This document shows, one piece after another, positions 1 to 64,000 of a stretch of 64,000 nt of DNA. The stretch comes from Pyrobaculum neutrophilum V24Sta (GTDB lineage: Archaea > Thermoproteota > Thermoprotei > Thermoproteales > Thermoproteaceae): NCBI RefSeq assembly GCF_000019805.1, contig NC_010525.1:1662618-1726617 (forward strand). Reading direction: 5' to 3'. The notes below the pieces were generated by a model. That model saw only the letters and a program-made list of their open reading frames with translations, was not told where the DNA came from and did not search any database. Within the stretch, counting starts at the first letter, position 1. Every line of letters starts with the position of its first letter. The position numbers and the translations under genes were made by a program.

Positions 1-516
1 GGTCTGCATAGTCTTCAGCAGCTCCATTAAGAGGCGCTGGATCTCCAGAAGGGTCTTCTGCACGTCGTCTATACGGGCGCTTAGGGCGTCAATCCGCCTG
101 TTTGTCTCATCAATTCTCCTGCTTAGGCTCTCCGCCACCGTGTCTATCCGCTTGTTTAGGCTGTCTGCCAGCGCGTCAATCCGCTTGTTGGTGTCCTCGA
201 TCCGCTGGCTTAGGGCATCAATCCGCATACTAAAGATCTCCGCCACCGCGTCAATTCTCTGGTTTGTGGTGTCGATTCTCTTGTTTGTCTCGTCTATTCT
301 CTTGTTCATTTCCTCCATCCTCTGCTCCAACCGCGCTATTTCTCCTCTTATCCCTCCCAGCTCGTTTACGATGGTGCCGAGGTATAGGAGGGAGATGTCC
401 TTCGTGGTGAGCTTTTTGCCCTCTCTTAGCTTCTCCACTACCTTGTCCACGGCTGTTCTGAGATCCTCCTGCGCAACGGCGCCATGGAGTCCATAGCACA
501 CCCCCCACGGCCACAT
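1..516 (-). CDS. Coiled-coil heptad-repeat protein, C-terminus beyond window edge
   Basis: The reverse strand stays open from ATG at 516 to base 1, giving 172 codons with no stop inside the window. Residues 1-65 form a mixed helical head. From about residue 66 the protein becomes a run of seven-residue units of the type NKRIDxx or RIDALxx, which is a clear parallel coiled coil. The DNA carries matching imperfect 21-nt repeats. A TATA-like box (rc CATATAAAGG, 551-560) lies about 40 nt before this ATG, so a short leader is expected. Similar NKRID-type coiled coils occur in many archaeal and bacterial hypothetical proteins. I see no catalytic motif and assign no function. The gene is truncated only by the window. 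Confidence 0.7.
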   Translation of the reverse strand, partial: MWPWGVCYGLHGAVAQEDLRTAVDKVVEKLREGKKLTTKDISLLYLGTIVNELGGIRGEIARLEQRMEEMNKRIDETNKRIDTTNQRIDAVAEIFSMRIDALSQRIEDTNKRIDALADSLNKRIDTVAESLSRRIDETNRRIDALSARIDDVQKTLLEIQRLLMELLKTMQT

Positions 517-550
517 ATAGACATAACGCCAATGAGGAGGCGGGAGGCCG

Positions 551-560
551 CCTTTATATG
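551..560 (-). promoter_or_regulatory. TATA box for the coiled-coil gene
   Basis: On the reverse strand this reads CATATAAAGG. It is the only TATA-like element upstream of the coiled-coil gene. I see no gene or RNA in the remaining bases between 517 and 716. Confidence 0.5.
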
Positions 561-716
561 CCGCTGTATGAGGCTGAGGGTTGGTAGCGTAAGTAGATGG
601 CTCTGGAGTGGGGCTGGTCTCTGGTGGGGCTTGAGGGTGTTGCCCGGGCTGTATTATCTGCAGTAGCTTCACGCACGTGGGCGAGGAGAACCTGTGCCGG
701 GTACGGAGGAAAAAGC

Positions 717-1697
717 CTATTGTTTTTTCCACCTGAGGAGGAGTAGAACTGCGAGTAGCACGATGGCTGTGGCGGCTACTGCGATTGGGATAGTCGGCTC
801 TGGGCCGGCGGCTGTGTGCGCCGTCTGGGTAGCCTCTGTGTTCTGTTGCGTTGTTTGTTTGGCTGTGGTTTCGGTGGCCGTGGGCGTTTGGGCGGCCGCT
901 ATTTGTCTGACCGCGGCTTCTAGGGTCTGGATGTAGTTTTTGGAGAAGTCTGCCGTGATTATGTTTGGGTTTATTCCGGCTTCCTGGGCCTTCTGTCTAA
1001 ACTGGTCTACTATGCGTAGAGCTTCTCCGCGCACTACGGCGGCTAGGACTGGGGCGCCCTCTTTTGCGTATTGGAGGGCCTTCTGGAGGTCTTGCGGGGT
1101 GGGTGGCACGCCTGGCTCTTTGATGAGGACGGCTATGTCTCTGTATCCAAGCCAGTAGAGTATATACTGCGCGGTTGGCGTCAGGGCCACGGCTTTTCCA
1201 CTGAATCTACAGCAGTATGTCGAGTTGAGCTCCCGTAGCTTCTGTAGGAAGGCCAGGTCCGGCCTTAGCCCGGTGGCGTTTGCCACGGCGGCTACCAGCC
1301 TGAGGACGTTGGGCGGGTATATGCCGTGGTCGTGGGGGTTCACCGCTCCGTTGTCGTATGTTAGATACTGCTGGATTTTTGTGAGGTCTATGACCTTGGC
1401 CTTTATCTGGCCGTCTCTAGCCATCTCGGCTATCTTCTGCTCAAAGGGGGCGTGCATGGAGAGGACGACGACGTCGCGTGGGGTGAGGCTACTGAGCATC
1501 TGCAGATCTTCAGCCGTCAGCTGGTACTCATGTGGGTCCGATGCTCCCTTTGTGATGAGGACGACGTCTGCGTTTGGAAAAGCCTCGCTGAGCACGACGT
1601 TGTATGCGGGAAACGATACCACTATCTTGGTCGTCGTCTGGGCAACCGCCGCGATGGCCAGCAGGGCGGCCGCCAGGTAGAGAGTTTTCGCCGCCAT
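717..1697 (-). CDS. Membrane-anchored metal ABC-transporter substrate-binding protein (ZnuA/TroA type)
   Basis: A 326-aa protein starting at ATG 1697, chosen because the box CTTAAATATC lies about 25 nt upstream. An upstream in-frame extension to 1778 is rejected. Residues 1-20 are a signal peptide. The body resembles cluster A-I (Zn/Mn) binding proteins: a SDPHEYQLTAEDL segment with candidate ligand His56, His82, and an NPHDHG segment (His122, His124). A Thr/Gln/Ala-rich linker (about 262-300) leads to a C-terminal membrane helix ending RWKKQ, so the receptor is probably tethered to the outer face of the membrane. No permease or ATPase gene is adjacent. The family is known to bind Zn or Mn; the actual metal is inferred only. 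Confidence 0.8.
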   Translation of the reverse strand: MAAKTLYLAAALLAIAAVAQTTTKIVVSFPAYNVVLSEAFPNADVVLITKGASDPHEYQLTAEDLQMLSSLTPRDVVVLSMHAPFEQKIAEMARDGQIKAKVIDLTKIQQYLTYDNGAVNPHDHGIYPPNVLRLVAAVANATGLRPDLAFLQKLRELNSTYCCRFSGKAVALTPTAQYILYWLGYRDIAVLIKEPGVPPTPQDLQKALQYAKEGAPVLAAVVRGEALRIVDQFRQKAQEAGINPNIITADFSKNYIQTLEAAVRQIAAAQTPTATETTAKQTTQQNTEATQTAHTAAGPEPTIPIAVAATAIVLLAVLLLLRWKKQ

Positions 1698-1826
1698 GGC
1701 GGTAGGATCGTGTGGGATATTTAAGCCTTGTGCACGGCACTGGTGTAAATCCTCTGTTATTTCAACAGCGCTGTGCACAGCATGTGAAGCACGAAAAAGT
1801 TATTAACCTCTGCATGTTGGTGGCAA

Positions 1827-1922
1827 GGGCCGGTAGTCTAGCGGAAGGATGCCCAGGGGGTCTGCCCCCGCGTAGGCCTCGCGCGCGGGAGATCCCGGGT
1901 TCGAATCCCGGCCGGTCCACCA
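1827..1922 (+). tRNA. tRNA-Ala (CGC) with a 21-nt non-canonical intron
   Basis: The acceptor arms GGGCCGG (1827-1833) and CCGGTCC (1912-1918) pair fully and include the G3-U70 pair that marks tRNA-Ala. CCA is encoded at 1920-1922. The T arm is CCGGG-TTCGAAT-CCCGG. The anticodon loop CTCGCGC (1878-1884) gives anticodon CGC at 1880-1882. The anticodon stem CCCGC/GCGGG forms only if about 1855-1875 is removed. That insert contains a GGGGG-TCTG-CCCCC hairpin and sits between stem positions 29 and 30. A TTATTAA element at about 1799-1805 is a suitable TATA box. The exact splice boundaries could shift by a base or so. Confidence 0.93.
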
Positions 1923-1952
1923 ACCTTTTAAACCGCCTCTTTGCGCGGCTCT

Positions 1953-2984
1953 ATGGCAGAGGTCGGAGGATCCGGACCTGGTCACGCCGCCGAGGTGTCT
2001 CTGGTGCCGTCTATTGGACCTCTTGGCGTCGTCGTCGGTATTCTGCTGACGGTACTCGCCGGCTTGTTGATCGAGCAGCTGGTGCACTACATGTCTTGGA
2101 GGTATAGGCGCGCGGCGGTGGGGGTCGCCGCCATCTTCGCCCCCATCATAACCTCAAGCCCCGAGCTGGCCGTCTTCACCGTGGCGCTTCTGCGGGGGCA
2201 GGCGGAGATCGCCTGGGGGTCTATTGTGGCTCAGCCGTTTATGGCGGCTACCGTGATCTACCCCGTCGTCATTTTGACGAGCATAACGGCGTGGGCCCTG
2301 GGGAGGAGGAGGTACAAGCTTCCGCATGTCCACCGTATTGTGGCCGTCCCCCTGCTTGTGTTCACCATCCCCCTCTTGCCCATCTTGTTTCTCCACCCGG
2401 AGCGCTACGGCGTCTTCGGCAATTTGTATGGGGTCTTCCTCCTCGTCCTCTACTTCCTATACGCCAAGTTTATGCTTAGGGAGGAGGAGGTGGAGAAAGC
2501 CGGCGTCTCCCTCTGGCTTAGGAATCCGTTGGCGCAGACTGGGGTGGCTCTTTTGGCGATGGCGTTAGGCGCCGAATGGCTCGTGGGAGGGATAAAGGAG
2601 CTGGGGGCCGCCGCCGGGCTAGACAAGCTGGCCCTCTCCATAATCCTTGTCCCCATCGCCACGGTGGTGCCGGAGTCCATCGTGGGGCTTATCTTCATAG
2701 CCAAGGGTAAGGACGACGAGGGGGTCAGCGTAATCGTTGGGGAGAAGGCGCTCTACAGCACCTTCTACCCCGGCCTCGCCATGGCGCTTGGGGTCTATAC
2801 CCTTGAGGAGGCGGCAGCCACGGCCCTCACTCTGTCAATCGTGGTATCTATATTCGAGGTGGTGGCGATCTGGTTCGGATACTTCGGTCTCACTGCTCCA
2901 ATAGGCCTAGCCGGCTACCTCTACTACGTCCTCTGCTATACTCTACACCAGAGCTGTCCGCTCTGGGCGCCCACGCCGTCTTAA
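1953..2984 (+). CDS. Sodium/calcium exchanger family membrane protein
   Basis: A 343-aa polytopic protein with the two inverted alpha repeats of the CaCA superfamily. The first is near residues 64-100 (TSSPELAVFTVALL, acidic residue 71). The second is near 233-270 (PIATVVPESIVGLIF, Glu241). About ten hydrophobic segments are visible. Family members exchange Ca2+, Na+, H+ or other cations across the membrane; the substrate cannot be set from sequence. ATG 1953 is used because CTTTTAAA (1925-1932) lies about 25 nt upstream; the in-frame start at 1941 would precede the expected transcript. The gene begins 31 bp after tRNA-Ala. Confidence 0.85.
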   Translation: MAEVGGSGPGHAAEVSLVPSIGPLGVVVGILLTVLAGLLIEQLVHYMSWRYRRAAVGVAAIFAPIITSSPELAVFTVALLRGQAEIAWGSIVAQPFMAATVIYPVVILTSITAWALGRRRYKLPHVHRIVAVPLLVFTIPLLPILFLHPERYGVFGNLYGVFLLVLYFLYAKFMLREEEVEKAGVSLWLRNPLAQTGVALLAMALGAEWLVGGIKELGAAAGLDKLALSIILVPIATVVPESIVGLIFIAKGKDDEGVSVIVGEKALYSTFYPGLAMALGVYTLEEAAATALTLSIVVSIFEVVAIWFGYFGLTAPIGLAGYLYYVLCYTLHQSCPLWAPTPS

Positions 2985-3039
2985 CAGCCTGAGAGCAACA
3001 TAACCCTTAATGTATATATAGCTGGGGGTTTTTGTGGCC

Positions 3040-3312
3040 ATGCATAGAGATAAGGCTGTGGGTTTGGGGCTTGTTGCGGCTGGGATTGTCGGCATTGTGT
3101 TGTACGGCTGGCTTGTCTTCTTCTCGCCCTGGCAGTTGTTTATCCTCCAGCTGACTGCCTTCGCGGCTGTGGCCGCCGTTTTGGGGATACTGGCGTGGGT
3201 CGGCTACGCCCTCGCCACCACCCCGCCGCCGAAGCCTATCGAGGAGATCGAGAAGGAGGTCCAGAAGGCTCTTGAGGAGATCGAGAAGCAGCTGAAGGAG
3301 TCTCCTCAGTAG
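3040..3312 (+). CDS. Small two-helix membrane protein with charged C-terminal tail
   Basis: About 90 aa. Two hydrophobic helices (roughly residues 8-28 and 36-60) are followed by a Pro-rich turn and a strongly charged amphipathic helix (EEIEKEVQKALEEIEKQL). The box TGTATATATA (3011-3020) favours ATG 3040; GTG 3034 in frame is an alternative. I do not recognise the family. Its last 77 bases overlap, tail to tail, with the coding end of the CDF transporter on the other strand. Confidence 0.6.
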   Translation: MHRDKAVGLGLVAAGIVGIVLYGWLVFFSPWQLFILQLTAFAAVAAVLGILAWVGYALATTPPPKPIEEIEKEVQKALEEIEKQLKESPQ

Positions 3313-4180
3313 TTTTTTGTGGCTCCACGTGTATTACCACTTCTCCCCCAAGCTCCTTCCTGAGGGTTTTCTCCACCTGGTCCGCTATCTCGTGTGCCTC
3401 TTTAACCGTTAGGTTTTCGTCTACCGTGATTGTCAAGTCGGCGTGGTAGACGCTTCCCGATTTTCTAACTTTTACGGATTTGACGGACTGTACCCCGTCG
3501 ACTCCGAGGGCGAGCTGGCGGGTTCTCGCGACGACGTCTGGCGGGGCGTAGTCGAGTAGCTCCACCACTGAGGTCTTGAGCAAGGATAGGCTTAGCCTTG
3601 TGAAGTAGGCCGTTATCGCGGCGCCAAGGGCGACGTCTACGGCGGGGCCCCATATGGCGAAGGCCTCCGGCGCGTGGGAGGCGGCGGCTGCTCCTAGGAG
3701 GAGCGCGGCTAGTATCGTTGCTGAGGATGCCAGGTCTGTGGAGAAGTGGAGGGCGTCTGCCTCAAGCGCTCTGGAGACGCCTCTGAACCTGCGCAACACC
3801 AGCACCCTGTTGAGGTCTATCGCCATGGCGACTGCCATCACGGCGGCTCCGAGGAGGGTCGGCGTGTAGGGCTCCCAACGCAGGAGCTTGGTAAAAGCCT
3901 CGTAGGCCACTAAGGCTGCGGAGGCCATTACCGCTAGGGAGCCGCCTATTCCGCCCAGCGTCTCCGCCTTGTGGTGGCCGTAGGGGTGCTCCTCGTCGGG
4001 GGGCTTTAGGCTGGCTTTGACGGCGATGTAGGTGACGGCCACCGCAAGTAGGTCGACGGCTGAGTGGGTTGCGTCGGCCAGAACAGCTACTGAGGAGCTC
4101 TGTATCCATGCAACGATCTTGAGCGCGGTTACCGCGAGGCCGGCCAGGAGGGATGTAAGCGCCGCCTTCGCCTTGTCCAT
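3236..4180 (-). CDS. Cation diffusion facilitator (CDF) family metal exporter
   Basis: A 314-aa protein with CDF hallmarks. The first metal-site motif DATHSAVD (residues 36-43) lies in an early membrane helix, followed by a HPYGHHKAETL loop. A second D/H motif is in EADALHFSTD near residue 143. The C-terminal part is a cytoplasmic ferredoxin-like domain (VKVRKSGSVYHADLTITVD). Known CDF proteins export Zn2+, Fe2+ or Co2+ by proton exchange. The start lies 1 nt after the trpC stop, so the two form one transcription unit. The last 25 or so residues are Ser/Pro-rich and overlap the opposite-strand small membrane gene. Confidence 0.88.
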   Translation of the reverse strand: MDKAKAALTSLLAGLAVTALKIVAWIQSSSVAVLADATHSAVDLLAVAVTYIAVKASLKPPDEEHPYGHHKAETLGGIGGSLAVMASAALVAYEAFTKLLRWEPYTPTLLGAAVMAVAMAIDLNRVLVLRRFRGVSRALEADALHFSTDLASSATILAALLLGAAAASHAPEAFAIWGPAVDVALGAAITAYFTRLSLSLLKTSVVELLDYAPPDVVARTRQLALGVDGVQSVKSVKVRKSGSVYHADLTITVDENLTVKEAHEIADQVEKTLRKELGGEVVIHVEPQKTTEETPSAASRSPQEPSGPPSRSPR

Positions 4181-4181
4181 A

Positions 4182-4985
4182 TCACCTCCTGGCGAGGCAC
4201 CTCTCCGCGGCGGCTTTGAGCTCCTTCGCCAGCGCGGGGTTTTTCATGAGGGATGTGCCCACTAGGACCCCCCTCGCATATAGGAGGCAGGCCTTCTCCA
4301 CCTCCTCCGGCCTTGAGATGCCGCTTTCTATTATGTAGTCCACGTCTCCCCTCAGCGACTTAGCTATGTCGAAGGCCCTGGTTAGGTTTGTCTCAAGCGT
4401 GCGGAGGTCTCTGGCGTTTATCCCGATTACGACCCTTCCGCCCCAGGTGGCCACCTCCCTGGCGTCTTGCGCGTTGTCCACCTCCACAAGGGGGGTGAGG
4501 CCCAGCCTCTGGGCGTATTCGGCCAGCTCCATGGCCTTTTCCCTTTCCACCAGCCGGTAGATTATGAGGACGGCGTCAGCGCCGTAGCCGTACGCCGCCT
4601 CTATCTGCCTCCTATCGATCACGAAGTCTTTCATGAGGACGGGCTTGAAGGCCTTGGCGATGGGGATGAAGCGGTAGTCCCCGAGGAACCAGAAGGGCTC
4701 TGTTAAGACGGAGAAGGCTGAGGCGTAGCTGTGGAGCTCCGCGAAGTAGGCCCAGGGGGGGAGGTCCAGCCTTACCACGCCGCGGGGCGATGCGCGTTTG
4801 TACTCAGCTATTATGCCGAAGTCCCCGACGGCCTTCGTGAAATCGACGAGCGGCGCCGTTCTCTGAGGGGGAGAGGGCTCGGTGGAGAGCCGTAGCTCCA
4901 CGGTTTTTTTCACGGCAACTAGGAAGTCCACGGGCTGTACAAACACCTCCCTTAAATTCTTGCTTTCCTTCCAGGCGCGTACCAC
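4182..4985 (-). CDS. trpC: Indole-3-glycerol-phosphate synthase
   Basis: A 267-aa TIM-barrel enzyme of tryptophan synthesis that converts carboxyphenylaminodeoxyribulose phosphate to indole-3-glycerol phosphate. Visible active-site motifs are EYKRASP, LMKDFV, PLVEVDN, GINARDL, IIESGIS and VLVGTSLM, in the expected strand order. The called start is GTG at 4985, directly behind a GGAGGGAG stretch. The exact start is uncertain. No other trp gene is in the window; the partner gene is the CDF exporter immediately downstream. Confidence 0.93.
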   Translation of the reverse strand: MVRAWKESKNLREVFVQPVDFLVAVKKTVELRLSTEPSPPQRTAPLVDFTKAVGDFGIIAEYKRASPRGVVRLDLPPWAYFAELHSYASAFSVLTEPFWFLGDYRFIPIAKAFKPVLMKDFVIDRRQIEAAYGYGADAVLIIYRLVEREKAMELAEYAQRLGLTPLVEVDNAQDAREVATWGGRVVIGINARDLRTLETNLTRAFDIAKSLRGDVDYIIESGISRPEEVEKACLLYARGVLVGTSLMKNPALAKELKAAAERCLARR

Positions 4986-5104
4986 CTCCCTCCGCTAATG
5001 TGTGGGGACTTCCGCCGCCTCGCCGCGTCTCTATAGACGTTGTGTGTCGAGCCGTGGAATCCCTCTTCTCCACCAAGTTTTTATCCGGGTCTGTGCGGCG
5101 GGGT

Positions 5105-5767
5105 GTGTTCGCCATACTTCAGGCGTGGGCGTACGGGGTGGCGCTGTATCTAATCTACCTGACGCTTATTAGGCTGTGGAGAGAGAGGATAGACGCGGTG
5201 CTTGTAGGCCTCTTCTTCGGCACGCTTACGGCGGCGCAGTTTATCGCCAACAAGCTTGTGGACTACGGCATTGGCGTGGCCCCCGCCGGCACCGTCATCT
5301 TCATGACTAACGTCGCCGTGTTGGACGCCATGGCGCTGTTCTTCGGCAGGGGGTTCGCCATGAGGGCCGTGAGGCTCGGCTTCTTCTTCCAGGCGGCGGT
5401 GGCCTTCGCCGCCTGGGCCGCCGCACAGCTACCCCCGCCGGCGTGGTTCGCCGAGAGAGCCGCCGTGGTGGACTCGGTAATTGCCCCCTCCGCCAGGATT
5501 GCGCTTGCCTCCCTCGCCGCCTACCTCATATCCTCCACCGTGGACGTCTACATCGTCACCAAGTGGCCCCGCCTCCACATACTCGCCAGGGTCTACAGCT
5601 CCTCCTTCGTGGCGATGGCGGTGGACACCCTGGTCTTCATCTCGCTGGCCTTCGGCCCCGAGGCGCAGATCATAGTGGGCCAGATACTTGTCAAGTGGGC
5701 CCAAGTCCCGCTTGAGGCGCTTCTCATCTACGGGGCGAGGAGGTACGTCGCGTCGCTTAAGGCGTAA
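5105..5767 (+). CDS. yhhQ: Queuosine/archaeosine precursor transporter (YhhQ/VUT family)
   Basis: A 220-aa polytopic membrane protein with about six helices. It fits the vitamin-uptake-like transporter family that imports 7-deazaguanine precursors: AQFIANKLVDYG, FMTNVAVLDAM and the late AAYLISSTVDVYIV segment. In archaea the precursor would feed archaeosine in tRNA. GTG 5105 is selected because GTTTTTATCC (about 5077-5086) lies 25 nt upstream and the length then matches the family. An in-frame ATG at 5000 would add 35 unlikely residues. The 3' end overlaps the convergent uppP-like gene by 11 bp. Confidence 0.8.
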   Translation: MFAILQAWAYGVALYLIYLTLIRLWRERIDAVLVGLFFGTLTAAQFIANKLVDYGIGVAPAGTVIFMTNVAVLDAMALFFGRGFAMRAVRLGFFFQAAVAFAAWAAAQLPPPAWFAERAAVVDSVIAPSARIALASLAAYLISSTVDVYIVTKWPRLHILARVYSSSFVAMAVDTLVFISLAFGPEAQIIVGQILVKWAQVPLEALLIYGARRYVASLKA

Positions 5768-6560
5768 GTATTTTTGCGAGTCCGCCGGCTATCGCCAGAG
5801 CTCCCACGGCTATGTTCACCAACGCCACGTGTCTGCTTTTCGCGAACTGGAGCAGTGCCCTTATCGTAGCGAGGCTTACCACGAGGCCTACGGCCATGGC
5901 TGTGGCGGCCTCCGGCGTCGCGACCGCGTTTCCCTCTGAGAGGTAGGCGAGCGCCGTTGCGCCTAGGCCCGCGATTGGGACTAGGACGAAGGATGATTTG
6001 AAGGCCTCGTCTGGCCGATATCCCAGCAACAGCAACGTGGTTGTGGTTATGCCGGAGCGGCTTACGCCGGGTAGAACCGAGAGGGCTTGGGCTAGGCCGA
6101 CCAACGCCATGTGGCTAAGCGGCATTTCGCCGAAGGTTTTTAGCCCAGCCGCGGCGCGGGCCCTCTGGAGGATGGCCGCGTTGAGGATTACGGCGAGGCC
6201 CAACGCGATCATGAGCCAGCCGGCGCTTGCGCCTAGGAGGAGGTAGCGCTTGGCCGCTAGATAAAGCGGTATCCCCACCGCGCCCGTCACCGCCGTGGTG
6301 ACCACCACGTATTTAAGCCACCTCCTTCCCTCGGCGTCTCCCAGGAGCCCCCGTAGGATCTCCAGATAGACGCCTCTGAAGTATATCAAGGCGGCTAAGA
6401 CCGAGGCGGCCTCGAGGAAGAGCCCCAGGGAGTAGGCCAGCTCAGGCCCCGCGCCTAGGAGAACTTGAGAGGCGAACATTATCTGCGTTTTGCTACTTAT
6501 CGGCAACCACTCGGCCACTCCCTGAATCACCCCGAGGACAAGGGCGGCCAGGAGGTCCAT
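5757..6560 (-). CDS. uppP: Undecaprenyl-diphosphate phosphatase family protein (UppP/BacA)
   Basis: A 267-aa integral membrane protein with the two BacA signatures: an early Glu-rich/PISS segment (VIQGVAEWLPISSKTQ, residues 12-27) and a late PGVSRSGITTT loop. Bacterial members dephosphorylate C55 isoprenoid diphosphate. In an archaeon without peptidoglycan the likely substrate is dolichyl-type diphosphate used for glycosylation, which is inference. ATG 6560 lies about 26 nt after a TTAATATAG element at 6582-6590. It diverges from the gene at 6597 across a 36-bp promoter region. Confidence 0.88.
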   Translation of the reverse strand: MDLLAALVLGVIQGVAEWLPISSKTQIMFASQVLLGAGPELAYSLGLFLEAASVLAALIYFRGVYLEILRGLLGDAEGRRWLKYVVVTTAVTGAVGIPLYLAAKRYLLLGASAGWLMIALGLAVILNAAILQRARAAAGLKTFGEMPLSHMALVGLAQALSVLPGVSRSGITTTTLLLLGYRPDEAFKSSFVLVPIAGLGATALAYLSEGNAVATPEAATAMAVGLVVSLATIRALLQFAKSRHVALVNIAVGALAIAGGLAKILTP

Positions 6561-6596
6561 GGGGCTGTACTTTAAAATCCCTATATTAACCTATCC

Positions 6597-7115
6597 GTGT
6601 ATTCTGTGGTCACCAACTGCACGGCTGAGAAGCTCGGCGTGGCGGCCCCCGCAAGGGAGCTCTACAGAGGGCCGTCCGTTAGGCGTATAGCGAAGGTGGT
6701 GGACGAGGCGAGGGCAGCGGGTATCCCCGCCGCGCTCTACATCATATCTGCCAGATATGGGCTGGTGCGCGAGGACGAGGTGCTGGAGCCCTACGACGAA
6801 ACGCTGAGCGGGAGATCTCCCGAGGAGATAAAAAGTTGGGCTAGGGCGGTGGGGCTTCTCGACGCGGTGGACAAACTGGCCGAGAGATCCACCGTTGTGG
6901 TTGTGGCGTCTAAGCCGTATTACACGGCGGTGGAGGAGGTCGTCTGTAGACGTGGGCTGTACGTCCTTGCCCCATATAGGGCATGCGGAAGGTGGATAAA
7001 GACAGGCAACTTCAACAAGCACATCGCGCTCCGGAGCCTGCTGATGAGTCTCTCCGACGGCGGCTCTCCCCCCTCCCACGAGGAGAGCCGGAACCTACGT
7101 AGGAGACGTGTTTAA
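6597..7115 (+). CDS. DUF6884-like conserved protein
   Basis: A 172-aa soluble protein. The N-terminal part reads VVTNCTAEKL, then PARELYRGP, then SARYGLV and EPYDETLSG. This order matches the DUF6884-type fold, which is also seen as a domain of archaeosine-related enzymes. The conserved Cys (residue 8) and the YGLV/PYDETL segments suggest a small-molecule or nucleotide site, but no reaction is known to me. The GTG start at 6597 follows TTTAAAAT (6571-6578) by about 25 nt. The C-terminal 25 residues are Ser/Arg-rich and may be disordered. Confidence 0.6.
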   Translation: MYSVVTNCTAEKLGVAAPARELYRGPSVRRIAKVVDEARAAGIPAALYIISARYGLVREDEVLEPYDETLSGRSPEEIKSWARAVGLLDAVDKLAERSTVVVVASKPYYTAVEEVVCRRGLYVLAPYRACGRWIKTGNFNKHIALRSLLMSLSDGGSPPSHEESRNLRRRRV

Positions 7116-7143
7116 AGCCGTCTCTGCGGCCCCCCTCTTTTGG

Positions 7144-7191
7144 TCAGCAAAGGGTGAGCTCGGCACCTCTTGGACACTGGCGGCTCATCAC
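7144..7191 (-). ncRNA. Candidate C/D-box guide sRNA
   Basis: On the reverse strand, between two convergent genes, a perfect C box GTGATGA (7185-7191) is followed 37 nt later by a D box CTGA (7144-7147). In the middle is GTGCCGA, a plausible degenerate C' box, leaving two 12-nt guide-length segments (GCCGCCAGTGTC and GCTCACCCTTTG). The 48-nt span suits archaeal C/D sRNAs, which direct 2'-O-methylation with fibrillarin. The D' box is poor and I could not place the targets, so this is a candidate only. The rest of 7116-7223 shows nothing else. Confidence 0.4.
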
Positions 7192-7223
7192 GTTTAGTCG
7201 GTGCAGGACGCCGTCTTCATCCC

Positions 7224-7877
7224 TCAGACCGGGTTTTCTCCCCATAGCGTCTTGAGTATCTCCCTCCCCCGCTCGACCGCGGCTTTCTCGTCGCCCTTTT
7301 TTACAAGTTCCATAAATTTTTCGTCTTCGGCCAGTAGTTGGTAGAAGCGCAACCGGGTTTTTACGTCCTTTATGTGTGTCTTAGCCTCGCTTTTCAGCTG
7401 GCTGTACGCCCTGTAGAAGGTTGGGATCCAGCTCCTCTTTACACAGTCCTCTATCACGTCTAGGGAGAGCCGCGCCGGCGTGCCGGCGGCGCCTTCGCTT
7501 GTCACAGCAACCCTCAGCCCGGCAATCTGCCTTTCGTAGGGCACGACCACGTGTGTACGCGCGGCGTCTGTCGCGTCGTTTACAAGCTTGCCCAGGGCCT
7601 CTGCTTGTCTATAGAGCTTTTCCGCGAGGGCGGCGTCGCTGACGGCGATAACTACGACGTCGGCCCACCTCATGTCCTCCGCCGGGTCGTAGTGGTTGAG
7701 GTCGGCCTGCTTTATCTCCACGCCCAACGTCTGCAACTCCGGCGCGATATCCCTGGCCACAACCCTGACCTTGGCGCCGGCGGAGTGGAAGTACCTAGCC
7801 CTCCGCGTCCCCACGGCGCCACCCCCCAACACCAACACCTTCAAGCGTGAGGCCTCTACCCAGAGCGGGATGCGCAT
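7224..7877 (-). CDS. Precorrin-2 dehydrogenase (Met8/CysG N-terminal type)
   Basis: A 217-aa protein that opens with IPLWVEASRLKVLVLGGGAV, an NAD-binding Rossmann fold with the GGG(A)xG turn. It then shows the family pattern of a VVIAVSDAAL segment, a LVNDATD segment and a Ser-rich TSEGAAGTPARLS helix region. It should oxidise precorrin-2 to sirohydrochlorin. ATG 7877 lies about 25 nt after GATTTAAGCC (7896-7905); the in-frame start at 7949 is rejected. It sits next to hemD and the methyltransferase that makes its substrate. Confidence 0.85.
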   Translation of the reverse strand: MRIPLWVEASRLKVLVLGGGAVGTRRARYFHSAGAKVRVVARDIAPELQTLGVEIKQADLNHYDPAEDMRWADVVVIAVSDAALAEKLYRQAEALGKLVNDATDAARTHVVVPYERQIAGLRVAVTSEGAAGTPARLSLDVIEDCVKRSWIPTFYRAYSQLKSEAKTHIKDVKTRLRFYQLLAEDEKFMELVKKGDEKAAVERGREILKTLWGENPV

Positions 7878-8015
7878 GCCTAATCCACTTGGCTGGCTTA
7901 AATCTGCTCCGCCCCCTGGGGAGGGCTTGAGCGTATCCGTCTGTCCCAAGGCAGTCGCCGCCGACAGTTGCCGGCCTGCGCCTATGAGGAGACCTTGTTT
8001 ATGTGCTTATAAGGC

Positions 8016-8219
8016 ATGATATATGTCGTGAGGGGCGCGGTGCTTGTGGAGGAGGTGTTGCTGTTGCTCGTGGCTGTGGCGCTGGTGAGCGCCTTCGCGT
8101 TGACGGTAACCGGCGTGGTTCAAAACGCGGTGAACCAAATCCTTGGCTTCAAAAACGCAACTTCGCACATCACGGACCAGCTGGTGGACGCCGTTAAGCA
8201 GCTCATCGGCCTTAAATAA
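8016..8219 (+). CDS. Small type IV pilin-like protein
   Basis: 67 aa. A short basic leader (MIYVVRG) precedes a hydrophobic helix starting AVLVEEVLLLLVAVALV. If cut after Gly7, the mature protein has Glu at position 5, as in type IV pilins and class III signal-peptide proteins. The remaining 30 residues are polar with one NAT glycosylation sequon. The exact start is uncertain; TATA-like elements at about 7997 and 8006 would suit GTG 8028 as well. It stands alone between the siroheme genes and overlaps the hemD end by 8 bp. Confidence 0.45.
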   Translation: MIYVVRGAVLVEEVLLLLVAVALVSAFALTVTGVVQNAVNQILGFKNATSHITDQLVDAVKQLIGLK

Positions 8220-8844
8220 GGGCTTTTTTTGCGGTCTCCACAGCTTTTTCTATCGTGGCCTCCTCAGCGGTTATGTGGCGTATGCCCAGCTGGGCAAGCC
8301 TTTGGGAGGTCACGGCGCCTATCGCCACAACCACCTTACCTCCGAGATCAACGGCCTTAGCCACGGCCTCGGCCACGGCGGAGCTCGTCACTACAACGGC
8401 TCTCGCCTGCGCCACGGCCTCGGCGGCGGCCCGTATCTTCGCCGGGTCCAGCTCCACGTCGTAGACCGGCACCTCCACGACGCCGGGGAGAAGCCTCCGC
8501 AGTACATCGTTGCCGGCGCTGGACCTCAAGACCACCACTCTGCCGGGCGCCAGCTCCTTAAGCAGACGCGCCACTCCGTAGCTGGTGTACTCCCGCGGCA
8601 CGGCGCAGCCCCCCACCGCCCTGGCCGTGGAGGGTCCTACGCATACCACGCAGCGGAATCTCTGCCTCAGCTTCCCCACATCTACGGCTTGAGCCACGGC
8701 GGGGCTCATGACGACGAGGTAGTCCCCGTCGGGCACCTCCACCCCCCTCCGGGGGACCACCCTCCCTATCGTTAGGCAGCGGACGCCGGGGGGGCAACCC
8801 CCCTCCTTGATTCTAACTACGACAACCTCCGCGCCGTCTCCCAT
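8212..8844 (-). CDS. hemD: Uroporphyrinogen-III synthase
   Basis: A 210-aa protein of the weakly conserved HemD family. It cyclises hydroxymethylbilane to uroporphyrinogen III. Supporting segments are GDYLVVMSPAVAQAV, VVVLRSSAGNDVLRRLL, a linker VPVYDVELD and AVVVTSSAVAEAV, arranged as two alternating alpha/beta halves. The start overlaps the methyltransferase gene by 28 bp, so the two are translationally coupled and consecutive in the pathway. Confidence 0.85.
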   Translation of the reverse strand: MGDGAEVVVVRIKEGGCPPGVRCLTIGRVVPRRGVEVPDGDYLVVMSPAVAQAVDVGKLRQRFRCVVCVGPSTARAVGGCAVPREYTSYGVARLLKELAPGRVVVLRSSAGNDVLRRLLPGVVEVPVYDVELDPAKIRAAAEAVAQARAVVVTSSAVAEAVAKAVDLGGKVVVAIGAVTSQRLAQLGIRHITAEEATIEKAVETAKKALI

Positions 8845-9551
8845 AGCCTAACCCCCCTCTCCACCACCTTGCCCACCACTATGATGCTTGGGTTTGGCAC
8901 CGGGCCGAGCTCGCCCAACGTCAGTAGGCGGAGCTCCTCGTCTGGGAAATACGCCGATTTCACCACGGCCACCGGCGTATCCCTGGGCAGACCGCCGGCG
9001 ATGAGCTCCGAGGCTATTTCGGCGGCGGAGGAGGCGCCCATGTATACAACGATGGTGTCGACGGCCGCTGCGAGCTTTCTGAAGTCCACCTGGCGCAGGC
9101 CCTTCGAGGGGTCCTCCCTCCCCGTGGTCAAAGCCACGGAGCTCGCCGTCCCTCTAACCACGGGGGGTATGTAGAAGCGGGCCGGCGCGGCGAAGCCGCT
9201 TGTGACGCCGGGGACAAACTCGCAGGACACCCCCCTGGCCGCCAGATATTCACACTCCTCGAAGCCTCTTCCAAACACCAGGGGGTCCCCCCCGTGGAGC
9301 CTCACCACCGTGTCGTAGAGCTGCGCGTATTTGAGAAGCATCTCGTTTATCTCCGCCTGCGTGGGGCCGGCGCCCCCCGGCCTTTTACCCACGTCTACCA
9401 CCACCGCCCCCGGCTTCACACGCCTCAGCAGTTCAGGCGCCACCAGCCTATCGTGGAGCACCACGTCTGCGTTTCCCAAAAGCCTAAGCCCCTTGACCGT
9501 GATAAGCTCGGGGTCGCCCGGCCCAGCCCCCACTATGTAGACCCTCCCCAC
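8817..9551 (-). CDS. cobA: Uroporphyrinogen-III C-methyltransferase
   Basis: About 244 aa. It is a SAM-dependent enzyme that methylates uroporphyrinogen III at C2 and C7 to give precorrin-2. Family motifs are clear: YIVGAGPGDPELITVKGLRLL (N-terminal SAM loop), DVVLHDRLV, VRLHGGDPLVFGRG, VPGVTSGFAAPA and a VALTTGRED segment. GTG 9551 is preferred because the TTAAAAA box (9571-9577) is 24 nt away; GTG 9560, three codons upstream, is an alternative. It diverges from hemL across one shared TATA element. Confidence 0.93.
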   Translation of the reverse strand: MGRVYIVGAGPGDPELITVKGLRLLGNADVVLHDRLVAPELLRRVKPGAVVVDVGKRPGGAGPTQAEINEMLLKYAQLYDTVVRLHGGDPLVFGRGFEECEYLAARGVSCEFVPGVTSGFAAPARFYIPPVVRGTASSVALTTGREDPSKGLRQVDFRKLAAAVDTIVVYMGASSAAEIASELIAGGLPRDTPVAVVKSAYFPDEELRLLTLGELGPVPNPSIIVVGKVVERGVRLWETARRLS

Positions 9552-9570
9552 GCCCCCCACTGCGAATAGA

Positions 9571-9577
9571 TTAAAAA
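9571..9577. promoter_or_regulatory. Shared TATA element for cobA and hemL
   Basis: TTAAAAA lies between the divergent cobA (start 9551) and hemL (start 9596) genes, about 22-24 nt from each start codon. No second TATA-like box is obvious in the 44-bp gap, so one TBP site probably serves both directions. Confidence 0.55.
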
Positions 9578-9595
9578 CTGTTCGGAATACCTAGT

Positions 9596-10870
9596 ATGCT
9601 ATTTGAAAGAGCTAGGGGCGTTTTCCCAGGCGGGGTGAACTCCCCAGCTAGGGCGCTTAAACACCTCGCCGCCCCCCTTGTGGCCAATGGGGCCTCGGGG
9701 CCCTACCTCTACACAGACAGGGGGAGGCTCGTGGACTACTGCATGGCCTTCGGCGCGATTATACTAGGCCACGCCCACCCCCGCGTAAAAAACGCGGTGG
9801 CGAAGCAGCTGGAGAGGGGGTGGATCTACGCCCTCCTCACGGAGGAGGAGGTCGCCTACGCCGAGAGGATAAAAGCCCACGTGCCCTCCATAGAGAAAAT
9901 GCGCATCGTAAACAGCGGCACCGAAGCCACGATGAACGCCGTGAGGCTGGCCAGGGGCTACACGAGGCGGGACGTCATCATCAAGTTCGACGGCAACTTC
10001 CACGGCTCCCACGACTACGTCCTCGTGAAAGCGGGCTCCGGCGCGGCCACCTGGGGGGTCCCCACGAGCGCGGGGGTGCCGCAGGACGTCATAAAGCTCA
10101 CCGCCGTAGTGCCCTACAACGACGTCGACGCCTTCGTGAAAGCGGTTAGGGAGGTCGGCGGGAGGCTGGCGGCGGTCATCGTAGAGCCCATAGCGGCGAA
10201 CTACGGCCTAATTATCCCAGACCGGGAGTTCATAAAGGCGTTGAGGGAGGAGACGGAGAGGGCGGGAGCCCTCCTCATCTTCGACGAGGTGGTCACCGGG
10301 TTTAGAGTTGGGCTTTCCGGGGCCCAGGGCCACTTCGGCGTGAGGCCGGACTTGACCACGTTGGGGAAGGTGGTGGGGGGCGGCTTCCCCATAGGCATAT
10401 TCGGGGGGAGGGCAGACGTCATGGACATGGTAGCGCCCAGCGGCCCGGTGTACAACGCGGGCACCTACAACGCCCACCCGGTCTCCGTGGCGGCGGGGCT
10501 CGCCGTCGTGGAGGAGCTGGAGAGGGGGGAGCCGTATAAAATCGCCAACGAGGCCGCGGAGAGGCTGGCGAGGGGCATAGAGGACATAGCCGGGAGGGTC
10601 GGCTTCGACGTGGTTGTTAAACAAATCGCCTCAATGTTCCAGCTCTACTTCAGGAGGGGGGACGTGAAAACGCCGCAGGACGTGCGAGAAAGCGACGAGC
10701 GGCTATACCTCAAGCTACACGAGCTGGCCATTAAACACGGCGTGTATCTAGCGCCGTCGCAGTACGAGACTAACTTCACCTCGGCGGCGCACACCCGCGA
10801 CGTCGTGGAGACCACCCTGGCGGCTCTCGAAAAGGCCTTTACAGAGTTAAAAAGCCAAGTCGGGAAGTAG
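9596..10870 (+). CDS. hemL: Glutamate-1-semialdehyde 2,1-aminomutase
   Basis: A 424-aa PLP enzyme that makes 5-aminolevulinate from glutamate-1-semialdehyde, downstream of HemA (26665-27846). Motifs include PGGVNSPARA near the start, NSGTEATMNAVRLAR, KFDGNFHGSHDYVL, LIFDEVVTGFRVG, and the PLP-lysine loop TLGKVVGGGFPIG. Length is typical. The next gene starts 2 nt after its stop, placing hemL, the radical SAM gene and the CbiX-like gene in one operon. Confidence 0.96.
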   Translation: MLFERARGVFPGGVNSPARALKHLAAPLVANGASGPYLYTDRGRLVDYCMAFGAIILGHAHPRVKNAVAKQLERGWIYALLTEEEVAYAERIKAHVPSIEKMRIVNSGTEATMNAVRLARGYTRRDVIIKFDGNFHGSHDYVLVKAGSGAATWGVPTSAGVPQDVIKLTAVVPYNDVDAFVKAVREVGGRLAAVIVEPIAANYGLIIPDREFIKALREETERAGALLIFDEVVTGFRVGLSGAQGHFGVRPDLTTLGKVVGGGFPIGIFGGRADVMDMVAPSGPVYNAGTYNAHPVSVAAGLAVVEELERGEPYKIANEAAERLARGIEDIAGRVGFDVVVKQIASMFQLYFRRGDVKTPQDVRESDERLYLKLHELAIKHGVYLAPSQYETNFTSAAHTRDVVETTLAALEKAFTELKSQVGK

Positions 10871-10872
10871 AC

Positions 10873-11979
10873 GTGAGAGGGATTAGGGAGCTAATCGAGA
10901 GGTTCCACAGCGCCCCCCTCATCGTGTTTTGGGAATCCACCAAGGCCTGCCCCCTCGCCTGTAAACACTGTAGGGCAGACGCAATACTGAGGCCGCTACC
11001 CGGGGAGTTGAACACGGAGGAGGGCAAGAGGCTCATAGAGCAGGTGGCCTCCTTCGGCGACCCCAAGCCGCTTCTGGTGATCACCGGCGGCGACCCCCTC
11101 ATGAGGAACGACCTCTTCGACCTCGTGGACTACGCCGTCCAGCTGGGGGTCCCCACGTCGCTTGCGCCTGCGGTTTCGCCGAACCTCAGCCCAGAGACGC
11201 TCAAGGCCATAAGGGAGCACGGCGTCAAGGCCATCTCCATAAGTCTAGACGGGGCGAGGGAGGAGACACACGACGAGATCCGGGGGGTCCCGGGGAGCTT
11301 CCGCAACACCCTGGCGGCTATCAAGGCGGCGGTAGACGCGGGGGTTCAGGTCCAGGTAAACACCGTCGTGTGGAGGAAATCCCTCCCCGAGCTCCCCGAG
11401 GTGGTTAAGCTCATCACCGACCTGGGGGTCAAGACGTGGGAGGTCTTCTTCCTCATAGTGACGGGGAGGGCGAGGGAGGAGCTGGACATCTCGCCTGAGG
11501 AGTACGAAGCCGCTGTGCAGTTCCTGGTGGACGTCTCCACATACGGCATCCAGGTGAGGACGGTGGAGGCGCCGTTCTACAGGAGGGCGAAGCTGGAGAG
11601 GCTGGAGGGCAAGACCTACGACAGCCCGCTGTATAGAAAGCTAGTGGAGCGGCTGGGCGAACTGATGGGCCCGCCTAGGAGGGGGGTCGACCCCACCGTG
11701 GTGCCCACCCGCGACGGCTTCGGCATAATCTTCGTGGCCTACGACGGCACCGTGTACCCAAGCGGCTTTCTGCCATACCCCCTGGGAAACGTCAGAAGAC
11801 GGAGTCTGGTGGAGATATACAGGGATCACCCGCTACTCCAGAAGATGAGACGCGGCGAATTCGGCGGGAGGTGCGGAGTGTGTAAGTACAAGGACATATG
11901 CGGCGGCTCCAGGGCAAGGGCCTTCGCCTACTTCAAAGACCCGCTGGCGGAGGACCCGGCATGCGTCTACAAGCCATAG
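10873..11979 (+). CDS. Radical SAM/SPASM protein, heme b synthase (AhbD)-like
   Basis: A 368-aa protein. The radical SAM cluster motif CPLACKHC is at residues 26-33, followed by an ITGGDPLMR segment and SISLDGAREETHD. The C-terminal SPASM region has CGVCKYKDICGGSRARAF and a further Cys near the end, for auxiliary Fe-S binding. This arrangement is that of AhbD-type and TIGR04053-type proteins, which in archaea convert Fe-coproporphyrin III to heme b. Its place between hemL and a CbiX-like gene supports a heme role. AhbC or another SPASM maturase remains possible. Confidence 0.75.
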   Translation: MRGIRELIERFHSAPLIVFWESTKACPLACKHCRADAILRPLPGELNTEEGKRLIEQVASFGDPKPLLVITGGDPLMRNDLFDLVDYAVQLGVPTSLAPAVSPNLSPETLKAIREHGVKAISISLDGAREETHDEIRGVPGSFRNTLAAIKAAVDAGVQVQVNTVVWRKSLPELPEVVKLITDLGVKTWEVFFLIVTGRAREELDISPEEYEAAVQFLVDVSTYGIQVRTVEAPFYRRAKLERLEGKTYDSPLYRKLVERLGELMGPPRRGVDPTVVPTRDGFGIIFVAYDGTVYPSGFLPYPLGNVRRRSLVEIYRDHPLLQKMRRGEFGGRCGVCKYKDICGGSRARAFAYFKDPLAEDPACVYKP

Positions 11980-12509
11980 TGCTGATATTCCACGGCTCCA
12001 GAGACCCCACGCACAACGCCCAGGCGGCTGAGATAGCCAAGGCCCTGGGCGTGTCCTACGCCTTTCTAGAGGCGGCGGAGCCGAGATACAGAGGCGGCGG
12101 GCTCGGGGTTCCCATGTTTATTGCAGACGGAAGCGACTACCGGAAGGCGCTGGAGGTAGCCGCCGTTAAAGCCCCCCCGCTCCTCGGATGGCCGGGTTTC
12201 GTGGAGTACCTAAGGGGGCTGGGCGCCGACCTCTACATCTTCCACGGGCCAGACGCCGAGGGGCAGATCCGCGGCACCGGTCTGCCAGTCGCCCTCCTCC
12301 ACGGCGAACCGAACGTGGAGTCTGCGCCTTGCGTCGCCGCGGCCGCGCCGGTGGTTTTGACGAGGGGCGTCATATACAACGAAATCGCTAGGAGATACGG
12401 CAGATGTAGAACACGTCTACTCCCGCCTCTGGCGGAGCAACCGGGCTTTATCGAGTATCTGAGAAGGGCTTTGCCCGCTGTTTTAGATCTCTACGCCGTT
12501 CACCCGTAG
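11961..12509 (+). CDS. CbiX-like sirohydrochlorin chelatase-related protein
   Basis: 182 aa from ATG 11961, overlapping the previous gene by 19 bp. The N-terminus (VLIFHGSRDPTHN, then YAFLEAAEPRY) matches CbiX/SirB chelatases, which insert Fe or Co into sirohydrochlorin. The second metal-ligand position, usually a His in a GxH motif, here reads IADGSDYRKAL with no His, so catalysis is uncertain. It is longer than the single-domain archaeal CbiX (about 130 aa); the rest looks like a second, more diverged half. The 3' end overlaps purM by 27 bp, convergent. Confidence 0.62.
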   Translation: MRLQAIVLIFHGSRDPTHNAQAAEIAKALGVSYAFLEAAEPRYRGGGLGVPMFIADGSDYRKALEVAAVKAPPLLGWPGFVEYLRGLGADLYIFHGPDAEGQIRGTGLPVALLHGEPNVESAPCVAAAAPVVLTRGVIYNEIARRYGRCRTRLLPPLAEQPGFIEYLRRALPAVLDLYAVHP

Positions 12510-13406
12510 GCCGCCGCCTTGCTTTACCTCGCCGATGGGCTTGGGATTTAGAGGCTCTAGGGCCCTCAGCGCTTCGGCGAGCCGGTCCCTAGGCGTATAG
12601 ACCACCATGCCTACGCCCATGTTGAAAACCTGGTAGGCCTCCCGCGGCTCAACCCCCCTCTTTACCACCTCTCTGAAGAGACAGGGGACGTCGAAGGCCA
12701 CCTCCGCCCCCAAGCCGCCGAGCGCCTTCTTCAACTTCCTGTACCCACCCCCCGTGATGTGGACCGCCCCGGCGGCCGCGCCCTCCCTCACGGCGTTTAG
12801 CACGGCGCTGTAGTCGGCGACCTCTGCCAGCAGTAGCTCCGCCGCGGGCCTCCCGCAGACCTCCTCTCCAGGCTTAAACAGCCGCCGTAGTAGGCTGTAG
12901 CCGTTGGCGTGAGGCCCCGTGGAGGGGAGCCCTATCAAGATGTCGCCTGGCGCGGGCGGCCTTGTGTAGGCGGCTTTCACCCCAAGCACCGTGCACACCA
13001 CGTCTATGCCGTGGATCACCCCCGGCAACACCGCCGTCTCGCCGCCCAGTAGCTGGGCGCCGACTTCGCCGGCTTTGGAGGCGACGCCGGCAACGACCCT
13101 GGGCACCTTCTCGAGGTGTTGGGGCTCCACCGCTACGTAGTCGACGACCGCCACCGGCTTGAAGCCGTCGCAGACTATGTCGTTTACGTTTACAGCTACG
13201 CAGTCTCTCCCCGCCACCTCAAGCCTGTCTAGCTCAAGGGCGAGAAGCGCCTTCGTCCCCACGCCGTCTACGTGGAGCGTTAGCTCGGCGCCGCCGAGCT
13301 CCACCGAGCTTGTGTAAAGCCCCCTGGCGCCCCCGAGATACTGAGATACGGCTCTGTGAACGGCCCAGTGTTTATCTAGGTCAACGCCGGCGTCTCTGTA
13401 CCTCAT
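12483..13406 (-). CDS. purM: Phosphoribosylformylglycinamidine cyclo-ligase (AIR synthase)
   Basis: A 307-aa purine enzyme that closes FGAM to AIR with ATP. It begins RYRDAGVDLDKHWAVHRAV and shows the AIRS family blocks HVDGVGTKALLA, NVNDIVCDGFKPVAVVDY, QLLGGETAVLPG, PSTGPHANGYSLLRRLF and ITGGGYRKL. ATG 13406 overlaps the stop of the upstream purF-paralog gene (ATGA). A longer frame to 13586 is not used. Confidence 0.95.
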   Translation of the reverse strand: MRYRDAGVDLDKHWAVHRAVSQYLGGARGLYTSSVELGGAELTLHVDGVGTKALLALELDRLEVAGRDCVAVNVNDIVCDGFKPVAVVDYVAVEPQHLEKVPRVVAGVASKAGEVGAQLLGGETAVLPGVIHGIDVVCTVLGVKAAYTRPPAPGDILIGLPSTGPHANGYSLLRRLFKPGEEVCGRPAAELLLAEVADYSAVLNAVREGAAAGAVHITGGGYRKLKKALGGLGAEVAFDVPCLFREVVKRGVEPREAYQVFNMGVGMVVYTPRDRLAEALRALEPLNPKPIGEVKQGGGLRVNGVEI

Positions 13407-14521
13407 CGCTTGGGCCTCATACAGAGGGTGCAGACGGCCACCCCGGCCCCCCTCAAGGCCTCCTCCAGCTCCTCTGGAGATAGGTGGACTATGCCGTCTA
13501 CCTCCAACACGTCCTTCACCACATCTGGCGGCACTGCGTTGTAGATCATGTGGCTCTCCGGCGGCATCTTCACGCCGTAGGGACACGCCCTCCTCAACGG
13601 CGGAGCCACCACGGCAACGTACACCTCTAGGGCCCCCGCCTTCTGCCGCAACATCTGAGCCACGAGCTTTATAGTGATGCCGCTTATCATGCTGTCGTCC
13701 ACCAAGAGAACCCTCTTCCCCCTGACCGCCGACTCTATGACGTTGGCCTTCAGCTGTATTACGGCCATCCTATCTCTCACCTCGTCCAACAGGGCGCTCC
13801 TCCCCCTGGCCGTCGCGACGAAGGCGGGCAGATACGGCTTCCCAAGCGCTGCGGCGATGTGGGCCGCGTAGTAGGAGCCCGTCTCGGGGATCCCCACTAC
13901 TACGTCCGGCGTGTAGCCTATCTTTTTGGCGAGTTCCCCGGCGATCCTCCCCCTGACGGAGGCCACCTCAACGCCGTCGATTCTGCTGTCGGGTCTCGCC
14001 GTGTATATAAACTCGAGGGCGCAGAGCGGGCCGCGGGGTCCGCCGCCTCTCGACCTCACATACAGCTCGCCGATCTCGACGGCCTCCCCCGGCTGTAGAG
14101 ACCTCCTGACCTCGCCGCCTAGGATCTCAATCGCGGCGCTCTCCGTGGAAACTATGGCGTAGTCGAACCCGTGGGCGCCGAGCGCTAGATGCCACAGGGA
14201 ACCGCCGCGTTTGGCCACCACGACCCCGTCTCTCCTCAGCTCGACGTACGTCTCCCCATCCCATGTGGAGCACCTCACGCCGTTCTCCACCTCTCTACAA
14301 CAGCCGCCGTTGGGCGACACGCAGCCAACCGCCGCAGATCCGCGGAGAGATCTCTCCACCTCTCTGGAGAGGTCCACCTCGACTCTCTCCACCCCGCCGT
14401 TGTACACATACGCCTCGGCGAAGTCGCCGCGGTTGGCCAAAGCCCTAAGGCCGTAGTATACCATAGACCAAAGCTCCACGGAGCCCCCGAAGCTGTATAT
14501 CGCGAAGAGACCCGCCGACAT
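13403..14521 (-). CDS. PurF paralog lacking the catalytic N-terminal cysteine
   Basis: A 372-aa amidophosphoribosyltransferase-like protein. The C-terminal half keeps the PurF pattern (CALEFIYTARPDSRIDG, VVVGIPETGSYYA, PRPP loop VLLVDDSMISGITIK). The N-terminus reads MSAGLFAIYSFGG instead of the MCGI needed for glutamine hydrolysis, and the usual HRG segment is missing. The PRPP loop has Ser-Gly-Ile where active PurF has Arg-Gly-Thr. A complete purF is present at 19476-20741. This copy lies between purQ and purM in a tightly packed operon, so it is probably expressed. It may use ammonia, form a mixed complex, or be regulatory; none of these is shown. Confidence 0.8.
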   Translation of the reverse strand: MSAGLFAIYSFGGSVELWSMVYYGLRALANRGDFAEAYVYNGGVERVEVDLSREVERSLRGSAAVGCVSPNGGCCREVENGVRCSTWDGETYVELRRDGVVVAKRGGSLWHLALGAHGFDYAIVSTESAAIEILGGEVRRSLQPGEAVEIGELYVRSRGGGPRGPLCALEFIYTARPDSRIDGVEVASVRGRIAGELAKKIGYTPDVVVGIPETGSYYAAHIAAALGKPYLPAFVATARGRSALLDEVRDRMAVIQLKANVIESAVRGKRVLLVDDSMISGITIKLVAQMLRQKAGALEVYVAVVAPPLRRACPYGVKMPPESHMIYNAVPPDVVKDVLEVDGIVHLSPEELEEALRGAGVAVCTLCMRPKR

Positions 14522-14522
14522 G

Positions 14523-15164
14523 TCACCCCTTGAGCCAGCTCTTCAGGCTAAGCCAGAGCTTAAGGCCTCCGACCCCGCCTCTGGAGATATCCCTATCCAC
14601 GGCCCTCTCGGGATGCGGCATTAGGCCGAGGACGTTGCCCTTGCTCACCCCGGCGGTGGCGTCGTGAGACCCGTTGGGGTTCTCCACGTATCTAAAGGCT
14701 TGGGTGTAGGGCCCCGACGGTATGTACCTACCCTCGCCGTGTGCGATGGGCATATACACCACCTCCCCCGGCTCGTACAGATGGGTGAAGGGAGTTTTCA
14801 CGTCTACCACGGCCACCTGTATCCACCTTGATATGAAGCCGGGAGGCTCGTTGGGAGCCAGCGCCCCTGGGAGAAGACCGGTCTCGACCAGTATTTGGAA
14901 GCCGTTGCATATGCCCAACACGGGGGTCCCCCCCTCCGCATCTCTCCTCAGGTGCTCCATCGCCTCCGTCTGCGCCGCTATGGCCCCCGCCCTTAGGTAG
15001 TCCCCGTAGCTGAAGCCGCCGGCCAGCACCACCGCGTCGTATCTCCCCGCGGCGTAGTCCCTATACCACACTATCTCCCCCCTCAAGCCTGCCAGCTCCA
15101 GAGCCCTTAACACGTCGTAGTCGCCGTTGGTTCCCGGGAACTTCAAAACAGCCACCTTATGCAT
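14523..15164 (-). CDS. purQ: FGAM synthase, glutamine amidotransferase subunit
   Basis: A 213-aa class I glutaminase. It supplies ammonia to PurL for FGAR to FGAM. The nucleophile elbow GICNGFQ and the late PHPERAVD (His-Glu of the triad) are intact, with the oxyanion-type GGFSYGDYLRAGA segment. The start overlaps purS by 8 bp and the stop lies 1 nt before the purF paralog. Confidence 0.96.
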   Translation of the reverse strand: MHKVAVLKFPGTNGDYDVLRALELAGLRGEIVWYRDYAAGRYDAVVLAGGFSYGDYLRAGAIAAQTEAMEHLRRDAEGGTPVLGICNGFQILVETGLLPGALAPNEPPGFISRWIQVAVVDVKTPFTHLYEPGEVVYMPIAHGEGRYIPSGPYTQAFRYVENPNGSHDATAGVSKGNVLGLMPHPERAVDRDISRGGVGGLKLWLSLKSWLKG

Positions 15165-15411
15165 GTTCCACCTTAACCACCTCCACCACGTGGACGTTGG
15201 GGTTGCCCAGGCGCAGATCCCACGCCAGTTTCAAGGCCCTCTCCCCCGCCTCCTCCGGCGTTGCGGCCTCCACGGCGACTATCAAGCACTTCCCCGCCCT
15301 CACCTCCGCGCTGACGCCACGCCGTTCGAAGATCTCCCTCTGAATGGCCTCGCCCTCGGGGTCTCTGATGCCCCGCTTGTAGGCTATGTTTAAGTAGACG
15401 AGGTACCTCAT
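15157..15411 (-). CDS. purS: FGAM synthase, PurS subunit
   Basis: 84 aa from ATG 15411, which overlaps the purD stop codon (ATGA). The sequence (YKRGIRDPEGEAIQREI, then a VRAGKCLIV strand) is the small ferredoxin-like PurS that bridges PurL and PurQ. The longer frame to 15486 would run into purD and is rejected. Confidence 0.93.
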   Translation of the reverse strand: MRYLVYLNIAYKRGIRDPEGEAIQREIFERRGVSAEVRAGKCLIVAVEAATPEEAGERALKLAWDLRLGNPNVHVVEVVKVEHA

Positions 15412-16844
15412 AGCTTGTACTCCCTCAGCCCTACCCCAGGCTCCCACACCACCACCCTCCCGCCGAGCCCCCTCTCCCTCCTCCACCTGTAGACCGCTCT
15501 CACCTTCTCCGCCTTAGCCGCCATGGAGGACATGTACTCAGGCGAGCCGATGTCGCGGCGGTAGTAGACGCCGTCTCCCCCCACGGCCGACATACACCTC
15601 TCGGATCTCTGGTATGCCTCCTCTGCGGTCCTCCCCGGCGCGAGGATCTCCAGCGCCCGGGAGCCGAGCGTAACGTAGGCGCCGTCTCTCTCCTCGACGG
15701 ACGAGAAGAAGACGAGGCACCCCTCCCTCTTGATCACGTCCCAGTCGACGTATATCCTCCTCCCCCTGGCCACGTCTCTTCTGTGCGGATAGCCCAGGGG
15801 GGCTAGGGCTTTAACTACGGTGTGCTCCTCCCTAAACCTCCTCTCGGCCTTGTGGAGCTTGCCGTCGGCGGCTAGGCTAAACAGCGTGTAGGCGTCCCCC
15901 CCGTAGAGGTATAGGGCGTTGAGCGCCTCGGGGTCCCCCAGCCTGCTGTAGTACTCAATTATGACGGGGCCCCGCGCCGTGAGCATCATCTGCCCGCTGA
16001 TCACGCCCACGTACCGCTCGCCCAGCTCCTCCCCGAGCGCCTTCACTGTGAGCTCCACCGCGCGTTTAGCCTCCTCCACCTCGCCCTCCTCTAGGAAGGG
16101 AAGAGGCGAGACCGTCCCCATGCCGCCGCACTCCGGCCCCACCCCGTACTCGTAGGCGTGTGGGTTGTCCTGGACAGGTGGGAAGAAGAACATGCTCTCC
16201 CCGTCGGTTAACGCCTGTACGGTAAACTCTACGCCCCAGACCGCCTCCTCCACCAACACGGCCGTGTCCACGTCTCTGTACCCCGCCAGCTGCTTCAAGA
16301 CGTCCTCGGCGCCTCGTCTATACACCTCGTCGAAGTCGAGATACGCCGCGTCGCCGTATATCACCCTCACCCCCTTCCCGCCGGCCTGCCTAATCGGCTT
16401 TATGGCCACCGCCCCCACGGATCTGCTGAACCTGTAGGCCTCCTCCACGTCTTTAAACACCCCGTATATGAGCCTGCCGGGCACCCCGTATTTCCACTGC
16501 AGAGATCGGGCGAAGTCCTTACGCATCTCTATGATGGACAGCCTCCTCGAAGCTCCCAGCGTCCTAAAGCCCCTTTCGCGTAGGGCGTCGGACACGCCGG
16601 CGAATAGGGGCTCCTCAGGCCCTATGACGACGAGATCCGGCGAGGAGTCCTCAGCGGCTTTAACCACCGTGCCGGGGTCAGTGGGGCTGCCTAGGTAGAG
16701 CCTCCCGCCCGTCCGCCGGGCAACCTCCTCGATGCCCGGGTTCCTATGGCCCACCACGGCGTTTATCACAACGCCTGACCTCTCCAGCGCCCAGGCGATG
16801 GCGTGTTCCCTCGCCCCGTCGCCCACGATCAAAACCTTTTCCAT
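15408..16844 (-). CDS. purD: Phosphoribosylamine-glycine ligase (GAR synthetase)
   Basis: A 478-aa ATP-grasp enzyme. It starts MEKVLIVGDGAREHAIAWAL, then DLVVIGPEEPLFAGVSD, the ATP-binding loop IKPIRQAGGKGVRV, and GVISGQMMLT with a metal-site EYYSRLGDPEA. ATG 16844 lies about 22-25 nt after CTTTTAAAC (16861-16871); the frame continuing to 16979 is not used. It heads the purD-purS-purQ-purF paralog-purM operon and diverges from purC. Confidence 0.95.
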   Translation of the reverse strand: MEKVLIVGDGAREHAIAWALERSGVVINAVVGHRNPGIEEVARRTGGRLYLGSPTDPGTVVKAAEDSSPDLVVIGPEEPLFAGVSDALRERGFRTLGASRRLSIIEMRKDFARSLQWKYGVPGRLIYGVFKDVEEAYRFSRSVGAVAIKPIRQAGGKGVRVIYGDAAYLDFDEVYRRGAEDVLKQLAGYRDVDTAVLVEEAVWGVEFTVQALTDGESMFFFPPVQDNPHAYEYGVGPECGGMGTVSPLPFLEEGEVEEAKRAVELTVKALGEELGERYVGVISGQMMLTARGPVIIEYYSRLGDPEALNALYLYGGDAYTLFSLAADGKLHKAERRFREEHTVVKALAPLGYPHRRDVARGRRIYVDWDVIKREGCLVFFSSVEERDGAYVTLGSRALEILAPGRTAEEAYQRSERCMSAVGGDGVYYRRDIGSPEYMSSMAAKAEKVRAVYRWRRERGLGGRVVVWEPGVGLREYKL

Positions 16845-16938
16845 GTCGGGGGGAAGGAGACAGTTTAAAAGTCTATTGAAAAAATACACGCAACAACGCC
16901 GCGGGGGGACCGTCTCTTGAAAACAAACGTTTAAAAAC

Positions 16939-16953
16939 AGACGCCGCGTCTGG
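16939..16953. promoter_or_regulatory. Inverted repeat between purC TATA box and start
   Basis: CAGACG-CCG-CGTCTG is a perfect 6-bp inverted repeat located just downstream of TTTAAAAA (16931-16937) and 3 nt before the purC ATG. Its position suits a repressor site or a short 5' hairpin. No matching copy is seen at the other purine promoters. Confidence 0.35.
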
Positions 16954-16956
16954 GCC

Positions 16957-17664
16957 ATGGAGCTCGTATACGAGGGCAAGGCGAAGAGGGTCTACGCCGA
17001 GGGGGACATCCTCCTGTTGGAGTTTAAAGACGAGCTCACCGCCTTCGACGGCGCCAAGCGCGACTCAGCTCCGGGCAAGGGGGCCCTGGCGGCTAGCCTC
17101 TCCGCCCTGCTCTTCGCCTACCTAAGGGGGAGGGGGGTGGAGAGCCACTTCATCGGGCAACGGGGCCCCAACCTGCTTGAGGTGCGGAGGGCCCAGGCCC
17201 TCCCGCTAGAGGTCATAGTGAGGTTTAGGGCGTACGGCAGCTACCTCAAGAGGATGCCGCTGGTGGAGCCCCTCCGCCCGTTTAAAAAACCGCTGGTGGA
17301 GCTACACCTCAAAGACGACAGGTTGCACGACCCGCTGATCCTCCCCCAAGACGCCATAGAGGCGGGGCTCGTCGACGAGGCTGAGCTGGGCCAGATAACC
17401 GACGTGGCGGTGAGGGCGGGGGAGCTGCTGAGGGATCTCTACCGCAGAGCCGGATGCGACTTCATAGATGTGAAGTTCGAGTTCGGCCGCGTCGGCGGCC
17501 GCCTGGTGTTGATAGACGAGATCAGCGGAGACACCTTCAGAGTTCTATGCGGCGGTGAGCATCTGGACAAGGAGTACTACAGGAAGACGGGAGACGTGAG
17601 GGGGCTCCTCGAGCGGTATGGAAAGCTGCTGGAGTACACCAGGCTGGTTCTAGAGGCTCAGTAG
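16957..17664 (+). CDS. purC: SAICAR synthetase
   Basis: A 235-aa enzyme that joins CAIR and aspartate. Motifs: VYEGKAKRVYAEGD, LTAFDGAKRDSAPGKG, VRFRAYGSYLKR, LIDEISGDTFRV and a DKEYYRK end segment. ATG 16957 is 26 nt after the GTTTAAAAAC box, so the transcript is leaderless. The 3' end overlaps folD by 15 bp, tail to tail. Confidence 0.97.
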   Translation: MELVYEGKAKRVYAEGDILLLEFKDELTAFDGAKRDSAPGKGALAASLSALLFAYLRGRGVESHFIGQRGPNLLEVRRAQALPLEVIVRFRAYGSYLKRMPLVEPLRPFKKPLVELHLKDDRLHDPLILPQDAIEAGLVDEAELGQITDVAVRAGELLRDLYRRAGCDFIDVKFEFGRVGGRLVLIDEISGDTFRVLCGGEHLDKEYYRKTGDVRGLLERYGKLLEYTRLVLEAQ

Positions 17665-18585
17665 CCTGGGCGAGGTGACTCGGGTCAACACCATATATGT
17701 CGTAATTATCAGGTTTTTCACTAGGCGGGCCCTCGTGGCTAGGCCCACCCCGCCTATGTTCGGGGTTAGGTAGGAGGCCTTCTCGGCCACCGAGTTCTCG
17801 TCTACGTCGAAGTACCACCTCTTGGTGGCCGGGTCCACCTTGCCCCCCACCCCCACCACCACAGCCCCCTCCTTTATCATATCCCCCGTCAGCCTCCAGG
17901 GGTTATCGCCGTAGAGCTCCGGCGGTCTGCCAACCGCCGAGATGACGATATCTGCCTTCCTGGTGTAGTAGGCTCTGTCTTTGGAGAGGGCGTGGAGGGT
18001 CGTCACGGTGGCGTCCATCTGCATAAGCATGATAGATAGGGGGAAGCCGACGAGAGTCCCCTTGCCCACCACCACCACGTCTCTCCCCCTCACCTCCACT
18101 TGGTACTGCCTAAACAGCTCGAGTATGCCGGCAGGTGTGCAGGGTAGTATATCCCTGTCTAGGTCGAAGCCGGCCACGAGCCTCTTCTTGTTCTCGGGGG
18201 TTAGCCCATCTACGTCCTTGATGGGGGACAGCCTCTCGAAGAGCCTCCCCTCGTCTATGTAGGGCGGAAGCGGCTTCTGTATCAACACGCCGGTTACGTC
18301 GTCCGCGTTGTTCAACCTCTCTATCAGCCTCAACGCGGCGGCCTCCCGCCTCTCCGGCGGCTCCTTATACAGCTCGTATATCTCGACCTCGCCGCCGATG
18401 GACCTCACGTCTTTCGCCTTAAGCGAGACGTACCTACGTTGCGTCTCAAGCTCAACGGGGTCGTCGTTGAGGAGCAAAACGGCGAGCTTCGGCGTTACGC
18501 CGAAGCGCTCAAGCTCTTCCACGTGTCGTCTAGCCCACTGGAGGGTCTCCGCGTGTAGCCTATCCCCCCTAATCCAGACAACCAT
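17650..18585 (-). CDS. folD: Bifunctional methylene-THF dehydrogenase/cyclohydrolase
   Basis: A 311-aa FolD protein. It contains the cyclohydrolase segment (RRYVSLKAKDVRSIG with the active Lys), TGVLIQKPLPPYIDE, KDVDGLTPENKK, the NAD(P) loop VVVGKGTLVGFPLS, and the terminal LTPNIGGVGLAT. It would generate formyl-THF for the upstream PurN. The start overlaps purN by 17 bp, supporting joint expression. Confidence 0.94.
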   Translation of the reverse strand: MVVWIRGDRLHAETLQWARRHVEELERFGVTPKLAVLLLNDDPVELETQRRYVSLKAKDVRSIGGEVEIYELYKEPPERREAAALRLIERLNNADDVTGVLIQKPLPPYIDEGRLFERLSPIKDVDGLTPENKKRLVAGFDLDRDILPCTPAGILELFRQYQVEVRGRDVVVVGKGTLVGFPLSIMLMQMDATVTTLHALSKDRAYYTRKADIVISAVGRPPELYGDNPWRLTGDMIKEGAVVVGVGGKVDPATKRWYFDVDENSVAEKASYLTPNIGGVGLATRARLVKNLIITTYMVLTRVTSPRLLSL

Positions 18586-19402
18586 GGGGACAGATCAAGT
18601 GCATCGGCTTGCCCGATTCCCTCCACTCCCTGAGCTGGTGCTCCACGTAAACCCTCTGCCTCTCCCTCCACTGGCGCATCCAGCCCTCCCCCGCCTTCAG
18701 CACAGCCCTGGCAACCTCCACCTCCTCCTCGACGTATCTCACGCGGCCGCCCTCCTCCGCCACCCGGGGTGCCTTGACCCTCTCGGTGCGCACCTCCAGC
18801 AGTCCGTCCGCCACCGCCTGCAAAACCCTCGAGTACAGCCTGTGTTCGTATATCAGCACCCTGTCCGCCAGAATAGACAGCTTCTGGTCGTAGGGGATGT
18901 CGAGACTGTATATATCGCCGATATACACCGGCCACTGATCCACGATGGGCCCCCCGTCTACGGACTCGTCCACCAGGTGGACCGTCGGCCCGGAGGTCTT
19001 CACCCCGGCCTTGTAGACCTCCATGTGTACCCTAACGCCGTGCATCCCCTTCCCCCCCGCGAAGGGCAACAGGGAGGGGTGTATGTTGAGTATCCTCCAT
19101 CTGAACTGTTCGATGAAGGGCACGCCCAGTATGTAGTCGTAGCCCGCCAACACCACCAGATCTACACCGTATCTCTTGAGCACCTCCGCCATCTCCTGCT
19201 CCCGCCTAGATCTGGCCACCCCCCTGTGTTGGACATACACGGCCTCCACGCCGTATGCCTCCGCTATCTTCCTCACAGGCGCCTCCTGATCGCTGTATAT
19301 CAGAACTGCCGGCTCAACCCCCCTCAAGACGCCCAGTTTGACGTGGTCGAAGATAGCCTTGGCGTTGGTCCCCCTCCACGAGGCCAAGATGCCTATCTTC
19401 AC
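18569..19402 (-). CDS. purN: GAR formyltransferase-like protein with C-terminal extension
   Basis: A 277-aa protein. The first 185 or so residues match folate-dependent PurN: ILASWRGTNAKAI, VDLVVLAGYDYIL, the catalytic NIHPSLLP with His, and HLVDESVDGGPIVDQ with the catalytic Asp. The C-terminal 70-90 residues are a charged helical extension ending in a short segment with two Cys (LICPHGC), longer than the usual 200-aa enzyme. GTG 19402 is about 25 nt after ATATATAAAAC (19421-19431). Confidence 0.87.
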   Translation of the reverse strand: MKIGILASWRGTNAKAIFDHVKLGVLRGVEPAVLIYSDQEAPVRKIAEAYGVEAVYVQHRGVARSRREQEMAEVLKRYGVDLVVLAGYDYILGVPFIEQFRWRILNIHPSLLPFAGGKGMHGVRVHMEVYKAGVKTSGPTVHLVDESVDGGPIVDQWPVYIGDIYSLDIPYDQKLSILADRVLIYEHRLYSRVLQAVADGLLEVRTERVKAPRVAEEGGRVRYVEEEVEVARAVLKAGEGWMRQWRERQRVYVEHQLREWRESGKPMHLICPHGCLD

Positions 19403-19410
19403 GCCGACAA

Positions 19411-19418
19411 GTTTAAAC
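19411..19418. promoter_or_regulatory. GTTTAAAC palindrome at purN promoter
   Basis: This 8-bp palindrome lies between the TATA box and the GTG start of purN. The same octamer occupies the matching place at purK (23504-23511). It could be an operator, but A/T-rich octamers near archaeal starts are common. Confidence 0.3.
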
Positions 19419-19475
19419 AGATATATAAAACTTAAGCCTGGGCAACGACGTGGCTACGTTTGTAGCTTTAATCAT

Positions 19476-20741
19476 CTACTTAAACCTGGCGAGCTCCCTC
19501 TCGGCCCACTCCACGTCCACCTCCTGTGGGTAGACGCCGGTGAAGCAGCCGTAGCACACCGAGTCTCCCAGAACCTCTCTGAACTTCTCCATGGAGATGT
19601 ACCGGAGGGTGTCCGCCCCCACGATCTGCCTAACCTCCTCCACCTCACGCCCCCACGCCACCAGCTCGCTCCTCCTCTGGAAGTCCATCCCGAAGAAGCA
19701 GGGCCATCTGATGGGTGGGGAGGCGATTCTGACGTGTACCTCGGCGGCGCCTGCCCTCTTGAGCATCCAAACGATAGCCCTGATGTTCGTCCCCCTTATG
19801 AGCGAGTCGTCCACTAGAAATATCCTCCTCCCCGCCACGTACTCCTTAACCACCTGGAACACCTCCTCGGCCTTTCTCTCGCCAGGCGGCTTTATGAAGA
19901 GCCTCCCCGAGAACCTGTTCTTCACCACGGCGTCTACCACCTCAAGCCCCAGAACCTCGGCGAAGCCGGCCGCGGCGTGGCGGGCGGTCTCGGGGACGTA
20001 GGCCACCGCGTCTGCCTTAACCTCCTCGCCCTCTGCAAGAGCCCTACCCAGGGCCCTCCTCACATCGGCCACAAGACGCCCCTCCAGCTTCGACGCCGGG
20101 TGGGCGAAGTAGACGTACTCAAGCGCGCAGAGCCTCGCGGGCTTCGGGTCGACCTTCCACGTAGATATCCTGCTACCGTAGAGGAGGGCCACCCCCGGCG
20201 CCAGCTCTATCCCGTCGCCAAGCGCCACGGTCTCCGAAGCCACCCGTGCCCCCGCCTGGTCGTAGCTGACAGCCAGCGGTCTGACGCCTCTGGGGTCTCT
20301 CACGGCTATTATCCCCCACGGCGTGAGCGCCACCGTGGAGGCCGCCCCCACGATTTTCCTATAGACCTCCTGCACCCCCTCCTCCACCCCCCGCTCCCAT
20401 ATCTCCCTAGCCAAGCTCCTAGCCAGCGCCTCCCCGTCGAACGACGCCGAGCTGTCCAGCTGCCTAAAGTTGACCACCGTGCCGTTGAAGGCCACCGCCA
20501 GCTCAAGATCTCTATACCTGGCGTAGACGGGCTGGAGAGATACGCCGTAGGGCCCAGAGGTGGAGTACCTGGTGTGTACCACGGCAGCAGGCGCGTCCTC
20601 CGGAGGCCTCCCCAGCTTCACCGCCCCGCCCTCTAGGTAGGCGTACCCGACCCCCTCGTGCCCCCTGTGTACAAGCCAGTTGGCCATCCTAAGGGCGGCG
20701 GCCCCCGCGCCCTTCCCCCAGACGGCGCCGATCCCGCACAT
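19476..20741 (-). CDS. purF: Amidophosphoribosyltransferase
   Basis: A 421-aa enzyme for the committed purine step, PRPP plus glutamine to phosphoribosylamine. The frame is opened at ATG 20741 so that MCGIGAVWG places the nucleophile Cys at position 2, followed by LVHRGHEGVGY. Further motifs are LCALEYVYFAHPAS and the PRPP loop IFLVDDSLIRGTNI. It starts 2 nt after the purL stop. The paralog at 13403-14521 lacks these glutaminase residues. Confidence 0.96.
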   Translation of the reverse strand: MCGIGAVWGKGAGAAALRMANWLVHRGHEGVGYAYLEGGAVKLGRPPEDAPAAVVHTRYSTSGPYGVSLQPVYARYRDLELAVAFNGTVVNFRQLDSSASFDGEALARSLAREIWERGVEEGVQEVYRKIVGAASTVALTPWGIIAVRDPRGVRPLAVSYDQAGARVASETVALGDGIELAPGVALLYGSRISTWKVDPKPARLCALEYVYFAHPASKLEGRLVADVRRALGRALAEGEEVKADAVAYVPETARHAAAGFAEVLGLEVVDAVVKNRFSGRLFIKPPGERKAEEVFQVVKEYVAGRRIFLVDDSLIRGTNIRAIVWMLKRAGAAEVHVRIASPPIRWPCFFGMDFQRRSELVAWGREVEEVRQIVGADTLRYISMEKFREVLGDSVCYGCFTGVYPQEVDVEWAERELARFK

Positions 20742-20743
20742 AT

Positions 20744-22825
20744 CTAGAGAAGCATCAGCCGCCTCAGCTCCTCCACCCTCCTCTTGTACAGGAGCGTGCC
20801 GCCGCACCTCACCTCGAACACGTCGCCGTGCGCCTCCCCCACGGCGACGCCCGGCCCCTCCTCGCCGGCCGCGACGAATCTTCCGTTGGACTCGCTGAAG
20901 AGGAGGAAATCCAACCTGCCGACGTCGGAGGGGGCCCTACAGACGTCTACAGTTGCCCCAACTCCGCTGTTTACGGCCATCTTAGCCAGCGCCGCCGCCA
21001 GCCCCCCCACGCCCACGTCTGTGGCCCCCGTCAGCCTCCCCAGCCAGCTCTGGACCACGTCGACTATCTTCCTCTCGGCGCCGTAGTCCACGGCGGGGGG
21101 CCTCCCGGCCACCACCCCATGCACCCTCTTGAGGTACTCGCTTCCCCCCACCTCCCCCCTTGTGACTCCCCAGACGAATATCCTATCGCCTTCGCGCCAC
21201 ATCGCTCTGTTGGCCTTAGACACGTCGTCTATTCTGCCCAACACTACAACGGCGACGGTGGGCTTCACCGGCCGGCCCATGTACTCGTTGTACAGGCTCA
21301 CCTTCCCCCCCACTATCGGCACCTCCAGCTCGGCGGCCGCCTCCCTAAGGCCTTGCACGGCTTGGACGAACTGCCAGTAGACCCGCGGCCTCTCGGGGCT
21401 CCCCACGTTTATCGAGTCCACGGCGGCGAGCGGGACTCCGCCGACTACGGCGACGTTTCTATAGGCTTTTACAAAGGCGTTGGCGGCCCCCAGCCTCGGG
21501 TCGAGGAAGGTGTACCTCGGGTTGGCGTCCCCCTTCACCACCAGGCCCAGCTGCCCGCGTTGGTAGAGCTTCAACACGGCTGCGTCGCCCTCCCCGGGCT
21601 TCACCGCCGTTTTAACCCCCACGTCGAAGTCGAACCGCATATATATGGACTCCTTCTTCGCCACGTTGGGCGAGGAGAGGACTAGATCCAGCGCCTTCTC
21701 CAGAGGCGGCTCGGGGAGCTGGGGCAACTCCGGCGGTTGATAAGGCTCCTGAGGCCAGAGAACCTCCGGGGCCCCGTCTGCGAGAGAGATGGGGATGTCC
21801 ACAACCCTCTCCCCCCTCCACATCACCCACACCCTCCCGCCCTCTACGAAGCGGCCGGGGATGGAGTAGGGCACCTCGTACCTCCTCAATGCCGCCTCGA
21901 GACAGGGCAGGTCCTGTGGGGAAACGACGAAGATGAGCCGCTCCTGGGTCTCGCTTATGAGCAACTCCTCGGGGGCGGCGGCCCTGTCTCGCACATGTAG
22001 CTTGTCTAGGTGGAACTCGATCCCCAGGGAAAACCAGCTGGACAGCTCGGCGAGAGCCGTGGCCAGCCCCCCGCCCCCCAGGTCCTTTATGAACTTTACA
22101 CACCTCCCCGCCTCCCTCACCACGTCTATCAGCTTCTTCCCCATCAGGGGGTCCGCCACCTGGACAGCGCCGAGGTCCTCGCCCCCCTCCAGGGTCTTGC
22201 TGGCGAAGGCGGAGCCGCCGAGCCCGCTTCTGTCTGCCCCAAGTCCCGCCACCACGAGGTAGTCCCCGGGCGCCACGCCCCCCCTCGGCACGGCCTCCGC
22301 CTCAACCACCCCCACGCAGGTGGCGAGGACTATGGGGGTGTAGGTGAAATCCTCGTCGAACCACGTCTCGCCGCCCACCACGGGAACCCCAACCCTGTTG
22401 CCGTAGTCGGAGATGCCCTTCACCACGTTGGAGAATATCCACCTGGCGTGGGGATCCTCCGGAGGGCCGAAGTGTAGGTTGACGAGGAGGGCCACCGGCG
22501 TTGCCCCAACGGTTAGGATATCCCGGATTATCCCGCCGACGCCGGTAGCCGCCCCGTTGTAGGGATCCACCGCGCTGGGGTGGTTATGGGACTCTATCTT
22601 GAAGCTGACGTAGAGGCCGGGCGCCACCTCCACAAGAGGGGCGTCCGTCCCCCTCCCCCTGACCACCCACGGCGCGGAGCCTGGGAGCTCCCTGAGCCAC
22701 CTCCTTGTGGATTTGTAGGAGCAGTGCTCAGACCAGTGGGAGGTGAAGAAGGCGAGCTCAGCCGCCGTGGGCTCCCGCCCCAGCCCCCTACGTATAAGCT
22801 CCAGCTCCTGCCGCGTTAAGGCCAT
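20744..22825 (-). CDS. purL: FGAM synthase, large subunit
   Basis: A 693-aa protein, the small-type PurL that works with PurQ and PurS. Motifs: [19 protein letters not shown] near the start, [38 protein letters not shown], and the second-half [16 protein letters not shown] 22825 lies about 25 nt after a CTTTTATAG box. It heads a purL-purF unit; purN-folD follow with their own promoter. Confidence 0.97.
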
Positions 22826-22826
22826 G

Positions 22827-22872
22827 GGCTTAGAAAGCCGCGGCTATAAAAGTTTAATCGCTTGGTTAAACT
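22827..22872. promoter_or_regulatory. purL promoter with two inverted repeats
   Basis: GGCTT-AGA-AAGCC (22827-22839) sits just before the purL start. AGTTTAA-N8-TTAAACT (22851-22872) sits on the upstream side of the TATA box (22844-22851 on the reverse strand). Either could be a regulator site. The 142-bp gap to purE holds no other feature apart from the purE promoter (TATATATG at 22940-22947). Confidence 0.3.
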
Positions 22873-22967
22873 GAAAAGGAGGCCCGCCGTTGAGAACGCG
22901 GACACCTTTATACATATGCTTAAAATAATACCCCAGGTGGTATATATGCGGCTGCCTGCCCCCCAAC

Positions 22968-23450
22968 GTGAAGGTGGCGGTCATCATGGGCTCCATAAAC
23001 GACCTAGAGGTTATGAAGGAGGCTCTGGAGGTGCTGGAGGCCCTGGGCATCCCCTACGAGGCTAGGGTAGTCAGCGCCCACAGGACGCCCGACTTCATGG
23101 CCGAATTCGCCAGAGGCGCGGAGGAGAAGTTCGACGTGGTTATCGCCGGGGCCGGCGGGGCGGCCCACCTCCCCGGCATGACGGCGGCCCACACGCCTCT
23201 TCCCGTAATCGGCGTGCCCATACCCACGAGGCACCTCGGCGGCCTCGACTCCCTACTATCTATAGTTCAGATGCCGAGGGGGACGCCGGTGGCCACCGTG
23301 GCCATAGGCGGCGCCGCCAACGCCGCCTTCCTCGCGGCGAGGATACTGGGCGTCAAGTACCCCGAGGTCCGGGAGAAGGTGAAGAAGCACATGGCCCAGA
23401 TGCGGGACGAAGTCCTCTCAAAGAGCTTCATAAGGGAGTTTAAGCAGTAG
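22968..23450 (+). CDS. purE: N5-carboxyaminoimidazole ribonucleotide mutase
   Basis: A 160-aa class I Pur[11 protein letters not shown] near the start, [11 protein letters not shown] with the catalytic His, [14 protein letters not shown] and [22 protein letters not shown]. It moves the carboxyl group of N5-CAIR to C4. GTG 22968 is 25 nt after TATATATG. PurK lies immediately downstream with its own TATA box. Confidence 0.95.
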
Positions 23451-23503
23451 AATAAAATAGCAAGGCTAACCCCGCCGCCGAATCAAATTTTTTATAAGTA
23501 TCC

Positions 23504-23511
23504 GTTTAAAC
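23504..23511. promoter_or_regulatory. GTTTAAAC palindrome at purK promoter
   Basis: The octamer lies between the TTTTTTATAAG box (about 23489-23498) and the ATG at 23516. It repeats the arrangement seen at purN and is a candidate operator. Confidence 0.3.
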
Positions 23512-23515
23512 TGAC

Positions 23516-24592
23516 ATGCGTCTCCTGGTGTTGGGCGGGGGCCAGCTGGCCCTTATGATGTGTTGGGCAACAGCCAGGCTACCCCTGGATTTCGCGGTCT
23601 ACGACCCAGACCCGAAAGCCCCCGCGTATAGATGCGCCGCGAGGGCGGGCGACCCGCTGAGGGAGGTGGAGAGGGCGGACCACGTCACCTTCGAGTTTGA
23701 AAACGTGGAGTGGGGGGTGGCAGAGTACGCCCACAAGCTGGGCAAGCTGAGGCCCCACCTGGACTACCTCAGGGTGAAGAAGAGCAGGATATGGGAAAGG
23801 GAGGCGCTCGGCGAGCTGGGGGTGCCCACCCCCCGCTGGGCTGTGGCTAGAGATGGCGCAGAGGCTATGGAGCTGGCGGCCAAGTGGGGGAGGGCCGTCG
23901 CCAAGGTGCCCTCCGGCGGCTACGACGGCAAGGGCCAGTACCTGCTCCCCCGGGAGAGGCCGCCCGCGGAGAGCCCCCTCCTGGTGGAGGAGTACGTAGA
24001 CATCGCGAGGGAGTTCTCAATAGTGGCGGCTAGGTCAGAAGACGGCGACGTCTACTTCTACCCGCCAGCCCAGAACTACTACGTCCAGGGCATTCTGGTG
24101 TGGAACTACGCCCCCGCCGAGGCGCCGCCCGAGGCCTATAGATACGTGGAGAAGATCCTGGAGTGGCGTAGATACGTAGGCGTCCTCGCCGTGGAGTTCT
24201 TCGAAGACAGAAGCGGCAGGATCCTCGTCAACGAGATCGCGCCCCGCGTCCACAACACAGGCCACTGGACCCTAGAGACAGACGCCTCCCAGTTCGAAAA
24301 CCACGTCAGAGCAGTCGCCGGCCTCCCCCTCAGGAGGCCGCGCGCCTTAGCGCCCACCGCCATGGTGAACCTACTGGGCGTCGCCAGTCCACCCATTAAG
24401 GAGCTGGAGAGGCTGGGCAAGGTATACTGGTACGGCAAGGCGGAGGCTCGGCCCAGGCGCAAGATGGGCCACGTAAACATCACAGGGGACACCACGGCGG
24501 AGGCCATAGCCAAGGCCCGAGAGGCGATGAGGATAATCTACGGCAGAAAATTCCCAGAACTCGTCCTCAAAAACTACGGCAGTAGACAATAG
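23516..24592 (+). CDS. purK: N5-carboxyaminoimidazole ribonucleotide synthetase
   Basis: A 358-aa ATP-grasp enzyme using AIR, ATP and bicarbonate. Motifs: LLVLGGGQLALMM, HVTFEFENVEW, AKVPSGGYDGKGQY (ATP loop), LVEEYVDIAREFSIV and EIAPRVHNTGHWTLE. The presence of purK with purE shows the two-step route to CAIR. Leaderless ATG at 23516. Confidence 0.95.
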   Translation: MRLLVLGGGQLALMMCWATARLPLDFAVYDPDPKAPAYRCAARAGDPLREVERADHVTFEFENVEWGVAEYAHKLGKLRPHLDYLRVKKSRIWEREALGELGVPTPRWAVARDGAEAMELAAKWGRAVAKVPSGGYDGKGQYLLPRERPPAESPLLVEEYVDIAREFSIVAARSEDGDVYFYPPAQNYYVQGILVWNYAPAEAPPEAYRYVEKILEWRRYVGVLAVEFFEDRSGRILVNEIAPRVHNTGHWTLETDASQFENHVRAVAGLPLRRPRALAPTAMVNLLGVASPPIKELERLGKVYWYGKAEARPRRKMGHVNITGDTTAEAIAKAREAMRIIYGRKFPELVLKNYGSRQ

Positions 24593-24640
24593 AAAAAACG
24601 ACAAAATACGAACGTAAAAAGATGGTAGACTCTCCCGGCT

Positions 24641-25969
24641 ATGGGGTGGGGGATCACCAGGAGGAGACTCCTCATGTTGGGCGTGGCAGGCGCGGTTGCG
24701 GCGGTTGGCGGCTGGCAACTCCTAGGCGTCTCGGAAAACGCGGCGAGACCGCAGACGAGGAGCTACTGGTTTGAACGGACATCTGAATTCGCAAGCAACG
24801 ACGACGTGGTGGAGCTCAAGTTCGTAGACGAGTTCGACAGACCTGTAGACTTCAACGCACTTCTGGTGTGGGAGCCAGATGGCGTTGTGGAGGAAGTGGC
24901 TGTAAAAGACGGCGTCCTTAGGCTAGACAAGAGGAGAGTTAAGAGACAGGCCGAGAGCTGGGTTGAAGAACAGCTGAGGAGAGACAATCCCACGTCGACG
25001 GAGCACGCCCTGTTTACCATACTGCCCACCGCGCCCGCGGAGCCGCTGTTTTACACAGACGTAATTGAGAGACCGGCGTTGAGGAGCAGAGTATATAGAG
25101 TGAGGGGGGCCGCCAGGAGGAGCACCGGCCATAGATTTGCGACTTGTCCAGAGGCCAAGGTGTTTTATATCTCAGACGTCAATCTCACGGATCCAGATTA
25201 CGTTCCGGCAGTCGCCCTAAAAGACTCGTCTTCAAAAGCCTTCGGCGAAGATATCTGGTTCGGCTACAAAGTAGACGGTAGCGCTCTAAAGTTAAACGCC
25301 TACGGTGCACTTAGCTTGAAGTGGGGCACAGAGCTTAGAATAACCGGAGAGTACAGCTGGAGCACGGGCAATCTAATATCGCAAGGTAGCGGAGGCTATG
25401 CCCCCGCCGACGGGCAGTCGGCGGCTGTGATGTTCTACTCTTCAATATGGAGGGTCATCGGCTACGACGTATATGATATCTACACATGCAATGTGGTTGA
25501 CACACGCGCCAGTTTATACATGCTAAACCTCGCCTTTGAAAACGGGAACATTGCGCTTAGGTCGGTTGGCTACATCCCAAAGATGCCGACCTCCATCAGC
25601 CCCGCGGAGACCCGCACCTACACGGGGATAGACGGCAAATGGGGAGATTATAACACACTTTGGTACCTCGAGATTATGAAAAATGAGCCTCTTCTAGACG
25701 TCGGTGGAACACTGGGGGTGGGCCTTCCCGTTGGCGATCTCATCGCCAACAAAGTCCCCAGCACGGTGGCGTCCCTTATAAAGAAACTACACGCAGGCTT
25801 CAACTTCCAGGCGTATGGAGCCGTTGCCAACTATATAGCAAAGGTTTCAACAGACGCCGCCCCGGGCGCCAAGTACGCCCTTAGGGTTTACAGAGCCGCG
25901 TTTGTTCACTATCTCAAGGACTACGTCTTTAAGCCCCTAGTCACTATAGCCGAGGTCGTAGACGCCTAG
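24641..25969 (+). CDS. Tat-exported protein of unknown function
   Basis: A 442-aa protein. Its N-terminus WGITRRRLLMLGVAGAVAAV is a twin-arginine-type signal with an Arg-Arg pair before a hydrophobic stretch and a small-residue end. The mature part is soluble-looking, rich in Ser, Thr, Tyr and Asp, with beta-strand patterns. I find no recognised catalytic motif. Codon third positions look less GC-rich than in the purine genes just upstream, which hints at a different history. It follows purK by 48 bp but probably has its own promoter. Confidence 0.6.
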   Translation: MGWGITRRRLLMLGVAGAVAAVGGWQLLGVSENAARPQTRSYWFERTSEFASNDDVVELKFVDEFDRPVDFNALLVWEPDGVVEEVAVKDGVLRLDKRRVKRQAESWVEEQLRRDNPTSTEHALFTILPTAPAEPLFYTDVIERPALRSRVYRVRGAARRSTGHRFATCPEAKVFYISDVNLTDPDYVPAVALKDSSSKAFGEDIWFGYKVDGSALKLNAYGALSLKWGTELRITGEYSWSTGNLISQGSGGYAPADGQSAAVMFYSSIWRVIGYDVYDIYTCNVVDTRASLYMLNLAFENGNIALRSVGYIPKMPTSISPAETRTYTGIDGKWGDYNTLWYLEIMKNEPLLDVGGTLGVGLPVGDLIANKVPSTVASLIKKLHAGFNFQAYGAVANYIAKVSTDAAPGAKYALRVYRAAFVHYLKDYVFKPLVTIAEVVDA

Positions 25970-26433
25970 GTCTCGACCAGCTTTTTTAGCTTCTCCACGA
26001 GCTTCAGCGCGGCCTCCCGGTGGACTTCGAAGCCCTCCGGCGAGAGGAAGTTGTGGTAGAAGTTGGCATGTAGCCTTTCCGCCATGGCGAACGCCGTGAC
26101 GAGTTCTCTGTCTTTTGTCTCTCTGTACAGTCTGTCGATTAGCACCGCGTAGTCTCTGTGGCTGTAGTGCGGCTCTCCCCTTTTCTCGGCCAGCGCGTTC
26201 AGCAGGGCTGTGACCGCTCCCCAGTACTTCTCGCCGGCTTGTACAAGATCGCCCCCTCTATACAGCTCCTCGGCCTCCCTGAGGTACTTCTCGTGTAGGC
26301 GGAGATACAGCTCGACGCGCTCGGGCGGATCGAGCCTCCCGGCCAACAGATCTGCGAGGAAAGCCTCTACATCCCGGTCCCCAGCCGCCCTCTTCAAAAG
26401 CTCCGCCACTGCGGGAGAGAGCGTTATGGCCAT
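25966..26433 (-). CDS. PaREP1 family protein (HEPN-like)
   Basis: A 155-aa all-helical protein. The central segment YLREAEELYRGGDLVQAGEKYWGAV is characteristic of PaREP1, a family multiplied in Pyrobaculum genomes. The fold is HEPN-related and pairs of such proteins may act with nucleotidyltransferases, but none is adjacent here. A GCTTTTAAC box lies about 25 nt before ATG 26433. The 3' end overlaps the Tat-protein gene by 4 bp. Confidence 0.85.
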   Translation of the reverse strand: MAITLSPAVAELLKRAAGDRDVEAFLADLLAGRLDPPERVELYLRLHEKYLREAEELYRGGDLVQAGEKYWGAVTALLNALAEKRGEPHYSHRDYAVLIDRLYRETKDRELVTAFAMAERLHANFYHNFLSPEGFEVHREAALKLVEKLKKLVET

Positions 26434-26527
26434 GCAACTGGCGGCGTATCTAGTTAAAAGCTTGCCGCGCCTATGCAGACGGCCATATGTAGAACGGCGC
26501 TTGGGCGACAGTATAGCGATGTGTGGG

Positions 26528-26641
26528 TGGTGGGGCCGCCGGGATTTGTGGGCCGGCTCTGCCGTGAACCCGGGCTCACGCGGACCCGAACCGCGCTTTA
26601 GGGGGCTTCCGCCCTATCCTACCAGGCTGAACGACGGCCCC
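26528..26641 (-). tRNA. tRNA-Pro (CGG) with two introns, one in the T loop
   Basis: The acceptor arms GGGGCCG (26635-26641) and CGGCCCC (26532-26538) pair perfectly, and CCA is encoded (26528-26530). The anticodon arm is CGCGG-TTCGGGT-CCGCG, with anticodon CGG at 26586-26588. Two inserts must be removed. One of about 19 nt (26596-26614) falls between position 26 and the anticodon stem. One of 18 nt (26548-26565) interrupts the T loop between TTC and AAAT. Each insert contains its own short hairpin. The spliced RNA is 77 nt with all arms intact. A CATAAAAACC box (about 26661-26671) overlaps the hemA stop codon. Confidence 0.92.
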
Positions 26642-26664
26642 CTTGTGCAGATCTCTCTCGGTTT

Positions 26665-27846
26665 TTATGTTTTTCTGCCGACGGCTTGGGTTAACACGTT
26701 GGCCAGCCTCACGGCCTCCTCCATCTGGCCGTCCTCGGCCATCTTCTTCATCTTCTCCACCAGGGGGAGGAGGACCCTCTTCACTGTGGTTTTCGCGGCT
26801 AGAGCCGCGGCGTCGCACCCCGCCCTGGCGCCCTCCTCCTCGGCGGCTGTCATCGCCGTTTCAAGGAGAGCCGCGACTGTCTCCTCCACGTATCTCCTGG
26901 CGAGGAGCCGCGGCAGAGCCGCCAGCTCCTCCTCCACTATGGCCTCGGCCTTTGCGACCTCGGCGGCCCGCTCGGCGTTGTACTGCTCGGCCACCTGCCT
27001 GAGGTCCTCGATCCGCACGACCTTCACGGGCAGGCCGGGCGCCACGGTCTGGGGGACGCCTAGGTCTACCACGATCTTCACCGAGGCTCCCTCCGGCACC
27101 CTGTCGATTACGTACTCCATTGAGTGGACCGAGGAGAACACCACGTCGCACTCCCTCAGACAGCGCTCCACCTCCTCCCTGGTGAGAGGCCTCGCCTCCC
27201 CTCCGGTCTTGGCCGCCACCTCCCTGGCCTTTTCGAAGGTCCTGTTTAAGATGTAGAGCTTCCCAACCCCCCTTGAAGCCAGCTCCATGGCGAGGCCGGA
27301 GCCGACGGCGCCGGCCCCCAACACAGCCGCCTTGGCCTGCCTTAGGTCTAGGAGGCGGGACACGTAGATTATCGATAGGGAGCCCAGCCCCCTAGGCCCC
27401 CTAGATATGGCCGTCTCCGTCCTCACCCTCTTCCCCACCCGCACAGCCCTCTCGACTACGGTCTTAAGTAGGCCTCTTGTGTAGCCGGCTCTGACCTGTC
27501 TATCGAAGGCCTCCTCCACCTGGCCGAGCACGTCGGTCTCGCCTATCAGTATCGAGTCTAAGCCCGCCGCCACTCGGAAGAGGTGCCGCGCCGCCTCGGC
27601 CCCCGTTATGACCCGCACAGAGTCGACGTATCTTCGGTAGGCCTCCGCCACCTCCTGCACCTCCTCCGGCGGAGCGCCGTAGAGGTAGGCCTCCACCCTG
27701 CTACAGGTGTGGAGGACGTACATGGGGAACGCCCTTGCCCTTCTCTCTATGCACCTCTTCATCTCTTGGCCGACTTTCCCCAGGGCCTCGGCGCTGACCT
27801 CCCTATATGTCAAAACAACCGCAGAAAGGGGGGCGAGGAGGTCCAT
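26665..27846 (-). CDS. hemA: Glutamyl-tRNA reductase
   Basis: A 393-aa enzyme that reduces glutamyl-tRNA to glutamate-1-semialdehyde for HemL. Motifs: [13 protein letters not shown] (nucleophile Cys), [20 protein letters not shown], and the NADPH loop [17 protein letters not shown] with the ILNRTFEKA strand. Helical dimerisation residues follow. ATG 27846 follows CTTAAATAG by about 25 nt. tRNA-Pro lies directly downstream on the same strand. Confidence 0.95.
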
Positions 27847-27925
27847 TATGGGTGTAGATTTAGGTTCTATTTAAGTAATACTACACTGTTGCGGGAAATA
27901 TATAAAGTTGTCCACTTCTGGCGTC

Positions 27926-28966
27926 ATGGTTTCGGTTGCTGTGCTCGCCTCCCACAGCGCGTTGGACGTGCTAGACGGCGCTAAAGACGAGGGGCTGAGG
28001 ACGGTGGCTGTGGCGAAGAGGGGCAGGGAGAGGGCGTATAGGGAGTTCCCCGTGGTGGATAAGCTGATCGTGTTGGAGGACTACCGAGACGTCTTAAAGG
28101 CCGTGGACGTCCTCAAGGCCGAGGAGGCGGTTTTTGTCCCCAACAGGTCCTTCGCAGTCTACGTGGGCTACGACGCCATAGAGAGGGAGTTCCCGGTGCC
28201 GATCTTCGGCAACCGGTTCCTACTGAGGTGGGAGGAGAGGACGGGGCCTCAGAACTACTACCGGCTGCTGGACGAGGCTGGGGTGAGGCGGCCTAGGACC
28301 TTTAGGCCGGACGAGGTGGACCGCCCCGTCATTGTCAAGATGCCGGAGGCGGAGAGGCGTGTCGAGAGGGGGTTCTTCGTAGCCCGCGACCGCGACGACC
28401 TATACAGGAAGGCCAGGCGTCTGGCAGACGCCGGGGTGATAAAGCTGGAGGACCTAGAGCGCTCCTCCATCGAGGAGCTGGTCCTCGGCGCCCACTTCAA
28501 CGCCAACTACTTCTACTCGGTAATGAGGAGGCGGCTTGAGCTACACAGCTTCGACAGGAGGATACAGAGCAACCTAGACGGGGTGTTCCGCCTGCCGGCC
28601 AGAGACCAGCTGGAGGTCGACCCGGAGGTGAGGTACATAGAGGTGGGCCACGAGCCTGCGACGATACGGGAGTCCCTCCTCGAGAAGGTGTTCGACGTCG
28701 GCTACAGATTCGTGGAGGCGGCCCGCCGCCTCGTACCTCCGGGGGTGATTGGGCCCTTCACCCTCCAGTTCATAGTGACGCCTCAGCTGGACCTCGTGGT
28801 TTACGACGTCGCGCCGAGGATAGGCGGCGGCACCAACGTATACATAGGGGTCGGGGGGCAGTACTCCAAGCTCTACTTCGGCAAGCCGATATCGATTGGG
28901 CGGAGGATAGCTATGGAGATCCGCGAAGCCGCCGAGCAGGGGAGGCTCTCTGAAGTCACTACGTGA
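27926..28966 (+). CDS. PurP paralog with altered ATP-grasp loop
   Basis: A 346-aa protein of the archaeal AICAR formyltransferase (PurP) family. It keeps the ASHSA start motif, [10 protein letters not shown], an [20 protein letters not shown] block and the [19 protein letters not shown] end. However, the Gly-rich ATP loop is [12 protein letters not shown] where PurP enzymes have a GARGGRGYF pattern, and VPHGS is replaced by VPNRS. ATG 27926 follows AATATATAAAG (about 27897-27907). It faces the second purP tail to tail with an 8-bp overlap. It may be a different ligase or a partner subunit. Confidence 0.8.
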
Positions 28967-29993
28967 AGAGGTCCTCTAGGCGGCCCCTCCGGGCGGCCTC
29001 CCTTATCTCGTGGGCTATCCTCTCCCCCATGTCCATAGGCCTGTCGAAGTAGAGGACCGAGTAGGGCGAGCCGTAGCCCATGTATATGTTGGTCCCAGCC
29101 ACGATACGCCCTGAGAACTCGAAGACCGAGATGGACATGTCGTCCCTTATTATGGACTCCAGGCAGTAGGGCCCCGCCAGCCTGCAGCCGACCGCCTCCT
29201 CGACGGCTTTGGCGAACTGGACGCCGTATTTCCATATAGTTGGGAGCAGAGACTCCCTGAGGACCAGGGGGAGGTTGCCAACGACGACGAAGGTGGGCTC
29301 CACCCAGCCGAAGGTCCTCCCGTCTACGTTAGATTCGTACCTGATGTCTGCGCCGAAGACCTCCACCCTGCCGTATACGGGGGAGGAGAAGAAGTGGTAG
29401 TAGGCCGGCACGCCGAATACGTACTCCTGGATGATGTACTCGCCTAGGCCGGCCAGCCTCCTCCTCAGCTCCTCTCTATCTCTGGCGAGGAAGTACCCCC
29501 TGCCCCCCTTGGCGCCGAAGAGCTTAACTATGACGGGCCTATCCACCTCCTCCGGCGTTTTGTAGACCCTCGGCGTGGGGACGCCGGCTCTCTGGAGGAG
29601 CTCCATCTTCTTGTACTGATCCGCCTCCCACCTTATCAGCTCTCTGCAGCCGAGGGTGGGGACCGGCGCCTCAAGCGCCTGCCTCCAGCCTACGTATTCC
29701 ACGTAGGAGCCGTGGGGCACGAGCACCGCGTTGGCCTCCACGAGCTTCTCCGCCGTCTTCACGAAGTTTCTAAAGTCGGCTGTCCACACCTCGTCTATGA
29801 AGCCGAACTGCCTGTAGAACTCGGCGGCGTCTGCCCTGCCGGCCACGGCGATGGTCCTGAAGCCGAACCTCTTCGCCCCCCTCAAGATCTGCAACGCGGT
29901 GTGCGACGCCACCGTGGCGACCGCCAGCTTCTCCACGTCGTATCTCTTCAACGCGGCCGACACGTGCGTCGGATTGGCGCCACTAATTAACAT
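28959..29993 (-). CDS. purP: 5-formaminoimidazole-4-carboxamide ribonucleotide synthetase
   Basis: A 344-aa ATP-grasp enzyme that uses formate and ATP to formylate AICAR in archaea. Expected segments are present: [53 protein letters not shown] (ATP loop), [23 protein letters not shown] and [15 protein letters not shown]. The start is not fixed: ATG 29993 is the best codon, but the nearest TATA element (30006-30011) is only about 15 nt away. Confidence 0.9.
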
Positions 29994-30031
29994 TTCGCCG
30001 ACAGGTATAAAAAACAGCAACGCAGCCCAAC

Positions 30032-30535
30032 GTGTTCACCTACTGGCAAAGGAGGGACGACCCACTTAGCCGGTGCATCGAGGAGGTGGTCTCCAGCGCC
30101 GGCGGGGGGGAGGACAGATGCCTACTGGCGGCCGCCGAGTACCTCTGCCGGAAGAGAGCAGGCGAGGCCACCTCCATGGACAAAATCGCGGCGAAATACG
30201 GCGTCTCCCTCCTCTGCGTCTACAGGAAATACAGCGGCCTCTTCCAGGTCGGCATCCGCTACCCCAGAAACCGCGTCGAGCAACTCCTAGAGCAGGTGAG
30301 GCAGAGGTACGGCCCCGCCGTCGCGGAGGAGGTGGAGTCCCTCTACGCCGTCCTCAAATCAAGGGGCGCCCTAGACGGCCTTAAGCCCGAGGGCGTCGTG
30401 GCGGCGTTGCTCTACTACGCCGCGAAAAAACACGGACTTCGCTACGACTCCCACAGGGCTGCTGAGGAGTTCGGCGTACATCCGGAGACCGTCGAGAAAA
30501 ACATCGTGCTCTTCCAGTGGTACCTACAGCGCTAG
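30032..30535 (+). CDS. TFB-like protein of two cyclin repeats
   Basis: A 167-aa protein with two helical repeats. The first centres on AAAEYLCRKRAG and MDKIAAKYGVSLLCVYRKY. The second is VAALLYYAAKKHGLRYDSHRAAEEFGVHPETVEKN. Both resemble the cyclin-fold repeats of transcription factor B with their helix-turn-helix ends. The N-terminal zinc ribbon and B-finger of TFB are absent. It may bind a BRE/TATA complex or act as another DNA-binding factor. GTG 30032 is about 24 nt after TATAAAAAA (30006-30014). Confidence 0.6.
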   Translation: MFTYWQRRDDPLSRCIEEVVSSAGGGEDRCLLAAAEYLCRKRAGEATSMDKIAAKYGVSLLCVYRKYSGLFQVGIRYPRNRVEQLLEQVRQRYGPAVAEEVESLYAVLKSRGALDGLKPEGVVAALLYYAAKKHGLRYDSHRAAEEFGVHPETVEKNIVLFQWYLQR

Positions 30536-31713
30536 GGCTTAACCACATGCCCTATGAAGTAGATCGTGCCGTCTCTCCGATCCGCCAAGACGAAGAGGAA
30601 GGGCCTGTCTATTACCACCTCCATGCCTCCAACCTTAGCACAAACGGGCACAAATACGACGGCAGTGGCGGCTGTTGCTACAACACCTTTTTCATCAGCT
30701 TTTATGTACGCGCCGTGGAAAACTTCGTCTATATAAATCCTGATAGGCGACATCCGGGTGAAGTTTGCTCTGGTTTTGTCAAATGCTGAGCGTATGCCTA
30801 TGTCGATTAATACCTTTTTGAGAGAGTCTTTAAACTCTGCGGTAAATAGAGGCATCGTTACGGCGACGATCTCGTCCGGCAATTCGGTGATGTCTCTCTT
30901 CAACTTCTCATAGGTCAAGCCTTTTACATAGTCCTCAAGCGACTTTGGCATTATGACGTACATAGCTACATCTGTATTTTCAAACCGGAGCTCCACCACC
31001 GTGAGATCGGCAGAGACGCGCCCCCTGAGCGAGGGGACGCAAGACCCAAGGTCAAGCTTCATAAACTCCACCGGGCCTACCCCCTGGAATTCTCTCTTCC
31101 CAATACGCCCAAACTGGAGCGGCCACCAACTACCGTTGAAAAACAGAGCTGAAGTCAATACAACGCGTATATCCTGGCTACGCGGGTAGTCAGTAGGGAT
31201 CAAGTCCTTTACGTATCCCCTGGTCTTTTCCTCTATCCATCTGTTTATCTCGACCAGCGCGGAGCGCTCCGCGAAATCCACCCGCCTCAGCTCCGCCCCT
31301 AGACAAGACAGCTCCCGCTCGTACTCCTCCCTCAGCGGGAATCCCAGTTGCACCCACGCGGCCACCGCCTCCTCGACCCCCCGCCCAGCCTGAGCCAAGG
31401 CGCAGACGTCGTCGCCGAAGCCGAACACCCTCCCGATCTCCTCCCTAGTCTCCCCAGCCGCGCCCGCGTAGGCCATGGCAAAGGCTTTATACACGGAATA
31501 CGGCGAGAGGACAAGGTTTTCGCGAAGTCTCTCCAAGGCTATTCTCTTATAGAAACTGACGGCGAAGTCGCCATAGCTACCGCTCTCCAGAGGCGCAGGA
31601 GCAGATGTGTGAGACGTGGGAGGAGAGTGCGTGGACGCCTCCTTAAGAGACACGATGAAGATCAGCAACACTACCAAAGCCAACGTAACCGGTAGCAGAG
31701 CCCACAGCCTCAT
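30532..31713 (-). CDS. Membrane-anchored serpin
   Basis: A 393-aa protein. Residues about 5-22 form a signal anchor, followed by a Ser/Pro/Thr-rich linker and then a full serpin domain: FAVSFYKRIA, NLVLSPYSVYKAFAMAYAGA, VVLTSALFFNGSWWP, and the end PFLFVLADRRDGTIYFIGHV. The reactive-centre hinge KGVVATAATAVVF is rich in small residues, as in inhibitory serpins, so it should trap a protease outside the cell. Serpins are rare in archaea; one is known from Pyrobaculum (aeropin). A GGAGGT sits about 8 nt before ATG. A TGTAC palindrome flanks its TATA box. Confidence 0.93.
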   Translation of the reverse strand: MRLWALLPVTLALVVLLIFIVSLKEASTHSPPTSHTSAPAPLESGSYGDFAVSFYKRIALERLRENLVLSPYSVYKAFAMAYAGAAGETREEIGRVFGFGDDVCALAQAGRGVEEAVAAWVQLGFPLREEYERELSCLGAELRRVDFAERSALVEINRWIEEKTRGYVKDLIPTDYPRSQDIRVVLTSALFFNGSWWPLQFGRIGKREFQGVGPVEFMKLDLGSCVPSLRGRVSADLTVVELRFENTDVAMYVIMPKSLEDYVKGLTYEKLKRDITELPDEIVAVTMPLFTAEFKDSLKKVLIDIGIRSAFDKTRANFTRMSPIRIYIDEVFHGAYIKADEKGVVATAATAVVFVPVCAKVGGMEVVIDRPFLFVLADRRDGTIYFIGHVVKP

Positions 31714-31745
31714 GACAGGAACCTCCTTTTAGCTTTTAAACCTGA

Positions 31746-31760
31746 TGTACTGGCAGTACA
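31746..31760. promoter_or_regulatory. Candidate operator, serpin side (TGTAC-N5-GTACA)
   Basis: A perfect inverted repeat, TGTAC TGGCA GTACA. Its edge is about 6 bp upstream of the serpin TATA box (TTTAAA at 31735-31740, reverse strand), over the expected BRE. The second copy is at 31931-31945. Confidence 0.6.
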
Positions 31761-31828
31761 TACACCTGCCTTATCCCACGTGGGTTATATCCCGCGGCCC
31801 AGCGGCGGGAGCCGCCTCAGCGCGTAGT

Positions 31829-31839
31829 CCCCCCCCCCC
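31829..31839. repeat. 11-base C homopolymer
   Basis: A run of 11 C residues lies in the intergenic region between the divergent serpin and membrane-protein genes. Long G/C runs were reported to vary in length in Pyrobaculum aerophilum. The other bases between 31761 and 31930 are GC-rich with no visible gene. Confidence 0.85.
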
Positions 31840-31930
31840 GGCGGTTTTTCCTAAGTCCTCGGAGGGGGCCGCGGGAGAGGCGTCCGCTTAGAGGTCGGCC
31901 GCTGTCTTCCCCTGGGGGCCGCCGCGTGGA

Positions 31931-31945
31931 TGTACAGTCGGTACA
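31931..31945. promoter_or_regulatory. Candidate operator, membrane-protein side (TGTAC-N5-GTACA)
   Basis: TGTAC AGTCG GTACA, sharing both 5-bp arms with the site at 31746-31760. It ends about 5 bp upstream of the TTTATATA box (31951-31958) of the rightward operon, the same relative position as on the serpin side. Confidence 0.6.
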
Positions 31946-31983
31946 TCACATTTATATAGCGGTTGCCGGCGAAGTATGGCGGG

Positions 31984-32583
31984 ATGAAGAGGCTGGTCGC
32001 GGCTCTGGCGATCTCCACGGCGGCTGTCGCCCTGCTGATACTTCAGTTGTTGCCTTGGTTTGTTCACCACGGCGAGCCGGCGGCGTTTGAGCTACTCGCC
32101 TTTAGTAATGGTAGTTCTACGCCGGCCGCCTCCCCATACAGCCAACAGGAGACCTCCCCCGTGCCGCACATCATCGCCTCGGCGTCGTCAAACCAGACGA
32201 TTATCTACGACAACGCAAGCTTGTACAACCTCACGGCTGTCGCGCTATCCAACACCTCGTTCCTCAACGGGTTCGGGGCCTCCTACTACGGCGCCTTCTC
32301 CGTAGCGCCTGTCCCTCCGCCTTGGGCGGTCGCGCTGGGAGGGGCCGGGGTTGTCCTGTACGGCTACGGCCTCTACCTATCTCTCTGCCGCGGGCCCCTC
32401 TGCAGGTGGAGGAGGTTCAAGGCCCTTCGCCCCCTCTCGGCGGCGGCGGTGGCCACGTCGCTGGCTCTGCTCTACGCCTCTCCCCTCTACCTCGCCCTCT
32501 CCATCCCCGGCGCCTGGGGCATCGCCCACTACTACAGGGCGAGGAGGAGGCTGGCCGCATGGCTAAGTTCGACCTTGACGTAG
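31984..32583 (+). CDS. Exported membrane protein with glycosylation-rich loop
   Basis: A 199-aa protein. An N-terminal signal/anchor helix (residues about 4-24) is followed by a roughly 85-residue outer segment rich in Ser, Thr, Asn and Pro, holding several N-X-S/T sequons (NGS, NQT, NAS, NLT, NTS). Three further hydrophobic stretches follow, with a Cys/Arg cytoplasmic loop CRGPLCRWRR. ATG 31984 lies about 28 nt after TTTATATA. I do not recognise the family. It is the first gene of a two-gene operon with the winged-helix protein, and shares a palindrome with the serpin. Confidence 0.6.
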   Translation: MKRLVAALAISTAAVALLILQLLPWFVHHGEPAAFELLAFSNGSSTPAASPYSQQETSPVPHIIASASSNQTIIYDNASLYNLTAVALSNTSFLNGFGASYYGAFSVAPVPPPWAVALGGAGVVLYGYGLYLSLCRGPLCRWRRFKALRPLSAAAVATSLALLYASPLYLALSIPGAWGIAHYYRARRRLAAWLSSTLT

Positions 32584-32795
32584 TCGCCAGAATCCTCCTC
32601 CTGCTGCTAAGGGGCCCCATGGGGAGGACCGCACTCTACATGAGGACCAAGCTCAACTACCCGAGATACCTGGAGTATCTGGAGTACCTAAGGGAGAGGG
32701 GCCTAATCGCCGAGCGAGACGGCGTAGTGACGCTGACCGAAAAAGGAGTAGAGGTGGCCAAAGCCCTAGACAAGGCGCTAGGCGAGCTACTGTAG
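32559..32795 (+). CDS. Small winged-helix DNA-binding protein
   Basis: 78 aa from ATG 32559, overlapping the membrane-protein gene by 25 bp. The pattern is a helix (DVVARILLLLL), a helix-turn-helix (TALYMRTKLNYPRYLEYLEYL), then a wing ERDGVVTLTEKGVEVAKAL. This is the compact PadR/MarR-like winged-helix layout common in crenarchaea. Coupling to the membrane gene makes it the obvious candidate regulator of the two TGTAC palindromes; that link is inferred. Nothing is visible in the following 214 bp except the next promoter. Confidence 0.72.
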   Translation: MAKFDLDVVARILLLLLRGPMGRTALYMRTKLNYPRYLEYLEYLRERGLIAERDGVVTLTEKGVEVAKALDKALGELL

Positions 32796-33009
32796 CTCAC
32801 CAAGCGCGGTCAGGCACAGAACCGGCCTTAACCGCACGGCCTTAGCGCACTCCCGCCCTCTTCGGCCCGCCGAACTGCCCAACAGCGCCGTGGGCAGTCG
32901 AGCTACGAGGCCCCCAACGCGGAGACACGCTGTACCTTATCTGTAGCCGCACCCGGCTCTACGACGTTGTGCATCTCTAAACTTTATATATTAATGGACT
33001 AATATTATT

Positions 33010-34035
33010 ATGAGAGTTGCAGGTGCGGTGGTGCCGCTAGTTATTCTAGCGGCGTTGGCGGCCGCCGCGCCGTTCTATATCAAGGTCATCGATGTAAGCA
33101 ATAGGGATCCCTCTTACATCCCCTACGACGACATCTATACTGTAAACGGCTGTAGGTTCTACATAATAGTAGATAAGGAGGGGAAAATGGGGGTGTACGA
33201 ATTAGGACGCACTCCCGTGGTTTTCGACAACTCTACTGGCTATGGGGATGCTTACCAAAAGTACATCAAAGGAACTAAACAGATTGAGCAGTATCTGAGA
33301 GACAGGGAGAGCTTCCTAAAGAAGCTGGAGGAGTTGGGCGCTGTGGAGCCTAAAAAGATCTCAGTAGACATCGAAGAGATTAACAAAACGGGACGAGACG
33401 CTGAGAGGTCCAGTAGGGCGAACAGCTCTATCTGGCAACCCGCCGTCGAGTACGAGATGAGGAGAGGCCCAGTTTACGCCTACATTGTTGCAGACGATCC
33501 ATATGACGGCGTCACAATCACCGTGAGTGCCCCCTATGCCCATGTCGACGAGGTCTGGCGTTTCTTGGGCGAGCTCCCGCGTGCCGAGTTTCCGGTGGAT
33601 GTACTGGTGATACTATACGGCGAAAAAAGGGTCACGGAGGAGCAGGTGGAGGTGTATAGGAGGGCCGTTATTGAGCTTGAAAAAGAGCTTGGCACCGTCA
33701 GGGAGTTTAGGGATTTCTACGGCCGCGTGGTAGCCGTAGAGGGGCTCATACACATGCCCTACGACGGATATAGTCTCGGCTTCATAATCCCGATCCCAGA
33801 CGAGCACAGCTTTAACATATCTACGGCGAGGCGCATCGTGACGAGACTCGTCCAGCTCGCCGGGATGTGCCACAACAACACGGTTGTGAAGTTTGTGCCT
33901 AGAAACATGACCGGAATGACACTCCTTATACCCCCCACGCCGCCTGTGGCCTACGCGGCGGCGGTGGCCGCCGGTGTGGTCGTAACCGCCTCCGCGCTGT
34001 TTATACTAAGGCGCATGAGGGGCAGAACCCGCTAA
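33010..34035 (+). CDS. Surface protein with signal peptide and C-terminal membrane anchor
   Basis: A 341-aa protein. Residues 1-20 are a signal peptide. The body is polar, with many N-X-S/T sequons and a charged helical stretch (TKQIEQYLRDRESFLKKLEEL). The last 35 residues form one membrane helix followed by a basic tail (RRMRGRTR), so the bulk lies outside. The box TTTATATATT (about 32982-32991) is about 25 nt before the ATG. No family is recognised. Base composition looks less GC-rich than the surroundings, as for the serpin. Confidence 0.6.
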   Translation: MRVAGAVVPLVILAALAAAAPFYIKVIDVSNRDPSYIPYDDIYTVNGCRFYIIVDKEGKMGVYELGRTPVVFDNSTGYGDAYQKYIKGTKQIEQYLRDRESFLKKLEELGAVEPKKISVDIEEINKTGRDAERSSRANSSIWQPAVEYEMRRGPVYAYIVADDPYDGVTITVSAPYAHVDEVWRFLGELPRAEFPVDVLVILYGEKRVTEEQVEVYRRAVIELEKELGTVREFRDFYGRVVAVEGLIHMPYDGYSLGFIIPIPDEHSFNISTARRIVTRLVQLAGMCHNNTVVKFVPRNMTGMTLLIPPTPPVAYAAAVAAGVVVTASALFILRRMRGRTR

Positions 34036-34061
34036 TTTTTCCCTCCTACTCTACCACCTGT

Positions 34062-34316
34062 CTCTACGGCGGGTTCTTCGGGGGCTCGCCTAACGACCTG
34101 GAGAAGGCCGCGCTTCGCCGCTTCCACTTGCAGGGTGTCCAGCGGCTTTATCCAGTGGTGGCGTGCCCCCACTGCGGCAGCCGCAGGTCGGCGGCAGGAT
34201 GTGGCGTCTCGGCCGCAACGCGGGCGGCACCTGTAGGCGGTTTTTCGGCCCATGCTTTTTTCGAAGTTTTCAAACCTGCCGCGGGCTGGGCCTGAACGAT
34301 GTCGGACCGGCGGGGC
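34062..34316 (+). pseudogene. Possible remnant of a zinc-ribbon (transposase-like) coding sequence
   Basis: The 387-bp gap 34036-34422 has no intact gene. One frame reads a helical stretch (LEKAALRRFHLQGVQRLYP) and then VACPHCGS, a typical zinc-ribbon start of archaeal transposases. The next frame continues with MWRLGRNAGGTCRRFF, similar to the second half of such a ribbon, so a frameshift would be needed. No terminal repeats are evident. The evidence is thin. Confidence 0.25.
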
Positions 34317-34422
34317 TGTAGACGGAATGCGCCGTAGTTACGCCACTCCCGTGGCAGGCCCCCGGGTGGGGCCGCAGTGTGTGCCGTATGGAGCGCACCT
34401 GCGGATGCGTTGGTTTCTGGAG

Positions 34423-36108
34423 TTATCGTGGTGGTGTGGTGACCGCGCCTTTGTCCGCCTGTTGGACCAGTGCGGCGTATTTGGCGAGGAGTCCTCCGGA
34501 GTATTTGGGGGGCGGCGGCGTCCAGTTTTTCCTTCTCCTCTCCAGCTCCTCCTGGGGGATCTGTAGGGTTATGCGGCCTGTCTCGCCGTCTATGGCTATT
34601 TTGTCTCCGTTTTCTACTAGGGCTATGGGGCCTCCCACGGCCGCCTCGGGGGCGACGTGTCCCACCATTATGCCGCGGGTGGCTCCTGAGAAGCGGCCGT
34701 CTGTCACCAGGGCTACCGCCTCGCCGAGGCCAGCGCCGACGATGGCGGCGGTGACTTTAAGCATCTCTGGCATGCCTGGGGCGCCCTTCGGCCCCTCGTA
34801 TCTTATCACCACGACGTCTCCGGGCTTTATCTCGCCGGCGGCCACCGCCTTGAAGGCCTCGGCCTCTCCGTTGTATACCTTGGCCGTCCCCTCGAACTTC
34901 AGCTTGTCGGCGGCGCCTATCTTCATCACGGCGCCGTCTGGGGCTAGGTTGCCTCTGAGGATTCTGATGCCGGAGTAGGGCTTGTAGGGCTTCTCCACGC
35001 TGTAGAGGATGCCGTCTTCGGGCACGGCGGGGGGTTGCCACCTCTCCAGGAGCTTGCCTATGGTCTCGCCCTCGACTGTGAGGGCCTCCGGCCTGAGGAA
35101 GCCGGCTTTGTAGAGCTTCTTGAGTATCCTCGGCACGCCGCCTATTCTGTCGAGGTCCTGCATGGCGTAGGGCCCCGCCGGCCGTAGGGCGGCTATGACG
35201 GGTACCCTCCTGCTTATCTCGTCGAAGTCGTCTAGGGTGAACTTCACCCCCGCCTCATGGGCTATGGCCAGGAGGTGGAGTATCGCGTTGGTGGAGCCCG
35301 CCGTGGCAAACAGCGTCACCGCGGCGTTGTAGATGGCGTCGTATGTGACCACCCTGCGGGGGGTTACGCCGAGTTCGGCGGCTTTTAAAACGGCGCGTCC
35401 GGAAGCCACGGCGTAGGCCCTGCGTCTGGCCGAGGTGGCGGGGGGCGACGCAGAGCCGAGGAGGGCTAGGCCGAGGGCCTCCGAAAGCATCGCCATGGTG
35501 TTGGCCGTGAAGAGGCCTTGACACGTGCCGTAGGTGGGGAAGGAGAGCTCCTCTATCCTCTTGAGCTCCTCCAGCGTGATCTTCCCCGCCAGGTAGGACC
35601 CCACTGCCTCGAAGGTGTCCTCTATGGTGAGCTCCCGCTCGCCGAGCCACCCAGCCTCCGCCGTGCCGCCGTAGAGGTAGACGGCGGGGAGGTCCAGCCT
35701 AACCATGGCCATCATTATGCCCGGCTGCGTCTTGTCGCATCCGCCTATGCCCACCCAAGCGTCTACTCCGTGGGCGTTGAACTGCGCCTCTATGGTGTCC
35801 GCGATTAGGTCCCTGCTAATTAGGGAGTACCTCATCCCCGGGGTTCCCATGTTTATGCCGTCGTTTACGACGATGGTAGGCGCCGTCAGCCCAACGCCGC
35901 CGGCCTCCTTAACTCCCTCCTTCACGTACCTGGCCAGATCGAGGGTGTGGTAGTTGCAGGGCCCCAGCTCCGACCACGCGGCGAGGACCCCCACCAGGGG
36001 CTTGGCGAAGTCCTCCTCCGTGAAGCCGACGGCCCTTAGGTAGGACCTGTGCGAGGCGTTGTCTACGCCGTCGTACCAGGCGGAGGAACGCACCTTGATC
36101 TTTACCAT
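34423..36108 (-). CDS. ilvD: Dihydroxy-acid dehydratase
   Basis: A 561-aa Fe-S enzyme of branched-chain amino-acid synthesis. Cluster Cys lie in [19 protein letters not shown] and [12 protein letters not shown]. Other family blocks are [29 protein letters not shown] and [16 protein letters not shown]. It converts dihydroxy-isovalerate and -methylvalerate to the keto acids. ATG 36108 follows TATAAAGCC (about 36125-36133) by about 22 nt. No other ilv gene is near. Confidence 0.96.
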
Positions 36109-36136
36109 GTATATAGGACCGCCCGGCTTTATATAG

Positions 36137-37180
36137 TCAACGGCCCTCTGGCGTAGCTATGTAGATGTTGTGCCGGTTCTCCAAGACCCGCACCTTTATC
36201 CTCCGCCCCACGAGCTCGTCTGATGCGCCTCTTCCCAACGCCACTGTGAAGACCCTGTCCCACACGGCGGAGCCCCTCCTCGCCACGGGCACGCCGAGCA
36301 TCTCCCCCCTGAATATCCCCCTGGCGACTAGCTCCACGGCCACCGACTCGCCGACTTTATACGGCGTTGGCAGAGGAGGGGCCTTGTGTATGTTGTACTC
36401 CCCGGGGCGCGGCGTCAGCGGAACCCCCAGCTCCCTCTCAAGGCCTTTTAGCCTCCTCCAGAACTCGCCCCACGTCATCGGCCTGGCCTTGACCCGCCGC
36501 CCCCTCTTGTGCGGGATGTACTTCTGTATCAAAACGGGGGTGTGGACGCCTTTGCCCACGCCCTTCTCCACGGCCCACCTCACAATCTTGGGCATCTCGC
36601 CGTCGTTTAGCCCCGGCACCCACACCGGGCTCACCACGACGTTGATCCCGGCGCCGAGGGCCGCCTCTACTAGGCGTAGCACCTTCTCCACGTCGTACCA
36701 CTCAGCCCCCGCCAACCTCTTGGCTAGGGCGCGGTCCAGCGCGTCGATGCTGACGTTTATCCTGTCTAGCCCAGCCTTGGCCAGCTCCTCCAGCTTGCGC
36801 TCGTCCAACATGTAGAGCCGCGTCTGCATAGACACAAGCGCCACCCCCTTTATCGACTTGGCGCCCTCGATAAGCTCGGCCAGATGGGGGTAGTTTCCGG
36901 GGTCGCCCATCCCGTCCACGTGCACCTCTACGTCGTCTACCCCCTTATACCTGACCACCTCCTCCAGCGCGGCTAGAAGCGCCTCGACCTCCACCTCGTA
37001 CTCAGCCCACCTCGCCCTAGAGGCGGGGCCTGCGTTGACGGAGCAGAAGACGCAGGAGAGGGCGCAGACGCTGGTGGGCCTCACCTCTAGCACGTTGGTC
37101 CCCCGGTCCACAACGCCGAAGGCCAGCGCCCCAACCTGCGGCACCTCTGCCCCAACTCTGTAGAGGGGGCGGCCGCCCAC
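36137..37180 (-). CDS. Radical SAM protein of unknown function
   Basis: A 347-aa protein. The motif CALSCVFC (about residues 39-46) binds the SAM cluster. It continues with [25 protein letters not shown] and [13 protein letters not shown], and ends in a small beta-rich domain that may resemble TRAM/OB folds. It belongs to a conserved archaeal group of radical SAM enzymes, with no reaction known to me. GTG 37180 lies 25 nt after GATATAAACG (about 37198-37207). It diverges from the AOR gene. Confidence 0.75.
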
Positions 37181-37298
37181 CGCCTCTCCAGATCCCCGCG
37201 TTTATATCCTTTACTACAACTTCTCAACATTGTCTCATGGAGGAGATGTAAAAATGTAGATGACGACAATATTTAAAAATCTGGTCGATGTGCTACAT

Positions 37299-39143
37299 AT
37301 GGTTGTGTTTAGAGTGGTGCGGGTGGATCTATCTACGCAGAAGATAACGGAGGAGGTGTATAAGGAGGACTTGGTGAGGAGGTTCCTGGGCGGGAGAGGC
37401 CTAGCCTCCTACCTCGCCCTGAAGGAGATCCCGAGGGGCATCGACCCCTACTCGCCCAGCAATAAACTGTACATATTCGCCGGGCCTCTAAGCGGTTTGG
37501 CCACGCTGGCGACCAGCAGAATTACGGTAGTCACGAAGTCCCCCCTGACGGGGTCCCTCACCCACACCAACGCCGGCGGGAACTTCGCCTACATGCTGAG
37601 GAAGGCCGGCTACGAGGGCATCATCGTGGAGGGCAAAGCGGAGGAGCCGGTCTACATCCTAATCAAGGAGGGGGAGGTGAGCATAAGGCCGGCTAAACAC
37701 ATCTGGGGGAAGTGGACCGGCGCGGCCACCAAGGCTCTTCTGGAGGACGCGGGGTTTGAAGGCGATGAGCGCAAGGCGGGCGTCGCCACCATAGGGCCCG
37801 CCGGGGAGAACCTATCCCGTATAGCTGGCATTAGGTTCAGCGACTACGAGCGCTTCGCCGGCAGAGGCGGGGCGGGAGCCGTGATGGGGTCTAAGAGGCT
37901 TAAGGGGATTGTCGTGTGGGGCACCCGCGACCTCTACTCGCTGGTGGTCGACAGGAGGAGGTGGATAGAGGAGTCTGGGAAGCTGGCGCAGAGGCTGGCC
38001 AACGCCGGCACCTCTAAGGCGTTGCACACATACGGCACGAACCTCCTGATGAACATCATAAACGCAGTGGGGGGCCTCCCCACGCGGAACTTCGAGACTG
38101 GCTACTTCGAGGAGGCCGAGAAGATCTCTGGGGAGCACATAAAGCAGAACTACGTCGCTGAGGTGCACGGCTGCGCCCAGTGCCCCATAGCGTGTACCCA
38201 GATGGTGGAGGTGAAGTCGGGCCCGTATAAGTTCATTGGTAAGGCCAAGTACGAGTACGAGAGCACCTGGTCACTCGGCGCCAACCTCGGCAACGGCAAC
38301 CCCGAGGCCGTTCTGAAGCTTATCAAGCTGGCGAACGAGCTCGGTTTCGACACGATCTCCCTCGGCAACACGCTGGCGACGGCCATAGAGCTCGCGAAGA
38401 AGGGGAAGTTGAATATCCCGCTTGAGTGGGGAGACCCAGCTCCGCTTATAGACCTCGTCTACAAGATGGCGTATAGGGACGGAATAGGCGACGACTTGGC
38501 CGAGGGCGACTACAGACTCGCCATGAAATACGGCGAGCCTGAGGCCTTCGTGGGATCTAGGGGACAGGGCTTCCCGGCCTACGACCCGAGGGCTCTGAAG
38601 GGCTTCGCGTTGTCGTACGTCACCGCAAACCGCGGAGGCGACCACCTCGAGGCCTACAGCCCCACCTGGGAGGTGCTCGGCGTGCCGGAGAAGGTGGACC
38701 CGCTCTGCGAGTCGCCCGAGTGTATAAAGAAGCAGGTGAAGCTGGTGGTGTATGCGCAACACCTAATGGCTCTGTCCGACTCGGTGACCTTCTGCAAGTT
38801 CGACACGCTGGATAAGGACGGCCTATTCGAGAGAGACCTAGCGCACCTCTTCAACGTGGGCTTCGGCTGGGATGTAACGCCGGAGGAGCTACTCACAATC
38901 GGCGAGCGTATATTCAACGTGGAGAGGCTGTTCCACGTCAAGGAGGGCAGGTGGGTGAAGGACGAGCTTCCGCCTCGGCTTAGGAAGGAGATCCCCACGG
39001 GGCCTGCCAAGGGCCACAGCGCGGTGAAGATGTTCGAGGAGGGGATCAAGGAGTACTACGCCGCGAGGGGCTGGGTTGACGGCAAGCCGACGTACGAGAC
39101 CTTGAGGAGGCTGGGCCTGGAGGAGTTCCAGCACCTCCTGTAA
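37299..39143 (+). CDS. Aldehyde ferredoxin oxidoreductase family tungsten enzyme
   Basis: A 614-aa AOR-family protein. The N-terminal domain has the pterin-binding pattern FLGGRGLASYLAL and SPLTGSLTHTNAGGNFAYMLR. Cluster ligands are CAQCPIAC (Cys292, 295, 299) plus Cys499 in the VTFCKF segment. Enzymes of this family oxidise aldehydes to acids with ferredoxin and a tungstopterin. The substrate cannot be told from sequence. ATG 37299 is used because ATATTTAAAAA (37268-37278) lies about 26 nt upstream; the longer frame from 37260 would begin before the promoter. Confidence 0.93.
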   Translation: MVVFRVVRVDLSTQKITEEVYKEDLVRRFLGGRGLASYLALKEIPRGIDPYSPSNKLYIFAGPLSGLATLATSRITVVTKSPLTGSLTHTNAGGNFAYMLRKAGYEGIIVEGKAEEPVYILIKEGEVSIRPAKHIWGKWTGAATKALLEDAGFEGDERKAGVATIGPAGENLSRIAGIRFSDYERFAGRGGAGAVMGSKRLKGIVVWGTRDLYSLVVDRRRWIEESGKLAQRLANAGTSKALHTYGTNLLMNIINAVGGLPTRNFETGYFEEAEKISGEHIKQNYVAEVHGCAQCPIACTQMVEVKSGPYKFIGKAKYEYESTWSLGANLGNGNPEAVLKLIKLANELGFDTISLGNTLATAIELAKKGKLNIPLEWGDPAPLIDLVYKMAYRDGIGDDLAEGDYRLAMKYGEPEAFVGSRGQGFPAYDPRALKGFALSYVTANRGGDHLEAYSPTWEVLGVPEKVDPLCESPECIKKQVKLVVYAQHLMALSDSVTFCKFDTLDKDGLFERDLAHLFNVGFGWDVTPEELLTIGERIFNVERLFHVKEGRWVKDELPPRLRKEIPTGPAKGHSAVKMFEEGIKEYYAARGWVDGKPTYETLRRLGLEEFQHLL

Positions 39144-39146
39144 ATC

Positions 39147-39156
39147 CCCCTTTTTT
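39147..39156 (+). terminator. T-rich terminator after AOR gene
   Basis: The sequence CCCCTTTTTT follows the AOR stop by 3 nt. Oligo-T tracts terminate archaeal transcription. No hairpin is needed or seen. Confidence 0.4.
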
Positions 39157-39182
39157 AACATATATTAACCTGCCCCACCTCT

Positions 39183-39914
39183 GTGGGGGTGTACGCCGTA
39201 TTCTACAGACCCGACCTTAAGCCTCTTGCGGAGGATTTCATGAGACGCTACGGCGCTGTGGAGCTGGACTGCCGGGGGAGCTACAGCCACGTGTTCATCC
39301 TGGGCGGCGACGGGACGTTGCTTGAGGCTCTGAGGAGACACCCCTGTCTCTTAGACGCCGTGGTTGTCCACATGGGGCTGGGGAGGGTGAACTTCTACCG
39401 TAGCTCTGACGCCCCGCTTTCGATAGAGGAGGCGGTGGGGAGGGTCGAGAGGGGGGACTACGGTGTGCTGGAGTTCTCAACGCTCGTGTATGGCGACTGC
39501 ACCGCGTTAAACGAGTTCTCTATATACAGGAGGGAGATGGGGAGGCTCCTCAGCTTTAGGCTAGAGAGCGACGGGGGGGAGCTGGAGGGTAGAGCAGACG
39601 GGGTGATAGTCTCCACGCCGCACGGCGCCTCGGGATACGTCGTCTCCACCTTCGGGCCTGTGGTGGACTTCCGGGCGGAGGTCGTGGTGATATCGTTCAT
39701 AGCCCCCTTCACCCTCTACCTCAGGCCGCTTGTTCTCTCCGCCGGGAGGGTGCTGGTGGAGACCTCGGAAGACGCGGTCCTCGTCTGTGACGGCAGAGAG
39801 AGCAGGCCAGGCCGGAGGTTCGAAATCAGGAGGGGAGATCGGAGGCTTAGGCTTGCGGTGTTTGGCGAGTTCCGCTTCCTAAACAGGGTTCTAGAGCGGC
39901 TCAGGAGCATATGA
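39183..39914 (+). CDS. nadK: NAD kinase
   Basis: A 243-aa protein that phosphorylates NAD(H). The GGDGT motif lies in VFILGGDGTLLEAL, then DCTALNEFSIYR and GRADGVIVSTPHGASGYVVS, matching the NADK signature with the Ser/Thr-rich loop. The N-terminal part is short, as in many archaeal enzymes. GTG 39183 follows TATATTAA (about 39161-39168); GTG 39189 is possible. The PIN gene overlaps its stop (ATGA). Confidence 0.9.
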   Translation: MGVYAVFYRPDLKPLAEDFMRRYGAVELDCRGSYSHVFILGGDGTLLEALRRHPCLLDAVVVHMGLGRVNFYRSSDAPLSIEEAVGRVERGDYGVLEFSTLVYGDCTALNEFSIYRREMGRLLSFRLESDGGELEGRADGVIVSTPHGASGYVVSTFGPVVDFRAEVVVISFIAPFTLYLRPLVLSAGRVLVETSEDAVLVCDGRESRPGRRFEIRRGDRRLRLAVFGEFRFLNRVLERLRSI

Positions 39915-40255
39915 GCTGCTACGTGCTGGACGCCTCCGCCTTCATACACGGCAGAGATATGAGGATCTTCTCGGGGGCGTTGTATACAACTAGGGAGGCG
40001 GCTGAGGAGCTGAGGGACCCCAGGGCCCAGGCCGCCCTTGAAATACTGCGGGTGGAGGTCGCGGAGGTGGACGAGCGGAGGGTGAAGGAGCTGTTGAAGA
40101 GGTTCGCCGGGCTGTCGCGCGCCGACGCGTCCCTCCTCGCGCTGGCGCTCGAGAGAGGCTGCGTGTTGGTCACAGACGACGGCAGGCTGGCGGCGGCGGC
40201 TAGGGCCTTGGGGGTGAGGGTCGAGGGGGTCTTCTACAGGAGGGAGAGGAGGTAG
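39911..40255 (+). CDS. PIN-domain ribonuclease, Nob1-like
   Basis: 114 aa. Acidic PIN residues are visible in YVLDASAFI (Asp7), near the EAAEEL segment, and in SRADASLLALA and VLVTDDGRL. The order resembles archaeal Nob1, which trims 16S rRNA, but the C-terminal zinc ribbon of Nob1 is missing and the protein stops at the PIN fold. Coupled translation with NAD kinase. It could be a stand-alone nuclease; no antitoxin gene is evident beside it. Confidence 0.8.
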   Translation: MSCYVLDASAFIHGRDMRIFSGALYTTREAAEELRDPRAQAALEILRVEVAEVDERRVKELLKRFAGLSRADASLLALALERGCVLVTDDGRLAAAARALGVRVEGVFYRRERR

Positions 40256-40923
40256 GATCCCCCGGCGGCGGCGACGGGTATCGTTAGGTTGTCCTCGTGG
40301 CTGAGGGCGTCCGCGGCTACGACCATGGCCGTCACCGCCAACGCGTGGAGCAACGGCATGCCCACCGCAACCAGGGCGGCCGTGTTGGCGAGGTAGCCAA
40401 GGAGGGTGCCCCAGGTGGTGAGTTTGCCGAAGATCCTCCTCCCGCCGAAGATGGTGCCGGCCACGGCGCTTACGGCGTCGTAAACCGCCATGCTCACCAC
40501 GGCGGCTGGAAGATGCCGAGGGCCGAAGGCGGCTGTGGCTATTAGGAAGCCGAGGGAGCCCATGAGTATGCCCAGGTAGCCGTGTCTCCTCTCGTAGTCC
40601 CGCTCGGCCATGGATATCAACAGCTCCAGCTGCCTCAAGGCGTTTTGGTACTGGGTCTTTAGCTCTGGCTTGTCCAGGGGGAGAAGAGCCTCAAGCCTCG
40701 CGAAGAGCTCCTCCAGAGTCTTGAAGAAGTTCTGACGTAGCTCCTCCCAGGCGTAGGGCTCCTTTATCTGTAGCGAATACAGTACGCCGCTTGCCAGCGC
40801 GAGAAGCGCGATGTAGGGCTCCGGAGGTATCTGGACAAAAAGCGGAACCGCCACGAGCGCGACGAAGACCACGTGGAAGAGCTTCCTCGCGAGAAGCGCC
40901 TTAAGCTCCTGTATCTTGGACAT
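40234..40923 (-). CDS. Polyprenol/dolichol kinase-like membrane protein
   Basis: A 229-aa membrane protein. The start KALLARKLFHVVFVALVAVP, the SAVAGTIFGGRRIFG loop and the late ADALSHEDNLTIPVAA segment fit CTP-dependent dolichol/phytol/geranylgeraniol kinases. A charged helical insert (about residues 58-110) lies between the first helices and the catalytic part. It probably phosphorylates an isoprenoid alcohol. The 3' end overlaps the PIN gene by 22 bp. Confidence 0.75.
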   Translation of the reverse strand: MSKIQELKALLARKLFHVVFVALVAVPLFVQIPPEPYIALLALASGVLYSLQIKEPYAWEELRQNFFKTLEELFARLEALLPLDKPELKTQYQNALRQLELLISMAERDYERRHGYLGILMGSLGFLIATAAFGPRHLPAAVVSMAVYDAVSAVAGTIFGGRRIFGKLTTWGTLLGYLANTAALVAVGMPLLHALAVTAMVVAADALSHEDNLTIPVAAAGGSYLLSLL

Positions 40924-40941
40924 ACGGCCGCCCCCACGGCG

Positions 40942-41400
40942 CTATTTAAAAGCTTCGCCGGGACAAACCCCAACGGTTATCTTCACCGGAGCCCCCCCTC
41001 TGAGAGCCGCGACAAGCGCTCTGTCTAGCCCCGAGGCGGCTTTGTCAATCCCCACGGCAACTGTCGAGTCGTCCACGTAGAAGCTCCTCCTAGCCACGAT
41101 ACGCCACCTGGAGGTTGGTCTCCGACGCGGCGTCAGACCAACGACGGCGTCCCACGCGACCCCCGCGTCTATGATGATCACCACCGTCCCCACCGCCGCC
41201 AGAGCCTCAACGACGTCTAGCTCACCAGCCGCCTTCTCGGAGCAACACGCCACTATGCAGTCCCCGCGCCTTGTCACAAAGGGGTCTTTCGTAATCTCCA
41301 ACGTCCTAGTGTTAGACGCCGTGATGTTGCCGTGGCCCCTAGCCGTGAAGACGTCACGAGGCGCCTCCCCCCTCAGAACTCTCTCAAGACACACATCCAC
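40942..41400 (-). CDS. DUF371 family protein
   Basis: About 152 aa. The segment [20 protein letters not shown], followed by [20 protein letters not shown], is the DUF371 signature. The family is archaeal, small and beta-rich, with no known reaction. GTG 41400 fits the TTAAAAAG element (41419-41426, reverse) by about 23 nt; GTG 41409 is a second option. It precedes the kinase-like gene by 18 bp on the same strand and may share its transcript. Confidence 0.8.
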
Positions 41401-41547
41401 AGCCCACACCCCACACGTCTTTTTAACGGAAAACCGGCGCCGGTAGCCTCCGCCCGCACCACAGATCTAATGGGGGGAGGCGTTGGCGGTGTGATCTCTT
41501 GCGTATGTACGGTGCTGACGTTAAAATACTTCTGTTTCTCGGGTCCT

Positions 41548-42666
41548 ATGGATGTTGAGGAGAGGCTGTCTCTCGTCCTTAGGTACCCCACGGAGGAGGT
41601 GATAACGGTAGAGGAGCTTAGGGAGCTTTTCCAAGCTGGGTATAGGCTGAATCACTACATAGGGTTTGAGATAAGCGGCTTTATCCACATAGGGACAGGC
41701 ATCGTCAGCATGTCTAAGGTTGTGGATCTGCAGAGGGCGGGCGTGAGGACACAGATCTTTCTCGCGGATATACACTCCTGGCTCAACAACAAGCTGGGTG
41801 GGGATCTGGAGGTGATTAGGAGGGTTGCGGTGACGTACTACGTGGAGACTTTTAAGAGGATCATTGAGTCGCTGGGGGGCGACCCAGACGCGACCAGGTT
41901 CATACTTGGGTCCGACCTGTACCACCACAACGACGAGTACTGGCTTCTACTCATGGACATAACCCGCCACCTCACCCTGTCTCAGGTGAGGCACAGCTTG
42001 ACTATCCTGGGCCGTAAGATGGGCGAGTCGATACCCCTCGCCTACCTCGTCTACCCGCCTCTCCAGGTAGCCGACGTGTTCGCCCTGGAGGCCCATATAC
42101 CACACGGCGGGATCGACCAGAGGAGGGCCCACGTCTTGGCTAGAGATGTGGCGGACAAGGTCAGGTTCTACCCTCTGAAGGTAGACGGCAAGAGGGTGAA
42201 GCCGGTCGCGCTTCACCACAAGCTACTCCCGGCGTTGAACATCACGTCGAAGCCCACCAGCAGGGAGGAGCTCAGCGAGCTTAAGATGTCCAAGAGCGTG
42301 CCGCAGAGCGCCATCTTCGTCCACGACAGCCCCGAGGAGATACGCCAGAAGATAGCGAGGGCATACTGCCCGCCGCGGGACACGGAGTACAACCCTGTGT
42401 TGGAGCTCCTCCGCATCTCTGCATTCCGCGAGGAGAGGAGAGCCCCCCTAGTGATAAAGAGGCCGGAGAAATACGGCGGCGATCTGGAGGTGTGGAGATA
42501 CGAGGAGCTTGAGTCTCTCTACCGCGAGGGCAAGATCCACCCAGCCGACTTAAAAGCCGCCGCGGCTGAGGCGCTCGTCGCCGCGCTGGAGCCGGTCTAC
42601 AAGTACTTCCAGGGCCCCGGCGCGAAGCTGCTAGATGAGATGAAGAGCATAGCGATTACTCGCTAG
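41548..42666 (+). CDS. tyrS: Tyrosyl-tRNA synthetase
   Basis: A 372-aa class I synthetase of archaeal/eukaryal type. It contains the HIGH-like GFIHIGTG, the tyrosine-pocket segments [13 protein letters not shown] and [20 protein letters not shown], and the KMSKS loop [19 protein letters not shown] 41548 follows GTTAAAATAC by about 25 nt; the frame to 41332 overlaps the DUF371 gene and is rejected. It ends in a 36-bp tail-to-tail overlap with the reductase gene. Confidence 0.94.
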
Positions 42667-43707
42667 ATATCTGAGGAGCTCCACCCCAGCTTTTAAGGAT
42701 CTGCGGTCTAGCAACGCGGCTACGGCCAGCGTTTTTACATGGTCGTCGTAGTCGACCGCCACGTACTCTCCGCCGTCTAGCAGGCGGAGGAGGCGGTCCA
42801 CCAGCCGCCAACCGTACAGCGCTCTAAACGCGGCGAAGGCGGCCCTAAGCCTGAGCCTTAGGGCGGCCGTTGACTCCTCGTAGCCTTCGGGCCTCCCCTC
42901 CGCCAGGGCCTCAGCCGCGAGACGGCCGCTTTTTACTGCCAGCGCTATCCCCCCGCCGCTGAGAGGTTTGACGAGCCCGGCCGCGTCTCCCACCAACACG
43001 GCTCTCCCCTCCACTAGACGCCTCAGCGGAGGCCCCGCCAGGACGCCCCCTCCGAAGGGCTTCCCCGCGGGTCGGCCACCCACCAGCTTGACCAGCTTGT
43101 TCAGCTTCTCCACGGTGCAACACAAGTCGGCCAACCCCACCCTGTAGAGACCTCTGTCGAGTTCCACTATCCAGGCGAAGTAGGCCCTGGAGAGCCTCTG
43201 GTTGTACACCACAGTGATGCCGTGGAGCCCGACGTCGCTTCTCACGTCTATCTGGAGCCCCGGCAACCTAACCACGTGCCCGTAGGCTCTGGAGATCCTC
43301 CTCGCCGCGCCCTCCGCAACCACTATGTAGTCGTAGGGGCCGCGTCTAGAGCCGTCGGCGGTGTGTATATACCCCCCTCTGATGTCTACCACCTTTCTGC
43401 CTAAGTGTATCCGGGGTACCCCCTCGGCGAGCTTCTGCTCAAGCCCCGGCCTGTCGAGGAGCAACACTGGGTCTCTCAGCTTGAAGCGGATGGAGTGCCC
43501 CTGGAGGTCGGTGATCAACAGCTCCCTGTATTGGTTAAGGACAACGCCGTTTGGCAGCTGGGCTCTCCGCGCCGCCCCGCCGCCCACTAGGCTTGTGCAG
43601 TGTCGGGGGAGCCCCACCTCGTGGTGTTCTTCGTAGACGTCGGCGTCTCCGAATCTGGAGGCGAAGGAGAGCCCCGCCGGACCCGCGCCGACTACTGCCA
43701 CGCGCAC
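42631..43707 (-). CDS. Geranylgeranyl reductase family FAD protein
   Basis: A 358-aa flavoprotein. It has the FAD-binding [13 protein letters not shown] at the N-terminus, a [10 protein letters not shown] segment with a family Cys, and [21 protein letters not shown] near residue 250. Relatives saturate the geranylgeranyl chains of archaeal lipids or reduce other isoprenoids. GTG 43707 or GTG 43701 are possible starts, given CAAAAATAG about 25 nt away. The exact lipid substrate is inferred. Confidence 0.85.
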
Positions 43708-43779
43708 TTGGCGATGTGGCTCCGGCTATTTTTGCGTTTCTCGGGGGAAGTCCTTTTTATATGGGTCTCCGCTGGTGGC

Positions 43780-45201
43780 GTGCAGTATAGAAAAGCCATT
43801 AGGGACCCCATCCACGGCTTCATAAAGCTGACGGAGGAGGAGGTTAAGCTGATCGATGGAGAGCCGCTTATCCAGAGGCTTAGGTATGTAAAACAGCTGG
43901 GCTTCGTCTACCTGGTCTACCCGACTGCCACCCACACCAGATTCGACCACAGCCTCGGCGTGATGCACATCGCCACCTTAATCGGCGAGAGGATACTTCA
44001 GCAGCTGGGGTCGTTAGACGAGGAGGCGCTGAGGCATCTGCGGGTCGCCGCCCTGCTCCACGACATCGGCCACCTCCCCTTCTCCCACTCCTTCGAGGTT
44101 TTGACGAGGGAGCTGTTGCACATGGCGGCGAAGAGGGGGTGCGTCGACGTGGATCTAGCTCTGTTCGACGTGGGGAAGCCGCATGAGGTGACGACGAGAC
44201 TTCTCCTGGAGAAGCTGGGGCCGAGGCTGTCGGAGCTTGGGTACAGCCCGGAGCTCGTCAAGGAGCTCCTCTTCGAGGGGGGCGGGAGGTATGCGCCTCT
44301 CGGCGTTATACTATCCGGCGTGTTAGACGCAGACAGGCTGGACTACATAATGCGCGACATGTATTTCACGGGGGCCGCGGTGGGCACCAGCTTCACCCAC
44401 ATAGACCTGGAGAGGGTCATCGAAAACCTGGAGGTGGTCGGCGGGAGGCTCCAGTTCAACGAGAAGGCCAGGGTGAACCTGGAGGGGTACCTCATAACTA
44501 GGTACAACCTATACCGGCACGTCTATCTACACCACAAGACCGTGCTGTTTACAGAGATCGCGCGGAACATCCTCGCGGACAACATAGCGAGGTGTTCAGA
44601 CGGCGGGGGAGACGGCGCTGTGTGCCAGTACCTGTGCGATCTGGCTAAGTTCGTCGCAGGTCAGGCAGAGGGCGAGGTGGTGTGGAAGGCCACGGACGAC
44701 TACTTCGTCTCGGTCTTCTCCAGAGACCCCAGGTTCAGGGATCTTCTCTCTAGGAGGCCGCCGCAGTACGTCGCTTTGTGGAAGAGGGAGAAGGACTTCA
44801 TAGAGGTCTTCAGGGACCCGGCCAGGATCAACGAGGTGGTGGATAGGCTGGGGCCTCTCCACTGGGCTCTCGTGGATAGGCTGAGGAAGAAGCTAGTGGA
44901 GAGGCTTAACGTGGAGCTGGGGGGCGGATGTGGCCTGTCGTATGAAGACGTCATAATCTCCTACGTTAGCTTTGATCCCTACGCCGAAGATTTGTACATA
45001 TCCACCGCCATGGGCCCCATAGCGATTTCGAAGATCTCTCCGCTTGTGGAGGCGGTAAACGAGGCTTGGAGGAGGGCGCCTCACGTGTTCCTCTACGTGA
45101 GGAAGGAGGCGCTGGAGAGGTGCGGCGGCGAGGCGCTGGAGAGCCTCAAATCGTTTCTGGAGCCTCTGATGGAGTTGGCGGTGAGGAGGATCTCAGCTTA
45201 G
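43780..45201 (+). CDS. HD-domain phosphohydrolase (dNTPase/SAMHD1-like)
   Basis: A 473-aa protein. Metal-site motifs of the HD superfamily are HTRFDHSLGVMH (first His), LLHDIGHLPFSHSFE (HD pair) and LDADRLDYIMRDMY (late Asp). The N-terminal YRKAIRDPIHGFIKL is typical of dGTPase/SAMHD1-type proteins. It may hydrolyse dNTPs or another phosphate ester. GTG 43780 is placed about 25 nt after TTTTTATATGG (43754-43764); the frame from 43600 lies inside the neighbour. Confidence 0.88.
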   Translation: MQYRKAIRDPIHGFIKLTEEEVKLIDGEPLIQRLRYVKQLGFVYLVYPTATHTRFDHSLGVMHIATLIGERILQQLGSLDEEALRHLRVAALLHDIGHLPFSHSFEVLTRELLHMAAKRGCVDVDLALFDVGKPHEVTTRLLLEKLGPRLSELGYSPELVKELLFEGGGRYAPLGVILSGVLDADRLDYIMRDMYFTGAAVGTSFTHIDLERVIENLEVVGGRLQFNEKARVNLEGYLITRYNLYRHVYLHHKTVLFTEIARNILADNIARCSDGGGDGAVCQYLCDLAKFVAGQAEGEVVWKATDDYFVSVFSRDPRFRDLLSRRPPQYVALWKREKDFIEVFRDPARINEVVDRLGPLHWALVDRLRKKLVERLNVELGGGCGLSYEDVIISYVSFDPYAEDLYISTAMGPIAISKISPLVEAVNEAWRRAPHVFLYVRKEALERCGGEALESLKSFLEPLMELAVRRISA

Positions 45202-45522
45202 GGAAACGCCGAGGGTTTTTTTGACGTATTCGGCGACCTCCTCGCCTGTCTGCTCAAGCATCCACCTCCCAACGCGGGTGAGCTCCACGACGCCGTCTCT
45301 GACGACTACCTCCCTCTTGAGGAGCTCCGGCCACACGCGCCAGTTGTACTTAACCCCGATCTTCCTAACCGCGGACTCGGCCAACTGATCCACCTCCTCA
45401 ACCCTCGCCGGCCCTTGGGAGAGGCGCCTAAGTATCACAAGCCGTAGGTACTCCCCCACGGGGGAGAAGCGGACGTAGTGCGTATACATGGCTATGAAGT
45501 TGACGTCCCAATTTATCTCCAT
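45193..45522 (-). CDS. Winged-helix-like hypothetical protein
   Basis: 109 aa. The middle (YLRLVILRRLSQGPARVEEVDQLAE) and the end (VVVRDGVVELTRVGRWMLEQT) look like a winged helix with a wing strand, so DNA binding is likely. The start is unsettled: ATG 45522 is the longest, but a GATAAATT element suits ATG 45489, 11 codons later. It overlaps the HD gene by 9 bp. Confidence 0.6.
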   Translation of the reverse strand: MEINWDVNFIAMYTHYVRFSPVGEYLRLVILRRLSQGPARVEEVDQLAESAVRKIGVKYNWRVWPELLKREVVVRDGVVELTRVGRWMLEQTGEEVAEYVKKTLGVSLS

Positions 45523-45555
45523 AAGTTATGAAAAGCCGGGGGGTGGGGGAGTGCG

Positions 45556-46419
45556 TTGAAAATATTAACCTGTGGAAGTGGCGTGGGGCCCGTCATAACG
45601 CCCGTGGTGTCGAGATGGCAGATTGAGGACCTCGGCAGACGTGAAAAGGCCGTGTCGTTTGACCTAGAGATCTCTAGGTCCGAGGTGGAGTACCTCGGCG
45701 GTAGAGCCCGTTTCGTCTACGGCGGTGTGGAGTACGAGATCTCGTTGGACGATCTGCCGGAGGTCGACGGCGAGAGCTGCGAGGTCTTTGCCCTAGTGGG
45801 CGGGAGGTGGGTCGAGCTGTCTATCGCGGCGTCGAGGTTCTACAAGCTCTGCGTGTTTAAGAGAGGTTGGGCCCCGACGTTGATGATAGACGGCATCACC
45901 ATGCACAGCGTCTTGGAAAACCCGCTCTCCGTAACCGCCAAGAAGATAGAGCGGGCGTGGGGCCGCGTCTTCGAGTGTTGCACTGGGCTTGGCTACACGG
46001 CGATTGAGGCGCTGAGGAGGGGGGCCCGCCATGTGGTGACCGTGGAGATCGACTTAAACGTGCTGGCGTTGGCCGCGTACAACCCCTACAGCAGAGGTCT
46101 GTGGTCTCCTCAGGTGGATCTGGCGGTGGGGGATTGCTTGAGCTTCGCCGAGGCCGCTAGAGACGGGGCCTTCGACTATGTACTGCACGACCCGCCGCGG
46201 CTGAGCCACGCGACGCAACGGCTCTACTCGGAGTCTCTCTACCGCGAGTTCTACAGACTACTGAGGAGGGGCGGCGGGCTTTTCCACTACGTGAGCCAAA
46301 GCGGCGTGAAGTACAGAGGGCTTAACCCGTACAAGGGGGTCGTGGAGAGGCTGAGGCGCGCCGGCTTTGTGGTAGATAGGGTGAAGGAGGGCTATGGCGT
46401 TTACGCGAGGAAGCGCTAG
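45556..46419 (+). CDS. Archaeal SAM-dependent methyltransferase (COG2521 type)
   Basis: A 287-aa protein. An N-terminal 100-residue beta-rich part precedes a Rossmann methyltransferase: VFECCTGLGYTAIEALRRGA (motif I), VVTVEIDLNVLALAAYN, and DYVLHDPPRLSHA (DPPR in place of NPPY). COG2521-type proteins are predicted archaeal methyltransferases with unknown substrate. The start is TTG 45556, supported by a TTATGAAAAG element about 25 nt upstream. The stop overlaps pepQ by 4 bp. Confidence 0.8.
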   Translation: MKILTCGSGVGPVITPVVSRWQIEDLGRREKAVSFDLEISRSEVEYLGGRARFVYGGVEYEISLDDLPEVDGESCEVFALVGGRWVELSIAASRFYKLCVFKRGWAPTLMIDGITMHSVLENPLSVTAKKIERAWGRVFECCTGLGYTAIEALRRGARHVVTVEIDLNVLALAAYNPYSRGLWSPQVDLAVGDCLSFAEAARDGAFDYVLHDPPRLSHATQRLYSESLYREFYRLLRRGGGLFHYVSQSGVKYRGLNPYKGVVERLRRAGFVVDRVKEGYGVYARKR

Positions 46420-47456
46420 AGGATGTGGGGTAGCCTGTTTAGGACCGCGGCTCCGCCGTTGATGTATACCATGTCCTCTATCCTCACGCCCCCCACCCCC
46501 TCTATGTAGACGCCCGGCTCTATCGTCACCACGTGCCCCCTCTTGAGCACATCTCGCGAGGCCGCGTATAGCCTAGGCGGCTCGTGCACCTCCACCCCGA
46601 CGCCGTGTCCCGTCGAGTGTATGAAGTATTGGCCGAAGCCGTACTCGGCGATGACGTCCCGCGCCGCCTTGTCCACCTCGGCGGCAGCCGCCCCCTCCCT
46701 CGCAACTTTTTCAGCGGCTTTGACGGCCTCATATACGGCGTACACGGCATCTCTCAACGCGCCTCCCTGCCCCACCGCCAAGGTCCTGGTGATGTCTGAG
46801 CAGTAGACCCCCCTCTTCGCGCCGATGTCTACCACAACGTAGTCGCCGTAGGCTATCTTCCTGTCGCCGAATCTGTAGTGCGGATACGCGCCGTTTGGCC
46901 CCGACGCGACGATTGGGTCGAAGGCGACTCCGTCTGCCCCCTCCTCTAGGAACCATTTATATATGAGGGCGGCCACGTCCCGCTCCCTCATGCCTATGAG
47001 CCTCAGCTCGGCTAGTTTGACGTATGCGCCTTCGGCGATTTTAAGCGCCTCCCTCATCATCTCCACCTCCCACTCCTCCTTGGCCGCCCTAAGCTCCGCG
47101 ATCTCGGCGCTTACGTCCACCCCAAGCTCTTTGTTATCCGACGCGGCGGCGCCCCCCTGCGAGACCTGTCTTAGGACGTCTGATAGGCTAGAGGCGACGA
47201 CGAGCTCCTCGCCCGGTCTCCGGGGCGGTATCTCGGCAGAGGCCACCGCCACAACCTTGTCAACCTCGGCGAAGGCGCTTGCACGTGCGTAGTCCAGCCG
47301 AGATACGTAGAGGGTAGAGTGGCCTGTCTCAAGATCTAGGACTAGGCCTAGGGCGTCGGGCATCCCCACCGCGTATGCCAGATTTGGCGACCTGGTTAAG
47401 ATGAGGTATCTGTACCGGCCTGCGAAGGCTTTTACGAGCTTGCCCACGTTGTTCAT
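46416..47456 (-). CDS. pepQ: Xaa-Pro dipeptidase/aminopeptidase (M24 family)
   Basis: A 346-aa metallopeptidase. All five metal ligands are visible in order: Asp in VVVDIGAKRG, Asp in CSDITRT, His in HSTGHGVGVEVHE, Glu in VVTIEPGVY and Glu in VRIEDMVY. A creatinase-type N-terminal domain precedes them. It should cleave X-Pro dipeptides or N-terminal residues before Pro. The ASCH gene lies 20 bp upstream on the same strand. Confidence 0.92.
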   Translation of the reverse strand: MNNVGKLVKAFAGRYRYLILTRSPNLAYAVGMPDALGLVLDLETGHSTLYVSRLDYARASAFAEVDKVVAVASAEIPPRRPGEELVVASSLSDVLRQVSQGGAAASDNKELGVDVSAEIAELRAAKEEWEVEMMREALKIAEGAYVKLAELRLIGMRERDVAALIYKWFLEEGADGVAFDPIVASGPNGAYPHYRFGDRKIAYGDYVVVDIGAKRGVYCSDITRTLAVGQGGALRDAVYAVYEAVKAAEKVAREGAAAAEVDKAARDVIAEYGFGQYFIHSTGHGVGVEVHEPPRLYAASRDVLKRGHVVTIEPGVYIEGVGGVRIEDMVYINGGAAVLNRLPHIL

Positions 47457-47476
47457 ACCGCCTCCGCCTCGTCTGT

Positions 47477-47851
47477 TTAAAAACTCTTGCGCATACGCTC
47501 CAGAGGCACCGGCCTCTCGTACCTCCTCACCACGGCGAAATAGATCACGGAGACCGTGTCGTCTTCTCCAACGTCGCCGTATATCTCCTTCAGCTCGGCG
47601 ATGAGCTCCTCCCTAGACTCCATCCCCTCGGCGGCGGCCACGTCCTCCCCCAGCTTCCCCAACCTGGTGTAGTAGACCTTTGTTATAAAGGCCTCGGCGT
47701 AGATCTCCCCGCAACAGACTATGTATACCAAGTTGAAGCGCGGTCTCACTATCCCGTGTCGAACAGTTACCCGTTTTCTGCCTGAGAGAACCCCCTCTAG
47801 GTACTTCTGCTTGAAGCGCAGGTAGGGGCCTAGGTCGACCTCCCGCACCAC
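47477..47851 (-). CDS. ASCH-domain protein
   Basis: 124 aa. The pattern PYLRFKQKYLEGVLSGRKRVTVRHG, then an AEAFITKVYYTRLGKLGED region and VSVIYFAVVRRY, fits the ASCH fold, a PUA-like beta-barrel thought to bind RNA or modified nucleosides. GTG 47851 or 47848 follows TTTAAAGG (47867-47874). Precedes pepQ on the same strand. Confidence 0.82.
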   Translation of the reverse strand: MVREVDLGPYLRFKQKYLEGVLSGRKRVTVRHGIVRPRFNLVYIVCCGEIYAEAFITKVYYTRLGKLGEDVAAAEGMESREELIAELKEIYGDVGEDDTVSVIYFAVVRRYERPVPLERMRKSF

Positions 47852-47893
47852 GCCGAGGTGTAAACCTTTAAATTTTTGTATTACGGAGGCGCC

Positions 47894-48385
47894 GTGTGTG
47901 AAGTCACCGCCGAGGGCGACGCTCTGGTGTTCTCAGCCCCCGAGCTTGAGCTTGCGATGGCTTATCTCGCCGTTAGAACCCTCGCGGAACGCGTCGAGTT
48001 CTCCGGCGGCTCCCTCCGCGTCTCGCCAGCTCTCCCCGAGGTCGAGTCCTCGCTTAAGTCGTTGTGCAACGCCGACGTGTCAACCGTCTTGCTCGACCTC
48101 AAGGAGTCGTTGCTCCACCTGGGCTGGCTCGTGGAGGGGACAAGAGATATCTCTAGGATAAGGAGGAGTTGGCGTGTGGGGACGGCCGGCTTTCTCACCG
48201 TGGAGTACGACAAGGGCGCCCGCACCCTTTCTGTGGCCACGACGCAGATATGCATGGCCGAGGTTCTGCAGAGGATGGGCTTCAAGGTGGCCGCCTCCCG
48301 CTACCTGGTGGAGGCGGCGAGACAAGTCTCGAGCCTTGCGGAGGCGCTCGATCTGGGGGAGGCGCTCTCACAGGCGTCATGTTAA
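47894..48385 (+). CDS. Hypothetical protein
   Basis: 163 aa from GTG 47894, placed 25 nt after CCTTTAAATTT (47863-47873). It is helical with alternating strands, one central LLDLKESLLHLGWLVEGTRD segment and a Cys-poor body. I do not recognise the family. Its stop codon overlaps the start of the membrane-anchored winged-helix gene (ATGTTAA), so the two are probably made together and may interact. Confidence 0.6.
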   Translation: MCEVTAEGDALVFSAPELELAMAYLAVRTLAERVEFSGGSLRVSPALPEVESSLKSLCNADVSTVLLDLKESLLHLGWLVEGTRDISRIRRSWRVGTAGFLTVEYDKGARTLSVATTQICMAEVLQRMGFKVAASRYLVEAARQVSSLAEALDLGEALSQASC

Positions 48386-48729
48386 CTGCCGTGCTTCTCG
48401 TAGCTCAGATAGCGGCTTTACTTATAGCGATATACGCAGGCAGGTCAAAGCTGAGGAGGCTTATAAACGGCGCTCAAAACGCCGCGCCTCCTGCGGAGCC
48501 GCTGGCCGACGATCTGCCGGATATAGACAGGGCTATCCTGAGGCTGTTGGAGGAGCGCCAGGGGGTGGTCTACCAGAGCGAGATAGTCAAAGAGTTGGGC
48601 CTCCCCAAGAGCACCGTACATAAGGCGCTGCGGAGGCTCAGCGAGGCTGGATACGTGGAGATACAGAAGAGGGGCCGGCTCAACCTCGTGGTGCTGAAGA
48701 GGGCTACCTCAGAGGCCTCAGCAACTTGA
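48379..48729 (+). CDS. Membrane-anchored winged-helix regulator
   Basis: 116 aa. Residues 1-22 (LTAVLLVAQIAALLIAIYAG) are one membrane helix. After a linker comes a winged helix: IDRAILRLLEERQGVVYQSE, IVKELGLPKSTVHKALRRLS as helix-turn-helix, then a wing AGYVEIQKRGRLNLVVL. This MarR-like fold tied to the membrane suggests signal-dependent DNA binding. Many crenarchaea have such single-helix regulators. Its tail overlaps the next gene by 26 bp. Confidence 0.78.
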   Translation: MLTAVLLVAQIAALLIAIYAGRSKLRRLINGAQNAAPPAEPLADDLPDIDRAILRLLEERQGVVYQSEIVKELGLPKSTVHKALRRLSEAGYVEIQKRGRLNLVVLKRATSEASAT

Positions 48730-49123
48730 CCTCCCCGTAGCCCCTTAGCAGGTCTATCACCAGCGGTATGGGGTCGTCCTCGAGGCTTTTGTAGCCGGCT
48801 AGCTTCACGACGTCCTCCGTCACCCTGATGAAGCCCTGACCTGCTCTCACGGTGACCTCCTTTGGCCCAAAGATCACCTTAAAGGGCTTCTTCGCCTCTC
48901 CCAACCTCCTGGCCAACCCGGCCGCCAGCTCCAGCTGCTCCTCCGTGGGCTTCCCCCGGGGCTTCCTCTTCTTCAACTCGCTTAGGTCCTCCTGGGCGAA
49001 ATCCCCCTTGACTATCCCCTTCACCTTATCTACCAGAACCACGTCGCCCTCGTACCCCAGGACCTCCAGGTTCTCTCCGTTTCGCACCCGGGAGACCACC
49101 TCCTGGAGGGGGAGCCTCTCCAC
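48704..49123 (-). CDS. Conserved hypothetical protein
   Basis: 139 aa, if started at GTG 49123 about 20-23 nt after TTTATTTAAG. It has a beta-rich start (VLGYEGDVVLVDKVKGIVKGDF) and a C-terminal ALPHA/BETA part with VIFGPKEVTVRAGQGFIRVT. The frame extends to 49378 but that portion would read through the promoter and the opposite small gene. No family is recognised. Confidence 0.55.
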   Translation of the reverse strand: MERLPLQEVVSRVRNGENLEVLGYEGDVVLVDKVKGIVKGDFAQEDLSELKKRKPRGKPTEEQLELAAGLARRLGEAKKPFKVIFGPKEVTVRAGQGFIRVTEDVVKLAGYKSLEDDPIPLVIDLLRGYGEVKLLRPLR

Positions 49124-49163
49124 GTCCGGCGGATAACTCTTAAATAAATATCTTAGCGGGGAC

Positions 49164-49337
49164 GTGGACAGCGTATATCTAGCCCATCTGGCCAAGTGTC
49201 CGTCCTGCTGGAGAGATATGGAGGTGGCCAGCCAGTTCCTTAGGATTGACCAGCTGACTGGGAGGAGGACCTTGGAGAGGCTTCTCGTCTGTAAGACGTG
49301 TAACATTAAAATTCGGCAGTACGTACAGTTGCCATGA
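49164..49337 (+). CDS. 57-aa zinc-ribbon protein
   Basis: A small gene below usual length cutoffs, read directly from the sequence. GTG 49164 follows TTAAATAAATA (about 49139-49149) by roughly 23 nt. The protein has two CxxC knuckles: KCPSC at residues 11-15 and VCKTC at 42-46, suggesting one zinc ribbon. Its TGA overlaps the ATG of the membrane-protein gene at 49334. It shares the promoter region with the divergent gene ending at 48704. Function unknown. Confidence 0.7.
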   Translation: MDSVYLAHLAKCPSCWRDMEVASQFLRIDQLTGRRTLERLLVCKTCNIKIRQYVQLP

Positions 49338-49831
49338 GCAGGGCGGTTTTGTATAGACGTTCTGAGGAGCAGAAGCAACGGTTTTCGCTATACGGCATGT
49401 TGACGGCGCTCTTTCACCTAGTTACGCTTCTGGCGGGTGGCGTGGCATACGCCTCCAGCAATCTGCCTGTGTACCTAAGCATGAACGCCGCTGTGGCAAG
49501 CGGCCACGGCACAGCCGTGTTTTTCCAGAGCATGCTGGCGTTGCTGTCCTTCATAGTTCTCGCCGTCTCTGCGCTGTTGATATTCCTATCTAGGGCTACC
49601 ACGGCCAGGGGCGAGTTCACCTCCTCCTCCAAGCTTATATACTCCGCCATTGTAGCCGACGCGCTGGCGTTGGCCTTCGCCGCCGCCTCCCTAGCCCCGC
49701 CTGCCTCCGGCATCATCAACTCGCTCTACTACGTCTTCATAGTCATGGCCGCCGCCTGTATCGCCATGGCGCTGTTTGCCGTGGTTCTCCTCCGCGGCGT
49801 CGTCAGCTACTATACGCCGAGGCGGAAGTAG
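49334..49831 (+). CDS. Four-helix membrane protein, unknown
   Basis: 165 aa with four clear membrane segments (about 20-42, 61-85, 103-120, 130-155), a short basic N-terminus and a basic C-terminus (TPRRK). Translationally coupled to the 57-aa zinc ribbon gene. No family is recognised. The 3' end overlaps the next, opposite-strand gene by 22 bp. Confidence 0.6.
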   Translation: MSRAVLYRRSEEQKQRFSLYGMLTALFHLVTLLAGGVAYASSNLPVYLSMNAAVASGHGTAVFFQSMLALLSFIVLAVSALLIFLSRATTARGEFTSSSKLIYSAIVADALALAFAAASLAPPASGIINSLYYVFIVMAAACIAMALFAVVLLRGVVSYYTPRRK

Positions 49832-50349
49832 CGCGCTGGGTCAGCCGTTTTTTCGATGAGCGATAGGCTCACCACGGCGTTTAGCAGGTTGTTGAGGGGG
49901 GCCTCAAGACCTGTGCAGTTGAACACTGCGCAGAACTCCAGGAGGGGTCTGTGGATGTCCACCTTCACCACGTAGGGGACTCTCACGAGCTTCGGCACCA
50001 CGTCCTCCCTCAACACAGCGGCGACCCACAGGGGGAACGCCCGCTCCTTCTTCTCCCTCCTGAGAAGGTTGACCAACCCCATGAGGTTTTTTAGAAACGC
50101 GACGCCGATCTCCGCCCGGCCGTAGCGCTCCAGCTCCGAGGTGAGACGCTTGCCCAGGTCGATGTATACGTCCAGCTTCGGCTCAAGCGTCTTCAAGAAC
50201 CTCAGCCCCTCCACCGCCAGGTCGCATCTGGCCTTGTCGGGGCAACCCCAGCACCTATCGCCCAGCTTCTCCCTGGCGCATAAGACACAAGTGTCGGTGA
50301 TTTTACACATGTCTAGGCCTGGGGCCGCAAATCCGCAGGATCTACACAT
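49810..50349 (-). CDS. Cys-rich N-terminal zinc-finger protein, unknown
   Basis: 179 aa from ATG 50349. The first 45 residues hold about nine Cys in pairs (MCRSCG, MCKITDTCVLC, CWGCPDKARC), suggesting two zinc sites. The rest is helical (LGKRLTSELERYG, FLKNLMGLVNLLRREKK). The GTATTTAAC box (50385-50393) supports a start within 10-15 nt of the transcript 5' end; in-frame GTG 50355 or 50382 are alternatives. Function unknown. Confidence 0.58.
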   Translation of the reverse strand: MCRSCGFAAPGLDMCKITDTCVLCAREKLGDRCWGCPDKARCDLAVEGLRFLKTLEPKLDVYIDLGKRLTSELERYGRAEIGVAFLKNLMGLVNLLRREKKERAFPLWVAAVLREDVVPKLVRVPYVVKVDIHRPLLEFCAVFNCTGLEAPLNNLLNAVVSLSLIEKTADPARYFRLGV

Positions 50350-50413
50350 GGCCACCCCCCTCGCCGTATGGAGGTTTCCCACCAGTTAAATACCGGATAT
50401 ATTAACTATACGC

Positions 50414-51292
50414 ATGGACGTCGCCATCGTGGCTGAGTCGCAAACCCCCGACGAGCCGACAAGGGATATATATTTCGAGGTAAAGAGGAGGGGTCTCTCG
50501 GTGCGGTACATACCTATACAGAGGCTCTCCGTCAAAATCGCCGGGGGGGCGGCTACTGTGGAAAGCAGGAGAGGCCGCGTCGACGCGTCGGTGGTCGTAG
50601 TCAGGGGGCTGGGCTACGTCATAGATTCCAACACCCTCATGAGGAGGGTTGCGGCTTTGAAGATACTGGAGAGGGAGGGGGCCGTCGCCATAAACCCCGT
50701 GGATGCTCTGTTGAGCTCCAGGAACAAGCTGGAGACCATATATGTTTTGAGCAAAGCCGGCATACCGGTGCCCCCCACCGTCGCCACGGAGGACCTCTAC
50801 TACGGCTACGTCTCCGTCAAAGACCTGGGCAAGGTGGTGGTGAAGCCGATACAGGGTAGCCGGGGCTACGGCGCTATGATGTTTGAAGACCCCGAGCAGG
50901 CCTTCCAGGTCATGCGGACGCTCCTCATCGCCAAGAACCCGCTATATATCCAGAAGTATGTGGAGAAGCCGAATAGGGATATCAGAGTAATCGTGGTAGA
51001 CGGGCGGCCTATAGGATGTATGTACAGGATATCCAACAGCTGGAAGACCAACATAGCCCAGGGGGCCGTGGGGGCGCCCTGCAAGACCACGCCGGAGCTT
51101 GAGGAAATCGCCGTGAAGGCCACGGAGGCGCTGGGGCTGGTGTACTCCGGCGTTGACATAGGCGAGGGGGCGGAGGGCTACGTGGTTTTTGAGGTAAACG
51201 CGAGCCCCGACTGGAGGGGGTTTAAGCAGGCCACCGGGATAAACCCCGCCGTCCACCTGGCGGATTACATACAGAGGGCCGTCAGGAAATAA
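50414..51292 (+). CDS. RimK/LysX-type ATP-grasp ligase
   Basis: A 292-aa ATP-grasp protein. Segments: NPVDALLSSRNKLETIYVLSK, the ATP loop VVKPIQGSRGYGAMMF, YIQKYVEKPNRDIRVIVVDG, and the metal end YVVFEVNASPDWRGFKQATG. It is like RimK, LysX/ArgX and MptN, which attach Glu or amino acids to a carboxylate. A small zinc-ribbon gene follows 28 bp later, recalling LysX-LysW. ATG 50414 lies about 25 nt after TTAAATACC. Confidence 0.87.
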   Translation: MDVAIVAESQTPDEPTRDIYFEVKRRGLSVRYIPIQRLSVKIAGGAATVESRRGRVDASVVVVRGLGYVIDSNTLMRRVAALKILEREGAVAINPVDALLSSRNKLETIYVLSKAGIPVPPTVATEDLYYGYVSVKDLGKVVVKPIQGSRGYGAMMFEDPEQAFQVMRTLLIAKNPLYIQKYVEKPNRDIRVIVVDGRPIGCMYRISNSWKTNIAQGAVGAPCKTTPELEEIAVKATEALGLVYSGVDIGEGAEGYVVFEVNASPDWRGFKQATGINPAVHLADYIQRAVRK

Positions 51293-51320
51293 ATATATCT
51301 ACCTGGGGCCCTCCCCACCT

Positions 51321-51515
51321 GTGACAAGGTGGATCCTGAAGTGCACAGTCTGCGGGGAGGAGAGGGAGCTGGAGGCTGGGTTCAACTTAACGCTCCTCGG
51401 GGGCAAGGTCTATCTATACTGCAGAAGGTGTAGAGCCAACAGAGAACATCTCGTGTTGGGCTGTGCGGAGCCCGACGACCTCTGCCCCACCGTGGGGGCA
51501 GACGTCATTGACTAA
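51321..51515 (+). CDS. 64-aa zinc-ribbon protein
   Basis: One zinc ribbon: LKCTVCG (Cys8, Cys11) and YCRRCRA (Cys34, Cys37), with two further Cys near an acidic end (EPDDLCPTVGADVID). GTG 51321 is about 25 nt after AAATAAATATA (51289-51299). It is placed right after an ATP-grasp ligase, so a carrier role is conceivable, but it lacks the EDWGE tail of LysW. Its tail overlaps the next small gene by 11 bp. Confidence 0.72.
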   Translation: MTRWILKCTVCGEERELEAGFNLTLLGGKVYLYCRRCRANREHLVLGCAEPDDLCPTVGADVID

Positions 51516-51666
51516 ACCTCAGCGCGAGCTCTCCTAGGAGCCTCGCGAGGTGGGGCGCGCTGAGCCTAAGCTTGTCTACCGCAGTTCTAACGTCCTCGTT
51601 GGGAGAGACGCCGTATCTCTGTAGCATATAGGCGTGAGGCCCCAACACAGTATACACCGACGCCAT
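51505..51666 (-). CDS. 53-aa hypothetical protein
   Basis: A small open frame starting at ATG 51666, 25 nt after a TTTTTTAAA box (51686-51694). The sequence is helical (GVSPNEDVRTAVDKLRLSAP and HLARLLGELALRF), with no Cys and no membrane segment. The promoter spacing and codon pattern support a real gene. Function unknown. It ends by overlapping the zinc ribbon gene, tail to tail. Confidence 0.5.
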   Translation of the reverse strand: MASVYTVLGPHAYMLQRYGVSPNEDVRTAVDKLRLSAPHLARLLGELALRFSQ

Positions 51667-51710
51667 GTACACGGCGTATATCCATTTTAAAAAATGCTCC
51701 GTAGCGCCGT

Positions 51711-52382
51711 TTAACAGATGAGGCGTAGCTGGATTATGCTGCTCGTGATTAGGTGGCTCAGCGCGTTTATGCTACCGAGTGTGTTTAAGACCTTGCCCAA
51801 CTCCTCGGCCTCCGACTCGTCCAACTTGTCGAGAAGGCGCTTGGCCTCAAGCCGCTCCCTCTTCTTTTCAAGCTCCGCCTTCAGCTGAGCCAGGGATTGG
51901 CCCACCGACGCTATGCTCTTCTCCATGTCTATACAAGCGGCCCTAAGCCTCTTCTCCCTCTCCTGTAGCCGCTTTATCTGCTCGTTGTATATATCCATCC
52001 CGATGACGCCCTTCACCAGAGCCTCCTCTAGCTTGTGGTAGGACTTGTCCAACTCGGCGCGGGACCTCCTCAGGTCTTCGATCATCTTGTTCACCTCCCG
52101 CATCTTTATCTCGAAGAACTTGGGGAGGGCCGCCACGTCTAGATCTACATATTCTCTGGCTATCTTCACCCTGATGTTGGATGTGTCTAACACATAGCTG
52201 GTGCCCCCAGCGTCTTTCACCTCTATGGACACCAGCTTCTTCCTCTTGATGTCGAACTCTCCCTTCTCCGCCACGCCGACCAACAACACGCCGCCTATAT
52301 ACACCGGCTTGCCTCTCACGGTGGGCAACTTGGCTTCCTTTTTCTCCTGGCGCGCCACTGAGGAGAAAATCCTCCAAACCAC
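51711..52382 (-). CDS. CdvA-like coiled-coil protein
   Basis: 223 aa from GTG 52382, about 23 nt after GGTTTTAATAC (52400-52410). The first 85 residues form a beta-rich, PRC-barrel-like part (PVYIGGVLLVGVAEKGEF, then VSIEVKDAGGTSYVLDT). Residues about 95-190 are a long coiled coil (LRRSRAELDKSYHKLEE, SLAQLKAELEKKRERLEA). The end is a helix-rich LGSINALSHLITSS. This is the layout of crenarchaeal CdvA, which positions the ESCRT division ring, but no cdvB or cdvC gene is beside it. Confidence 0.6.
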   Translation of the reverse strand: MVWRIFSSVARQEKKEAKLPTVRGKPVYIGGVLLVGVAEKGEFDIKRKKLVSIEVKDAGGTSYVLDTSNIRVKIAREYVDLDVAALPKFFEIKMREVNKMIEDLRRSRAELDKSYHKLEEALVKGVIGMDIYNEQIKRLQEREKRLRAACIDMEKSIASVGQSLAQLKAELEKKRERLEAKRLLDKLDESEAEELGKVLNTLGSINALSHLITSSIIQLRLIC

Positions 52383-52440
52383 GTCTCTAGCCGCCGGCGT
52401 ATTAAAACCCCAAGACTTAAGATAGGTTGTAATTCGCCTC

Positions 52441-53013
52441 GTGGAGGCGCTACACGACGCCATTAGGAGGTGCACTAAGTGTCCCCTCCACCTCCACAGG
52501 AGAAACGCTGTGCCGGGCGAGGGGAGGGCGAGACTCGGCGTTATGGTCGTCGGCGAAGCGCCGGGCGCCGCCGAGGATGCCGAGGGGAGGCCCTTCGTGG
52601 GGGCGGCGGGGAGTCTACTTACGAAGACGCTGGCGAAGCTCGGCGTGTCTAGAGATGACCTCTACATCACCAACGTGGTCAAGTGTAGACCTCCCAACAA
52701 CCGGACCCCCACTAGGGAGGAGGTGGAGGCTTGCCTCCCCTACCTCCTTAAGCAGATCGAGCTGGTTAAGCCCAGGAGGGTCCTAGCGCTTGGTCTCGTA
52801 AGCGCCAAGGCTCTGCTGGGGCTCATTGGCAGGGAGGTGGAGAAGGTTGGGGAGGTCAGGGGGAGGTGTTTCCCGGGCCGCATCTCTGGGGTGGAGCTGG
52901 AGGTTTGTGTGACGTATCACCCAGCCGCCGTGTTGAGGAACCCCAACCTCAGGGGGAGGTTTGAGGGGGATCTCGCGCTGTTTCTCGGCGGCGGTCTAGA
53001 GCGCTATCTCTAA
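52441..53013 (+). CDS. udg: Type-4 uracil-DNA glycosylase (Fe-S)
   Basis: A 190-aa DNA-repair enzyme that removes uracil from DNA. The glycosylase loop is GEAPGAAEDAEGRPFVG, and the second motif YHPAAVLRN carries the His. Four cluster Cys are visible: CTKC near the start, then Cys in VVKCRPP and in EEVEACLPY. GTG 52441 follows CTTAAGATAGG by about 20-25 nt. It diverges from the CdvA-like gene. Confidence 0.94.
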   Translation: MEALHDAIRRCTKCPLHLHRRNAVPGEGRARLGVMVVGEAPGAAEDAEGRPFVGAAGSLLTKTLAKLGVSRDDLYITNVVKCRPPNNRTPTREEVEACLPYLLKQIELVKPRRVLALGLVSAKALLGLIGREVEKVGEVRGRCFPGRISGVELEVCVTYHPAAVLRNPNLRGRFEGDLALFLGGGLERYL

Positions 53014-53034
53014 TTTATATAGGGGTTCCAACTT

Positions 53035-53922
53035 GTGGATTTTTCCTGCTTTAGGCGTGGATGCACGACGGCCGACCACCTGAGCGAGTTTGACTACTGC
53101 ACAAGCCGCTTCGGGGCGGAGAGGGTCAAGAAGGCGCTTGTGGATCTGGCGCCGGAGCACATGGCCGTCCTACAGAGGTTTAGGCTAAACTGGCTAAGCA
53201 CCAAGAACCCCGTCTACATGTTTCTATCGGGGAGCGTCGTCGTCGACTGCATATGGGAGGACTCCCTCTGTAGACACCTGGAGGCTATACGGTCTGCTGG
53301 AGCCGCAGATAGGGCTGGGAGCCTCTACTACCTGCCGTACACCCTCCTGTCGGAGGAGGTCGTTGAAAATCTGCCGCTACCGGAGGTGTCTGAGGAGGAG
53401 TACGAGATAAAGAAGTTCTTTGTGGTTAGCCTCAGGGGGGTCTCCGGCGAGGGCGAAGCCGTTGAGAACCTCGCTAGGTTTCTGGAGGCGGCTCCCGTGT
53501 TTCTAGGCAGGAGGGTGGCCCGGGTCGTGAGGGGGGTTCCCCACATCCCGCAGCTCGCCAATAGATACACCGAGAAGATCGACATCCTCCTGAAGTCCAC
53601 AGACGGCGCGTTGACGGGGTTTGGGTACATGGACGTGTCTAAGACCCACCACCTCGGCTTCTCCAAGGCCAAGAGCCTCCTCCTGTATGGGCTGGACTAC
53701 GTGGTGGTGCTTCACCCCTACGTCGACAGGGCTTTCCACAGGGAGGTTGCCAACAGAGTTAAGAACCGGTGGGATATCTCGGAGGTGGGATACGCCGTGT
53801 TTAACCCCCTGGAGGAGGAGCTGTACTTCTACAAGCTGCCTAGGCCGAACCGCTACCTCAGGATGAGCGCCTCGGCGCAGAGGCAGTCGAGCATAATACG
53901 TAGCTACATAGAGTCTCTATGA
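53035..53922 (+). CDS. Hypothetical protein with PD-(D/E)xK-like segment
   Basis: 295 aa, unrecognised. Near residue 180-235 the sequence reads KIDILLKSTDGALTGFGYMD followed by VSKTHHLGFSKAKSLLLYGLD. The spacing of Asp, then a D-V-S-K block, then a helix with Lys/Leu pattern resembles PD-(D/E)xK nuclease cores, though the key Glu/Asp-x-Lys is not canonical. Cys-rich at the N-terminus. GTG 53035 is about 18 nt after ATTTATATAG. It overlaps the DUF2070 gene by 4 bp. Confidence 0.5.
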   Translation: MDFSCFRRGCTTADHLSEFDYCTSRFGAERVKKALVDLAPEHMAVLQRFRLNWLSTKNPVYMFLSGSVVVDCIWEDSLCRHLEAIRSAGAADRAGSLYYLPYTLLSEEVVENLPLPEVSEEEYEIKKFFVVSLRGVSGEGEAVENLARFLEAAPVFLGRRVARVVRGVPHIPQLANRYTEKIDILLKSTDGALTGFGYMDVSKTHHLGFSKAKSLLLYGLDYVVVLHPYVDRAFHREVANRVKNRWDISEVGYAVFNPLEEELYFYKLPRPNRYLRMSASAQRQSSIIRSYIESL

Positions 53923-55529
53923 GGGCCTTCGAAAGGGGCTACTACCTCCTCTTTGGGAGATCGGGCTTGAGAGTTGCCCTCTACGCCACCTTGTTGCTGG
54001 CGGCGTTGGCGGTTGTGGAGGGGCTTGTCCACCACCTGGCCCCCCTCCTCTACGCCTTGTATGCCGCGGGTCTCTTCTCCATCCTCCTGGCGGTGGATCG
54101 GGCCGTGGTTAACCCCAGGAGGTCTTACTACGTCGCCGCCGTGTCGACCGCAGCCACAGCCGCGCTAGATGTGGCCTTTGGGAAGCCGCCTCTCGCCTTC
54201 GCCCTCGTGGGGGCCATAGTCAGCGCCTTGGTGATCCAGTCGCTACGGTGCGAGCTACCGGCCTTCGTCCTGCCGCTTGCCTTCGCGGCTACTGTGTACT
54301 ACGCGATGGGGCGCCCCGTGCTTGCCGTCTTGGCCTTATCCTATGCCTTAGTCATATACGGCTTGAAGCCGGTTATTCGGAGGTGGGCGGGGGGGATAGA
54401 CGCCGTCTGTATGTTTTCAAGCTTCATATATTCGGTTTTCGCCGGAGACGACGGGATCGAGGACGTCTTTAGGGAGCTGGGGAGGGTGGAGAGGGTGCCT
54501 CTCCACGTCTATCTCGTGGGCGGCCGCCACGTGGTGGTTGTGTCGGACTTCCACCCAGGCCCCTTTAGGCATATCGGCGGCGGATCGCTGGTCGACGTCC
54601 TTAACAGGGAGGTGGAGGGCACCGGCTTCCGGTTTACGTTTCTACACGGCGTTGGTAGCCACGAGCGGGACCCCGTCACTGGGGAGGGCGTGAGGAAGAT
54701 AGCCGCGGCTGTGAAATCGGCCGTTTTGGAGATGACGGACGGACGGCCTCCCCAGGGGGTGCGGCCCGCGGAGGTGGTCTCGGGCGACGTGAAGATCGTC
54801 GGCTTTAGCCTGGGGACCGCCCCCCACCTCGCCGTGGTGAGCAGGTTGAGGTCGGCCTCGGACGACATCCCTCTGTGGGTCGCCAAGAGGGTTAACCCCG
54901 GGAGCTATCTGCTCGTGGACGCTCAGAACAAGTTCGACGGCGTTGTCCAGTGGCTTGAGGAAGACGTGAAGGCGCTTTCCGAGGGCCTTAGGGTGTTGCA
55001 GGGATCTCCACAGTGTCGTAGCTTCTCGGTCGGGGTTGGGAAGGTGGGGGGAGAGGCTCTGGATCCTCTCGGCCACGAGATCGGCCCCGGCGGCGTTTCG
55101 GCGATTGTGAACGAATGCGATGGGGAGAGGGCTCTGCTGGTGGTGTTCGACGGGAACAACCTAGACTGGGGGCTCTACGGGAAGATCGTGGATAGATATC
55201 GGAGGCGGGGGTACGCCGTGGTTGAGGTGGCCACCACCGACACACATAGGGCCACTGGGGTTGGGTTCGGCAGGGGGTATAGGATCGTCGGCGAGCACAT
55301 CGACCACGGGAAGATCTTGGAGGCCGTGGACCTAGCTGTGGCGGAGGCCGAGCGCCTCCTCGGCCCACACGCCGTCTCCTACAGAAGGGTGGAGGTGGAG
55401 GCTGAGGTGATGGGGGAGGAGGGGTTTAGGAAAATACAGCGCGCCGTGAGGATCTACAAGAGGGTTGGGGGGCTGGTGCTGGGCGCGGTCTTTCTAGCGC
55501 CTACGGCGTTGGTCACGCTGTTTGCATAA
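53919..55529 (+). CDS. DUF2070 family membrane protein
   Basis: A 536-aa protein. Residues 15-160 contain about six membrane helices. A large soluble domain follows, holding VVVVSDFHPGPFRHIGGGSLVD, HERDPVTGEGVR, PGSYLLVDAQNKFDG and VEVATTDTHRATG, rich in conserved Asp/His. The last 35 residues form a further membrane helix pair. DUF2070 (COG3356) is an archaeal family with unknown reaction. The Asp/His-rich segments suggest a metal-dependent hydrolase; this is inference. Confidence 0.82.
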   Translation: MRAFERGYYLLFGRSGLRVALYATLLLAALAVVEGLVHHLAPLLYALYAAGLFSILLAVDRAVVNPRRSYYVAAVSTAATAALDVAFGKPPLAFALVGAIVSALVIQSLRCELPAFVLPLAFAATVYYAMGRPVLAVLALSYALVIYGLKPVIRRWAGGIDAVCMFSSFIYSVFAGDDGIEDVFRELGRVERVPLHVYLVGGRHVVVVSDFHPGPFRHIGGGSLVDVLNREVEGTGFRFTFLHGVGSHERDPVTGEGVRKIAAAVKSAVLEMTDGRPPQGVRPAEVVSGDVKIVGFSLGTAPHLAVVSRLRSASDDIPLWVAKRVNPGSYLLVDAQNKFDGVVQWLEEDVKALSEGLRVLQGSPQCRSFSVGVGKVGGEALDPLGHEIGPGGVSAIVNECDGERALLVVFDGNNLDWGLYGKIVDRYRRRGYAVVEVATTDTHRATGVGFGRGYRIVGEHIDHGKILEAVDLAVAEAERLLGPHAVSYRRVEVEAEVMGEEGFRKIQRAVRIYKRVGGLVLGAVFLAPTALVTLFA

Positions 55530-55558
55530 GGTTTATAAATGGCTACTGGGGTGTGGCC

Positions 55559-56023
55559 ATGACACACAAATCACCTACGTCTGAGGCCGTTCTCGAATAC
55601 CTGGAGTCCATGATGGAGAGGCTAGAGCAGTGGGTCAAGGAGCAGGAGAGGCAGGTGAAGGAGCTTGAGAGCCATGGCGACGCCATGAAGACCGCGGATA
55701 GGCTTGAGCTCCTCTACTCGGCCCAGGCGATGTTGGGCTACATCGCTAGGGTGTTGAAGGACTTCGAGTCTTGGCTCAGCAACCCCGTTGTCACCTCTGT
55801 CATGCCTGAGGACATGTTGAGGAGGCTTGAGGCTATGTTGAGAGAGGTCGCCATAAAGTTCGTACAGGTGGATATAGCCCACACTAGCGAGTACAGGGAG
55901 CTACTCTCCAAGTTCGCACGCGAGGGCAAGGTGCCGAGCGTCCTCCTTTTGTACATACAGCAGAGGCCGCAGCCTCCGCAGAGGAGGAGGGGGGAGGAGG
56001 GGGAGACCCCCAGGTTCTTCTAG
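55559..56023 (+). CDS. DUF2153 family helical protein
   Basis: 154 aa. It is almost entirely helical, with a coiled-coil start (MERLEQWVKEQERQVKELE), a central DRLELLYSAQAMLGYIARVLKDFESWL pattern typical of the archaeal DUF2153 family, and an Arg/Glu/Pro-rich tail. ATG 55559 lies 24 nt after GTTTATAAAT (55531-55540). No function is known. The stop overlaps trm5 by 4 bp. Confidence 0.75.
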   Translation: MTHKSPTSEAVLEYLESMMERLEQWVKEQERQVKELESHGDAMKTADRLELLYSAQAMLGYIARVLKDFESWLSNPVVTSVMPEDMLRRLEAMLREVAIKFVQVDIAHTSEYRELLSKFAREGKVPSVLLLYIQQRPQPPQRRRGEEGETPRFF

Positions 56024-56841
56024 CGTTTATACACGTCTACTCTGACCTTGTACACGCCTGGGGCGTAGTCTCTAACCACCCTCCTCCCAACTATCTGGCA
56101 GTCTGGGCAGACCCCCCGTACGATCTCTTCGGCCTCTCTGTATGGGTCCTCGGCCTTGCCCGTGTGGTAGAAGTGGACTACACCTCCTTTCTCTAGGCAG
56201 TCCAAAGCCAGGGGGAGGTACCTGTAGGCCCCCAGGGGGAGGGTCAGAATCACCCTGTCGAACTTTTTCCTAAAGAGCGGCCCCACCTCCGCCACGTCCC
56301 CGTGGACCGCCACGGCGTTTCTGATCTTGTTGATGCGGAAGTTCTCCACCATGTATCTGAAGCCCCAGGGGTTGAGCTCCACCGCCACGATAAGCCTCGG
56401 CTTTGCGAATTTGGCTATCGCGATGGCGTAAGGCGCAACCCCCGCGAAGAGGTAGAGCACCCTCTCGCCCTCTCCCACCCTCCTAGCCACGTCTAGCCTA
56501 TCTGTTTGATCTCTGGAGGAGAAGTAGACCTTGGTTGGGTCGACCTTTATGTAGTAGCCGTGTTCCCTGTGGAGAACCTCCGTGGGACCCTCTATCAGCA
56601 CCTCGAAGTTGTAGAGCCTGTAGTCGCCGGTGCGGCCCCCCATCTTTCTCAACACGGCCTTTACATGCTTATTCATCCCAACGATGGCCTCGGCGACCTT
56701 GTGCTTATACTGCTCCAGCTCCGGCGGTATCTCTACGATTGCCACCGCGCCGCCTCTGGAGCCCACCACCTCGAAGGAGGTTGGAACCTTGTCAAGTAGC
56801 TCAGGCGGGACGACGCCCTGGAGACGCCGTTTGAGAGCCAC
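56020..56841 (-). CDS. trm5: tRNA (guanine37-N1)-methyltransferase
   Basis: A 273-aa SAM-dependent enzyme of the Trm5 family. The linker block EVLHREHGYYIKVDPTKVYF is characteristic. SAM motifs follow: VLYLFAGVAPYAIAIAKFAK, VVAVELNPW..YMVENFRIN, and a substrate loop LTLPLGAYRYL. It methylates G37 of tRNA or is part of wyosine formation; archaea have several Trm5 types and I cannot tell which. ATG 56841 follows ATTTAAAAC (56856-56864). Confidence 0.9.
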   Translation of the reverse strand: MALKRRLQGVVPPELLDKVPTSFEVVGSRGGAVAIVEIPPELEQYKHKVAEAIVGMNKHVKAVLRKMGGRTGDYRLYNFEVLIEGPTEVLHREHGYYIKVDPTKVYFSSRDQTDRLDVARRVGEGERVLYLFAGVAPYAIAIAKFAKPRLIVAVELNPWGFRYMVENFRINKIRNAVAVHGDVAEVGPLFRKKFDRVILTLPLGAYRYLPLALDCLEKGGVVHFYHTGKAEDPYREAEEIVRGVCPDCQIVGRRVVRDYAPGVYKVRVDVYKR

Positions 56842-56970
56842 GGTCTTTAATGGCCGTTTTAAATATGTCCGTCCCTGACCCTATCTTCACACCTCCGTGT
56901 GGTAAGTTTTCGCCACCCTAGATGTGCGTTGTTGTAGTTAAAAATATATACCCCGGGCCGGGATCTACCT

Positions 56971-57963
56971 GTGTCTTCTAGGAAGAAGAAAGACGCCGAG
57001 GTGGCTCAAGCGTCTGTGGAGGTCAACCCAGACCTCGACGTGGAGGAGCTGGAGGGGGTGGGGAGGGTTACTGGGGCTAAGCTGAAGGAGAGGGGGTTCT
57101 TCACGGTTAGAGATGTGGCTTTCGCCTCTGTTAAAGAGCTGGCTGAGGTTGTGGGGAACGAGGAGAGAGCGCTCCAGATCGTGGAGGCGGCTAGGAAGAT
57201 GCTTGGCCTCCACTCCTTCGTCTCCGCGCTTGAGGTGTATGAGAGGAGGAAGACGATTAGGCGTATATCGACCGGCGTGAAGGCCCTCGACGAGCTGCTG
57301 GGCGGGGGCATCGAGACGCGCGCCGTGACCGAGGTGGCTGGGGAGTTCGGCTCTGGTAAGACACAGCTGTGCCACCAACTCGCCGTCATGGTGCAGTTGC
57401 CCGAGGAGAGGGGCGGCCTCGGCGCAAAGGCCATATACATCGACACCGAGAACACCTTCCGCCCAGAGCGTATAATGCAGATAGCGAAGGCCAGGGGGCT
57501 GGACCCCGACCAAGCCCTCAACAACATATTCTACGCCAGAGCCTACTCCTCGGACCACCAGATGATCCTGGTGGATCAAGCCAAGTCCATAATCAAGCAG
57601 AACAACGTGGCGCTCCTCGTGGTAGACTCCGTCATCGCCCACTTCAGATCCGAGTTCCCGGGAAGGGAGAACTTGGCCGAAAGGCAACAGAAGCTCAACA
57701 AACACGTGGCTGACCTCCTACGTCTGGCGGACGCCTACGACGTGGCCGTGGTGATTACGAACCAGGTGATGGCTCAGCCGGACGTCTTCTTTGGAAACCC
57801 GCTGAGGCCAGCCGGCGGCAACATCTTGGCACACGGCGCTACCTACCGCCTCTGGCTAAGGAAGTCGAAGGAAAACATCAGAATCGCCAAGATCTTCGAC
57901 AGCCCATACCACCCAGAGGGCGAGGTGTCGTTTAGGATCACCGAGGAGGGCCTTGTGGACTAG
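56971..57963 (+). CDS. radA: DNA recombinase RadA
   Basis: A 330-aa RecA/Rad51-type strand-exchange protein. A helix-hairpin-helix N-domain ([20 protein letters not shown]) precedes the ATPase: Walker A GEFGSGKT (124-131), [15 protein letters not shown], Walker [10 protein letters not shown], and the [11 protein letters not shown] loop 2 region. GTG 56971 lies about 25 nt after GTTAAAAATATATA (56938-56951). The preceding 129 bp hold only the two divergent promoters. Confidence 0.97.
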
Positions 57964-58540
57964 CCGCGAGGATTAGCCAGTTGTAGATGGGGAGGAACCT
58001 GAAGTTAGCCGCCGCGAATTCCCAAAACTGCCGGTATAGCCCGTAGATGGGGTGTTGAGAGAGGCTCTCAAGTAGCCTCAGCGCGTCGGAGGTGCGCCCA
58101 GCCACGGCGAGGCTAAACGAGCCGTCCACAGCCAGGGTTCTCACCAGCGTGTATGCCACCGTGTCTCCCTCCACCACCTCCGGCCGCGCCCTCTCAACCA
58201 CGAGGTCGGGCCGCCTCTCCGCCACCAGCGCGTCCAGGAGGCGCCTTAGAAGCGCCAGAGAAAGCTCGTAGGCCAGCTCGTCGGGCTCCACCTCGGGGGG
58301 GACCGCCCAGACCTCGCCCAGCTGGGGATCGGAGAGGGCCTTCGCGAGGGCGGCCTCCCGCATCACCCTGTAGACGTCTAGGGGGAGGGAGACCTTTAGG
58401 AGGAGGACGTCCTCCGTCTCCAGCTTTGTCTCCTCTGCGCCGACGACTACCACGTCTATGGGCGACGCCAGCGCCTCCACAGCCTCTTTGACGGCCCTCA
58501 CCACGTCCTCCTCCGCCACGCCAACGACGACGATCTCCAC
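57938..58540 (-). CDS. Conserved hypothetical protein
   Basis: 200 aa from GTG 58540, 24 nt from the shared TTATAA box. It starts with strands and helices of a Rossmann-like type ([20 protein letters not shown], then [11 protein letters not shown]) and has a helical C-terminal half ending [16 protein letters not shown]. No motif is recognised. Its 3' end overlaps radA by 26 bp, tail to tail. Confidence 0.6.
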
Positions 58541-58560
58541 GGCCCCGCCGCGGTAAATGC

Positions 58561-58566
58561 TTATAA
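58561..58566. promoter_or_regulatory. Symmetric TATA box serving two divergent genes
   Basis: TTATAA has its centre 25 nt before ATG 58589 on the forward strand and about 24 nt before GTG 58540 on the reverse strand. It is a palindrome, so TBP can bind either way. Confidence 0.65.
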
Positions 58567-58588
58567 ATGGATTGCCCAAGAGAATAGT

Positions 58589-60184
58589 ATGCCATCGCCC
58601 AGCTTCGACGTGGTCTTAACCACCGACCGTTCGATGATGTCCAACTACCACAGGAAGGAGTTCCTCGGCTTTGGGACTACGGGGCCCGTCTTTGTGGAGC
58701 TCCCCTTCGGCTTCTCAGAGAGGTTCCACTCCTTCCTCTTCGCGCCTAAGGTCAAGGTGGATAGGTGGGGGAGGCCGCTCGAGGCGCCCTACGGAATGCG
58801 GAAGATCGAAGCCAAGTTGCTCGACTCCGGGATCAACGCCGCAGTGATAGACCCAGACCACGTCCATAGGTACATACCCAGGGCCAAGGTCCTGATGTTG
58901 AGCCACCACGACTACTTCGGGCTGAATCCGCCAAGCAGCACGTGGGGCGTGATCGTGGGGAAGGAGCCGATGAACGCCATGTTCTTCAAGAGGTTTATGG
59001 AGAAGATCGCGCCTGCTGTGAAAGAGGCGAAGGCGAAAAACGGGCTTAGGGTTATCGTAGGGGGGCCCGCGGCGTGGCAGTGGCTCTACTTCCCGGAGCT
59101 GGTGGAGAGGTGGGGTATAGACACCGTATTTGACGGAGAGGGGGAAAAACTGATAGTAGGCCTTGTGAAAAACGCCATCGAGGGGAAGCCCTTGCCGAGA
59201 TACATCTACGTGGGGGTACAGGAGGCGCCTGACATCTCGGAGATCTCCACCATAAAGTACCCCAGCGTAAACGGGCTTGTAGAAATAGGCAGGGGCTGCC
59301 CAAGGGGTTGCGCCTTCTGCTCAGTCACGCTGAGGGCGATGAGGTGGTACCCCCTGGATAAGATAGAGGAGGAGCTGAGGGTAAACGCCAGAGCTGGCGT
59401 CATCGACGGCTTGCTCCACGCCGACGAGGTTCCCCTGTACGGCTCCGCTGGCGTTGAGCCAAACCCCGAGAAGCTCATAGCTCTACACAGGTTGGCCAAG
59501 CGGTACTACAGGAAGGTGGGGTGGAGCCACACCACATTAGTGGCCGTGTATCACGGCGAGAAGAAGATGGGCAGGCTTTTTACAAAGCTTTCCGAGATCA
59601 TAATAGACGAGCACCAGGACTGGTGGGGGGCACAGATAGGGCTTGAGACAGGCTCGGTCCGCCTGGCGCGGAAGATAATGCCGGGCAAGGCGGCGCCCTA
59701 CAAGATAGACCAGTGGCACGAGATAGTGACAGAGGCCGCCGCGGTTATGCACGAGATTAGGCTTATCCCCGCCATAACGCTGATCGTTGGGCTTCCCGAC
59801 GAACAGCCGGAAGACGTCGTGGAGACCATCGAGCTTGTGGAGAGGCTTAGGCCGTATAGGAGCCTCATCGTGCCTCTGTTCTACGTCCCCATGAGCCACG
59901 TGAAAAGCGAGAAGACGGGGTGGCTAGACAAGGTGAATCTGTACCCAGAGCACGTAGATCTGCTAAAGGTGGTGGCTAGGCACTCCATACACTGGGCTAA
60001 GGACATAGTGAACAGGTTCTACTTCAAAGGCCCCCACTACATACCGCTGAAGTTCCTGGTAAACTACTTCATAAACTACGTCGAGAAGAGGATGGAGAAG
60101 ATAGAGGAGGATGTGGAGCGCTACAAGGAGGTTCTTAGACAGAGGAGGGCCGCCTCGAGAAAGGAGGTGATAACTTTTGCCTAG
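58589..60184 (+). CDS. Large radical SAM protein with B12-binding-like N-domain (candidate GDGT ring synthase type)
   Basis: A 531-aa protein. It opens VVLTTDRSMMSNYHRKEFLG, then a Rossmann-like region (LMLSHHDYFGLN, VIVGGPAAWQW, TVFDGEGEKLI), the cluster motif GRGCPRGCAFCSVT near residue 240, and a long HQDWWGAQIGLETGSVRLA block. C-terminal helices end in a coiled coil. Archaeal relatives act on lipids, such as GDGT ring synthases (Grs) and tetraether synthase. That assignment here is a suggestion from architecture only. ATG 58589. Confidence 0.7.
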   Translation: MPSPSFDVVLTTDRSMMSNYHRKEFLGFGTTGPVFVELPFGFSERFHSFLFAPKVKVDRWGRPLEAPYGMRKIEAKLLDSGINAAVIDPDHVHRYIPRAKVLMLSHHDYFGLNPPSSTWGVIVGKEPMNAMFFKRFMEKIAPAVKEAKAKNGLRVIVGGPAAWQWLYFPELVERWGIDTVFDGEGEKLIVGLVKNAIEGKPLPRYIYVGVQEAPDISEISTIKYPSVNGLVEIGRGCPRGCAFCSVTLRAMRWYPLDKIEEELRVNARAGVIDGLLHADEVPLYGSAGVEPNPEKLIALHRLAKRYYRKVGWSHTTLVAVYHGEKKMGRLFTKLSEIIIDEHQDWWGAQIGLETGSVRLARKIMPGKAAPYKIDQWHEIVTEAAAVMHEIRLIPAITLIVGLPDEQPEDVVETIELVERLRPYRSLIVPLFYVPMSHVKSEKTGWLDKVNLYPEHVDLLKVVARHSIHWAKDIVNRFYFKGPHYIPLKFLVNYFINYVEKRMEKIEEDVERYKEVLRQRRAASRKEVITFA

Positions 60185-60615
60185 ATTCTCCTCCTCAGCT
60201 CCTCCCTCAGATCTACCTCCACGCCTACTTTCGCCGCGCCGAGGATCTCCGCCAGGCGGCACGCGTCGCCGCACGGCCTACAGCAAGCGAGCGCAACCTC
60301 TTCGCCGCATTCCACTTCGCCGTCTCTACAGATGAGCTCGCTTAGGTAGGCCCAAGCCTTCTCCAGAAGGGGCCCCCTGGGCGTTTTTCTCTCAAAGGCG
60401 AGTGAGTTGGCTATCCCGTAGAGGTCCGTAATGTATAGCACAGACCTAGCGCTGAGCCTCGACGCCAGCGATGAGAGACACGGCAAAGTGCGGGGTTCCA
60501 CGTTGCCGCCGCAGAGCGCCATGATCTCCCTAAATTTCTTCAGCGTCTCCTCGTCTGCCTCCACGTAAGCCAAGAGGCCTCTTCTCCAATCGACAAGCGC
60601 CGCGCCCCTCCTCAT
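60181..60615 (-). CDS. Conserved hypothetical protein with Cys clusters
   Basis: 144 aa from ATG 60615, which is about 23 nt from the TTATAA box at 60635-60640. The second half holds a cysteine-rich run (ICRDGEVECGEEVALACC, then RPCGDAC), which could bind zinc or Fe-S. The longer frame to 60720 covers the opposite gene start and is not used. Function unknown. Confidence 0.6.
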   Translation of the reverse strand: MRRGAALVDWRRGLLAYVEADEETLKKFREIMALCGGNVEPRTLPCLSSLASRLSARSVLYITDLYGIANSLAFERKTPRGPLLEKAWAYLSELICRDGEVECGEEVALACCRPCGDACRLAEILGAAKVGVEVDLREELRRRI

Positions 60616-60634
60616 CTGGACAGAGTATGGAGTT

Positions 60635-60640
60635 TTATAA
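60635..60640. promoter_or_regulatory. Symmetric TATA box serving two divergent genes
   Basis: A TTATAA with its centre about 24 nt before ATG 60662 (forward) and 23 nt before ATG 60615 (reverse). It repeats the arrangement at 58561-58566. Confidence 0.62.
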
Positions 60641-60661
60641 ATGGGTTTCTTTCCAAGGGCC

Positions 60662-60976
60662 ATGGCGGCGGAGATGTGTTTTGCATGTACCGAACAGGGA
60701 TACGCCAAGCCGGCCACCAAGGTGGTGTGTTCAGTGTGTAAGAAGGAGGTCAGCTGGAGGGAGGCCGTAGCCCACTACATGGGGCATGGAAAGAAGAGCG
60801 GTAACGACGTAATATGCCCCATATGTAATACGAAGGTCAAGGGGCAGGAGTTCAGGAGCCACGTGAGGAGGCACTTCGCCGTGAGGAGAGGAGCCTCCTA
60901 TTTATGCGGCATATGCGGCAAGAGCTTCCTCACGCTTAAGTCTCTGCTTGTCCACTTGATGAAGACCCACGAGTGA
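60662..60976 (+). CDS. C2H2-type triple zinc-finger protein
   Basis: 104 aa with three finger-like units: VCSVCKKEVSWREAVAHYMGH, ICPICNTKVKGQEF...HVRRHF and LCGICGKSFLTLKSLLVHLMKTH, the last two with classical CxxC...HxxxH spacing. A CFACTEQ pair precedes them. It may bind DNA or RNA. Leaderless ATG 60662. Its TGA overlaps the carS start (TGATG), so it is translationally coupled to lipid synthesis; the reason is unknown. Confidence 0.8.
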   Translation: MAAEMCFACTEQGYAKPATKVVCSVCKKEVSWREAVAHYMGHGKKSGNDVICPICNTKVKGQEFRSHVRRHFAVRRGASYLCGICGKSFLTLKSLLVHLMKTHE

Positions 60977-61470
60977 TGGATATAGCCCAGTTTTTTCTAC
61001 TCATCTGGCCGCCGTATGTGGCAAACGGAGCCGCGGTTTTTGCCGGGAGGCTTAGGTGGAGGCACCCCATCGACTTCGGGAGGAGCTTTGTAGACGGGAG
61101 GCGGATCTTCGGCGATGGGAAAACCTTCGAGGGCTTTCTCATCGGCGTGGCGGCAGGCACCCTGCTTGGATACGCCCCAAACCTGGCCTATCGGTACCTA
61201 TCCCCTATAGACGCCCTTGTTCTATCGGCGGCGGCGCTCCTCGGCGACCTAGTCGGCGCCTTCGTGAAGAGGAGGCTCTGCATGCCCAGGGGCCACCCGG
61301 CGTTCCCCCTAGACCAGCTGGACTTCATACTGACCGCCATCGCCGTATATAGCCTGTACAGAGATGTGCCTCTGGCATACATAGCGGCCGCCGCAGTCGT
61401 TACGCCTCTTATACACAGAGCTACAAACTACGTCGCCTACCTCCTCGGGCTGAAGAGGGAGCCTTGGTAG
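60976..61470 (+). CDS. carS: CDP-archaeol synthase
   Basis: A 164-aa membrane protein that activates digeranylgeranylglyceryl phosphate with CTP in archaeal lipid synthesis. Family segments: LIWPPYVANGAAVF, the signature DFGRSFVDGRRIFGDGKTFEG, and LLGDLVGAFVKRRL with the late PLDQLDFILTA. ATG 60976 overlaps the zinc-finger stop; an in-frame GTG at 60973 exists. Confidence 0.93.
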   Translation: MDIAQFFLLIWPPYVANGAAVFAGRLRWRHPIDFGRSFVDGRRIFGDGKTFEGFLIGVAAGTLLGYAPNLAYRYLSPIDALVLSAAALLGDLVGAFVKRRLCMPRGHPAFPLDQLDFILTAIAVYSLYRDVPLAYIAAAAVVTPLIHRATNYVAYLLGLKREPW

Positions 61471-61500
61471 AGATTTTTAAACAGCCTTTTCCTCCACAGT

Positions 61501-61791
61501 ATGCACATAGTAATTGGAGATAGGTCGACGGTGGCTTTGTTTAAGCTTATGGGGTTTGAGGGGAGGACTATAGAGGACGCCGAGGAGGCGCTTAGGTTTG
61601 TCACAACGCATCTAGACATGTACGACGTGATCTTCATCACCTCTAAGATAGCCAAGGCCATCAAGAAAGACCTCGACGAGCTTAGGATGAGAAACCCGCG
61701 TAAGCTCCTCGTGGAGGTCCCCAGCGTAGATGAGGGGATGGAGCGGGAGGTCAACTACCTCCAGATAGTGAGGCAGATCCTCGGAGGATAA
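61501..61791 (+). CDS. atpF: V/A-type ATP synthase subunit F
   Basis: A 96-aa protein with a Rossmann-like start (MHIVIGDRSTVALFKLMGF) and the FITSKIAKAIKKDL helix typical of archaeal subunit F in the central stalk. GATTTTTAAAC (about 61471-61481) is about 25 nt upstream. It begins the ATP synthase genes that run off the right edge. Confidence 0.88.
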   Translation: MHIVIGDRSTVALFKLMGFEGRTIEDAEEALRFVTTHLDMYDVIFITSKIAKAIKKDLDELRMRNPRKLLVEVPSVDEGMEREVNYLQIVRQILGG

Positions 61792-61819
61792 TTTATAAAG
61801 CCTTTGATGAAAGAGCCAT

Positions 61820-62392
61820 ATGTCTCTATTTGAAGACTTGATTAATTCTAAGATTAGAGAGCTGGAAGATCTGAAGAGGAACCTCTTGGTAAACATAGAG
61901 ACAAATATCAGGAGGGAGGCAGACGCCGCCTTGAGCAAGTTTTCCGCACAGTTGGCCAACGTAGAAAGCGAGGCTACCCTAGAGCGGGAGCGCATTATAT
62001 ACAACGCCGTTGTGGAGGCTAGGAGAAAGATTGCGGAGGTCTACGACCAGATGCTTAAGGATCTGGTAAACGCCGTGTATGAGGAGGTGGATAAGATGAG
62101 GGGGGCCGAGAGATATGTAAAATTTTTGACCTCCCTTCTAGAGACAGCCGAGAAGTATGTACAGACGAAAGACGTGGTGATTTACGCCTCGCCGAAGGAC
62201 AAGGGCGTTGTCGAGGCTGTTGCGAGAAACCTAGGCCTTACTGGCATCGTCGCTGAGAAGGACATCCGAGGCGGCGTGGTGGTAACTACGAGAGACGGCT
62301 CGATTACGGTAGACTACTCCCTGGAGTCTCTAATTGCGAACAAAATAGAAGAGTTAAAACACCTCCTGTACCAGATGACCTATGAGCGGTAG
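61820..62392 (+). CDS. atpE: V/A-type ATP synthase subunit E
   Basis: 190 aa. The N-terminal half is a helix for the peripheral stalk ([33 protein letters not shown]). The C-terminal half is mixed ([36 protein letters not shown]), matching archaeal subunit E. A TAATTTATAAAG box lies before ATG 61820. It overlaps atpA by 11 bp. Confidence 0.92.
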
Positions 62393-64000
62393 AATTGAGT
62401 ATATAGCGGGTCCCGTCGTCAAGGCGGATCTCCCCGGCGCGAAGCTCTACGAGCTGGTTTTCGTGGGCGAGATCAAACTCTTCGGCGAGGTGGTGAGAGT
62501 ACAGGGCGACAAGGCCTTCATCCAGGTGTATGAAGACACCACAGGCCTGAGGCCCGGCGAGCCCGTTGTGCGGTCGGGCGAGCCGCTGAGCGCTTGGCTG
62601 GGGCCAACTATCATAGGCAAGATCTACGACGGGGTTCAACGTCCGCTGAAAAACATAGAGGAGATATCCAAAAGCCCGTTTATAGCCCGCGGCATTGGGT
62701 ACGACCAAGCGCCTCCGCTTGACCTAAAGGCCGAGTTCGACTTCAAGCCCGCCGTCAAGCCGGGGGAGGAGGTGAGCCCAGGAGACGTGTTGGGCTCTGT
62801 GAAGGAGACCGAGTTGATGACGCACTATATTCTGTATCCGCCTCTGCCCGAGAACGCCCCAGGCGTTGTGGAGTGGGTGGCAGACGGCAAGTACAAAGTC
62901 GACGACGTAATCGCGAGGATTAAGACCAAGAGGGGCATCGTCGAGGTGAAGATGTGGCATAAGTGGCCCGTGAGAAGGCCTAGGCCGTTTAGGGAGAAGC
63001 TACCGCCTGTGGAGCCTTTAATCACGGGGGTGCGCACCATAGATACCATGTTCCCAATCGCCAAGGGCGGAGCCGCCGCTGTGCCGGGGCCCTTCGGGTC
63101 TGGGAAAACCGTCACGATACGTACGCTCTCTATGTTTGCCCAGAGCAGGTTCATCATCCCCGTCCTATGCGGAGAGCGCGGCAACGAGGCCGCGGACGCT
63201 CTACACGGCTTGCTTAAGCTGAAGGACCCGACCACCGGCAGATCGCTACTTGAAAGAACCACCATCATCGTGAATACGTCTAATATGCCCGTCGCCGCGA
63301 GGGAGGCCTCCGTCTACATGGGGACAACGCTGGGCGAGTACTTCCGCGACCAAGGCTACGACGTGTTGGTGCTGGCCGACTCCACGTCGCGTTGGGCTGA
63401 GGCGATGCGCGAGGTGGCTCTACGTATTGGCGAGATGCCGTCGGAGGAGGGCTACCCGGCCTATCTGCCGACAAGGCTCGCGGAGTTCTACGAGAGGGCG
63501 GGCCGCGTCGTCCTCATCGGAAGCAAGGAGCGCGTCGGCTCGCTTACCATCGCGGCCTCTGTGAGCCCGCCAGGCGGCGACTTCACGGAGCCCGTCACCT
63601 CCAACACGCTACGCTTCATAGGCGCCTTCTGGCCTCTGTCTCCGAGGTTGGCCTACTCCAGGCACTACCCGGCCATAGATTGGCTCGCCGCCTTCTCCCG
63701 CTACGTGGACACCGTTGAGGTGTGGTGGTCGAAGAACATCTCCACCGAGTGGAGGAGGATCAGAGATACCCTCCAGTCGCTCCTCGTGAAAGAGGCTGAG
63801 CTACAGGAGATAGTTAGGATCCTAGGCACGGAGGCCCTCAGCGAGTATGAGAAGCATGTGTTAAACGTGGCCTTCATGATTAGGGAGGGCTTCCTGAAGC
63901 AGGACGCGTTTAACCCGGTGGACACGCCGTCGAGCCCCATTAAACAATTCCTGCTGATGAAGGCCATATATGCCTACTACGAGGAGGGGATGAAGGCCAT
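62382..64000 (+). CDS. atpA: V/A-type ATP synthase catalytic subunit A, C-terminus beyond window
   Basis: The frame from ATG 62382 is open to the window end (539 codons). It has the beta-barrel start ([20 protein letters not shown]), Walker [19 protein letters not shown], the Walker B region [19 protein letters not shown], and the A-subunit-specific insert before the nucleotide domain ([17 protein letters not shown]). No intein is seen. About 50 residues should remain outside the window. Confidence 0.97.

Follow-up and report, generated by a model that had tools for sequence, protein, structure and literature searches.

Introduction

Sso10a proteins are described as a family of chromatin proteins, of which Sso10a1 and Sso10a2 are reported to show no apparent sequence specificity in their action on DNA (PMC4941522). 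Transcription control at the membrane is represented in Sulfolobus by ArnR and ArnR1, membrane-bound one-component activators with an HTH domain (PMC13286277). Two further reports associate binding sites upstream of BRE/TATA with activation in the TrmB-type, Ptr2, TFB-RF1 and EarA systems (PMC4158304, PMC5512572). The serpin of Pyrobaculum neutrophilum, Pnserpin, is an active inhibitor at 20-100 C and inhibits serine proteases covalently (PMC5297747). Its gene lies in the window analysed here, a stretch of 64,000 nucleotides of the P. neutrophilum V24Sta genome, and is divergent from an operon encoding a membrane protein and a winged-helix (wHTH) protein. A sequence-only reading of the window had proposed that one regulator, most naturally the winged-helix protein, controls both units through a palindrome found at both promoters, and had called the ensemble a surface protease-defence module.

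Layout of the locus

The serpin gene (30532..31713, minus strand) encodes a 393-amino-acid protein with an N-terminal hydrophobic anchor, published as Pnserpin (PMC5297747); it matches PF00079 with 241.5 bits (cut-off 27) and is the single match in this genome in a search for serpins. Its TATA box, TTTAAAAG (31733..31740, minus strand), was read from the sequence 27 nt 5' of the ATG, and its position is kept in relatives. On the other strand, a TATA box TTTATATA (31951..31958, plus strand), likewise read from the sequence, precedes the gene of a 199-amino-acid membrane protein (31984..32583, plus strand) with an N-terminal transmembrane segment, a sequon-rich outer region and more C-terminal hydrophobic segments, its topology being judged by hydrophobicity alone; this protein has no family match in Pfam or NCBIfam. 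The start of the 78-amino-acid wHTH gene (32559..32795, plus strand) overlaps the membrane ORF by 25 nt. The arrangement first proposed, an anchored serpin divergent from a membrane gene that overlaps a winged-helix gene, is confirmed. Beside the serpin, a 167-amino-acid ORF (30032-30535, plus strand) gives a weak match to the TFIIB repeat (PF00382), just under the cut-off.

Both copies of TGTAC-N5-GTACA stand exactly where they had been placed, at 31746-31760 (TGTACTGGCAGTACA) and 31931-31945 (TGTACAGTCGGTACA), and the gap to the TATA box, initially given as about 5-6 bp, is exactly 5 bp at both promoters: the serpin strand reads ..GTACA-TCAGG-TTTAAAAG and the membrane gene strand ..GTACA-TCACA-TTTATATA. 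Operator 1 is a perfect 17-bp palindrome, ATGTACTGGCAGTACAT (31745..31761), which five other genomes also keep at their serpin. Operator 2, ATGTAC-AGTCG-GTACAT (31930..31946), has perfect 6-bp outer arms. Seven further genomes keep it at their membrane-wHTH operon; in one of these its equivalent fronts the first gene of the operon, Beta_propel.

The exact pattern occurs nine times in the 1,769,823-bp genome, against once for the reversed control pattern. At the density of the exact pattern, the 270-bp divergent spacer should hold about 0.001 copies; it holds two, so that the pair is not due to chance. Six of the nine exact copies lie inside long coding frames, namely the third exact copy of the window (21280-21294) and five elsewhere. 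The promoter-type layout, with TCA-N2-TATA at fixed spacing, is found only three times in the genome and never in the control; it fronts the serpin, the membrane-wHTH operon and a frameshifted exported S1-type protease gene 205 kb away. A fourth, weak site in the window (51666-51693) is a two-mismatch look-alike (HFLKWIYAVYMAS..) within an open frame and was rejected as a promoter site; frames similar to this one are also present in relatives.

Conservation of the operators

The comparison set comprised 19 genomes of the family, labelled G000 (this genome) onward, G006 being Pyrobaculum sp. WP30; as these genomes are related, co-occurrence counts are not independent. Serpin homologues occur in 8 of the 19, all in one genus, and the membrane gene in eight, namely this genome and seven relatives, with the 25-nt membrane/wHTH overlap identical in all eight. 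Beside TATA, the site is kept as ATGTACT-GNC-AGTACAT in six other Pyrobaculum genomes and in one of a sister genus. The membrane-wHTH operon carries it in 8/8 genomes (G000, G001, G002, G003, G004, G006, G009 and G016); in G016 the gene order is Beta_propel, membrane, wHTH, and the site stands in front of Beta_propel. The serpin promoter has it in G000, G002, G003, G004, G006 and G009, the weakest case being G002 with three arm mismatches. The serpin is divergent in G000 and G004 and lies on the same strand downstream of wHTH in the other four, and in all six genomes the serpin and the membrane operon each keep their own palindrome beside TATA despite this rearrangement. No operator was found at the G001 serpin, and a relic at the G005 serpin was too weak to claim; the serpins of both genomes appear to run on from an upstream reading frame (WELSWENETVRLYQTAIKRSYGELL..), without a promoter or operator of their own.

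Alignment of 28 promoters gave A-TGTACT-GNC-AGTACA-TYA-NN-TATA, with a fixed 5-bp distance between operator and TATA and flanks of about 0.2 bits per position. Since the search pattern preset TGTAC/GTACA and TCA, the unbiased gain is the conservation at A-1, T5 and A9 and, more weakly, at G6/C8. An independent scan of orthologous promoters recovered the sites of the serpin and of the membrane operon as well.

A frequent palindrome unlinked to these genes, or arms left unconserved in relatives, would have spoken against the initial proposal; the promoter-type site proved rare, and the arms are kept. Because of these two results, and because relatives retain the site at the serpin and at the membrane gene even when the serpin is turned the other way, control of both units by one shared regulator is strongly supported.

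Composition of the regulon

We extended the regulon by pattern searches across the family and by reading the downstream genes. Beta_propel (PF09826) carries the site in G001, G002, G003, G006, G009 and G016, which are all six regulator-bearing genomes that have Beta_propel. A DUF4349 gene has it in G002 and G003, and the same site is present in G009; a protein of 185 amino acids with one transmembrane segment has it in G001, G003, G006 and G009, and a broken S49-like gene in G003. Another site, near a trypsin-family gene of G009, lies several hundred bp upstream and is uncertain. Most regulon products look exported or membrane-anchored, judging by their N-terminal hydrophobic segments. The scope of the proposed defence module was too narrow, as across genomes the regulon also includes exported S1-type proteases, Beta_propel, DUF4349, the 185-amino-acid protein and the S49-like gene. 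It is an exported-protein regulon around the serpin and proteases, marked by one palindrome; in P. neutrophilum, a broken protease gene joins the serpin and the regulator pair to make up the set.

The third promoter-type copy of P. neutrophilum (G000:C1:1489888-1489902) fronts an ORF that reads as a signal peptide and pro-region; behind it, in other frames, comes a serine-protease-like domain that has the motifs TADHC and GDSGAP. From these motifs the target (G000:C1:1489936-1491384) reads as an exported S1-type protease; with at least three frame changes, an intact gene is ruled out, and two pieces of it gave no significant match in Pfam. Three homologues in G004, truncated or broken, still have the site, in some form with at most two or three mismatches. 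In G000 as in G004 the serpin gene is intact, whereas the protease homologues have decayed in both. As the third target is broken in P. neutrophilum, its present-day relevance may lie in relatives. We also considered PnCHT, the tested target of Pnserpin, as a co-regulated gene. PF00089 matches the genome only once, in an HtrA-like gene at 1656074 with no promoter-type site nearby, and PnCHT is probably this gene (G000:C1:1656074-1656526), not the operator-linked protease; if so, the protease tested with Pnserpin would be HtrA-type.

Candidate regulator

The 78-amino-acid protein passes the gathering cut-off of HTH_45 (PF14947; 43.9 bits, cut-off 25.5) and falls below that of the NCBIfam Sso10a family (NF053610; 47.3 bits, cut-off 60), and we therefore call it Sso10a-like and not a member of Sso10a. 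Its best PDB profile match is Sso10a (E 2.4e-7; Sso10a1 1r7j, Sso10a2 4hw0). The AF2 model (pLDDT 94.9) has a winged helix and a C-terminal helix and superposes on 1r7j with a TM-score of 0.82; MarR/ArsR-type and AspA folds match the model about as well as Sso10a. For this wHTH group, the conserved palindromes would argue against non-specific DNA binding.

A close wHTH orthologue (64-99% identity) is present in exactly G000, G001, G002, G003, G004, G006, G009 and G016, all with the site at their own operon, and of the remaining genomes, the seven with a completeness of 90% or more have no TGTACT-type promoter site with up to one mismatch. This co-occurrence is partly trivial, since promoter and operon are lost together. 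The more distant G012, whose wHTH is a diverged one only, has two perfect sites fronting genes of exported proteins, divergent from its membrane-wHTH pair. A scan of contigs found relatives of the wHTH in one Pyrobaculum (WP30) and in two distant MAGs.

Two genomes in which no close orthologue was found hold altered sites. At the promoter of the 185-amino-acid protein, G005 reads cagtactgcta|aagtttttaaa, compared with cagtactgctaGTACATCaagtatttaaa in G003, and the right half-site is gone. In G007 (93% complete), TGTACTCTG-GTATATCAACTTTTTAAC stands before Beta_propel; here the spacer has lost 1 bp and one arm base is substituted. Co-occurrence, these decayed sites and the palindromes of paralogous pairs described below lend good comparative support to the initial nomination of the 78-amino-acid protein, and we consider this candidate likely to be the binder of the palindromes.

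Paralogous pairs

A second class of membrane-wHTH pairs (44-49% identity, same overlap) is present in G001, G003, G005 and G009. Its palindrome, TCTACTTTAAGTAGA, has the same geometry relative to TATA and occurs at its own promoter and at that of an exported protein encoded next to it, about 154 amino acids long; exact TCTACTTTAAGTAGA beside TATA is found in exactly the four genomes that bear this class, and the pair's own copy in G005 is one base longer. Another membrane-wHTH pair, in G016, has CATACTTTGAGTATG. The core common to the palindrome classes is TACT-N3-AGTA. In the protein alignment, residue 36 of the recognition helix (34-46) is Arg with TGTACT arms and Ser with TCTACT or CATACT arms; it may set specificity, a hypothesis drawn from few classes.

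Pairs outside these classes were also seen. Four loci have further membrane-wHTH pairs adjoining exported proteins that end in TLTLYYQ-like motifs, with related palindromes. No such palindrome was found at class-C pairs, nor at a second membrane-wHTH pair of P. neutrophilum (G000:C1:1499934-1500146).

These observations would fit a family of archaeal signalling pairs, in which a multi-TM protein is translationally coupled to a Sso10a-like wHTH, and which has been duplicated and diversified, each pair recognising a separate NNTACT-N3-AGTANN palindrome beside the BRE and governing exported proteins, with a recognition helix that may set specificity and a Pyrobaculum class that controls the serpin and exported proteases. 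We give this generalisation an even chance. It predicts that members of the Sso10a-like group are sequence-specific regulators tied to membrane proteins, although the family is described as one of chromatin proteins, and natural specificity variants would make the DNA-reading code directly testable.

Proposed mechanism and alternative explanations

We favour, with a probability of about 0.65, a single regulon with a wHTH dimer as activator and the membrane protein as its controller. The 78-amino-acid wHTH would most likely bind the operators as a dimer, reading ATGTACT-N3-AGTACAT, and this dimer, placed beside the BRE, would most likely recruit TFB/TBP and so activate transcription. Besides its own operon, the targets of this dimer would be the serpin and, taking all genomes together, exported protease genes and several proteins that are exported or anchored in the membrane. 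The 199-amino-acid protein would most likely sense something at the cell surface and adjust wHTH activity accordingly; such modulation of the wHTH is probable, and a signal linked to the state of the envelope or to proteolysis is about as likely as not.

The sign of regulation is the point at which this activator scheme meets its closest rival, which keeps the same regulon and regulator and makes the wHTH a repressor that blocks TFB beside the BRE and comes off once the membrane protein has sensed a signal. The palindrome centre lies 13 bp upstream of the first TATA base, with the last A of the palindrome at -6, touching the BRE, so that a steric block of TFB is possible; autorepression is also common among regulator pairs. 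In the TrmB-type, TFB-RF1, Ptr2 and EarA systems, however, a site directly upstream of BRE/TATA is associated with activation, and five of the seven orthologous promoters that have no operator carry AAA in their BRE, as if bypassing an activator, which also speaks against repression. Weak BREs as proof of activation were discarded: compared with a crude background set of 31 promoters, operator promoters did not show unusually weak BREs, a result that suits a repressor. For this reason activation is only favoured; we hold it to be somewhat likely as the effect on the targets, and the repressor version to be rather unlikely.

Two other explanations would separate the wHTH or the palindromes from the regulon. 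If an unlinked regulator owned the palindrome, the membrane-wHTH operon would be merely one target and the wHTH would do a different job, as could be expected from the chromatin role of Sso10a relatives and from the sites that G012 has without a close orthologue. G012, however, also has a diverged pair adjoining its sites, the set of genomes with the orthologue is precisely the set in which the sites are conserved, and the promoters of paralogous pairs each bear a distinct palindrome; an unlinked owner is therefore quite improbable. Scarcely credible is the idea of functionless palindromes arising by chance or from repeats: although most exact genome matches (6/9) are in coding genes and look-alikes (GTACATCCANTTTAAAAA) recur in the genus, with a window example at 51666 in an open frame, this would not account for the fixed TATA spacing, the conservation at orthologous promoters and the low information content of the flanks.

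For the role of serpins in archaea, co-regulation with exported proteases and a surface-linked pair leads to a concrete hypothesis, the control of extracellular proteolysis. If the family of signalling pairs outlined above is real, its Pyrobaculum class gives the archaeal serpin a regulatory context.

Comparison with known systems

Full-text literature searches, incomplete in coverage, returned no description of this regulon, of the pairing of a Sso10a-like protein with a membrane protein, or of archaeal serpin regulation; the Pnserpin study covers biochemistry, and gene regulation is absent from its outline (PMC5297747). The wHTH shares sequence family likeness and fold with Sso10a and differs from it in being coupled to a membrane protein and tied to specific palindromes. 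In EarA, TFB-RF1, the ara-box factor and TrmBL1, the binding site is located equally directly upstream of BRE/TATA, while the site sequences differ and the passages on them describe no membrane partner, unlike the pair studied here. ArnR and ArnR1 likewise exert archaeal membrane-linked HTH control, there with one polypeptide and here with two genes that share 25 nt. We would class the layout as a variant of membrane-linked transcription control.
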